A DNA stretch of 37,122 nt from Acidobacteriota bacterium (GTDB lineage: Bacteria; Acidobacteriota; Vicinamibacteria; Vicinamibacterales; UBA2999), in NCBI GenBank assembly GCA_027622905.1, contig JAQBVV010000017.1, positions 1 through 37,122 on the forward strand, read 5' to 3'. The position numbers and the translations under genes are program-made. The notes under the pieces are model-generated. The model saw only the letters and a program-made list of their open reading frames with translations, was not told the DNA's origin and searched no databases. Positions 1 to 37,122 of this stretch are shown here, one piece after another; the first letter of the stretch is position 1; the number at the start of each line of letters is the position of its first letter.

Positions 1-123
1 GGGGGTCCCGGGCTGGCGGCGTTGCTCCTCCCTCGCATATGCCCAATATTCTCGGTCGTTGCGCCTGGCCAGCCGGGCGCCGCGCTCTGGGACTTATCCC
101 AGGAATCACGAATCCAGGGGACT

Positions 124-900
124 ATGTTGTCCGATTTCACCGGTAAGCATGGCCTGATCGTCGGCGTGGCCAACAAGCGGTCGCTGGCCTGGGCGATCGC
201 CCAGGAAACGGCCCGCCGAGGTGCCCGCCTCGCGATCACCTATCAAGGGCGATTCGAGGGCCACGTCAACGATCTGTCGCAGGGTCTGACCGAGCCGCCG
301 CTGGTGCTTCCGTGCGATGTCACGTCGGACACCGACATCGATGCGGTGTTCGCCGCGGTCGATCGGGAGTTTGGCGGCCTCGATTTCATCGTCCATGGCG
401 CCGCCTTTGCGCTTCGCGAGGAGTTGTCGTCGCCGTTTTCACAGACGACGCGCGAAGGTTTTCGCGTTGCCCTGGACATCTCCACGTATTCGCTGATCGC
501 GTTGACGCGGGGAGCGGCGCCGCTCATGGAGAAGCGAGGCGGCGGCAGCGTGTTGACGCTGACCTATCTCGGCAGCCAACGCGTCTTTCCGAACTACAAC
601 GTCATGGGCGTCGCCAAGGCGGCACTCGAGGCGACGGTTCGCTACCTGGCCGCCGATGTCGGACCGAGCAACATTCGGGTCAACGCGATCTCCGCAGGAC
701 CGATCAAGACGCTGGCCGCGGCCGGGATCTCCGGATTTTCAAGCATCCTGAACGTCTACCGTGACAGAGCACCGCTACGGCGGAACGTCGACGCCGGAGA
801 GGTCGGCCAGGCTGCCGCGTTTCTCCTCGGCGATGCGGGCAAGGGCGTGACCGGAGAGGTGTTGATGGTCGACGCAGGGTTTCACGTGACCGGCATGTAG
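124..900 (+). CDS. fabI: Enoyl-[acyl-carrier-protein] reductase (NADH), FabI type
   Basis: Catalyses the last reduction of each fatty-acid elongation cycle, trans-2-enoyl-ACP to acyl-ACP, in the cytoplasm. The 258-residue product has the usual FabI length. Seen: the N-terminal Rossmann segment with the FabI-type GVANKRSLAWAIA loop (residues 14-26), Tyr148, Tyr158 and Lys165 in the Y-x6-Y-x6-K arrangement, and the substrate-loop signature ISAGPIKTLAA. The numbering runs two ahead of the E. coli enzyme's Y146/Y156/K163. I chose the ATG at 124 because it gives the family N-terminus and has an AGGGG stretch just upstream; an in-frame opening back to 22 adds 34 residues unlike the family. A 6-bp inverted repeat (CTGGGA/TCCCAG, 87-102) lies in the leader. 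The gene ends four bases from a convergent gene, with no obvious terminator between them. Confidence 0.95.
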   Translation: MLSDFTGKHGLIVGVANKRSLAWAIAQETARRGARLAITYQGRFEGHVNDLSQGLTEPPLVLPCDVTSDTDIDAVFAAVDREFGGLDFIVHGAAFALREELSSPFSQTTREGFRVALDISTYSLIALTRGAAPLMEKRGGGSVLTLTYLGSQRVFPNYNVMGVAKAALEATVRYLAADVGPSNIRVNAISAGPIKTLAAAGISGFSSILNVYRDRAPLRRNVDAGEVGQAAAFLLGDAGKGVTGEVLMVDAGFHVTGM

Positions 901-903
901 CCG

Positions 904-1617
904 TCAGCGCGCCCATTGCTCCGTTCGGATCTGCGCGTCCGGCACGCCCAGTGTCCTGAGCGTGGAGACGGAGTCCTTCACCATCGGTTCAGGTCCACAG
1001 ACGAGACAGAGGGTCCCGGTCGGCTCGTGCAGCATCGACTGGAAGTGTGACCGGTCGATGCGTCCGCGCCGGCCGGACCAGAAGGCACTCGGGTCTCGGG
1101 TCACCGTCTGGTGCAGTTCGAGCCGTCCTTCGGTGGCGTGCTCGTGCAGTTCGTTGATGAAGGCGAACTCATCGTCGCGGCGCGCGCTGTAGAGCAGTGA
1201 TATTCGCGGCGCGGCTGCGCGTCTGAGCAGGTGATCGAGCATGGAGCGAAGCGGTGCGATGCCGGTCCCGCCGGCGACGCCCAGGACGCGGTGATCGGGG
1301 TTCACGTGCGGCAGCGTGAATGCGCCTGTCGGTCCTTCGAGGTCGACCAGGGTCCCCGGGCGAGCGGATGCGAGGTGTGTGCCCGGGCTACCGCTGACAT
1401 CGACGGCCACGAGCAATTCGAGGCGCCCTGTTTCGGAAGCCCGCTCCGGGGAACAGGCGATGGAGTACGGTCGTCTGTCATTCTGGCCCCGCGTGCCGAC
1501 GACGACCGCCTGGCCGGGAAGGAATGCCAACCCCTCGGGAGGCAGGCGTATGGTGACGAGGCGCGACCGGGGCGTGATCGTCTCCATGTCGATGATTGGT
1601 ACCGTCACGATCGACAC
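904..1617 (-). CDS. FAD/NAD(P)-binding oxidoreductase of the ferredoxin-reductase family
   Basis: A stand-alone flavin reductase module of about 237 residues that moves electrons between NAD(P)H and an unknown carrier. Seen: an N-terminal FAD barrel with the RPYSIACSP motif (the R-x-Y-S/T flavin signature), a glycine-rich GTGIAPLRSMLDHLL segment that starts the nucleotide domain, and a late CGPEPMV motif. There is no fused ferredoxin or globin domain, so the partner must be separate. The start is uncertain: GTG at 1617 gives a family-like N-terminus (VSIVTVPIIDM) and GTG at 1608 is an alternative. The longer opening to 1884 runs through the palindromic repeat at 1634-1740 and is not credible. 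No neighbour identifies the partner. Confidence 0.8.
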   Translation of the reverse strand: MSIVTVPIIDMETITPRSRLVTIRLPPEGLAFLPGQAVVVGTRGQNDRRPYSIACSPERASETGRLELLVAVDVSGSPGTHLASARPGTLVDLEGPTGAFTLPHVNPDHRVLGVAGGTGIAPLRSMLDHLLRRAAAPRISLLYSARRDDEFAFINELHEHATEGRLELHQTVTRDPSAFWSGRRGRIDRSHFQSMLHEPTGTLCLVCGPEPMVKDSVSTLRTLGVPDAQIRTEQWAR

Positions 1618-1633
1618 AGCGTGAAGTGTACCC

Positions 1634-1740
1634 CCAGAGCGTTCTTCGATTCGGTGGAGACCGAAGAACGCGGGAAAGCGCTTTTCGAAAAGGCCTGGCA
1701 CCTGCGAGAAGCCCCTGGAGCGAAACGAAAAGCGCTCTGG
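1634..1740. repeat. Palindromic interspersed repeat, full-length copy A
   Basis: A non-coding element bounded by 15-bp imperfect inverted ends (CCAGAGCGTTCTTCG left; the right end reads CCAGAGCGCTTTTCG on the other strand). An inner hairpin TTCGGT-GGAG-ACCGAA lies near the left end. About 80 bases of it align in reverse orientation with the right edge of the window, and the left 35 or so match a short copy at 20695. The size, inverted ends and intergenic positions resemble REP/MITE-type elements. It lies upstream of the flavin reductase and ahead of argG. No transposase is present in the window. Confidence 0.8.
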
Positions 1741-1896
1741 CAGCCCGTGGCGGAAGTCCAGCAGCATTCGACGAGCGATGCATCCTTGCGGGTACTCATG
1801 ACCGATCGACCGGCGCGGGTGCTGATCACGGTGACCCGGAGCGACGCGCTCATGAGACCCGAGTCCGAAGGGGACCCGCAACACGCCGTATGATGA

Positions 1897-3719
<1,823 letters not shown>

Positions 3720-3720
3720 G

Positions 3721-5160
3721 TTACTGGACGAGCGCGCGCGTGTTCGGCAGCCCGGTCAGCGCGTCCGTGAGCGAATCTTCCTGGGTCCGTTCGAAGACCA
3801 CGGAGTTGCGGATGACCGCAGCGGCCTGCTCGCACACCCGCTCCAGCAGTCTGAGGTGATCCTCTTGGTAGAACCCCGGTTCGGTGTGATAGAGGGCGAG
3901 CGTGCCGATCAACCCCTCGTCGAGAGTCAGGGGACAGATCAACGCAGACTGTAGTGTCGTGTCTTCCGCCGAGCCACCTGCCTCCAGATCGACGCGCGGT
4001 CGCGCGTTGACCAGAGGACGCCGATTGCGGCCCACCCACCCGTTCAAACCCTGGCCGCTGGTGAATATCAGCGTCCGGAGCAGCTCGGCATCCGTGCCGG
4101 TCGCGAATCGACATCGCAATCGATCGGTTGAACGTTCGTAGACGAACACAGCGCACGACGAAAACGGCACCAGGGTTGTCAGGCGCGACGAGATCAACGA
4201 CATGGTGTCGAACAGGCCGAGACGCGTCCCCATCGCCTGCGCGATCTTGTACAGCCCGTGGAGCTCGTCGTGGGCCAGCGCAATATCGTCGAATGCGGCT
4301 GCCCTGAGGTGATCCGCCTGTGGAGCGCCGAGTGTTCTGAGGCCCTCGCCAGTCTGGATCTGCGGTGTGAGCTTCGGGCCCGCCGGCGCTATCGGCTCGA
4401 TCGCGGCCACCAGTTGCGGGAGTGCACCCACGAAGATCTCCACGAGGCGTGGATCGAGGGCCTTCCCCGCGTCTTGTGTGAGAACGGTCGCTGCGGCCTC
4501 TGCGCTGATCGCAGGGTGGTAGGGTCGGTCGGACGTCAGCGCATCGAAGTAGTCAGCGACAAAGATCACGCGCGCGCCGAGCGGAATATCCTCCTTCTGC
4601 AGGCCGGCCGGGTACCCTCGGCCATCCCAGCGCTCGTGATGACTGAGGATGAAGGAGGCGACGGGATAGGGGAACGGCACGGAATGCACGATCCCGGCGC
4701 CCACTTCAGGGTGGACGCGGATCTTCTGGAACTCCTCATGCGTGAGTGGTCCGGGCTTGGCCAGAATGTACTCGGGGATCGCGAGCTTGCCGATGTCGTG
4801 TAGCAGCGCCGCTGTTCTGATCGCCTGGATGTCGACGTCCGACATGCCAAGGGCGCGCGCAAGACCCGTGGCATAGGCCTGTACCCGCTGCACATGGTTG
4901 GGTGCTGTCTGATCTCTCGCGTCGATGGCGAGTACGAGCGCTTCCATCGTGGCGACATGTAGTTCGGCTGTCTGCCGCGCGTTCTGGCGCTCATCCTCGA
5001 TCCGGCGCGAGCAAGCCAGATACGCGAGCGCGAGCGTGGCCGCCCAGAGCGGTGCCAGCCAGAGCGCCGGCACCGAGAGGACAGCGGCAGCCGCCGTCGC
5101 CAGCGCAGCAGCGACAGCGCCGCCCGTATACAGACGGCCGGTAGAGGCCCCTTGGTTCAT
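3721..5160 (-). CDS. Membrane HD-GYP phosphodiesterase with GAF and the beginning of a GGDEF domain
   Basis: A cyclic-di-GMP signalling protein read over 479 residues. Domains in order: two hydrophobic segments near residues 13-50 (membrane anchor), an HD-GYP domain with the HD pair in LLHDIGKLAIPE (residues 119-130) and HHERWDGRGYP (174-184), a GAF sensor domain at about 305-455, then DALTGLPNTRALVQ, which is the start of GGDEF, and a stop. HD-GYP domains hydrolyse c-di-GMP and GGDEF domains make it, so the intact product would have been bifunctional. The rest of GGDEF follows in the +1 frame (3261-3719). If the frameshift is real, this allele would keep the phosphodiesterase but lose the cyclase. 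The start is ATG at 5160 after AGG; a promoter would have to lie in the 88 bases before the protease gene's end. Confidence 0.88.
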   Translation of the reverse strand: MNQGASTGRLYTGGAVAAALATAAAAVLSVPALWLAPLWAATLALAYLACSRRIEDERQNARQTAELHVATMEALVLAIDARDQTAPNHVQRVQAYATGLARALGMSDVDIQAIRTAALLHDIGKLAIPEYILAKPGPLTHEEFQKIRVHPEVGAGIVHSVPFPYPVASFILSHHERWDGRGYPAGLQKEDIPLGARVIFVADYFDALTSDRPYHPAISAEAAATVLTQDAGKALDPRLVEIFVGALPQLVAAIEPIAPAGPKLTPQIQTGEGLRTLGAPQADHLRAAAFDDIALAHDELHGLYKIAQAMGTRLGLFDTMSLISSRLTTLVPFSSCAVFVYERSTDRLRCRFATGTDAELLRTLIFTSGQGLNGWVGRNRRPLVNARPRVDLEAGGSAEDTTLQSALICPLTLDEGLIGTLALYHTEPGFYQEDHLRLLERVCEQAAAVIRNSVVFERTQEDSLTDALTGLPNTRALVQ

Positions 5161-5248
5161 TGGTGAGCCTCAATTCTAGATTGAGTTCTGGATTGAGTCT
5201 CAGCCTGATTCGCGATTCAGGGCAGCCAGATGATCGTGACTCGGGTTC

Positions 5249-7468
5249 TCATCGTTGCTCCTTTGGTTGCTGGTTTCGACCGGAGGGTGATCCACGCCGC
5301 TTGTCGACAGGCTGTGCTGCGGTCCAGAGCGTCTGGTCAACGCTGCCGGTACTCCAGACGATGTTGTCGCCCCCTCGAGTACTCCAGACGATGTTGTCGT
5401 CGCCGCCGGTGCTCCAGACGATGTTGTCGTCGCCGCCGGTGCTCCAGACGATGTTGTCGCCACCGCCGGTGCTCCAGACGATGTTGTCGCCACCGCCGGT
5501 GCTCCAGACGATGTTGTCGTCGCCACCGGTGCTCCAGACGACGTTGTCGCCCCCTCGAGTACTCCAGACGATGTTGTCGCCACCGCCGGTGCTCCAGGCG
5601 ATGTTGTCGTCGCCACCGGTGCTCCAGACGATGTTGTCGCCGCCGCCGGTGCTCCAGACGATGTTGTCGCCGCCGCCGGTGCTCCAGACGATGTTGTCGT
5701 CGCCGCCGGTGCTCCAGACGATGTTGTCGCCGCCGCCGGTGCTCCAGACGATGTTGTCGCCGCCGCCGGTGCTCCAGACGATGTTGTCGCCGCCACCGGT
5801 GCTCCAGACGATGTTGTCGTCGCCGCCGGTGCTCCAGACGATGTTGTCGGCGGTCTTGATACCCCAGACGAGTCGTTCGCCCGTCGGAGCCGCGTCAGTG
5901 CCCCACGTGACGTCCAGCGTCCACGCGTTGCCGCCAGGCAGCGGGAGGCCGCCGCGGATCCGGTGGTTGCCCCAGAGGATCTGACGGCTCCACTTCACGG
6001 GTTCGTCTTCGATCACATCGAGCGGCAGTGGGGGACCGTTCTGAGGCGATCCGAAGAAGGACGCCATGCGAACTGCGCCGAGGGCGTTCAAGTGGCCAGC
6101 GCCCTGGGCAAGCAGTGGCGCCCCCTCGCGGGACTGGGCCGTGTACTGCAGGATCGCCTTGACGGCGTTGGGCGTGAGTGCCGGGTTGACCTGGAGCATG
6201 AGCGCCACGGTGCCAGTCACCACGGGTGCCGCCATGCTCGTACCCGACATGCTCAGGTACGGTTTGTAGCGAGCCCGGCGCACACCGTCGAGGAGGTAGT
6301 CGGCCTGCGTCGTATACAGCGTGCTGCCGGGGTCTGACAACGACTCGGTGCCTACGCCGGGCGCCACCAGGTCCGGTTTGGCCGAGAAGTCGATCCACGT
6401 CGGCCCCCGGGAACTGAACGGCGCGAGCGTGTCGTCACTGCGTTGCGGCGTGCCTTCGTGGCTGCCGGCGCCAACAGTCAGGACCCACGGGGCGTTGCCG
6501 GGGCTGGTGATGCCGCCCCATTGTGCATCGCCGTGTGCGGTCGCTCCCAGATTGCCGGCCGCCGCGACGACGACGATGCCCGCGTTCACGGCACGGCGAG
6601 CCGCCAGGGTCAGGGGGTCGGTTGCGTACGATTCGAATACACCCGTTGCGACCGACAGGTTGATGATGCGGATGTTGTACAGATCCTTGACTGCGATCGC
6701 GTGGTCGATGGCGGCGATCACGTTGCTCATGTACCCGTTCCCCTCGGCGTCGAGCACCTTGAGTCCGATCAGGTGAGCGCCGGGCGCGATGCCCTTCCTG
6801 GCCCCGCGGGAGTCGAAGCCGCTACCCGCGATGATGCCGGCCACGTGGGTGCCGTGGCCGTATTCGTCAGACGGCTGTTCGGAGGCCCAGATATTCGGAC
6901 TCCCCTCTGTCGTGAAGTCCTTGAAGTGGACGACGCGAGGACTGCCGCGGCGGGCCTTTCGCATCGTCAGATAGAGGTCGTCGTGCCAGGCGGTAATGCC
7001 GGAATCGATCACCGCCACGCCGATCCCCCTGCCCGTGGCGTGGAACACCTGGGTGGCCAGAGACGCGGCCGTGGCCGCCCCCGTGCGGTCGAGCGTTGGA
7101 AACACCGGATGGTCGATGCTGACCCGCGCGACCTGCGAGTTGCGCGCCAGGTCGGCAAGCGCGCGGTTGTCGATTTCCGCCACCTGTGAGTCACTGGCCC
7201 CGAGTCGGCGCCCGGACACGCCGCCCCTGCCGGCGATCAGCTGAGCATCCGCCGAGCCGCGGAAGCGCACGATCACGCGTGAGCGTCCAGTAAGTTGCTT
7301 TGCTCGCTCCCGCAGAACCGGGGCGAGTCTTTCAGACTCGACTTGCTGCGCCTGACTCGTCACCGGGTACAGCAGCCCGATCAGCGCGATGAGGGTCACG
7401 GAGCGCCGGAAGCGTGGCGTCAAGCCAGTCGACGCACGGACGGTTTTGGTCGTTGTGGTCTGTGTCAT
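5249..7468 (-). CDS. Secreted S8 (subtilisin) serine peptidase with 17 tandem DNIVWSTGG-type repeats at its C-terminus
   Basis: An exported endopeptidase of about 739 residues. Seen: a signal peptide (FRRSVTLIALIGLL... ending SQA, about residues 20-40), an I9-like propeptide region, then the S8 triad Asp155 (AVIDSG), His205 (YGHGTHVAG) and Ser411 (SGTSMAAP), with Asn306 (AAAGN) for the oxyanion hole. Residues about 540-710 are 17 exact-length decapeptide units (consensus DNIVWSTGG followed by G or D), with degenerate units on both sides (RLVWGIK and VDQTLWT) and a short basic tail. I chose ATG 7468 because it gives a normal signal peptide; an in-frame ATG at 7546 is possible. A sigma54-like promoter lies at 7706-7721 and a sigma54 activator gene is immediately upstream on the same strand. 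The repeat domain's role is unknown; display or aggregation at the surface is a guess. Confidence 0.9.
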   Translation of the reverse strand: MTQTTTTKTVRASTGLTPRFRRSVTLIALIGLLYPVTSQAQQVESERLAPVLRERAKQLTGRSRVIVRFRGSADAQLIAGRGGVSGRRLGASDSQVAEIDNRALADLARNSQVARVSIDHPVFPTLDRTGAATAASLATQVFHATGRGIGVAVIDSGITAWHDDLYLTMRKARRGSPRVVHFKDFTTEGSPNIWASEQPSDEYGHGTHVAGIIAGSGFDSRGARKGIAPGAHLIGLKVLDAEGNGYMSNVIAAIDHAIAVKDLYNIRIINLSVATGVFESYATDPLTLAARRAVNAGIVVVAAAGNLGATAHGDAQWGGITSPGNAPWVLTVGAGSHEGTPQRSDDTLAPFSSRGPTWIDFSAKPDLVAPGVGTESLSDPGSTLYTTQADYLLDGVRRARYKPYLSMSGTSMAAPVVTGTVALMLQVNPALTPNAVKAILQYTAQSREGAPLLAQGAGHLNALGAVRMASFFGSPQNGPPLPLDVIEDEPVKWSRQILWGNHRIRGGLPLPGGNAWTLDVTWGTDAAPTGERLVWGIKTADNIVWSTGGDDNIVWSTGGGDNIVWSTGGGDNIVWSTGGGDNIVWSTGGDDNIVWSTGGGDNIVWSTGGGDNIVWSTGGDDNIAWSTGGGDNIVWSTRGGDNVVWSTGGDDNIVWSTGGGDNIVWSTGGGDNIVWSTGGDDNIVWSTGGDDNIVWSTRGGDNIVWSTGSVDQTLWTAAQPVDKRRGSPSGRNQQPKEQR
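5341..5850 (-). repeat. Seventeen tandem 30-bp coding repeats
   Basis: Seventeen head-to-tail units of exactly 30 bases, all in frame with the protease. Most bases are invariant. Differences cluster at the codon giving Gly or Asp (GGT-GGC versus GGT-GAC) and in synonymous positions; three units carry Arg instead of Gly (two near the end, one mid-array) or Ala/Val swaps. Near-identity at the DNA level, not only the protein level, points to recent expansion by slippage or unequal recombination. Such arrays usually differ in copy number between strains. Confidence 0.97.
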
Positions 7469-7705
7469 AAGTAACTTGTCCCCGGGGGTTTGGTGTCGCC
7501 AGCGTCTCGGTAAGGCAAGGGGCCTGCCGCGTGGCGCGTACCACAATCGTGGGACGTCACAACCCGTTGTGAAATCAGGAGGTTCGGAAGGCGCGCAACT
7601 CGACCGGGCAGCGGGTCCAGTCGTGCAGTTCTGCGCAGCCTGTGTGCAAAAAACGCACAGCGCCAGGCGGAATCCGTTGCAAAGAATACAGTTTGGTTAG
7701 ACGAG

Positions 7706-7721
7706 GGCAACCTCTCTGCCA
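7706..7721 (-). promoter_or_regulatory. Candidate sigma54 (-24/-12) promoter for the S8 protease
   Basis: Reads TGGCAG-N5-TTGCC on the minus strand, against the consensus TGGCAC-N5-TTGCA/T. The GG and GC doublets are exactly ten bases apart, as sigma54 requires. It points at the protease gene, with a start site predicted near 7695 and a leader of about 225 bases. The adjacent gene encodes a sigma54 activator, which makes the match more believable. One base in each half departs from consensus. Confidence 0.5.
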
Positions 7722-7752
7722 GATCTGAAATCCCAGGAGTCACGTTGAATTC

Positions 7753-7774
7753 GGCTTCATTCTGTGATGAAGCC
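7753..7774. promoter_or_regulatory. Perfect 8-bp inverted repeat downstream of the activator gene and upstream of the sigma54 promoter
   Basis: GGCTTCAT-TCTGTG-ATGAAGCC. It sits 15 bases past the stop of the activator gene and about 30 bases upstream of the -24 element. It may be an enhancer-binding dyad for the activator or the hairpin of its terminator; no T-run follows, which weakens the terminator reading. Confidence 0.35.
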
Positions 7775-7789
7775 CGGCCGTGTCGCGAT

Positions 7790-9106
7790 TCAGGACACTT
7801 TCATTTTGGGATCAAGGCCGTAGTCGACGATCTTTCGATACAACGTGCCCCGGCTGATCTCAAGCATTCGGGACGCCTCTTTCTTGTTCCACCCGGCGGC
7901 CGCCAGAACGCGGGCGATGTGACGGCGCTCGACTTCGCGCAGCGTCGGTAGCTGCGGCGCCTCGTCGCTGCGCTGCTCCATTGCGTGCGTGTGCAGGAAC
8001 TCGACGTCGCTGCCGCGGATCATGCGCTCCGGAGAGGTCAGGGCCGCGCGGAACACGGTGCTTTCCAACTCACGGATGTTGCCAGGCCACGGATACCGCC
8101 GGAACCGCTCGATAGCGTCGGCTGAGAAGATCTTGGCGTCGAGCGCCAGCCCGTTGGAGGCGCAGTACCGAGCGAGGAAACGCGTGGCCAGAACGGGAAT
8201 GTCCACGGGACGCTCGCGTAGCGAGGGCAGCCTGATGGCGAAGGAGTTGATCCGGTAGTAGAGGTCCCTTCGGAATTTCTCGTCTCCGACGAGCAGGTCG
8301 AGCGGGCGGTTGGTGGCCGAGATCAGCCGGAAGTCGACGTGGACGGCTTTCTGACCTCCCAGCCGCTCGAACCGTCGCTCTTCGAGCGCGCGGAGGAGCT
8401 TGGCCTGTGCAGCCAGCGAGAGGTCGCCGATCTCATCGAGGAGCAGAGTGCCGTGATTGGCCTGCTCGAGTCGTCCGGGCTTGCGGACGTGCGCGCCAGT
8501 GAACGCGCCTTTCTCGTAGCCGAAGAGCTCGGATTCGAACAGCGTGTCTGGCAGGGCCGCGCAGTTGACAGCTTGAAACTGTTCACGGCCCCTGCGGCTG
8601 AGCTCGTGGATCATGCGTGCCACGACTTCTTTGCCGCTGCCTGTTGGTCCGAGAACGAGCACGGCGATGTCCGACTTGGCGGCCGTGCGGATCCACTCGA
8701 AGACCACCAGCATCTTCTCGTCGCGGCCGATCATGTCTCTGAAGCGCTGGACCGATGGCGCCTGATCCTCTGAGCTGACGACAGCCTGCCGTTCGAGGAA
8801 CACGTCGAGCTGTCGCGAGGCGGGCTCCCGCCGTGGCCTGCATGCCGCGTAGACCGGAGGGGATCCGGGCACCAGGCGGACGACGCCGAACTCGACGAGC
8901 TCGCGGAGGCAGTTCTCGACGTCGAGCCGCATGCGGCCGAATGTGGACGCCAGTGAGTCCACGTCGAAACGCTCTGCGGGTCTGGCACTCAGGAATCGGA
9001 GCAGGCCCGCGCGCAGGGGTGACTGCACCAGATTCCCGAAGCTCGAGTCCTCGTCTCTCGCCCTGTCGTGCCGGGCGATGGAAGGTGAGCGCGACGGAAG
9101 TGACAT
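7790..9106 (-). CDS. Sigma54-dependent transcriptional activator (AAA+, Fis-type HTH) with an N-terminal winged-helix-like domain
   Basis: A 438-residue enhancer-binding protein that remodels sigma54 RNA polymerase. Seen: Walker A GPTGSGKE (residues 153-160), the sigma54-contact loop GAFTGA (200-205), Walker B LLLDEIGDL (221-229), an arginine-finger-type region (FRRDLYYRI), and a C-terminal Fis helix-turn-helix (AAGWNKKEASRMLEISRGTLYRKI). The first 120 residues are not a receiver, GAF or PAS domain. They resemble a small winged helix (SPLRAGLLRFLSARP...LRELVEFGVVRLV), so the input signal is unclear. I chose ATG 9106 because GGAG precedes it closely; the open frame to 9289 adds low-complexity residues. 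The target is probably the neighbouring protease. Confidence 0.9.
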   Translation of the reverse strand: MSLPSRSPSIARHDRARDEDSSFGNLVQSPLRAGLLRFLSARPAERFDVDSLASTFGRMRLDVENCLRELVEFGVVRLVPGSPPVYAACRPRREPASRQLDVFLERQAVVSSEDQAPSVQRFRDMIGRDEKMLVVFEWIRTAAKSDIAVLVLGPTGSGKEVVARMIHELSRRGREQFQAVNCAALPDTLFESELFGYEKGAFTGAHVRKPGRLEQANHGTLLLDEIGDLSLAAQAKLLRALEERRFERLGGQKAVHVDFRLISATNRPLDLLVGDEKFRRDLYYRINSFAIRLPSLRERPVDIPVLATRFLARYCASNGLALDAKIFSADAIERFRRYPWPGNIRELESTVFRAALTSPERMIRGSDVEFLHTHAMEQRSDEAPQLPTLREVERRHIARVLAAAGWNKKEASRMLEISRGTLYRKIVDYGLDPKMKVS

Positions 9107-9110
9107 CTTC

Positions 9111-9145
9111 TCCACAGCGGTCCGTCCGTGTATCGGTCCTGTGGA
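9111..9145. promoter_or_regulatory. Inverted repeat in the divergent region before the sigma54 activator gene
   Basis: TCCACAG and CTGTGGA, 7-bp arms separated by 21 bases, immediately upstream of the activator start (9106) and within the divergent gap to the deoxyhypusine-synthase-family gene. It could be an operator, but it is short and may be chance. Confidence 0.2.
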
Positions 9146-9241
9146 GGCTGGACGACAGCGAGTCGGGTTGGCCCGTGGTGAACATCCGGCGTCGCTGGTC
9201 GGATGCAGACAAACTTTTGGCACCGCTGCTAAGCTAGCGGT

Positions 9242-10423
9242 GTGCCCCACCGTGGTCCGGGTGCCCCGAACACGGGGCGTGCCCGTCATCTGTCAGGACG
9301 ACCGATCCGGTACTACCGTCCCCGCGGCAGCGCCGACGTGCGACAGCTGATCGAGGACGGATTTCAGGCCTTCAACGCCGCCCGCATCGGCGAGGCATGT
9401 CGGGTGTTCGCAGACAAGATGCTGCTGCCGGAGCACGACACGACCATTGGCTTGACGGTCGCTGGTGCGCTGACGCCCGCTGGACTGGGCGGCTGCATGG
9501 TGGAGTTGATGGAGCGTGGGCTGGTCGATTTCGTGATCAGCACGGGTGCCAACCTGTACCACGACCTCCACTATGCGCTGAACTTCACGCTGCACCGTGG
9601 TTCGCCCTTCGTTGATGACGTCGAGCTGTACGAGGACGGCGTCATCCGGATCTACGACGTGCTGTTTCCGGCAACGGTGCTCCTCGAGACCGACGCCTAC
9701 ATTCGCGAATTCCTGGTTCGGTGGGGCGCAGACGGCCCCGTGTCGACTGCGGAGCTGCACTACGCGCTCGGCCGCGATCTGCTGGAGCAGAAGCCCGGGT
9801 GCGAGGAGTACTCGGTGGTGGCGGCCGCGGCTGCGTTCGGGGTTCCCGTGTACACCTCGTCGCCGGGGGACAGCTCGATCGGCATGAACGTCGCCTTTCA
9901 CGAGCTGATGAACGGGAGCGGGCTGATGGTCGACCCGAACAAGGACGTGAACGAGGTCTGTGCGTTCATCCTTGCCGGCAAGAAGAACGGATGCGTGATC
10001 CTGGGCGGAGGTTCGCCGAAGAATTTCTATCTGCAAGGTCAGCCGACGCTGTGGGAGGTCTACGGCATCCCGAAGGGTGGCAACGACTTCTTCGTCCAGT
10101 TCACCACCGATTCGGTGGTCTGGGGCGGTCTGTCAGGAGCCACGCCGGCCGAGGCGGTGAGCTGGGGCAAGGTCAACCCCGGGGTGTTGCCGGACACCGT
10201 GGTGGCCTACTGTGACTCCACGATCGCTTTTCCGTTGTTCTGCGAGTATGTCGTTGGCTCCACGCACGGGCGTCGCCCGCGCAAAACGCTGATGCATCGA
10301 CGCGACGAGTATGTGGCCACGCTGACGCGCGAAGCGAAGGCGGCTGCGCGCGCCGCCGGTACGGGCACCGCTCCGGTCGACGCGGGATCGAAGGGGCAGT
10401 CGCAGCCGGAGTCGGATCGCTGA
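9242..10423 (+). CDS. Deoxyhypusine synthase family protein
   Basis: Belongs to the DHS family, whose eukaryotic and archaeal members transfer the aminobutyl group of spermidine to a lysine of eIF5A using NAD. Seen: the NAD-contact and active-site blocks VISTGANLYHDLHYAL, SPGDSSIGMN, GGGSPKNFYLQ, and SGATPAEAVSWGKV with Lys310 in the position of the catalytic lysine of the human enzyme. Bacteria lack eIF5A, so the substrate here is probably a small amine (homospermidine-type or related aminobutyl transfer); this is inference. 393 residues from GTG 9242. The start is weakly supported, with no clear ribosome site. It heads a three-gene overlapping set with a DUF5615 protein and nagA. Confidence 0.85.
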   Translation: MPHRGPGAPNTGRARHLSGRPIRYYRPRGSADVRQLIEDGFQAFNAARIGEACRVFADKMLLPEHDTTIGLTVAGALTPAGLGGCMVELMERGLVDFVISTGANLYHDLHYALNFTLHRGSPFVDDVELYEDGVIRIYDVLFPATVLLETDAYIREFLVRWGADGPVSTAELHYALGRDLLEQKPGCEEYSVVAAAAAFGVPVYTSSPGDSSIGMNVAFHELMNGSGLMVDPNKDVNEVCAFILAGKKNGCVILGGGSPKNFYLQGQPTLWEVYGIPKGGNDFFVQFTTDSVVWGGLSGATPAEAVSWGKVNPGVLPDTVVAYCDSTIAFPLFCEYVVGSTHGRRPRKTLMHRRDEYVATLTREAKAAARAAGTGTAPVDAGSKGQSQPESDR

Positions 10424-10848
10424 TGGGCACGCTCGCGTCGGAACTCACGCCGCACGCAGAGCGCATCGCCGGCCTTCCGCGTGTGTATGTTGATGCCAAC
10501 GTGCCCGCGGGCCTGGTTGCCTTCATGCGGACGCGCTTGCGCTGGGACGTACTGTTCGTGGTCGAGCACGACGATCTGCGTCGGGCCAGTGACGTGGAGC
10601 ACTACCGGCGGGCGCGTGAACTGGGTCGGACGCTCATCACGCTGGATCGGGACTTCCTGGACGACCCCGGGTTTCCACCCGATGAAGGCAGCGGTGTGCT
10701 GGTGCTGACGGCGCCAGCGGAGCAGGGCTACAGGGCGCTGTTGGCTCGCGCCGACGCTGGACTGTTTCGGCAGTCGTCGTTGCCGTTGCTGGGGCGCAAG
10801 CTCCATGTCCACATGGACTGGACCGGCGACGACACCATCGAACCGTGA
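10423..10848 (+). CDS. DUF5615-type PIN-like protein
   Basis: 141 residues. Seen: YVDANVPAGLVAFMRTRLRWDVLFV followed by ASDVEHYRRARELGRTLITLDRDFLD, the two acidic strand-end motifs (Asp near residue 23; TLDRDF) of the DUF5615/Mut7-C PIN-like fold, a metal-dependent nuclease-like family often paired with a DUF433 antitoxin. No DUF433 gene is adjacent, so a toxin role is not supported here. TGATG overlap with the stop of the preceding gene, and its own stop overlaps the nagA start (GTGA), so the three genes are translationally coupled. Function unknown. Confidence 0.7.
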   Translation: MGTLASELTPHAERIAGLPRVYVDANVPAGLVAFMRTRLRWDVLFVVEHDDLRRASDVEHYRRARELGRTLITLDRDFLDDPGFPPDEGSGVLVLTAPAEQGYRALLARADAGLFRQSSLPLLGRKLHVHMDWTGDDTIEP

Positions 10849-12041
10849 TCGTTCTTGCCGGCGGCGATGTTGTCCTGCCAGGCCGGATTCTCCCGAACGC
10901 GGCCCTGCTTATTGACGGTACCCGAATCACCGCGATCGACCCGCGCGCGGGTGTCGACCCGTCCGGCGCCACCATCGTCCAGATCCCGGACTGCTATGTC
11001 GTGCCGGGTTTCGTCGACGTGCACGTGCACGGTGTCGACGGGTTCGACACGCTTGATGAGGGCGATGGCCTTGCGCGCATCGCGCTGGGGCTCCCCCGCT
11101 ATGGGGTGACCGCCTTCTGTCCGACGACCGTCGCGTGTACGCCAGCGGCGCTACGAACCATGCTGGCCAAGGTTGCGAAGGCGCGGGCCGGGCGCCGGAC
11201 CGGGAGCGCGCGGGTGCTGCCCGCGCACCTCGAGAGCAATTTCATCAATCCGGACTACCGCGGTGCGCAGCCGCTGGCGTGTCTGAGGCGGCCGGATCAG
11301 ACCGCCGGGTCCGCGGGCGAGTTCTCTGTGCGGGACGTACTCGATGTCATCGCGCGGGCCCGGTCCGATGTCGGCATCGTGACCCTTGCACCGGAGCTGC
11401 CTGGCAGCATCGAGCTCATTCGGACTCTGGTGGCCGCCGGCACGCGCGTGTCGTTGGGTCATTCAGGCGCGACGCTGGACGAGGCGATGGCGGCCATCGA
11501 CGCCGGTGCATGCCATGCGACGCATCTGTTCAATCGCATGACGCCGATGACGCATCGGGAACCGGGAGTGGCCGGTGCCGTGCTTGCCAGCGACGGTGTG
11601 GCGGCGGAACTGATCTGCGATGGCTATCACGTGCACCCGGCCGTGAGCCGGATCGCCGTCGCGGCCAAGGGTGTCGATCGGATGATGGCGATCACGGACG
11701 GCACCGCGGGCTCCGGTCTTCCTGTTGGTTCGCGCGCGCGCCTGGGTGGCCAGCCGATCCGGGTGACGCACGAGGCTGTTGTCCTCGACGACGGCACCGT
11801 CGCGGGGAGCTGTCTCACGATGGATCGCGCGTTTCGGGTCATTGCGACAACATTCGGACTGTCAGTGCCCGATGCGGCGACGCTGTGCTCGACCACGCCC
11901 GCGCGTGAACTCGGATTGACCGGCTGCGGGATGATTGCCGAAGGGGCCGTTGCCGATGTCGTCGTGCTGAATCGCGCCTTCGAGGTGCTCCGGACCTTCG
12001 TCGACGGCGAGGAAGTGTTTCGACGGGGAGTCGCCGCGTGA
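10845..12041 (+). CDS. nagA: N-acetylglucosamine-6-phosphate deacetylase
   Basis: Removes acetate from GlcNAc-6-phosphate in amino-sugar and cell-wall recycling. 398 residues, an amidohydrolase. Seen: metal-site DVHVHG (His60, His62), HLESNFINPDYRGAQ (the counterpart of HLEGPF in E. coli NagA), SLGHSGAT, HLFNRM, and ITDGTAGSGLP carrying the catalytic Asp. The ESNF and ITDGT variants differ from the proteobacterial enzyme, so substrate preference could differ. The start is GTG 10845, overlapping the previous stop by three bases. No glucosamine-6-phosphate deaminase or PTS gene is in the window. Confidence 0.9.
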   Translation: MIVLAGGDVVLPGRILPNAALLIDGTRITAIDPRAGVDPSGATIVQIPDCYVVPGFVDVHVHGVDGFDTLDEGDGLARIALGLPRYGVTAFCPTTVACTPAALRTMLAKVAKARAGRRTGSARVLPAHLESNFINPDYRGAQPLACLRRPDQTAGSAGEFSVRDVLDVIARARSDVGIVTLAPELPGSIELIRTLVAAGTRVSLGHSGATLDEAMAAIDAGACHATHLFNRMTPMTHREPGVAGAVLASDGVAAELICDGYHVHPAVSRIAVAAKGVDRMMAITDGTAGSGLPVGSRARLGGQPIRVTHEAVVLDDGTVAGSCLTMDRAFRVIATTFGLSVPDAATLCSTTPARELGLTGCGMIAEGAVADVVVLNRAFEVLRTFVDGEEVFRRGVAA

Positions 12042-12103
12042 CGCGGACCTTCGCTGTGCTCGCTGCACCTGCCCGACGCACGTAGGGCGACCGGGAGCAT
12101 TTC

Positions 12104-12125
12104 GCGAAGGGCTCGGGTCGAGCCC
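12104..12125. repeat. Hairpin containing a 17-base sequence shared with the cstA leader element
   Basis: GGGCTCG-GGT-CGAGCCC is a perfect 7-bp hairpin at 12109-12125, between nagA and queD. The 17-mer CGAAGGGCTCGGGTCGA recurs at 22801-22817 next to the inverted-repeat element before cstA. It may end nagA transcription or be part of a dispersed repeat; no T-run follows. Confidence 0.4.
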
Positions 12126-12156
12126 TATTTCGCCCCGTGCCCTAAGATGGCTGTGT

Positions 12157-12558
12157 ATGTATTCGGTCACCAAGCGCATCGACTTCTGCTACGGGCATCG
12201 GCTGCTCGATCATGACGGTGTGTGTAAGCATCTGCACGGCCACAATGCTGTTGCCGAGATCGAGGTGCGCGCCGACGCCCTCGATTCGCGAGATATGGTG
12301 GTCGACTTTGGCGAGATCAAGCGGCTGGTCAAGGAATGGATCGATCGCGAGATCGATCACCGGATGATCCTGCGCCACGACGACCCCATGGTGAAGCCCT
12401 TGCAGGCGCTTGGCGAGCCGGTCTATCTGCTCGACAGCAATCCGACCGCCGAGCGTATCGCGCAGTTGCTGTTCGACGTGTCACGAGAGCGAGGGCTCGC
12501 CGTTGACCGTGTCACGCTGTGGGAGACCCCGTCGTCATGGGCAACCTACGCCGGCTGA
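12157..12558 (+). CDS. queD: 6-carboxy-tetrahydropterin synthase (QueD family)
   Basis: A 6-pyruvoyl-tetrahydropterin-synthase-family enzyme. In bacteria the usual reaction is dihydroneopterin triphosphate to 6-carboxy-tetrahydropterin, the second step to queuosine and other 7-deazapurines. 133 residues, normal length. Seen: zinc ligands His14, His27 and His29 (KHLHGHN), the catalytic Cys23 before them, VDFGEIKRLVKEWIDREIDH, and the late ETPSSWATY segment containing the substrate-binding Glu. No queC or queE lies nearby. A TAAGAT sequence starts 15 bases before the ATG at 12157 and could be a -10 giving a very short leader. Confidence 0.9.
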   Translation: MYSVTKRIDFCYGHRLLDHDGVCKHLHGHNAVAEIEVRADALDSRDMVVDFGEIKRLVKEWIDREIDHRMILRHDDPMVKPLQALGEPVYLLDSNPTAERIAQLLFDVSRERGLAVDRVTLWETPSSWATYAG

Positions 12559-12647
12559 CGCAGCTCTCACGAGTGCGGGGCCCCCGAGTACACGTGTTCC
12601 GTGCGCGCTCCCTTCCACCCGCACGCGTTGCGCGTCACTAGGGACAG

Positions 12648-13331
12648 ATGACATCCGCGTTAATCGTGTTCGACCTGGACGGCACGCTGGTCGATTCCAA
12701 GCGCGATCTCGCCGAGTCGGCGAATCAATTGATCGCGGAACTGGGTGGTGTGCCTTTGTCTGAAGAGGCCATCGGCCTGATGATCGGAGGGGGCGCTGCA
12801 CGGCTCGTTCGGCGGGCGTTGATGGCTGCGGGTATCAGCGATGTGCCAGGCGGCCCACCTGGAGCGCTGTCACGATTCACGGAGGTGTACGGTAGCCGTC
12901 TTCTGCGCAACACTCGTTTATACGACGGCGTACCGGACGCGGTGCGTATGGCCCGCGAGCATGCGCGTGTCGCGGTGCTTACCAACAAGGCACGAGATCC
13001 GAGCGAGCGTATTCTCGAAGGGCTTGGCGTGCGGGAGCTGTTTGACGATGTCGTGGGCGGAGATGGTCCGCTGCCGCGTAAGCCGGATCCGGCCGCGCTG
13101 CTCGACCTGATGAGGCGCGCTGGTGCGAGCGCGTCGCGCACGCTGCTCGTTGGTGACTCGACGTTCGATCATCAGACGGCGCAGCGGGCGTCGAGCCGAT
13201 GCTGCATGGCAGCCTACGGCTTCGGGTACGCGACGTTCGCGGTCGAGGACTTAACGGGGGAGGAATGGATCGCCACCGACGCTCGGGAACTGGTCGGCAT
13301 CATCGAGCGATTTGCCGCGCCGGTGTTGTAG
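12648..13331 (+). CDS. HAD-superfamily hydrolase, phosphoglycolate phosphatase-like
   Basis: 227 residues with all four HAD motifs: VFDLDGTLVD (nucleophile Asp9, acid/base Asp11), VLTNK, RKPDP, and LLVGDSTFDHQTA for Mg2+. The cap between motifs I and II is helical (C1 type) as in phosphoglycolate phosphatase (gph) and related enzymes. This superfamily has broad specificity, so the substrate is not fixed by sequence. ATG 12648 has AGGGA five bases upstream. It stands alone, with a convergent gene 60 bases downstream. Confidence 0.8.
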   Translation: MTSALIVFDLDGTLVDSKRDLAESANQLIAELGGVPLSEEAIGLMIGGGAARLVRRALMAAGISDVPGGPPGALSRFTEVYGSRLLRNTRLYDGVPDAVRMAREHARVAVLTNKARDPSERILEGLGVRELFDDVVGGDGPLPRKPDPAALLDLMRRAGASASRTLLVGDSTFDHQTAQRASSRCCMAAYGFGYATFAVEDLTGEEWIATDARELVGIIERFAAPVL

Positions 13332-13390
13332 CGGCACGGTTCCCTCTCTGAACGTTCCACTACCTTGGATTGGGGATTGGAGTGTCGGCG

Positions 13391-14335
13391 TTACTGAAAG
13401 CGGAGCGAGAGACCCGTTCCGACAAAATAATCGTCTGCTGCGGCGTTTAGTCCAGTCCCAGCTCGGATGTCCCACTGGACGTCATTGCTGAACAGGTAGG
13501 TGAACCCGCCGTTGAAATAATGTTCGGGCATCGCCGTTTCGGCGCTGTGTGGGAGAAGGGCAAACCATTCTGTGTACGCTCCAACCTTGTCCGTCAACGA
13601 ATACGCGATCGTCCAGGATTGCGCCCACTCGGTGTACGAGAGCGACGAACCATCGTCGATTGCACGGTTGAACTGAGTACTTCCCCCCGTTGAAATAAAG
13701 TCATTCACTTCCCAGGCGTAAATCCAATTCACCCCAGGCAATACTTCCTCGGCCGAAAAAGTGTCCGCCCCGGCGGGGACTGTCATTTGCGGGATCAACG
13801 CCATCTCCGGCAAAACCCCTTCCTGTGGTGTCAAACCGATTTTGAAGCCGGTATACAGGTCTTCTGTTCCCCATGTGGAGTTCGACCTCCCGGCAGCTCT
13901 CGTTCGTTCTTCAACGGGAAACAGCGCGATTCGGAATTCCAACCATTCAGCCAGAATGCCGTATCGCAGCAACGGTTCGCCAAAAGATTGTGCCCTGACA
14001 CTTTCGCCAGCATCGTTGTTGTATGTGTAGGTGTATCCGAATTCGATCTGGGCGACTCCCCGGCCAACGGTCGAACCGGCCTCTGTGAAATCGGGTCGAT
14101 CGGTTACCAGCGGTTCATCAAGATCCGGTCCGCCGGAGAAACTCGTTCCATCACTCCATTGAAACAATGTTCCACGTGGCTTGCAGCAACAGGGGCCATC
14201 GGAACAGGTGTGTTCCTCACAGCCTTCGTCGCACGGCTCATCGGCTCGTAAAGCAGGTTCAGCCAGAGCGCAACAGATCGCGGCCAGTAAGCCGAGAAAT
14301 GTCGCTGAGTTGTGGGGGAAATGATGCCGTGACAT
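13391..14335 (-). CDS. Outer-membrane-type protein (Phenol_MetA_deg-like), cysteine-rich N-terminus, low GC
   Basis: 314 residues. Seen: a signal peptide (about residues 1-31, ending ALRA), then a cluster of seven cysteines in CDEGCEEHTCSDGPCCCK, then LVTDRPDFTEAGSTVGRG and repeated amphipathic beta strands ending in a barrel-like GTGLSLRFQ. RPDFTE followed by strands is the layout of the MetA-pathway phenol-degradation / putative transporter family, common in planctomycetes. The gene is visibly poorer in GC than its neighbours: two 60-base lines counted by hand give 48% and 58%. This suggests transfer. ATG 14335 with AGGA upstream is preferred over an in-frame start at 14434. It follows the DtxR-type repressor on the same strand after 110 bases. 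Function, possibly metal-related from the cysteines and context, is inference. Confidence 0.7.
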   Translation of the reverse strand: MSRHHFPHNSATFLGLLAAICCALAEPALRADEPCDEGCEEHTCSDGPCCCKPRGTLFQWSDGTSFSGGPDLDEPLVTDRPDFTEAGSTVGRGVAQIEFGYTYTYNNDAGESVRAQSFGEPLLRYGILAEWLEFRIALFPVEERTRAAGRSNSTWGTEDLYTGFKIGLTPQEGVLPEMALIPQMTVPAGADTFSAEEVLPGVNWIYAWEVNDFISTGGSTQFNRAIDDGSSLSYTEWAQSWTIAYSLTDKVGAYTEWFALLPHSAETAMPEHYFNGGFTYLFSNDVQWDIRAGTGLNAAADDYFVGTGLSLRFQ

Positions 14336-14445
14336 TGTCGTGGGTCCTTTGCTTTCGGGCTCTGCGTGTAGCCAGCCGATGGTCGTTGTGACCTGCGCTT
14401 TGAACTCGGCGGGCGCCTGATCGCCGAGGCTCATTTCGGACGCTC

Positions 14446-15156
14446 CTACGCGGACGTCACCAGTTCAAGAAGAATCGCCGCGGCCGCTGGCGTGTGCACG
14501 AGCACCTTCGATGCGGCGCGGGTTCCGATGGTGATGTGGTGATCGTCTTTTCCGCGCACACGAACGCTGTCGGACGCTGAATCGCGGTCTTCCACCTCGA
14601 TCGACTCGCCCGGCTTCAGGTGATGGTTCTCGATGAATCGAAGGAAGCTCTTGTCTTGATCGATCACGCGCGTGATCGTGACCGGCGTGTTGAGCGGACA
14701 GGTGAGGAGGGATTGCGCAGGTTGCGGCGTGATGACGCCTTCCTGGTCGGGGATGGGGTCTCCATGGGGATCGACCGCCGGTCGCCCGAGCATCTCGTCC
14801 ATCCGATCGACGAGCCGGTCGGAGACGGCGTGCTCCAGTTGCTCCGCCTCGTCATGTACCTCGTCCCACCGGTACCCCATGACCTGGACGAGGAACAGTT
14901 CGACCACCCGGTGGCGCCGGACAACCAGAGCGGCGAGCTTCTCACCGGCCTCGGTCAAGGCGACGCCCGTATACGGCTCGTATTCGACGAGACCAGACTC
15001 GGCGAGCGTCTTCACCATCGTGGTGGCGGTGCCAGGAGCGACTCCCAGCGCGCACGCCAGCTGGCCCATCGGGAGTAGCCGGTGCGGCTTGGTGAGGGCG
15101 GCAACCCCGAGGTAGATGGCCTTCAAGTAGTTCTCGACAGTGCTGGATGGCAGCAT
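14446..15156 (-). CDS. DtxR/MntR-family metal-dependent transcriptional repressor
   Basis: 236 residues: N-terminal winged helix (VENYLKAIY..., recognition region APGTATTMVKTLAESGLVEYEPYTGVALT), a dimer and metal domain, and a C-terminal SH3/FeoA-like domain (about 155-236). The DtxR metal residues H79, E83, H98, C102, E105, H106 map with a constant +3 shift to His82, Glu86, His101, Glu105, Glu108, His109. The cysteine is therefore replaced by Glu, as in manganese-sensing MntR. The N-terminal ligand (Met10 in DtxR, Asp8 in MntR) is Asn9. This points to Mn or another non-Fe metal but does not prove it. ATG 15156 is favoured; ATG 15195 is possible. Divergent from the oxidase/ZIP/cupredoxin operon, with a palindrome between them. 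Confidence 0.88.
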   Translation of the reverse strand: MLPSSTVENYLKAIYLGVAALTKPHRLLPMGQLACALGVAPGTATTMVKTLAESGLVEYEPYTGVALTEAGEKLAALVVRRHRVVELFLVQVMGYRWDEVHDEAEQLEHAVSDRLVDRMDEMLGRPAVDPHGDPIPDQEGVITPQPAQSLLTCPLNTPVTITRVIDQDKSFLRFIENHHLKPGESIEVEDRDSASDSVRVRGKDDHHITIGTRAASKVLVHTPAAAAILLELVTSA

Positions 15157-15194
15157 TTTGTGGAGTCTAACACAATATTTTGACTTGGCTTGCA

Positions 15195-15224
15195 TTGACT
15201 TTTGACGCAGCCATGAAGTATTTT
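15195..15224 (+). promoter_or_regulatory. Candidate sigma70 promoter of the oxidase-ZIP-cupredoxin operon
   Basis: TTGACT at 15195-15200 and TATTTT at 15219-15224 with an 18-base spacer. The predicted transcription start is near 15231, leaving about six bases before the ATG at 15237. The surrounding 80 bases are AT-rich compared with the genes. Confidence 0.5.
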
Positions 15225-15237
15225 TGACTAATCAAAA
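15222..15237. promoter_or_regulatory. Palindromic operator candidate for the DtxR/MntR-type repressor
   Basis: TTTTGACTAATCAAAA, a perfect inverted repeat with 6-bp arms and a CTAA centre. It overlaps the -10 element, the predicted start site and the A of the oxidase start codon. Extra half sites TTTTGAC occur at 15178-15184 and 15200-15206. Bound repressor would block the operon and could also affect its own divergent gene. Confidence 0.55.
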
Positions 15238-16295
15238 TGCTGGTAACGTCACTTACACGTCGAGCGTGGCTGCGCGCCGCAGGGTTCGCGTCGCTGGCAA
15301 GCGGCGTCGTCGGTGCCGCGCGCCTGTCGGGTCAGGGTCAAGGGGGTGGTACCGCGCTGCACCCCGCGCACGACGCTCACATCATGGGTACGGTGGGCAC
15401 CCCGGCGCCGGACGGTTTCAACCCAACGACATTTCTGCAGACCTGGAACTTCAGTGACTTGCCTCCGGAGGAGCGCGCGCGACTCTATCGGGAGACACCC
15501 CGTCCCGACGGCACCATGCTGCGCGAGTACGAGATCTTCTCGGCGGACCGCGAGATCGAGATCGCGCCGGGGATGTTCTTTCCAGCCTGGACCTATAACG
15601 GTCAGGTGCCGGGGCCGACGATCAGGGCGACCGAGGGCGATCGGATCCGCGTCACGTTTCGGAACCTGGGTTCCCACCCGCACTCGATCCACTTTCACGG
15701 CTGGCATCCGCCCGCCATGGATGGAGCGCTTGCGGGTCAGGAGGTGCCGCCGGGCGAGACGTTCGTCTATGAGTTCGATGCCGACCCGTTCGGCGTGCAT
15801 CTCTACCACTGTCACACGGTGCCGCTGAAGCGGCACATTCACAAGGGCCTGTACGGGGTGGTCATCGTCGACCCCAGGGCGTCGCGCGGCAGCCGGCCGC
15901 CCGCCGACGAGTTCGTGATGGTGATGAACGCCTTCGACACGACCTTCGACGCCGAGAACGAGGTCTACGCGGTGAACACCGTGGCCAACGCATATGTGCG
16001 CGAGCCCATCCGGGTCACGGTGGGCCAACTGGTGCGGGTGTACCTCGTGAACCTCACCGAGTTCGACCCTATTAACAGCTTCCACCTGCACGGAATGTTT
16101 TTCGACGTGTATCGCACCGGCACCTCTCTGGTGACCAGTGAAACGACCGACACGATCATGTTGTGTCAGGGAGAACGCGCGATCCTGGAAACCACGTTCC
16201 GGTACCCCGGTGACTTCATGTTCCATGCCCACCAGAGTGAGTTCGCCGAGCTGGGGTGGATGGGATTCTTCCGCGCGGAGGCGCCGTCGACGTGA
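15237..16295 (+). CDS. Two-domain multicopper oxidase, Tat-exported
   Basis: 352 residues. Seen: a Tat signal (TRRAWLRAAG, then a hydrophobic stretch to about 30) and two cupredoxin domains. Copper ligands are in four clusters: HSIHFHG (His149, 152, 154), HCHTVPLKRH (His191, Cys192, His193, His200), FHLHG (His283, 285) and FHAHQSE (His330, 332). The type 1 copper cysteine is only in domain 1, which is the type C arrangement of two-domain oxidases; HCH rather than HCA argues for a trinuclear centre and oxidase rather than nitrite reductase activity. Likely substrate is a metal ion or a phenolic, in the periplasm. The start codon lies within the operator palindrome, so the message would be almost leaderless. 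Its stop overlaps the ZIP start (GTGA). Confidence 0.9.
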   Translation: MLVTSLTRRAWLRAAGFASLASGVVGAARLSGQGQGGGTALHPAHDAHIMGTVGTPAPDGFNPTTFLQTWNFSDLPPEERARLYRETPRPDGTMLREYEIFSADREIEIAPGMFFPAWTYNGQVPGPTIRATEGDRIRVTFRNLGSHPHSIHFHGWHPPAMDGALAGQEVPPGETFVYEFDADPFGVHLYHCHTVPLKRHIHKGLYGVVIVDPRASRGSRPPADEFVMVMNAFDTTFDAENEVYAVNTVANAYVREPIRVTVGQLVRVYLVNLTEFDPINSFHLHGMFFDVYRTGTSLVTSETTDTIMLCQGERAILETTFRYPGDFMFHAHQSEFAELGWMGFFRAEAPST

Positions 16296-17470
16296 CGCGC
16301 CGGCTGTTCCTCGGGGTGCTGCCGCTCGCGCTCCTTGCAGCGCTACTGGTCCTGATCGTGCGGTCCGGGCCCACGGACCTGGTGCGCGGCGACAACTATC
16401 CGCCGGTGGAACGCCTGATGTTTCAGCGCGTTGTGCTGGAGCCAGGCTTCATCGTGGCCAGCGTATTGAACGACGGACCCGATCAGGTCACGATCGCGCA
16501 GGTCCAGGTCGACGAGGCGTTCTGGACCTTCACCGCCGACAGCGGCGTCGAGCTGGGGCATCTGAGTCGAACGACGCTGCGCATTCCATACCCGTGGGTG
16601 GACGGTGAGGCTCACCTCTTCAAGGTTCTGACGTCCACCGGCACGGCATTCGAGCATGAGATCGCCGTGGCCGTCGAAACCCCAACGCCCGGCATTCGCT
16701 TCTTCGGGATCTTCACGCTCATCGGTCTCTACGTCGGGGTGATTCCCGTCGCCATCGGATTGCTGTGGTTCCCGTTCGTCAAGCGCCTCTCGGTCGGCGC
16801 GACCGACTTCCTCCTGGCCTTGACGGTGGGTCTGCTCGCGTTTCTGCTCGTCGACGGGGCGAGCGAGGGGCTTGAGTCGGCGGGGATGCTGCCCGAGTCC
16901 TTTCAGGGGGTCGTCCTGTTTGCGTTGGCCGCGGCAGGTGCCTACCTGTTGCTCGAAGGCGTCGGCGCGTGGTTGCGGGCGCGGCGGCAGAAGGTCGACG
17001 CAGGCCGGGACGGATGGGTGCTGGCGCTTCTGATCGCGGTCGGTATCGGTCTCCATAACTTCGGTGAGGGGTTGGCGATCGGGTCGGCATTCGCACTGGG
17101 AGAAGCCGCGCTCGGCACGCTGCTGATCGTCGGCTTCACGCTGCACAACACGACCGAAGGGCTGGCAATCGTCGCACCGCTGGCACGGGACCGCGAGCGT
17201 GTCTCCGTGGCGGACCTCGCGAAGCTGGGATTGATTGGCGGCGTGCCGACGATCGCCGGTGCGTGGGTGGGCGGCTTTGTCTACTCTCCGGTCTGGTCGG
17301 TGCTGTTTCTCGCGATCGGCGTCGGCGCGATCGCGCAGGTCGTCGGCCAGATCGTGCGGCAGATGACGCGAGAGGGTTCGGTAGCGCGGATGCTCGCCAC
17401 CGGTCCAGTGCTTGCCGGTCTGTTTGCAGGGTTTGCCGTGATGTACGTTACCGGGATGCTGGTCGGATGA
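16292..17470 (+). CDS. ZIP-family metal transporter with an N-terminal exported beta domain
   Basis: 392 residues from GTG 16292. Seen: one membrane segment (residues 5-23), about 115 residues of predicted extracytoplasmic beta-rich sequence (NYPPVERL...FEHEIAVAV), then about eight membrane segments. The paired ZIP metal motifs are HNFGEG (His255-Gly260) and HNTTEG (His285-Gly290) in successive helices. ZIP proteins carry Zn, Fe or Mn toward the cytoplasm. A basic loop (RARRQK) precedes the metal helices. The N-terminal domain is not part of the standard ZIP core and I do not recognise it. Start and stop both overlap their neighbours, so expression is coupled to the oxidase and cupredoxin. 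Confidence 0.87.
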   Translation: MTRRLFLGVLPLALLAALLVLIVRSGPTDLVRGDNYPPVERLMFQRVVLEPGFIVASVLNDGPDQVTIAQVQVDEAFWTFTADSGVELGHLSRTTLRIPYPWVDGEAHLFKVLTSTGTAFEHEIAVAVETPTPGIRFFGIFTLIGLYVGVIPVAIGLLWFPFVKRLSVGATDFLLALTVGLLAFLLVDGASEGLESAGMLPESFQGVVLFALAAAGAYLLLEGVGAWLRARRQKVDAGRDGWVLALLIAVGIGLHNFGEGLAIGSAFALGEAALGTLLIVGFTLHNTTEGLAIVAPLARDRERVSVADLAKLGLIGGVPTIAGAWVGGFVYSPVWSVLFLAIGVGAIAQVVGQIVRQMTREGSVARMLATGPVLAGLFAGFAVMYVTGMLVG

Positions 17471-17874
17471 GGATCCTGGGGCACGACCTGTCGAGGGCGG
17501 TGCTGTTCAAGGTGGCGATCCCGTTCGTGGGGGTGCTGCTCCTGGCGGTAGCGTTGCCCGCGCTGACCAGCACGCCGACACGAGAGGTCACGTTGGTCGC
17601 CAGGGGAATGGCGTTCTACATCGAGGGAGACGCCGGCACGCCGAACCCGACGATCGAAGTGAAGGCCGGCGAGCGCGTGCGCATCGTGCTGCGGAACGAC
17701 GATCGAGGGATGAGGCACGACTTCGCCGTCCCGGCTCTTGCGGCGGCCATGGATGCTCTCCGCTGGAACGAGTCGGCCGACGTCATCTTCGACGCCCCGG
17801 AGACGCCGGGCACCTACCAGTACGAATGTCGTCCCCACCGAATCATGATGCGAGGCGTGCTCAGGGTCTACTGA
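17467..17874 (+). CDS. Membrane-anchored cupredoxin
   Basis: 135 residues: a hydrophobic anchor (about 12-34), then a cupredoxin fold ending in YECRPHRIMMRG. Type 1 copper ligands visible are His84 (RHDFAVP), Cys121, His124 and Met127 (C-x2-H-x2-M). It would act as a one-electron carrier outside the cytoplasmic membrane, plausibly taking or giving electrons to the multicopper oxidase two genes upstream. ATG 17467 overlaps the ZIP stop (ATGA). The open frame extends back to 17263, but that part lies inside the ZIP gene in another frame. Confidence 0.85.
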   Translation: MRILGHDLSRAVLFKVAIPFVGVLLLAVALPALTSTPTREVTLVARGMAFYIEGDAGTPNPTIEVKAGERVRIVLRNDDRGMRHDFAVPALAAAMDALRWNESADVIFDAPETPGTYQYECRPHRIMMRGVLRVY

Positions 17875-17916
17875 CGCGTCGCTGGATCCTTTATCTTTCC
17901 GGGGAGCAAGCGGCGC

Positions 17917-18705
17917 TCAACTCTGCTTTTTCAGCACGATCACCTGATGCAGGCCAAGCAGACTCAGGCCTGGCCTGAGTGCCCATTCCGCCGCCTTCAG
18001 TGCCCCCGCCGCGAAATCGGGGACCAGTTTCACAAAGTTCAGTCCGCCCGACAAGAGATACCTGACGTAGCTTGACAGCGGCTTCATCTCGACAACATCG
18101 AGGCCACCGTGGCGCCGGTCGAACTCGTCTCTTCCCCTGACAAAGACGACGTAGCTCAAAGCTTGATTGGCGCCGACCATGGGCCCTGCCATGTCGGTTT
18201 GCCAGTTGTCCGCATCCTTGACGAACGTTTCGGTGGTGAACAAGCGCCTGTACACAAAGCTGGCCAACGGACCGTGGTAGGGGTCAATGAGCACAACGCC
18301 GCCGCCCGGTTTCAGCACGCGCAGCGCCTCTTTGAAGAACCGATCCGGGTCGGGAAAGTGGTGAAAGCAGTTTTGACCGTAGAGAGCGTGAACCGATTCG
18401 TCAGGAAGATCCATCGCCAGCGCATCGAGCACGAGGTCCGTGTCCGGCGACGCCACCACATCCGTTGCCAAGACATCGTCAAACGTGCGCTTGATGGGAA
18501 ACACGCCCGCTCCAAGTTCGATCTTCATGCCGCCGGTTTGAGCCAGATGTTTGCGGTCGAGTCTCAGCATGGTCGTGTGAAACTCTGTGAACACTTCTTT
18601 CAATATCGGTTTCTGCTCGAGGATCTCGGCGTGAACGTGCATGCGTGCGCTGTCGTCGAGATCGACCGACGCGAGCAGTTTGTGTTGCAACACACGATCA
18701 AGCAT
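17917..18705 (-). CDS. Class I SAM-dependent methyltransferase
   Basis: 262 residues. Seen: motif I IELGAGVFPIKRTFDDVLATD, the acidic LVLDALAMDLPDESVHALYGQNCFHHFPD stretch, and LRVLKPGGGVVLIDPYHGP (motif III region), all typical of Methyltransf_11/25-type enzymes. An unusual N-terminal extension (residues 1-58) and a hydrophobic C-terminal section (LLSGGLNFVKLV...) suggest a lipid or membrane-associated substrate; this is inference. GC content is lower than the neighbours (53% in one 60-base line counted by hand). Convergent with the cupredoxin gene. Substrate unknown. Confidence 0.75.
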   Translation of the reverse strand: MLDRVLQHKLLASVDLDDSARMHVHAEILEQKPILKEVFTEFHTTMLRLDRKHLAQTGGMKIELGAGVFPIKRTFDDVLATDVVASPDTDLVLDALAMDLPDESVHALYGQNCFHHFPDPDRFFKEALRVLKPGGGVVLIDPYHGPLASFVYRRLFTTETFVKDADNWQTDMAGPMVGANQALSYVVFVRGRDEFDRRHGGLDVVEMKPLSSYVRYLLSGGLNFVKLVPDFAAGALKAAEWALRPGLSLLGLHQVIVLKKQS

Positions 18706-18806
18706 CAGTCTTCGTTGGGGGGCTCTGGATACTGTCTGTTCCGGCAGTGTGAGTGAGGTTCAGTCGGGCTGTCAACGCGTGCGTTCGACCCCCACGAATG
18801 CGTCCT

Positions 18807-18875
18807 AGAAGCCGTCAGCATTTCGTAGAGCACCGCCCCGAACGCTCGGATGTCGGCGCGTTTCTGATCCCGCTG
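18807..18875 (-). pseudogene. Remnant of a Hanks-type serine/threonine protein kinase
   Basis: On the minus strand these bases read about 23 residues, QRDQKRADIRAFGAVLYEMLTAS. They match kinase subdomain IX (D-x-R-ADIWAFG-VLYEMLTG), with Trp replaced by Arg in the DIWAFG motif. No catalytic loop, P-loop or start lies around it in the 185-base gap between the methyltransferase and YceI genes. It is a decayed fragment of one of the many kinases expected in such genomes. Confidence 0.65.
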
Positions 18876-18890
18876 TGGCGACGGCCCAGG

Positions 18891-19490
18891 CTATTCCGAC
18901 GTCTCTGTTGTCCGCTGTAACTCCAGATTGATCGTGATGTCGACCTGATCGCCGATGTCGGGAACGCCGCCCGCGAGGAATCCGCCATAGGACACTCCGA
19001 AGTCCCGTCGGTTAATGGTGGTCGTGGCGCTGGCCCCGGATACCCACACCCCTTCTCTCAGCGACACCGGACTGGCCGGCTGGGTGATGTCGAGCACGAT
19101 CTCTTTGGTCACACCCTTCAACGTGAAGTCACCCACGAGCCGGAACCTGCCCGGGGACGCCGGCTCGACGCGCTTCGACGTGAAGGTCATGACCGGGTAC
19201 CGTTCGACTTCGAAAAAATCGGCACTCCGGAGGTGTTCATCGCGGGGGGCCACGCCCGTGTCGACCGTCGACACGTCGATGGTGACGTCGACCATCGACC
19301 GGCGAACGTCCCCGGCATCGAAGTCCACCGTGCCCGTGATCTTGTGGAAGAAGCCGTGGACGAAATTGACACCCCGGTGTCTGACGACAAACAGTGCTTC
19401 CGAGTTATTGGGGTCGATGGTCCATGTTTCCGCCATGACCGGCGACGCCAGTCCGAGAAGAGCCAACATCAGCAGAGCGCGTCGTAGCAT
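18891..19490 (-). CDS. YceI family periplasmic protein
   Basis: 199 residues. Seen: a signal peptide (residues 1-20, cleavage after VMA), then the YceI lipocalin-like barrel with TWTIDPNNSEALFVVRH at the start, HLRSADFFEVERYPVMTFTSKRV in the middle, and NRRDFGVSY plus VGDQVDITINLEL-like end strands. YceI proteins bind isoprenoid lipids such as polyprenols. ATG 19490 has AGGAGA upstream. Single gene, between a kinase remnant and an ArsA-type ATPase gene read in the same direction. Confidence 0.92.
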   Translation of the reverse strand: MLRRALLMLALLGLASPVMAETWTIDPNNSEALFVVRHRGVNFVHGFFHKITGTVDFDAGDVRRSMVDVTIDVSTVDTGVAPRDEHLRSADFFEVERYPVMTFTSKRVEPASPGRFRLVGDFTLKGVTKEIVLDITQPASPVSLREGVWVSGASATTTINRRDFGVSYGGFLAGGVPDIGDQVDITINLELQRTTETSE

Positions 19491-19646
19491 CTCATTCTCC
19501 TAGGTCATCCCGGGTCGCGAGAGACCGGTGCGAGGCCACAGGCGATCAGCACATGGTGACGAACGTGGATTATGGCAGCTTTCGGCACCGGATGGCCGGG
19601 GGACGGGGGCACGCGGAGCCCCCACCGGCACGCGGCATCGGCAGGG

Positions 19647-20663
19647 CTAGCCGGTGCTCAGGAGATGCAGTTGCGGCTCCAAAGCCCTGCCAATCTGGCG
19701 GAGCGTGTCCATTCCGTGGACATCGCGCGGCAGCAGCTCCAAAGAGACCCGAGGAAGGTCCGAGAACGTCCGGTCGATCTCGTCCCGGTATTTGAGTTCC
19801 TGGAGCCGTCGCTCCCGGAGGAACGCACCCTCCGCGTCTGGTGGCAACAGCCGATTCACGATCATGCCTGCGACCGGGACGTCGAACGTTCTGAGGAGGG
19901 CCAGCGTTTTCCTGCTCTCGAGAATCGGCAGCCGTTCCGCGTTGATCACGAGCAGGAACGCGGTGATGCTGGCGTCGGTCAGCAGCGCTCGCGCCCGATG
20001 AAATTTTCGTCGCCGGGCCAGCAGGATGTCGTGGATGCGGCCGTCCCTGGTGTCGTCCGATGCGTCGGTGGTGCCGCCGAGGATCCCGAACTCGTCTTCC
20101 GCCGCCTGATCCCTGCCGAGCGCTGTCATGAGGGTGCCGAGTTTTCGCGACCGGTCGCGATAGCCGAGCATCCCATCACTCCAGGCGGCCATCATTTCCG
20201 GCAACGACAGCAGGCGAATGGTGTGGCCGGAGGGCGCCGTGTCGAAGATCAACAGATCGAAGCGACGTTTCGCGTCGGCCATCAAGTCGGCCATGCGTTC
20301 GAGGAGGGCCGCCTCCATGGTGCCAGGGGAGTGGCGGGCCAGTTCCAGCTGGCGGTCGATGGCGTCGTACAGCTTCGGCGCGACCATGGACTTCATGCCG
20401 GCCTTGACGGTGTCGATATGACGCTCGGCCTCTTCCTCCGGGTCGATCTCCAGGCCTGTCAGGTGCGGGCTGAGCGCTGTCTCGGTATTGCCGACCCGTG
20501 TATCGAAGACATCGCCCAGTGAATGCGCGGGATCGGTCGAGACCAGCAGTGTGTCGCGGCCCGCATCGGCGGCCATCAGCGCCAGCGCGCCGGCAGTCGT
20601 GGTCTTGCCGACACCACCTTTCCCACCGACGAAGATGATGCGGCGGTCGAGCAGGCGATGCAC
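19647..20663 (-). CDS. ArsA/Get3-family ATPase lacking cysteines
   Basis: 338 residues. Seen: the deviant Walker A GGKGGVGKTTTAG (residues 13-25), switch I DPAHSLGDVFD, switch II DTAPSGHTIRLL, and the MIVNRLLP adenine-side segment of the ArsA/Get3 group. I find no cysteine anywhere in the product, so it lacks the metalloid-binding cysteines of arsenite-pump ArsA and the zinc CxxC of Get3. An arsenite role is therefore unlikely. It starts at GTG 20663 just after a 39-bp palindromic repeat, about 105 bases downstream of the Cys-Cys-tailed protein gene, and is probably co-transcribed with it and cstA. Confidence 0.88.
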   Translation of the reverse strand: MHRLLDRRIIFVGGKGGVGKTTTAGALALMAADAGRDTLLVSTDPAHSLGDVFDTRVGNTETALSPHLTGLEIDPEEEAERHIDTVKAGMKSMVAPKLYDAIDRQLELARHSPGTMEAALLERMADLMADAKRRFDLLIFDTAPSGHTIRLLSLPEMMAAWSDGMLGYRDRSRKLGTLMTALGRDQAAEDEFGILGGTTDASDDTRDGRIHDILLARRRKFHRARALLTDASITAFLLVINAERLPILESRKTLALLRTFDVPVAGMIVNRLLPPDAEGAFLRERRLQELKYRDEIDRTFSDLPRVSLELLPRDVHGMDTLRQIGRALEPQLHLLSTG

Positions 20664-20694
20664 CTCGGGCTATCGCCCCCGCGCGAGGAAGCCT

Positions 20695-20733
20695 AGAGCG
20701 TTTTTCGATTCGGTGGAGACCGAAAAGCGCTCT
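20695..20733. repeat. Palindromic interspersed repeat, short copy B
   Basis: 39 bases beginning AGAGCGTTTTTCG and ending CGAAAAGCGCTCT, so the ends are inverted repeats. The first 30 or so bases match copy A at 1636 almost exactly, and the last 13 match its right end. It looks like copy A with the middle deleted. Located between the ATPase and the CC-tailed protein genes. Confidence 0.75.
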
Positions 20734-20767
20734 CGGCCGCGACGGCGCGGCAGCAGGCGGTCTGCGG

Positions 20768-21040
20768 TCAGCAGCATCTGAAGTCGTCGAGGGGTGAATG
20801 CTCCATGCCCATGCGCGTGTGCCATGCATGGAACCGCTCGAGCAGGATCGGTTGCAGTTCAAGCGTGTAGTAGGTCGCCGGGTTTGGAATGCCCATCATC
20901 TCGGAGAAGACGAGGAGCATGAAGAGGTCGTCCTCGTCGCGCTTTGCGCGTGCGACCACGCCTCGATACGGAGCGTTATAGAACTCGGAGGCCAGATAGG
21001 TCACCCGGCGCAGCGTCTGTCTGACGTCAGTCCACGCCAA
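20768..21040 (-). CDS. Cory-CC-star-type small protein ending in Cys-Cys
   Basis: 90 residues from a TTG start at 21040, five bases after the cstA stop. Seen: NAPYRGVVARAKRDEDDLFMLLVFSEMMGIPNPATYYTLEL, then ERFHAWHTRMGMEHSPLDDFRCC and stop. The only cysteines are the last two residues. This fits my memory of the family named cory-CC-star, but I cannot check it here. Its role is unknown. The position between cstA and an ArsA-type ATPase suggests the three work together. A TTG start is unusual but CTG and GTG are the only alternatives nearby; the longer opening to 21481 lies inside cstA. Confidence 0.8.
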   Translation of the reverse strand: MAWTDVRQTLRRVTYLASEFYNAPYRGVVARAKRDEDDLFMLLVFSEMMGIPNPATYYTLELQPILLERFHAWHTRMGMEHSPLDDFRCC

Positions 21041-21045
21041 TGCGT

Positions 21046-22737
21046 TCAGCTCGCAGGCGCTGCCGCCGCGGACGCGTCTGCGGCCCGCCTTTCCCTGGTG
21101 AACGCGGCTGCGGATTCCAGGAGCACGAAGATCGACGCGACCACGATCACGAGGTCGAGCCCCGCGAGCATGTACTGACCACTCGCGATCAGATCCCACA
21201 GCTGATAGAGCGCCGCAAGGAACGACATCGACGTGACGAACACCATCGGCACCAGCGTGAACACGTACTGTCTCCGCAGCTTGACCAGCATGACGCTGAC
21301 CACCAGCAGGGTCAGGCCTGCCAGGAGCTGATTCGTGGTGCCGAACAGCGGCCAGATGAGCATGCCACCCTGGCCGTCGGCACCACCGGCCCCGAACGCA
21401 AGCGCGACGCACGCCGTCACAGCCAGGAGCGTCGCGACGTAACCGTTCTGCAGCGTGGGAATGTTGTAGATCGTGCCCCATTCCTGAACGATGTAGCGCT
21501 GGAGCCTGACCCCGGCATCCATTGTTGTCCCGGCGAACAACACGGCCATGACGGCAAGCAGCGTGCTCGCGAACTCAACCGACAGTCCTGTGCCTGACGA
21601 AATGATGTTTGCGCCTCCGGCGACGAACGTGCCGATACCGGTCGAGCCAAAGGACGAGTAGGTCGCCTCCCACTCGGTCAGCGATGCGAAGCCGGCCGAC
21701 ACGGCGATGATGACGACAAGGGCAAGCAGACCCTCGCCGGCCGAACCCAGATAGCCGACGAATCGGGCGTCGGTTTCCTTGTCCAGCTGCTTCGAGGTCG
21801 TGCCGGACGAGACCAGACCATGGAACCCGGAGATCGCACCACACGCGACGGTCACGAACAGCAGCGGAAAGATCGGAGGCGTCCCCGCAGGCACGTTCGC
21901 GTTGAGCATCGGCGCGACGATCGTGGGGTTGGCGATGAACACCGCACCGAACAGGAGTCCAAGACCGATGAAGAGCTGGATGCCGTTGATGTAGTCCCGC
22001 GGCTGGAGGAGGAGCCAGACCGGCAGCAGTGATGCAATCATGGCGTAGACAAAGAGGATCAGGATCCACTGCGGGCCCGGTGCAAGCCCGAGAAAGGTCG
22101 CCGGCAACTCCACGGGCACGATCTCGCCGAGATAGATGACGGCATACAGGATGATCGTGCCGACGACGGTTGGCCACAGGATCGGGACGCCCACCCGGTA
22201 GATCAGCACGCCGATCACGACAGCGACGGCGATGGCGCTCCAGACCGGAATCACGGCGCTGGGCGTGTCCACCAGCGCGTTGGAAATCGCCACGGCGAAG
22301 ACGGCATTGACCATCAGGAGCAGAAGAAAGATCACGATCATGAACAGGGTGCGCGCCCGGGGACCCACCACCTGGCCGGTGAGCGCTCCGACCGACGTAC
22401 CTTTATTTCGGACGCTGGCCCAGATCGCGCCGAAGTCATGAACGCCCGCGAAGAAGATGGTGCCGAAGATCACCCACAGAAACGCGGGCAGCCATCCCCA
22501 GATGACCGCGATGGCCGGTCCGATGATCGGCGCCGCACCAGCGACGGCTGTGAAGTGGTGGCCCCACAACACGACCCTGTTCGTGGGAATGAAGTCCACG
22601 TCGTCCCGCATCGTGTGGGAAGGTGTCTCGAAGTTCGGATCGAGTTTGTAGATCTTCTCGGCCATGAACTTCGAATAAAACCGATAGCCCAGAGCCACGG
22701 CGACGATGCCGGTTACCGCGAGGACGATTGCGCTCAT
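21046..22737 (-). CDS. cstA: Carbon starvation protein CstA family (peptide/pyruvate transporter-like)
   Basis: 563 residues with many membrane segments. Seen: the N-terminal MSAIVLAVTGIVAVALGYRF, the CstA core NRVVLWGHHFTAVAGAAPIIGPA, HDFGAIWASVRNKG, and ISGFHGLVSSGTTSKQLDKETDAR. Family members transport pyruvate or peptides and are induced on carbon limitation. It is shorter than E. coli CstA (about 700 residues), closer to the compact bacterial form. ATG 22737 gives the family N-terminus; the frame is open to 23034 through the leader element, which is spurious. The promoter candidate is about 290 bases upstream. The next gene starts six bases after its stop. Confidence 0.93.
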   Translation of the reverse strand: MSAIVLAVTGIVAVALGYRFYSKFMAEKIYKLDPNFETPSHTMRDDVDFIPTNRVVLWGHHFTAVAGAAPIIGPAIAVIWGWLPAFLWVIFGTIFFAGVHDFGAIWASVRNKGTSVGALTGQVVGPRARTLFMIVIFLLLLMVNAVFAVAISNALVDTPSAVIPVWSAIAVAVVIGVLIYRVGVPILWPTVVGTIILYAVIYLGEIVPVELPATFLGLAPGPQWILILFVYAMIASLLPVWLLLQPRDYINGIQLFIGLGLLFGAVFIANPTIVAPMLNANVPAGTPPIFPLLFVTVACGAISGFHGLVSSGTTSKQLDKETDARFVGYLGSAGEGLLALVVIIAVSAGFASLTEWEATYSSFGSTGIGTFVAGGANIISSGTGLSVEFASTLLAVMAVLFAGTTMDAGVRLQRYIVQEWGTIYNIPTLQNGYVATLLAVTACVALAFGAGGADGQGGMLIWPLFGTTNQLLAGLTLLVVSVMLVKLRRQYVFTLVPMVFVTSMSFLAALYQLWDLIASGQYMLAGLDLVIVVASIFVLLESAAAFTRERRAADASAAAAPAS

Positions 22738-22810
22738 AGTTTCAATCCGGAATCTACGGTGAATCCAACCGCGCCACGCAGGCGCGAGACATCGTGCGGA
22801 CGAAGGGCTC

Positions 22811-22997
22811 GGGTCGAAATACGGTTGCCGCCTTGACCACCGATACATCCCGCCACCACCCCACCGCGCACAGTCCGCACGGCGGGGGCCCCGGCCGGGC
22901 CGCGTTGCTCGTCGCTTACATGCGCCCGGCATGCGCGCTCCTCGCGCCTTGCCGGGCGGGCGCCTCGGCGCCCAAGCTGGCAACCGTATTTCGACCC
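22811..22997. repeat. 187-bp inverted-repeat element in the cstA leader
   Basis: Bounded by a perfect 19-bp inverted repeat, GGGTCGAAATACGGTTGCC at 22811-22829 and its complement at 22979-22997, extended by near-matching CTTG. Inside are further perfect arms: CGCCCGGCA/TGCCGGGCG (22923-22958) and GGGCGCC-TC-GGCGCCC (22958-22973). It lies wholly downstream of the predicted cstA transcription start. It may be a MITE/REP-like insertion or a structured leader RNA. Confidence 0.7.
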
Positions 22998-23033
22998 AAA
23001 CCCCAAGGAACGAGAAGACGCCGCTGGGTGCCA

Positions 23034-23061
23034 ATTATGGTTGAGGTCTGGCCATTGTCAA
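23034..23061 (-). promoter_or_regulatory. Candidate sigma70 promoter of cstA
   Basis: On the minus strand: TTGACA (23056-23061), a 16-base spacer, CATAAT (23034-23039). The -35 is a perfect match and the -10 has one mismatch. The predicted start near 23027 gives a leader of about 290 bases containing the inverted-repeat element. Confidence 0.55.
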
Positions 23062-23121
23062 GGCACGGATTTTCGCGTGTCGAGGTCGAGGCCCTTCGAC
23101 GGAAGCGCCTTGCCCGGGGCC

Positions 23122-23150
23122 ACTCGGGCTATTCGGGCTACTCGGGCTAC
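23122..23150. repeat. Three-unit 9-bp repeat carrying repeated stop codons
   Basis: Units of TCGGGCTA followed by C or T, three in a row. On the minus strand these put TAG CCC GAG, TAG CCC GAA, TAG CCC GAG at the end of the small gene, so its true stop is followed by two more in-frame TAG codons. Confidence 0.7.
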
Positions 23151-23575
23151 CGTTCCAGCCAGGGCTGGAGAACATCGAGCAAGAACGTCAGCACGTCGTC
23201 CTCCGACACGTCATCGACCTCGGCTCCGGGCTTGATCGGTCGCTCCTCGTCGAGCGTGCGAGAGCCCCGGGATCGGCTGATGCGGCCGATGACCTGTGGC
23301 GGATCCGTCGATGTGTCGAGCGCAAACTCCACGTAGTCGTCGCGGCCGCGATCGGACGCCAGCCGCAGCCCGCCGCTCGGTGTGAACACCGTGAACAGGT
23401 AGTTCTCGACCTTGAGACTGTTGGCCACGAGGCGGGTCACCGGTGTAGCCACGTCCTTGAGGAACTTCTCGTACGCGCGCTCGGCGGCCGCCGAACGCTG
23501 CCGGCGCTGCTGGGCGCGCTCCCGAGCCACCTCGATGGCGCGGTTCAATCGGTTCCGGACAACAGAGATCTCCAC
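23147..23575 (-). CDS. Conserved hypothetical protein
   Basis: 142 residues from GTG 23575. Seen: an N-terminal charged helix (NRLNRAIEVARERAQQRRQRSAAAERAYEKFL), then VATPVTRLVANSLKVENYLFTVFTPSGGLRLASDRGRDDYVEFALD, and an acidic C-terminal helix (VSEDDVLTFLLDVLQPWLER). No catalytic motif, signal peptide or membrane segment. The balanced composition and a clean divergence from alkA support a real cytoplasmic protein. I do not recognise the family. Start alternatives are TTG at 23623 and the GTG chosen here, which begins at a natural helix start. Confidence 0.6.
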   Translation of the reverse strand: MEISVVRNRLNRAIEVARERAQQRRQRSAAAERAYEKFLKDVATPVTRLVANSLKVENYLFTVFTPSGGLRLASDRGRDDYVEFALDTSTDPPQVIGRISRSRGSRTLDEERPIKPGAEVDDVSEDDVLTFLLDVLQPWLER

Positions 23576-23686
23576 GGCGGGCCATTGTGTCACGCTCCGG
23601 CGGGAATCGTTGCCGGGACACAATAATCGCGTCGCACACGCGCGTCGTGTCCGATCGGAGTCCTCGCAGCACTAAAATAGCCAGTC

Positions 23687-24328
23687 GTGTCTCCCGTGAC
23701 CGGTCAACCCGTCGATTACGCTGCAGCTCGTCGGACGCTGGCTCGCCGTGATCCGATCCTCCGCGACCTGATCCGGCGCAACGGAGCGTGCGGCCTGGCG
23801 GCCTCGCGGCGGACCGATCCGTTCCAGGCTCTGGTACACGCCATCATTTCGCAGCAGTTGTCGACCCGGGCGGCCGCGACGATCGCGTCACGGGTCGACG
23901 CGCTACTTGGCGGCGTGCCGGCCCCGGCGGCGCTTGCCGAGGTATCGGACGTGCAACTGCGTGGCGCGGGTCTCAGCGGTCAGAAGATCAGCTATCTGAG
24001 AGCGCTCAGCGCGCACGTCACCGATGGGTCGCTGGTGCTCGGCGCGCTCGATGCGATGCCCGACGAGGCGGTGATCGAGGCGCTGACGCAGGTCAAGGGC
24101 ATCGGCCGATGGACGGCCGAGATGTTTCTCATGTTCCGCCTGCATCGGCCCGACGTGCTGCCCGTCGGCGACCTCGGCATCAACAAGGCCGTGCAGCGTG
24201 CCTATCGGCTTCGCGCCGCTCCGTCGCCGACCAGACTGTTACGCCTCGGCGAAGCGTGGCGCCCGTACCGATCCGTGGCCTGCTGGTATCTGTGGGCCAG
24301 TCTTTCCAATGTTCTAGCCCAGGAGTGA
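23687..24328 (+). CDS. DNA-3-methyladenine glycosylase II (AlkA family)
   Basis: Excises alkylated purines in base-excision repair. 213 residues, the compact HhH-GPD form without the N-terminal E. coli AlkA domain. Seen: PFQALVHAIISQQLSTRAAATIASR, the helix-hairpin-helix VKGIGRWTAEMFLMF, and LPVGDLGINKAV containing the catalytic Asp. Start GTG 23687 follows TAAAAT (23673-23678) by only eight bases, so a nearly leaderless message is possible. Three bases separate its stop from the M16 peptidase gene. Confidence 0.9.
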   Translation: MSPVTGQPVDYAAARRTLARRDPILRDLIRRNGACGLAASRRTDPFQALVHAIISQQLSTRAAATIASRVDALLGGVPAPAALAEVSDVQLRGAGLSGQKISYLRALSAHVTDGSLVLGALDAMPDEAVIEALTQVKGIGRWTAEMFLMFRLHRPDVLPVGDLGINKAVQRAYRLRAAPSPTRLLRLGEAWRPYRSVACWYLWASLSNVLAQE

Positions 24329-24331
24329 TTC

Positions 24332-27181
24332 ATGTCTCGACGTGCATCGATCCGTCTGCTCGTCACCGTCGTTGCCGCCGGAGCACTTGCCATGGTGAGT
24401 GTCACGACGCCGGGGGCGCAGGGGCCATCATCGATGACTGATATTCCTCGCCTGGCGTTCGAGAAATACACGTTGCCCAACGGCCTGGAGGTGATCCTGA
24501 GCCAGAACCGGCGACTACCCATGGTGGCCGTCAATCTCTGGTATCACGTGGGCCCGGTCAACGAAGAGCCGGGGCGTACCGGCTTCGCCCATCTGTTCGA
24601 GCACATGATGTTCCAGAGTTCGAAGCATGTGCCGGAGGATTCCCACATCCGTCTGCTGGAATCGGCGGGTGCGAGCGACCTCAACGGGACAACGAGCCAG
24701 GATCGCACCAACTACTTCGAGACAGTGCCGGCCAACCAGCTCGAGCTGGCGTTGTGGCTCGAGTCCGACCGGATGGGTTACCTGCTCGAGAAGGTTGACC
24801 AGGCGGCACTGTCGAACCAACAGGATGTCGTGCGCAACGAGCGTCGCCAGAGCGTCGAGAATCGCCCGTACGGACTTGCCCAGGAAGCACTCGTGCAGAC
24901 GCTGTTTCCCGAGGGGCATCCCTACTACGGTGACGTCATCGGATCGCACGAGGACATCCAGGCAGTGAAGCTGGAGGACGTGAACCGTTTCTTCCGTCAG
25001 TTCTACGCGCCGAACAACGCCAGTCTCGCCATCGTCGGAGACTTCGCACCTGCGGAGGCGAAGGCCCTGGTGGACAGGTATTTCGGCACGCTCAAGCGTG
25101 GTCCGGCCGTCCCGGCCGTCGAGGTGGAGACGCCGCCGATCGCGGCCGAGCGCCGGCGCGTCGTGACCGCGCGCGTGGAGCTTCCGCGGGTCTACATGGC
25201 ATGGTTGTCGCCACCCATCTTCGAGCCCGGCGACGCCGATGCCGACATTGTGAGCAGTATTCTCGGGCAGGGACGGTCGAGCCGTCTCTACCGGGCGCTC
25301 GTGTACGAGAAACAGATCGCACAGGACGTCTCTGCGTATCAGCAGTCACTCACCCTCGGGTCGGTGTTCCAGATCGAGGCGACCGCGCGCCCCGGACACA
25401 CCGCCGAGGAACTGGAGCGCGCGATCGAGGAAGAAATTGCCGCGCTGAGGATGGAGCCGCCTGCGCTCGGTGAGGTTCAGCGATCGCGCAATACCATCGA
25501 GACGAGGATCATCGGCGGACTGGAGCGCCTGGGCGGGTTCGGCGGCGTGGCCGACCGGCTGAACTCGTACAACCACTATCTGGGGACGCCGGACTATCTC
25601 GACAAGGATATCCAGCGCTATCGGGCTGTCACGCCAGCGTCGGCGCAGGCGTTCGTGCGGCGGTACCTGACGCCGAACAGCAGGGTCGTGCTGTACGCGG
25701 TGCCAGGGGAGCCGGAGGCAGCGCAGGGCCCGAGCCCCGCTCAATCGCCGTCCGAGGCCCCGCTCGCCGCCGCGGCGGAGGCCGATGGCGAGGGCATGTC
25801 AATCAACGACGACGAGCCCTGGCGCTACGAGATGCCGCAGCCCGGCCCCGCGAGACTCGTCGAGCTGGCAACCCCTGAGTCGGTCACGCTGCCCAACGGA
25901 CTCACGCTCCTGCTCAACGAGCGGGGCGGTGTACCGATGGTCGCCGCCAATCTCGTGATCAGAACCGGCAGCGACGCGAACCCCCTCGACAAGGTTGGTC
26001 TGGCCAGCTTCGTGGGCGAAATGCTCGATGAAGGGACGACCACGCGCGGCCCACTGGAGATCGCGGACGAAGTGGCCGGCCTTGGCGCGACGCTGACGAC
26101 AGGCAGCACCATGGACGCGACGACGGTCCGTTCGCGGTCGCTGCTGAAGAACTTCGAGGCCACGCTGGGCCTGATGGCCGACGTCGTGCTCCGGCCATCG
26201 TTTCCAGCAGCGGAGGTGGAGCGGCAGCGCACGAGCCGTCTTGGCGACCTCGTCCAGGGGCGTGACAACCCTGGCCAGGTGGCTGCCGAGGTCATGGCCT
26301 CCGCGCTGTACGGCCCTCGTCACCCCTACGGCTACACGGAGATCGGAACCGAATCGTCTCTGCGCGGACTGACGCGCGACGACATGGTCGCGTTCTGGCA
26401 GCGCCACTTCGTGCCCGGCAACGCCGCGCTGGTTGTCGCGGGTGATATCTCGATGGCCGAACTTCGCGTACTGGCCGACAAGGCTTTCGGTACCTGGGAG
26501 GGCGAGGCACAAGCGCCGGTCACGCTTGGGGCCCCAAAGACCACCACGGCGCGCGTGATCATCGTGGACAAACCCGGCGCGCCGCAAACGCAACTGCGGC
26601 TTGCTGGTATCGGTGCGGCTCGGTCCTCGCCGGATTTCCGTGCGCTGCAGGTGATGAACATGGCGCTGGGCGGGCTCTTTTCCAGCCGCATCAACATGAA
26701 CCTGCGTGAGGAGCACGGATACAGTTACGGGGCGTACTCGGCTTTTGTGTTTCGTCGCGGGGCCGGGCCGTTCGTTGCCGCGGCTGGGGTTCGCACGGAC
26801 GCCACCGCCCTGTCGGTCACCGAAGTACTCAGCGAGGTTGCGGGGATGGTGGCCGCGCCGATGACCGCGGAGGAACTGCAGAAGGCCAAGGACGCGATGG
26901 TCAACTCGTTGCCCGGCGCGTTTGAAACGAGTCTGGATGCGGCCAACAGTTTTTCGAACATCTTCGTCTACGACCTTGGTCTCGACTACTACGCCCGGTA
27001 CGCCGGCCAGGTGAATGCGGTGACCGCCGTGCAGGCGCTCGACGTTGCCCGACGGTATCTGGTGCTCCGCGACCTGGTGGTCATCGCGGTAGGCGACCGA
27101 AGCGCCATCGAGGCGGATCTCCTGGCGTTGGATCTGGGTGAGGTCCAGTTTCGTGACGCACAAGGAGGGCAGCTCGAATGA
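24332..27181 (+). CDS. M16 family zinc metallopeptidase, two fused pitrilysin halves
   Basis: 949 residues. Seen: a signal peptide (about residues 1-30), then the active half with HLFEH (His87, Glu90, His91), the inverted zinc motif of M16, and VVRNERRQSVENRPYG holding the distal Glu ligand. A second homologous half follows a Pro/Ala/Glu-rich linker (near residues 470-495). That half lacks the zinc motif (VGEMLDEG at the equivalent place) and carries the EEHGYSYGAYS Arg/Tyr-type substrate region. Periplasmic or surface processing of small proteins is likely. ATG 24332 has AGGAG ahead of it, inside the alkA end. Confidence 0.93.
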   Translation: MSRRASIRLLVTVVAAGALAMVSVTTPGAQGPSSMTDIPRLAFEKYTLPNGLEVILSQNRRLPMVAVNLWYHVGPVNEEPGRTGFAHLFEHMMFQSSKHVPEDSHIRLLESAGASDLNGTTSQDRTNYFETVPANQLELALWLESDRMGYLLEKVDQAALSNQQDVVRNERRQSVENRPYGLAQEALVQTLFPEGHPYYGDVIGSHEDIQAVKLEDVNRFFRQFYAPNNASLAIVGDFAPAEAKALVDRYFGTLKRGPAVPAVEVETPPIAAERRRVVTARVELPRVYMAWLSPPIFEPGDADADIVSSILGQGRSSRLYRALVYEKQIAQDVSAYQQSLTLGSVFQIEATARPGHTAEELERAIEEEIAALRMEPPALGEVQRSRNTIETRIIGGLERLGGFGGVADRLNSYNHYLGTPDYLDKDIQRYRAVTPASAQAFVRRYLTPNSRVVLYAVPGEPEAAQGPSPAQSPSEAPLAAAAEADGEGMSINDDEPWRYEMPQPGPARLVELATPESVTLPNGLTLLLNERGGVPMVAANLVIRTGSDANPLDKVGLASFVGEMLDEGTTTRGPLEIADEVAGLGATLTTGSTMDATTVRSRSLLKNFEATLGLMADVVLRPSFPAAEVERQRTSRLGDLVQGRDNPGQVAAEVMASALYGPRHPYGYTEIGTESSLRGLTRDDMVAFWQRHFVPGNAALVVAGDISMAELRVLADKAFGTWEGEAQAPVTLGAPKTTTARVIIVDKPGAPQTQLRLAGIGAARSSPDFRALQVMNMALGGLFSSRINMNLREEHGYSYGAYSAFVFRRGAGPFVAAAGVRTDATALSVTEVLSEVAGMVAAPMTAEELQKAKDAMVNSLPGAFETSLDAANSFSNIFVYDLGLDYYARYAGQVNAVTAVQALDVARRYLVLRDLVVIAVGDRSAIEADLLALDLGEVQFRDAQGGQLE

Positions 27182-27280
27182 GTTCGACACTCTGTCGAGA
27201 GCACCCGTGGCGTGCCGTGGTCGCGACGTGGTGGAGTTCACCCGCCGGAGTTGTGTAAAATCGGACTGGAACAGTCGGAT

Positions 27281-28228
27281 ATGTCAGCCGTTACCCTTGG
27301 GCTCCCCCGAGCCTCCCCGTCCATCGTCGATCTGATCGGCAGTACGCCGCTCATCAGGCTGTCGAGTTTCGAGACAGGCCTTCGCAACGTCGAGTTGTGG
27401 GCGAAGGCCGAGTGGAGGAACCCCGGCGGATCGGTGAAAGACCGGCCGGCCGCCAGGATGATTCTCGAGGGAGAGCAGTCGGGCGCGCTGACGCGCGACA
27501 CGATCCTGCTGGATGCGACGTCGGGCAATACCGGAATTGCCTACGCGATGATCGGCGCCGCGCGAGGGCACCGCGTGCGCCTGTGCGTGCCGAGCAATGT
27601 CACGCCGGAACGCAAACGTATTCTCCGCGCGTTCGGCGCGGATGTCGTATTTACCGATCCGATGGAGGGATCGGATGGTGCGATCGTTCGGGCCAAGGCC
27701 ATGTACGAAGCGGAACCCAGCGTGTACTTCTATCCCGATCAGTACAACAATGACGGCAACTGGCGATCGCACTACGACACGACGGCGCCGGAAGTCTTCG
27801 AGCAGACGAACGGACGGGTGACCCACTTCGTGGCTGGGCTGGGCACCAGCGGCACGTTCGTCGGCACGGGCCGCCGGCTGCGCGAGTTCAAGGCCTCGAT
27901 TCGTCTGATTTCTGTTCAGCCTGATTCGCCGCTCCACGGACTGGAGGGGTTGAAGCACATGGAAACCGCGATCGTGCCAGGAATCTACGATCCGACGCTG
28001 GCCGACGAGGATATAGGCGTAGGCACCGAGGAGGCGTTCGAGCTGACGCGCGAGCTTGCCCACCAGGGGCTGTTCGTCGGAATTTCGAGCGGGGCGAATC
28101 TGGCCGGTGCGCTACGCGTGGCGCGAGAGGCGTCCGATGCGGTCATCGTCGTGGTGTTCTGTGATGGCGGCGAGAAGTACCTGTCGGAGCGTTTCTGGGA
28201 CGAGTCGGCAGACGGAGGCCGTCAGTGA
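27281..28228 (+). CDS. cysM: Cysteine synthase, CysM-type
   Basis: PLP enzyme of 315 residues that adds sulfide or a thiocarboxylate to an activated serine. Seen: Lys53 for PLP in NPGGSVKDRPAARM, TSGNTGIAYAMIG phosphate/asparagine loop, GLGTSGTFVGTGRRLRE, and ISSGANLAGAL. The neighbouring mec and cysO-moeB genes point to the CysO-dependent, O-phosphoserine route known from mycobacterial CysM, rather than free sulfide with O-acetylserine. Start ATG 27281; an open frame to 27212 adds an unsupported stretch. The stop overlaps the next start (GTGA). Confidence 0.9.
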   Translation: MSAVTLGLPRASPSIVDLIGSTPLIRLSSFETGLRNVELWAKAEWRNPGGSVKDRPAARMILEGEQSGALTRDTILLDATSGNTGIAYAMIGAARGHRVRLCVPSNVTPERKRILRAFGADVVFTDPMEGSDGAIVRAKAMYEAEPSVYFYPDQYNNDGNWRSHYDTTAPEVFEQTNGRVTHFVAGLGTSGTFVGTGRRLREFKASIRLISVQPDSPLHGLEGLKHMETAIVPGIYDPTLADEDIGVGTEEAFELTRELAHQGLFVGISSGANLAGALRVAREASDAVIVVVFCDGGEKYLSERFWDESADGGRQ

Positions 28229-28677
28229 CGACGTTGACACTTCGACCGGGCGTCGACGGCGCCATCCGGGCACATGGCGCGGAGACGTATCCTGATGAGT
28301 GCTGCGGGGCGCTGATCGGGCGGGACGGCGTGGTCACCGACACGTACGCGTTGCCGAATATGACCGAAGAGGGTCCCCGGCGGCGGTTTCGCGTGCGGCC
28401 GGACGATTACCGTGATGCCGAGCGCCGGGCCGCCGACGGCGGGGCTGAACTGCTCGGGTTTTATCACTCGCACCCAGATCATCCGGCGCGACCGTCGCAG
28501 TACGACCTCGATCACGCATGGCCGTATTTTTCGTACATCATCGTTTCAGTCCGCGGGGGCGCTCCTGAAGACATGACGTCGTGGCGTCTGAAGGACGACC
28601 GTTCCGCTTTCGACCAGGAAGACCTGACCAATGCCGAACACGATTCACATCCCGACTCCTCTTCGCCCCTTCACTGA
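28225..28677 (+). CDS. mec: JAMM (M67) metallopeptidase, Mec-like
   Basis: 150 residues. Seen: Glu25 (PDECCG) and HSHPDHPARPSQYDLDHA, i.e. the JAMM set E / H-x-H-x7-S-x2-D with His81, His83, Ser91 and Asp94. In mycobacteria the homologue frees cysteine from the CysO-cysteine adduct. Here it starts at GTG 28225 over the cysM stop, and its end overlaps the next gene by 47 bases. It may also cut the internal Gly-Gly of the fused CysO carrier next door; that is inference. Confidence 0.85.
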   Translation: MTTLTLRPGVDGAIRAHGAETYPDECCGALIGRDGVVTDTYALPNMTEEGPRRRFRVRPDDYRDAERRAADGGAELLGFYHSHPDHPARPSQYDLDHAWPYFSYIIVSVRGGAPEDMTSWRLKDDRSAFDQEDLTNAEHDSHPDSSSPLH

Positions 28678-30121
28678 CAAGAAGGAGTCAGTTGAGGTCA
28701 CTGGCAACACCGTTGGTGAGCTGCTCACCGATCTGACCACGCGTCACGACGGACTCAAGAAGCACCTCTATGCCGATGACGGCCGACTGCGGAACTTCGT
28801 CAACGTGTATTTGAACGACGAAGACATCCGGTACCTGGAGCGCGAGGCGACGCCGGTCAAGCCTGGCGACGAACTCAGCATCGTGCCGTCGGTGGCCGGC
28901 GGGGCGCCGGTGACCGCGGCGCCCGCCTCCGCGGAAGCTACGGCGGGCAAGGGCGCGGAGTCGCTCCCCGAGCTGTCGCAGGAGGAAATTCAGCGATACA
29001 GCCGCCACCTGATCATGCCGGAGGTTGGCATGGATGGGCAGCGGAAGCTGAAAGCCTCCAGCGTGCTCTGCATCGGTGCCGGAGGGCTCGGGTCTCCTGC
29101 GGCGATGTACCTGGCGGCTGCCGGCGTCGGGCGCATCGGCATCGTCGATTTCGACGTCGTGGACTTCAGCAACCTGCAGAGGCAGCTGCTGCACGGGACG
29201 CCGGACGTCGGCCGCTCGAAGCTGGAGTCGGCCAAGGATCGCTTGCGTGCGCTCAATCCGCATGTCGAGGTTGATACGTACGAAACGCTCCTGTCGTCGG
29301 AGAACGCGCTGGATCTGTTCGCGCCCTACGACGTGATTCTTGACGGCACGGACAACTTCCCGACGCGGTATCTGGTGAACGACGCGTGCGTCATCAGCGG
29401 CAAGCCCAATGCGTACGGCAGCATCTTTCGATTCGAGGGCCAGGCGTCGGTGTTTGGCGTCAAGGGCGGCCCCTGCTATCGCTGCCTCTATCCCGAACCA
29501 CCGCCGCCAGGGCTCGTGCCCAGTTGCGCGGAGGGCGGCGTGTTCGGTGTGTTGCCGGGCATCATCGGGGTGATCCAGGCGACGGAGACCATCAAGCTGA
29601 TGCTCGGCGTCGGCGAGCCCCTCGTCGGTCGGTTTTTGATTTACGACGCACTGAAGATGCGGTTCCGCGAGCTGAAGTTGCGGAAGGATCCCGAATGCCC
29701 GGTGTGCGGCACGAATCCGACGGTGACCAAGTTGATCGACTACGAGCAGTTCTGCGGCATCCGGCCTGAGCCAGCGGCACAGCCGGCAGGCGCGGTCGCC
29801 AACGAGTGGGACACGACGCCTGTCGAGTTGAAGCGACGGATGGACGCTGGCGACGATGTGGTCATCCTGGACGTGCGGGAGCCGAACGAGTATCAGATCA
29901 ACCGCGTGGAGGGATCGACGCTGATTCCGCTCGGCGAATTGCCGAGGCGCTATCAGGAACTGGACCCGGAGCGCGAGATGGTGGTCATGTGCAAGATGGG
30001 CGGCCGAAGCGCCAAGGCCGTGGACTATCTGCGTTCGGTCGGATTTACGAAGATCAAGAACCTGCGGGGCGGAGTGCTCGAGTGGATCGACACCGTCGAT
30101 CCGAGCCAGCCGAAGTACTAG
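28631..30121 (+). CDS. CysO (ubiquitin-like sulfur carrier) - MoeB/ThiF adenylyltransferase - rhodanese fusion
   Basis: 496 residues. Residues 1-91 are a CysO/MoaD-type beta-grasp carrier ending IVPSVAGG (Gly90-Gly91). A linker (PVTAAPAS...) then leads to the E1-like domain from about 110: GAGGLGSPAAMYLAAAG nucleotide loop, LDGTDNFPTRYLVND, PSCAEGGVFGVLPG, and zinc pairs CYRC and CPVC. The C-terminal rhodanese (about 385-495) has Cys454 in MCKMGGRSAKA. The protein would adenylate the carrier C-terminus and pass sulfur to it as a thiocarboxylate, as MoeZ does for CysO in mycobacteria. In this fusion the Gly-Gly is internal and must be exposed by cleavage, or work through a separate copy. Confidence 0.92.
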   Translation: MPNTIHIPTPLRPFTDKKESVEVTGNTVGELLTDLTTRHDGLKKHLYADDGRLRNFVNVYLNDEDIRYLEREATPVKPGDELSIVPSVAGGAPVTAAPASAEATAGKGAESLPELSQEEIQRYSRHLIMPEVGMDGQRKLKASSVLCIGAGGLGSPAAMYLAAAGVGRIGIVDFDVVDFSNLQRQLLHGTPDVGRSKLESAKDRLRALNPHVEVDTYETLLSSENALDLFAPYDVILDGTDNFPTRYLVNDACVISGKPNAYGSIFRFEGQASVFGVKGGPCYRCLYPEPPPPGLVPSCAEGGVFGVLPGIIGVIQATETIKLMLGVGEPLVGRFLIYDALKMRFRELKLRKDPECPVCGTNPTVTKLIDYEQFCGIRPEPAAQPAGAVANEWDTTPVELKRRMDAGDDVVILDVREPNEYQINRVEGSTLIPLGELPRRYQELDPEREMVVMCKMGGRSAKAVDYLRSVGFTKIKNLRGGVLEWIDTVDPSQPKY

Positions 30122-30167
30122 CGAGGCGGCGCCTCAGACCGCCGAGCATGTGGCGCCGCCTCGCTAG
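30118..30167 (+). terminator. Strong hairpin after the CysO-MoeB-rhodanese gene
   Basis: Perfect 16-bp stem CTAGCGAGGCGGCGCC (30118-30133) pairing with 30152-30167, loop of 18 bases, overlapping the stop codon. It is followed by an AT-rich tract rather than a T-run, so it is a candidate terminator or processing site. Confidence 0.55.
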
Positions 30168-30337
30168 AAGCAGTATTTATTTGCCCCGCTCTGCGGGGCG
30201 AGAAAACTTGACTCAACTGGTTGGAATTTCCGGAGGTCAAGTTTTCTAGCGAGGCTCCGCCTTGTCAGTACCAGTGCTGGCTGGCCCCGCCTTCGGCGGC
30301 GCTCACCCGGCGGCGCCCAGTGGAACGCCGACCAATG

Positions 30338-30367
30338 TTGACGGAATTCGCCAATGCCGCATAAAAT
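30338..30367 (+). promoter_or_regulatory. Candidate sigma70 promoter of the isc operon
   Basis: TTGACG (30338-30343), 18-base spacer, TAAAAT (30362-30367). The predicted start is near 30374, giving a leader of about 60 bases before iscR, which has GGAGAGTAAGGC ahead of its ATG. Confidence 0.65.
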
Positions 30368-30388
30368 ACGACAATTGAAGTCGGGTTT
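30364..30388. promoter_or_regulatory. IscR-type operator overlapping the isc promoter
   Basis: Contains CGAC-N7-GTCG (30369-30383), the GAC-N7-GTC core spacing of the E. coli type 1 IscR site, with A/T-rich flanks. It covers the -10 element and the predicted start, the position expected for IscR autorepression when the regulator carries its Fe-S cluster. Confidence 0.55.
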
Positions 30389-30431
30389 TGTGCGGGATGG
30401 CCATGGGCACCCTCAGCCCGGAGAGTAAGGC

Positions 30432-30884
30432 ATGTTGCGATTATCCAAGAAGGCCGACTACGCGCTGATGGCCGTGAGGCATCTGGCCCTGCCGGATGGA
30501 CCCTCGTCGACGAGCGCGCGGGAGATCGCCGAGCAGTACGACATTCCGCTCGAGCTGATGGCGAAGGTGCTGCAGCGGCTCGTGCGAGCCGGCTTGCTGA
30601 ATTCGACGCAGGGGACACGGGGCGGCTACACGCTGAGCCGGCTGCCGGCGGCAATCAGTGTGGCCGACGTGATTCAGGCGATTGACGGGCCGTTCATGGT
30701 GACGGCCTGTTCAACGGACAACCACGACTGTGAGCAGTACAGCAAGTGCAGCATTCGCGATCCGTTGTGGCAGATCAGAGAGCGCATTGCAGCGACGTTG
30801 GACACGGTAACCATTGCCGAGATGGCGGCAACGAGTAATGCGGTGCAGGCGCCGGCGGCGCCCGCCGCGGTGATAACACGATGA
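30432..30884 (+). CDS. iscR: Rrf2-family Fe-S cluster regulator (IscR)
   Basis: 150 residues. Seen: Rrf2 winged helix ([16 protein letters not shown], recognition helix region [33 protein letters not shown]), and a cluster-binding loop [14 protein letters not shown], three cysteines in C-x6-C-x5-C spacing close to the IscR pattern. The C-terminus is Ala/Val-rich and disordered. It heads iscSUA-hscBA-fdx-iscX, so it is the operon regulator. The ATG has a good ribosome site (GGAGAG). Its stop overlaps the iscS start (ATGA). Confidence 0.92.
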
Positions 30885-32095
30885 AGCTACCGATTTACAT
30901 GGACTATCACGCCACGACTCCCGTGGATCCACGGGTACTCGAGGCCATGCTGCCCTACTTCACGGACAACTTTGGCAATTCGGCGAGCCGCAATCACGCC
31001 TTCGGGTGGGTGGCGGAAGAGGCGGTGGACAAGGGGCGCAAGCAGGTAGCGGATCTGATCGGCGCCAAGCCGAAGGAGGTCATTTTCACCAGCGGCGCAA
31101 CCGAATCCAACAATCTGGCCATCAAGGGCGTTGCCGAGATGTACCGCGAGAAGGGCAACCACGTGATCACGTGCGTGACCGAGCACAAGGCGGTCATTGA
31201 CACGTGCAAGAAGCTCGAGAAGCAGGGAGGGCGCGTCACCTACCTGCCGGTCCAGAAGGACGGACGCATCGACCTCGACGAGCTGCGCGCGGCGATCACG
31301 GACAAGACGATCCTGATCACGATCATGACCGCCAACAACGAGATCGGCGTGCTTCAGCCGGTAGCCGAGATTGGTGCGATCGCCAAGGAGAAGGGGATTC
31401 TGTTTCATACCGACGCCGTGCAGGCGGTCGGCAAGGTGCCGTTCGACGTCAACGAGGTCAAGGCGGACCTGGTATCCCTGACGGCACACAAGATGTACGG
31501 CCCGAAGGGCGTCGGGGCGCTGTACGTGCGCCGCCGGAACCCGCGAGTGTTACTCGCCGAACAGATCAGCGGTGGCGGTCACGAGCGCGGCATGCGTTCA
31601 GGCACGCTGAACGTTCCCGGGATCGTGGGTCTGGGAAAGGCCGCGGAGATCTGCCAGACCGACATGGCCGCGGACACGGCGCGCCTGATGGCTCTGCGTG
31701 ATCGCTTGAGCGAGAAGTTTCATCAGAACCTCGACGAGATCTATATCAACGGCTCGATGGAGCACCGTCTGCCGCATAACCTGAACATCAGCTTCGCGTA
31801 TGTCGAGGGCGAGTCGTTGCTGATGGGTATCAACGATGTGGCCGTCTCATCCGGCTCCGCCTGCACGTCCGCGAGCCTGGAGCCGTCGTATGTGCTGAAG
31901 GCGCTCGGTGCGGGCGACGACCTGGCGCATTCCTCGATTCGGTTTGGGCTTGGCCGGTGGAGCACGGACGACGAGGTCGACTACGTCGTGGACAAGCTCA
32001 CGGACGTCGTGCGGCGCCTGCGCGAGATGTCGCCGTTGTACGAGATGGTGAAGGAAGGCGTCGACCTTTCGAAGATGCAGTGGATTGCCCACTAA
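30881..32095 (+). CDS. iscS: Cysteine desulfurase IscS
   Basis: PLP enzyme that takes sulfur from cysteine for Fe-S cluster and other sulfur pathways. 404 residues, matching the group I NifS/IscS length. Seen: [13 protein letters not shown] at the N-terminus, [21 protein letters not shown], Lys204 in [10 protein letters not shown] for PLP, and Cys328 in [14 protein letters not shown], the mobile-loop persulfide cysteine in the same position as in E. coli. It overlaps iscR by four bases. The extra cysteine supply upstream (cysM-mec-cysO) makes a logical partner. Confidence 0.97.
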
Positions 32096-32118
32096 GGATT
32101 CAGGGCTAGGAGAACCAG

Positions 32119-32550
32119 ATGGCTTACTCAGACAAGGTGATTGACCACTACGAGCATCCGCGTAACGTCGGATCGTTGCCGAAGAACGACGTGAATGTGG
32201 GTACCGGCCTGGTCGGCGCGCCGGAATGTGGCGACGTGATGAAACTCCAGGTGCAGATCAACCCGGAGACCGGCGTGATCGACGATGCGAAGTTCAAGAC
32301 GTTCGGCTGCGGGTCGGCGATTGCCAGCTCGAGCCTGGCGACCGAGTGGCTCAAGGGCAAGACCGTCGATCAGGCGCTGGCGATCAAGAACACGGACATC
32401 GTGACCGAGCTGGCGCTCCCGCCGGTCAAGATTCATTGTTCGGTGCTCGCTGAGGATGCGATCAAGGCGGCGATCGCCGACTACAAGAAGAAGCGCGAGG
32501 AGAACACGCCGGGCGACGCGGTTGGCGCACACGCCCAGCCGAGCGCCTGA
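32119..32550 (+). CDS. iscU: Fe-S cluster scaffold IscU
   Basis: 143 residues. Seen: Cys37 and Asp39 (PECGD), Cys64 (FGCGSAIASSS) and Cys107 in LPPVKIHC, the cluster ligands and the HscA-binding LPPVK motif (100-104). The C-terminal KKKREENTPGDAVGAHAQPSA tail is a little longer than E. coli IscU (128). ATG 32119 has AGGAG six bases upstream. It follows iscS by 23 bases. Confidence 0.97.
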   Translation: MAYSDKVIDHYEHPRNVGSLPKNDVNVGTGLVGAPECGDVMKLQVQINPETGVIDDAKFKTFGCGSAIASSSLATEWLKGKTVDQALAIKNTDIVTELALPPVKIHCSVLAEDAIKAAIADYKKKREENTPGDAVGAHAQPSA

Positions 32551-32611
32551 CGACTTCCACGATCCAGCGTTGGCGCGGGTGCCGGTCGCTGGAGCGTGGG
32601 CGGTGTTGAGG

Positions 32612-32938
32612 ATGATTGAGATCAGCGAGACAGCGGCCAAGAAAATTCGGTCGCTGATGGCCAAGCAGGGCATCAGCGACGGTGGTCTCCGCGTGGGCGT
32701 CAAGGGCGGAGGATGCTCTGGACTCAGCTATACGTTCGGGTGGGACCGGGAACCGCGGCTCGGCGACGAGGTGTTCGAAGGGCCGGACGGCGCCAAACTG
32801 TTCGTTGACCGCAAGAGCCTGCTGTTTCTCAAAGGCACGACACTCGACTACGACACTGCGCTGCTCACGCAGGGTTTTGTATTTCACAACCCGAACGCGA
32901 AACAGACGTGCGGCTGCGGCAGCTCCTTCGGCGCGTGA
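32612..32938 (+). CDS. iscA: Fe-S assembly A-type carrier IscA
   Basis: 108 residues from ATG 32612. Seen: Cys35 (GGGCSGLSY), Cys100 and Cys102 (TCGCGSSF), the three conserved cysteines of A-type carriers. The in-frame GTG at 32603 would add three residues and sits better behind GGAGCG, so the exact start is uncertain. Sixty-one bases separate it from iscU; the longer open frame back to 32456 overlaps iscU and is not needed. Confidence 0.95.
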   Translation: MIEISETAAKKIRSLMAKQGISDGGLRVGVKGGGCSGLSYTFGWDREPRLGDEVFEGPDGAKLFVDRKSLLFLKGTTLDYDTALLTQGFVFHNPNAKQTCGCGSSFGA

Positions 32939-32965
32939 CGCGCCGCGGGGAGCGCCCGCATATTC

Positions 32966-33676
32966 ATGACTCCTGAACCAATACCCGTTCGCTCCGCCTC
33001 GATGCTCGAGTGCCGCAATTGCGGCGCGGGCGCGCCCGTTGACAAGCATTTCTGCCAGCAATGCAGCCGGATTCTTGCGCTGGGCCGGCATGGCGACTAC
33101 TTCTCGTTCATGGGTGTTCCGCGGCGTCTGGGCGTCGATCTGCACGAACTCGAGCGTCGTTTCCGTGACCTGAGTCGGCAGTTCCACCCCGACTACTTCT
33201 ATAACGCGTCGCCCACCGAGCGGCTCGCCAGTCTGGAGCGATCCTCGTATCTGAACGATGCGTATCGCACGCTCAAGAATCCGTCGGCGCGCATCGAGCA
33301 TCTGCTTGCGCTGGAAGGGCTGCCTCCGGCGACCTCGGATGAGGGGGGCGCGAAAGTGCCACCGGCGCTTCTCGAGGAAGTCTTCGCGCTCAACGAGGAG
33401 CTCGACGAAATTCGGGAGCTTCGGGTGTCCGGCGGCGACTCGGAAGGGCTCCGCGTGCGGCTCGACGCGGCACGCGCGCCTATCGAGCGGAAGCGTGATG
33501 AACACGAACGCCTGATCACGGAGCTTGGAGACCGGTGGGACGCCACGGCTGACACGGCCCCAGGCGAGCGGCCGGCGACGCTGGCAGCGTTGCGCGAGCA
33601 GCTGCTCGCGCGAAAGTACATCGACAACCTGCTCGCCGCGATCGATCGTGAGGCGGCCGGTCTGGGTGTGACGTGA
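32966..33676 (+). CDS. hscB: Co-chaperone HscB with an N-terminal zinc motif
   Basis: 236 residues, J-protein partner of HscA that recognises IscU. Seen: CRNC-N10-CQQC (Cys16, 19, 30, 33), a zinc-ribbon-like pair found in eukaryotic HSC20 but not in E. coli HscB, then a J domain with LSRQFHPDYF (HPD), and the C-terminal three-helix domain (LLEEVFALNEELDEIREL...). Longer than E. coli HscB (171) because of the ribbon and a longer helical tail. It follows iscA by 27 bases. Confidence 0.92.
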   Translation: MTPEPIPVRSASMLECRNCGAGAPVDKHFCQQCSRILALGRHGDYFSFMGVPRRLGVDLHELERRFRDLSRQFHPDYFYNASPTERLASLERSSYLNDAYRTLKNPSARIEHLLALEGLPPATSDEGGAKVPPALLEEVFALNEELDEIRELRVSGGDSEGLRVRLDAARAPIERKRDEHERLITELGDRWDATADTAPGERPATLAALREQLLARKYIDNLLAAIDREAAGLGVT

Positions 33677-33683
33677 GCAGAAC

Positions 33684-35543
33684 ATGAGCAGAGTTGTCGG
33701 GATCGATCTCGGTACGACAAACAGCCTGGTGGCCTACGTCAAGGACGGCGCGCCGATGGTGATCCGCGATGGCGCCGGCGACGCGCTGGTGCCGTCGATC
33801 GTGTCGATCGACGACGACGGGACGATCATTGTCGGCCGCGAGGCACAGCGGCGCTTACTGTCGGCGCCTGGCCGCACCGTGTACTCGGTCAAGCGGTTCA
33901 TGGGGCAGGGTGTCGAGGACGTCCAGGAGGCGTCCGGGCTTCTGCCATTCGGTGTCGGCGGCGACCCTGGCGGGGTTGTGCGGATCTCGGTCGCCGGGCA
34001 GGAGTTCACCCCGCCCGAGATATCCGCGTTTGTGCTGCGGGAGTTGAAGCGCCGCGCCGAGGAGCACTTCCGGGAACAGGGCGAGTTCGACTTCGAGGTC
34101 GACCGGGCCGTCATCACCGTACCGGCCTACTTCAATGACGCGCAGCGCACGGCGACGCGCGATGCAGGACGGCTTGCGGGCCTCGACGTGTTGCGGATCA
34201 TCAACGAGCCGACCGCCGCGTCGCTCGCCTACGGCATGGCGTCGCGCGACAGGGGCACGATTGCCGTGTACGACTTCGGGGGTGGCACGTTCGACGTGTC
34301 GATCCTGAAGGTCGAGGATGGCGTGTTTCAGGTCCTGTCCACCAATGGCGACACGCACCTCGGGGGTGATGACATCGACGCGCTGCTGACGGCAGAGGTG
34401 AGGCGGAAAATCGGCGGCGCCGCGGGCGACGACAGCAACGACGAGCTGATCCAGGCGGTTCGCAAGGCCGCGATCCAGGCGAAGCGGGATCTGTCCAGCG
34501 AGGAGGAGACCGAGCTCCGACTCGAGCCGATGGCGGGAGCGCCGGCGGGGTACCGGCAGCGCATGACGCGCACCGATTTCGAGCGCACGATCTTGCCGCT
34601 GATCGAGCGCACGCTGGAACCGTGCCGCCAGGCGCTGGCCGACGCGGAGCTCGGGCCGAGCGATATCGAGGAAGTCATACTCGTCGGCGGCTCGACGCGC
34701 ATCCCGCTTGTGCGCCGGCTGGTGCACGAACTCTTTGGACGGCAACCGCATTCGGAGCTGAATCCCGACGAGGTCGTGGCGCTGGGCGCGGCCGTGCAGG
34801 CGGACATTCTTGTCAGCGGTCGCCGTGAAATGCTCCTCCTCGACGTGACGCCCCTCTCGCTCGGCATCGAGACGATGGGAGGGGTCATGTCGAAGATCAT
34901 CTTGCGGAATTCGACGATTCCCGCGAGTGGACGGGAGATGTTCACGTCGTATGCCGACAACCAGACGGCCGTCGATGTGCACGTGCTCCAGGGCGAGCGG
35001 GAACTGGTCACCGATTGCCGGTCCCTGGCGCGTTTCCGCCTTCGTGGCATTCCGCCCATGCCCGCCGGCATGCCGCGTATCGAGGTGCAGTTTCAGATTG
35101 ACGCCAACGGCATCCTCAGCGTGAGCGCGAAGGAGCTGCGGACGTCGATCGAGCAGACGATCGAAGTCAAGCCGGCGTATGGGCTCACCGACGAGGAAGT
35201 GGAGCGGATGCTCATCGAGTCGTTCGAGCATGCGGAGACGGACATCGAGGCGCGTCTGCTCATCGAGGCGCGCAACGAAGCCGAGACGGTGATTCATGCG
35301 ACCGAGAAATCGCTCTGCCGGCCGGATTTCGATCAACTGGCCGCGGACGCGCTCGAGTCCGGGGAACCGGAGCGGATCACGCTGGCGCTGTCAGCGGCGA
35401 AGCATGCGCTCGAGGGGTCCGATCGCGACCTCATACTCCAGACGACCGAAGCGCTCAACAAGGCGACCCGCCACCTGGCCGAGGTCGTGATGAACCGCAG
35501 CGTGCGCGAAGCCCTGGCGGGGAAGAATGTAAGAGACGTCTGA
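33684..35543 (+). CDS. hscA: Specialised Hsp70 chaperone HscA
   Basis: 619 residues, the length of E. coli HscA (616). Seen: GIDLGTTNSLVAY, the ATPase signatures VPAYFNDAQRTATRDAGRLAGLDVLRIINEPTAASLAYG (first half) and VYDFGGGTFDVSIL, IEEVILVGGSTRIPLV, and the substrate domain DVTPLSLGIETMGG. ATP-driven release of Fe-S clusters from IscU via its LPPVK motif. It has a shorter C-terminal lid than DnaK and no EEVD tail. Seven bases after hscB; its stop overlaps the fdx start (TGATG). Confidence 0.95.
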   Translation: MSRVVGIDLGTTNSLVAYVKDGAPMVIRDGAGDALVPSIVSIDDDGTIIVGREAQRRLLSAPGRTVYSVKRFMGQGVEDVQEASGLLPFGVGGDPGGVVRISVAGQEFTPPEISAFVLRELKRRAEEHFREQGEFDFEVDRAVITVPAYFNDAQRTATRDAGRLAGLDVLRIINEPTAASLAYGMASRDRGTIAVYDFGGGTFDVSILKVEDGVFQVLSTNGDTHLGGDDIDALLTAEVRRKIGGAAGDDSNDELIQAVRKAAIQAKRDLSSEEETELRLEPMAGAPAGYRQRMTRTDFERTILPLIERTLEPCRQALADAELGPSDIEEVILVGGSTRIPLVRRLVHELFGRQPHSELNPDEVVALGAAVQADILVSGRREMLLLDVTPLSLGIETMGGVMSKIILRNSTIPASGREMFTSYADNQTAVDVHVLQGERELVTDCRSLARFRLRGIPPMPAGMPRIEVQFQIDANGILSVSAKELRTSIEQTIEVKPAYGLTDEEVERMLIESFEHAETDIEARLLIEARNEAETVIHATEKSLCRPDFDQLAADALESGEPERITLALSAAKHALEGSDRDLILQTTEALNKATRHLAEVVMNRSVREALAGKNVRDV

Positions 35544-35962
35544 TGCCCAAAGTCACCTTCATCCTCCAAGACAAGACGGAGCGAACTGTGGAGTTCGAAC
35601 ACGGCAAGCTGGAGTATCACGAGCACGGTCTGCCGGAGTCGTTTCTCGACCTCGCCATGGACGCCGGTGTGCATCTGGAGCATGCCTGCGGCGGTAGTTG
35701 CGCCTGCACGACGTGTCACCTGATCGTCCGGGAGGGCATGGAGAATCTCAGCGAGATGGAAGACGACGAAGCCGATCGCCTCGACACCGCGTGGGAACTC
35801 ACGACGCGTTCGAGACTCGGGTGCCAGGCCGTCGTCAAAGGGGACGTCGTCGTCGAATTTCCGATGTATACGCGCAACTACGTTCAGGAAGGCGGTGCGA
35901 TCCAGCTCGGCCAGCCGGACGACAGGGAGAAGGCCCGGAAAGAGGCCGAGGTGCAGTCATGA
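35543..35962 (+). CDS. fdx: [2Fe-2S] ferredoxin, Isc type
   Basis: 139 residues. Seen: C-x5-C-x2-C (Cys49, Cys55, Cys58 in CGGSCACTTC) and Cys94 (RLGCQAV), the adrenodoxin-type cluster ligands; Cys53 is an extra cysteine in the same loop. It supplies electrons for cluster assembly with IscS/IscU. The charged C-terminal tail (DDREKARKEAEVQS) is longer than the E. coli protein (111). Stop overlaps iscX start (ATGA). Confidence 0.95.
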   Translation: MPKVTFILQDKTERTVEFEHGKLEYHEHGLPESFLDLAMDAGVHLEHACGGSCACTTCHLIVREGMENLSEMEDDEADRLDTAWELTTRSRLGCQAVVKGDVVVEFPMYTRNYVQEGGAIQLGQPDDREKARKEAEVQS

Positions 35963-36168
35963 CGTGGGTTGACGCGGAGGATATCGGCATCGCCTTGTTC
36001 GAGAAGTTCCCGTCCGTTGACCCGTTGACTGTACGGTTCACCGATCTGCGCGAGAAGGTGCTCCAGCTCGACGGCTTCGACGATGAGCCAAGCGCGTCGA
36101 ACGAAGCCAGGTTGGAGGCGATCCAGATGGCGTGGTACGAAGAGCGACAGGAAGCGGAGGAATCATGA
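35959..36168 (+). CDS. iscX: IscX family protein
   Basis: 69 residues, close to E. coli IscX (66). Seen: WVDAEDIGIALFEKFPSVDPLTVRFTDLREKVLQLDGF and the C-terminal EARLEAIQMAWYEER acidic helix with the conserved IQ-x-W-x-EE core. It binds IscS and Fe and modulates cluster assembly. It is the last isc gene; its stop overlaps the mqnD start. Confidence 0.93.
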   Translation: MTWVDAEDIGIALFEKFPSVDPLTVRFTDLREKVLQLDGFDDEPSASNEARLEAIQMAWYEERQEAEES

Positions 36169-36992
36169 AGATCACGGTCGCGCACAGTCCTGATTCCGAC
36201 GATGCCTTCATGCATTACGGCATCGCGAGCGGCAAGGTGCCGTCGGACGACATCGAGTTCTCGCACCTGCTGGCCGATATCGAAACGCTCAATCGAGCCG
36301 CGTTCGAGGGCACCTACGAAGTCACGGCAGTGTCGTTCAGCGCCTATGCGCAGCTGACGGACAAGTATCTGCTGCTCCCGCACGGCTCCAGCATGGGTGA
36401 TGACTACGGGCCCGTCGTGGTGGCGCGGACCGACGGCCCCTCCTCCACCAACGGCATCACGATCGCTGTCCCGGGCGAGCTGACGACGGCGTACCTGGCG
36501 TTACGTATTTATGACCCGGACGTCACGTGCGTGATGATGCCGTTTGACCGGATCCAGGATGCGGTTCGCGAGGGTGAGGTCGCAGCCGGTCTGCTGATCC
36601 ATGAGGGGCAACTGACGTATCAGGACGAGGGACTCAAGAAGATCGTCGACCTGGGTGAGTGGTGGTCCGAGCGCACGGGTGGACTGCCGTTGCCTCTCGG
36701 GGGCAACGTGATCCGACGCGATCTCGGGCCGGACACGATCCGTGAAGTGTCGCGGATGCTGCATGGCAGCATCGCGTACGCGCTGGAGCACCGTCAGGAG
36801 GCGCTCGATTATGCCCTGCAGTTCGGTCGGGGACTCGACCGGGCCAAGGCGGATCGTTTCGTCGGGATGTACGTCAACGAGCTGACCCTGGAGTACGGCG
36901 ACCGCGGTCGGACGGCCGTCACCCGCCTCCTCGACGAGGCCTGGGAGAAGCGGCTGATCCCCGCGCCCGCCGTCGTCGAGTTCAGTTCCTGA
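36165..36992 (+). CDS. mqnD: 1,4-dihydroxy-6-naphthoate synthase (MqnD)
   Basis: 275 residues from ATG 36165. Seen: the N-terminal AHSPDSDDAFMHYGIASGKV, DIETLNRAAFEGTYEVTAVSFSAYA, and PGELTTAYLALRIY, typical of the MqnA/MqnD periplasmic-binding-protein fold. MqnD cleaves cyclic dehypoxanthinyl futalosine to dihydroxynaphthoate in menaquinone synthesis. No other mqn gene is in the window. Overlap with the iscX stop (ATGA) shows it is in the isc transcript, although the other isc genes do not need it; related enzymes in the pathway (MqnC, MqnE) are radical-SAM Fe-S enzymes, which may explain the linkage. Confidence 0.93.
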   Translation: MKITVAHSPDSDDAFMHYGIASGKVPSDDIEFSHLLADIETLNRAAFEGTYEVTAVSFSAYAQLTDKYLLLPHGSSMGDDYGPVVVARTDGPSSTNGITIAVPGELTTAYLALRIYDPDVTCVMMPFDRIQDAVREGEVAAGLLIHEGQLTYQDEGLKKIVDLGEWWSERTGGLPLPLGGNVIRRDLGPDTIREVSRMLHGSIAYALEHRQEALDYALQFGRGLDRAKADRFVGMYVNELTLEYGDRGRTAVTRLLDEAWEKRLIPAPAVVEFSS

Positions 36993-36993
36993 T

Positions 36994-37020
36994 TCCCCCC
37001 CCGCGCGTGTCGGGGAGGGA
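36994..37020 (+). terminator. Hairpin after mqnD
   Basis: TCCCCCCCCG (36994-37003) pairs with CGGGGAGGGA (37011-37020) with one mismatch and a 7-base loop, starting two bases after the mqnD stop. There is no T-run, so it may be a Rho-assisted or attenuating stem. Confidence 0.45.
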
Positions 37021-37044
37021 CAGCGCTGCCGGTTTCTGCCGATT

Positions 37045-37122
37045 GGAGCGCTTTTCGTTTCGGTCTGGGGCTTCTCGCAGGGGCCAGGCCCTTTCGAAAA
37101 GCGTTTTCCCGCGTTTTTCGGT
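37045..37122. repeat. Palindromic interspersed repeat, partial copy C at the window edge
   Basis: The reverse complement of 37045-37122 aligns with most of copy A (about 1660-1738): matching CGCGGGAAA, CTTTTCGAAA, GGCCTGGC, CCTGCGAGAAGCCCC and the GAAACGAAAAGCGCTC end. The window ends inside it, so about 24 bases of the far end are missing. Orientation is opposite to copy A. Confidence 0.85.

Follow-up and report, generated by a model that had tools for sequence, protein, structure and literature searches.

A Cys-Cys tail that may serve CstA-family transporters, borne by a small protein in an operon with an ArsA/Get3-type ATPase

The window analysed here, a stretch of 37,122 nucleotides from an Acidobacteriota bacterium (GenBank assembly GCA_027622905.1, contig JAQBVV010000017.1), raises the question of which of its neighbours a small protein ending in two cysteines serves: the CstA-family transporter encoded before it or the ArsA-type ATPase encoded after it. 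Read 5′ to 3′ on the minus strand, the three genes encode the transporter (22737-21046; 563 aa; PF02554 at 2.5e-136 in the translation, 456 bits against a cut-off of 27), a mostly helical 90-aa protein with a TTG start (21040-20768) and a single-domain ArsA/Get3-type ATPase of 338 aa with a GTG start and no cysteine (20663-19647; PF02374 at 3e-68, TIGR00345 at 1.5e-73). The last codons of the small-protein gene, TGC TGC TGA (20768-20776), specify the Cys-Cys (CC) tail and the stop. A first-pass annotation, made from the letters alone, had described this row of genes, the CC pair as the only cysteines of the 90-aa protein and a Cys-free ATPase, and all of this is confirmed; the range that it gave, 20768-22737, holds CstA and the CC-tailed protein, but the ATPase gene lies just outside it. 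The layout, in which the genes for CstA, a protein of ~90 aa and a single-domain ArsA homologue adjoin on the same strand, is that of a cstA-cstX-arsA operon.

The small-protein gene and the ATPase gene are separated by a gap of 104 bp, within which lies, on the plus strand, a copy of a dispersed repeat, TTCGATTCGGTGGAGACCGAA (20704-20724). A further copy is found at 1645-1665, and the genome holds 121 copies with up to 2 mismatches compared with 0 for a reversed control. As far as we have seen, the copy in the gap plays no part in the function of the system. Elsewhere in the window, a 30-bp unit is repeated 17 times (5341-5849) inside the ORF of a subtilisin-like protease (5249-7546, PF00082), giving peptide repeats like NIVWSTGGGD. 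Genes for an iron-dependent repressor with a FeoA domain, a multicopper oxidase, a ZIP-like membrane protein (called by eye, with no Pfam match) and a cupredoxin are clustered at 14446-17874.

The co-occurrence check proposed by the first-pass annotation was run on 80 named loci that a scan of GTDB genomes had yielded, a biased sample because it takes only the nearest of at least 576 relatives. Among these closest 80, 77 carry the genes for CstA, the CC-tailed protein and the ATPase one after another in that order, all on the same strand, and the three genes are thus a unit, as the annotation had it. Of the other three loci, two are cut by a contig end and one (L125) has no CstA upstream. The 80 loci range over Acidobacteriota, Gemmatimonadota and Gamma- and Betaproteobacteria, plasmid records extend the range to Alphaproteobacteria and Bacillota, and the genes often overlap across the relatives' loci. 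Within the window's phylum the small-protein family occurs in 30 of 247 genomes, with the ATPase adjoining in all 30 and CstA in 21. The small protein and the ATPase also occur as a pair away from CstA, namely in 7 genomes of the window's order, at L041, at the tail-less L056 and at L125, and may there serve another partner. At L041 (7018-11056) a CC-tailed small protein and its ATPase, without CstA, adjoin a heavy-metal P-type ATPase and an ArsR-family regulator. CstA loci that lack the small protein had such an ATPase nearby in 0 of 109 and 0 of 67 cases, 60 of these 176 loci being viewed with 1.5-kb flanks only.

The small protein belongs without any departure to the NCBIfam family NF041419, 'cory-CC-star protein' (135 bits against a curated cut-off of 80, positions 2-80 of 80), including the C-terminal Cys-Cys that marks the family. 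All 80 relatives (the closest 80 of at least 576) end in CC, and in all 75 of these with a readable RMG motif the pair follows that motif at a spacing of 12 residues, compared with a CC ending in only 1 of 387 unrelated ORFs (250 aa or longer) from comparable loci. The ending is therefore conserved beyond chance. An AlphaFold2 model of moderate confidence (pLDDT 80, pTM 0.40) has three helices, and Foldseek returned no PDB match for it. A Pfam search assigned the protein to no family. A PHROGs search gave chance-level matches only. We considered whether it could be a divergent YbdD and rejected this: it has no Pfam match to YbdD/DUF466 (PF04328), hhalign gives a probability of 1.5% and the two bodies show no detectable homology. 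PF04328 has no match in the source genome either. Searching the open-licence literature for cory-CC-star by name found no paper.

That the function of the system is unknown, as the first-pass annotation stated, is too strong. Castillo and Saier (2010; PMC2963123) describe cstA-cstX-arsA operons that consist, like the one in the window, of CstA, a protein of ~90 aa and a single-domain ArsA homologue of ~330 aa, with no arsR. They propose CstX as the coupler between CstA and the ATPase, and they note paralogous CstX and adjacent ArsA pairs. By size, position and context our small protein is probably the CstX of these authors, although what is available of their text does not mention a CC tail. 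Moreover, E. coli uses its CstA-family proteins to transport pyruvate (PMC5847655, PMC7730263), and the window CstA probably carries pyruvate or another small carboxylate related to it.

The ATPase shares its fold family and nucleotide motifs with ArsA of the arsenite pump. We nevertheless reject it as a pump part, since it has one domain, lacks the arsenite-site cysteines and has no arsenic genes alongside; against TIGR04291 it scores 148.7 bits where the cut-off is 650. The first-pass annotation had reached the same view from the absence of cysteine. Of 115 ATPase relatives, 59 are likewise Cys-free, and no cysteine column is conserved among them. With Get3/TRC40 the protein shares single-domain architecture, Pfam family, clear sequence similarity, the deviant Walker A (GKGGVGKT, residues 14-21, 20601-20624, conserved in relatives) and the switch motifs STDPAHS and DTAPSGHT. 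It differs from Get3/TRC40 in having no zinc-binding CxxC, and the relatives' ATPases have none, the single apparent case (L052) falling in an over-extended frame. In ten loci (L042-L045 and L047-L052, of which L044 and L047 are cut by contig ends) the small protein and the ATPase are both doubled while CstA is single. In every complete doubled pair the switch-I Asp of the second ATPase is replaced by Asn (STNPVHS), at a position where the Asn mutant of yeast Get3, D57N, does not, as far as is known, hydrolyse ATP. These sequences suggest that the doubled ATPases may form a heterodimer with one inactive site.

The first-pass annotation had also linked the ATPase to the CC tail, and here its account finds no support, whilst the three-gene unit and the non-arsenite ATPase stand. 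Of the 30 phylum genomes with the small-protein family, 11 have a CC-ending member over the cut-off, L041 has a CC form below it, and 18 have tail-less members that end, for example, in HLHGV, SDAMF, FEGWA or FDVG. The tail-less proteins share with the CC forms the core around a P..YY.L..LP motif, match NF041419 alone among curated families, below its cut-off, and are encoded in operons of the same type, with the ATPase adjoining. The weakest of them reach E values of ~1e-4 to 1e-6, and their membership rests equally on gene order and sequence. Conversely, CC tails are found where there is no ATPase at the locus, both on YbdD and on the C-terminus of CstA itself. With the same type of ATPase beside tail-less family members in 18 of 30 genomes, and CC tails beside CstA without an ATPase, a link between ATPase and tail is unsupported. 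The best reading is that the ATPase pairs with the body of the small protein, tail or no tail, since it adjoins the family in 30 of 30 genomes, is doubled together with it and is absent from other CstA loci; physical contact between the two would follow from this reading.

The CC ending instead goes with CstA. In E. coli, YbdD is required for pyruvate uptake by CstA (PMC5847655), and the YbdD family (DUF466) ends in Cys-Cys, the last cysteine being selenocysteine (Sec) in some Campylobacterales (PMC4607533). A parallel with YbdD is implied by the name of the KCU-star selenoproteins (NF033934; PMC13188914). Like the cory-CC-star protein, YbdD is a small partner of a CstA-family transporter, and it ends in [RK]CC or CU; unlike ours, its system has no ATPase. 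Moreover, some CstA carry the ending themselves, as a short CC-ending extension with no YbdD domain: 14 of 129 CstA of the phylum sample, against 1 of 387 other ORFs, and 7 CstA of a second set of 120 genomes, drawn from the phylum to which a Pseudidiomarina genome belongs. Of the 48 loci of the YbdD-type clade, 32 have a YbdD-like gene and 14 an own-tailed CstA, with neither in 2 and both in none, so that 46 of 48 have exactly one CC or CxC tail and none has two. Own-tailed CstA outside this clade number 7. The Fisher value for YbdD against own tail in the clade, 2.5e-10, overstates the independent evidence because the tree calls for few own-tail switches (two in this clade, about four in all). 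Six loci (L065, L066, L068, L069, L071 and L072) have divergent CC-ending YbdD-like genes downstream of CstA, which PF04328 missed and which we found by hand, and the YbdD of L267 and L281 ends in RCPC instead of CC. Among CstA beside a cory-CC-star gene (closest relatives of at least 576), 0 of 78 have a CC of their own, and PF04328 is absent from 25 of 26 cory-CC-star genomes, the 26th having a second CstA beside its YbdD. A search of the first sample's CstA, cory and YbdD genes for Sec forms (Cys before TGA with a stop soon after) gave none. For many CstA there is no CC tail at all in the vicinity, and the tail is thus not universally needed. Taken together, other carriers obtain a CC from an unrelated helper or bear their own, which suggests that the helper's CC ending serves CstA rather than the ATPase. 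We consider it fairly probable that the CC or Cys-Sec peptide is a portable, exchangeable part of the CstA family, each transporter having one, whether it is built into CstA or comes from one or the other of two unrelated small proteins, with one branch under the control of an ArsA/Get3-type ATPase.

The window CstA itself ends in AAAAPAS, with no CC. Its core contains an invariant cysteine (ACGAISGFH) that is present in CstA with or without a tail. No solved relatives of CstA or YbdD were found by sequence. A model of an own-tailed CstA (pTM 0.90) matches LeuT-fold transporters in Foldseek, and from this homologous model the window CstA is expected to have a LeuT-type fold. The last 14 residues of the model, which include the tail, are disordered, so that the model shows no docking site for the tail on CstA.

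For the operon as a whole we propose a model to which we give an even chance of being correct. CstA would be a LeuT-fold secondary transporter, and the small protein would have two separable parts, a helical body for the ATPase and a CC tail for CstA, on which the tail would act from the cytosolic side. Working as a nucleotide switch like Get3 and ArsA, the ATPase may bind the body and time the access of the tail to CstA. The tail would most likely serve as a latch, a redox-active dithiol positioned where CstA faces the cytosol, a redox role being preferred because Sec occurs in DUF466 (PMC4607533).

The strongest rival, which we regard as possible but doubtful and which is partly compatible with this model, is that the ATPase powers transport by CstA in the manner of ArsAB, with the small protein as coupler. 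It draws on the published operon and coevolution analysis (PMC2963123), and on the presence, next to a transporter, of an ATPase whose Walker A and switch motifs are intact. However, the energy source of E. coli CstA is the proton gradient (PMC7730263), the loci of YbdD-type and own-tailed CstA lack an ATPase, and CstA is modelled as a LeuT-fold secondary transporter. With a proton-driven E. coli CstA and other CstA lacking an ATPase, we favour regulation by ATP over powering.

Get3 proteins handle the C-terminal tails of their clients. This was the ground for the earlier proposal, in which the Cys-Cys tail itself is what a Get3-like ATPase recognises and delivers, and the strict co-occurrence of CC-star protein and ATPase would fit it. 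We hold this proposal to be unlikely: the same ATPase family accompanies tail-less small proteins in 18 genomes, CC is found on YbdD and CstA without an ATPase, and the ATPase has no conserved cysteine. Slightly less likely still is a metal site on the CC tail, with the module serving metal homeostasis. The pair at L041, which neighbours an ArsR-family regulator and a P-type ATPase bearing heavy-metal domains, would fit it, as would the iron-dependent repressor, multicopper oxidase and cupredoxin some 2 to 6 kb off in the window, but nearly all other loci carry CstA and not metal genes, Sec at the equivalent DUF466 position (PMC4607533) would be unusual for a metal site and the ATPases have no CxxC. 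That the three genes are mere neighbours, as the 104-bp gap and its repeat might suggest for two of them, is refuted by their co-occurrence in the same order, and often overlapping, in Acidobacteriota, Pseudomonadota, Gemmatimonadota and Bacillota, and we give it next to no credence.

In summary, the locus is a member of a described operon type, for which coevolution and a coupling role were set out in 2010 (PMC2963123), and the name of its small-protein family comes from NCBI. The own-tailed CstA and the independence of the tail from the ATPase are apparently unreported in the open-licence literature. CstA that bear their own tail and have no YbdD suggest that YbdD, which E. coli needs for pyruvate uptake and which ends in the Cys/Sec tail, and cory-CC-star proteins are above all tail carriers. 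The portable tail is the part worth testing. If our reading is true, a detachable thiol tail would be the means by which a transporter is controlled in the ATPase branch.
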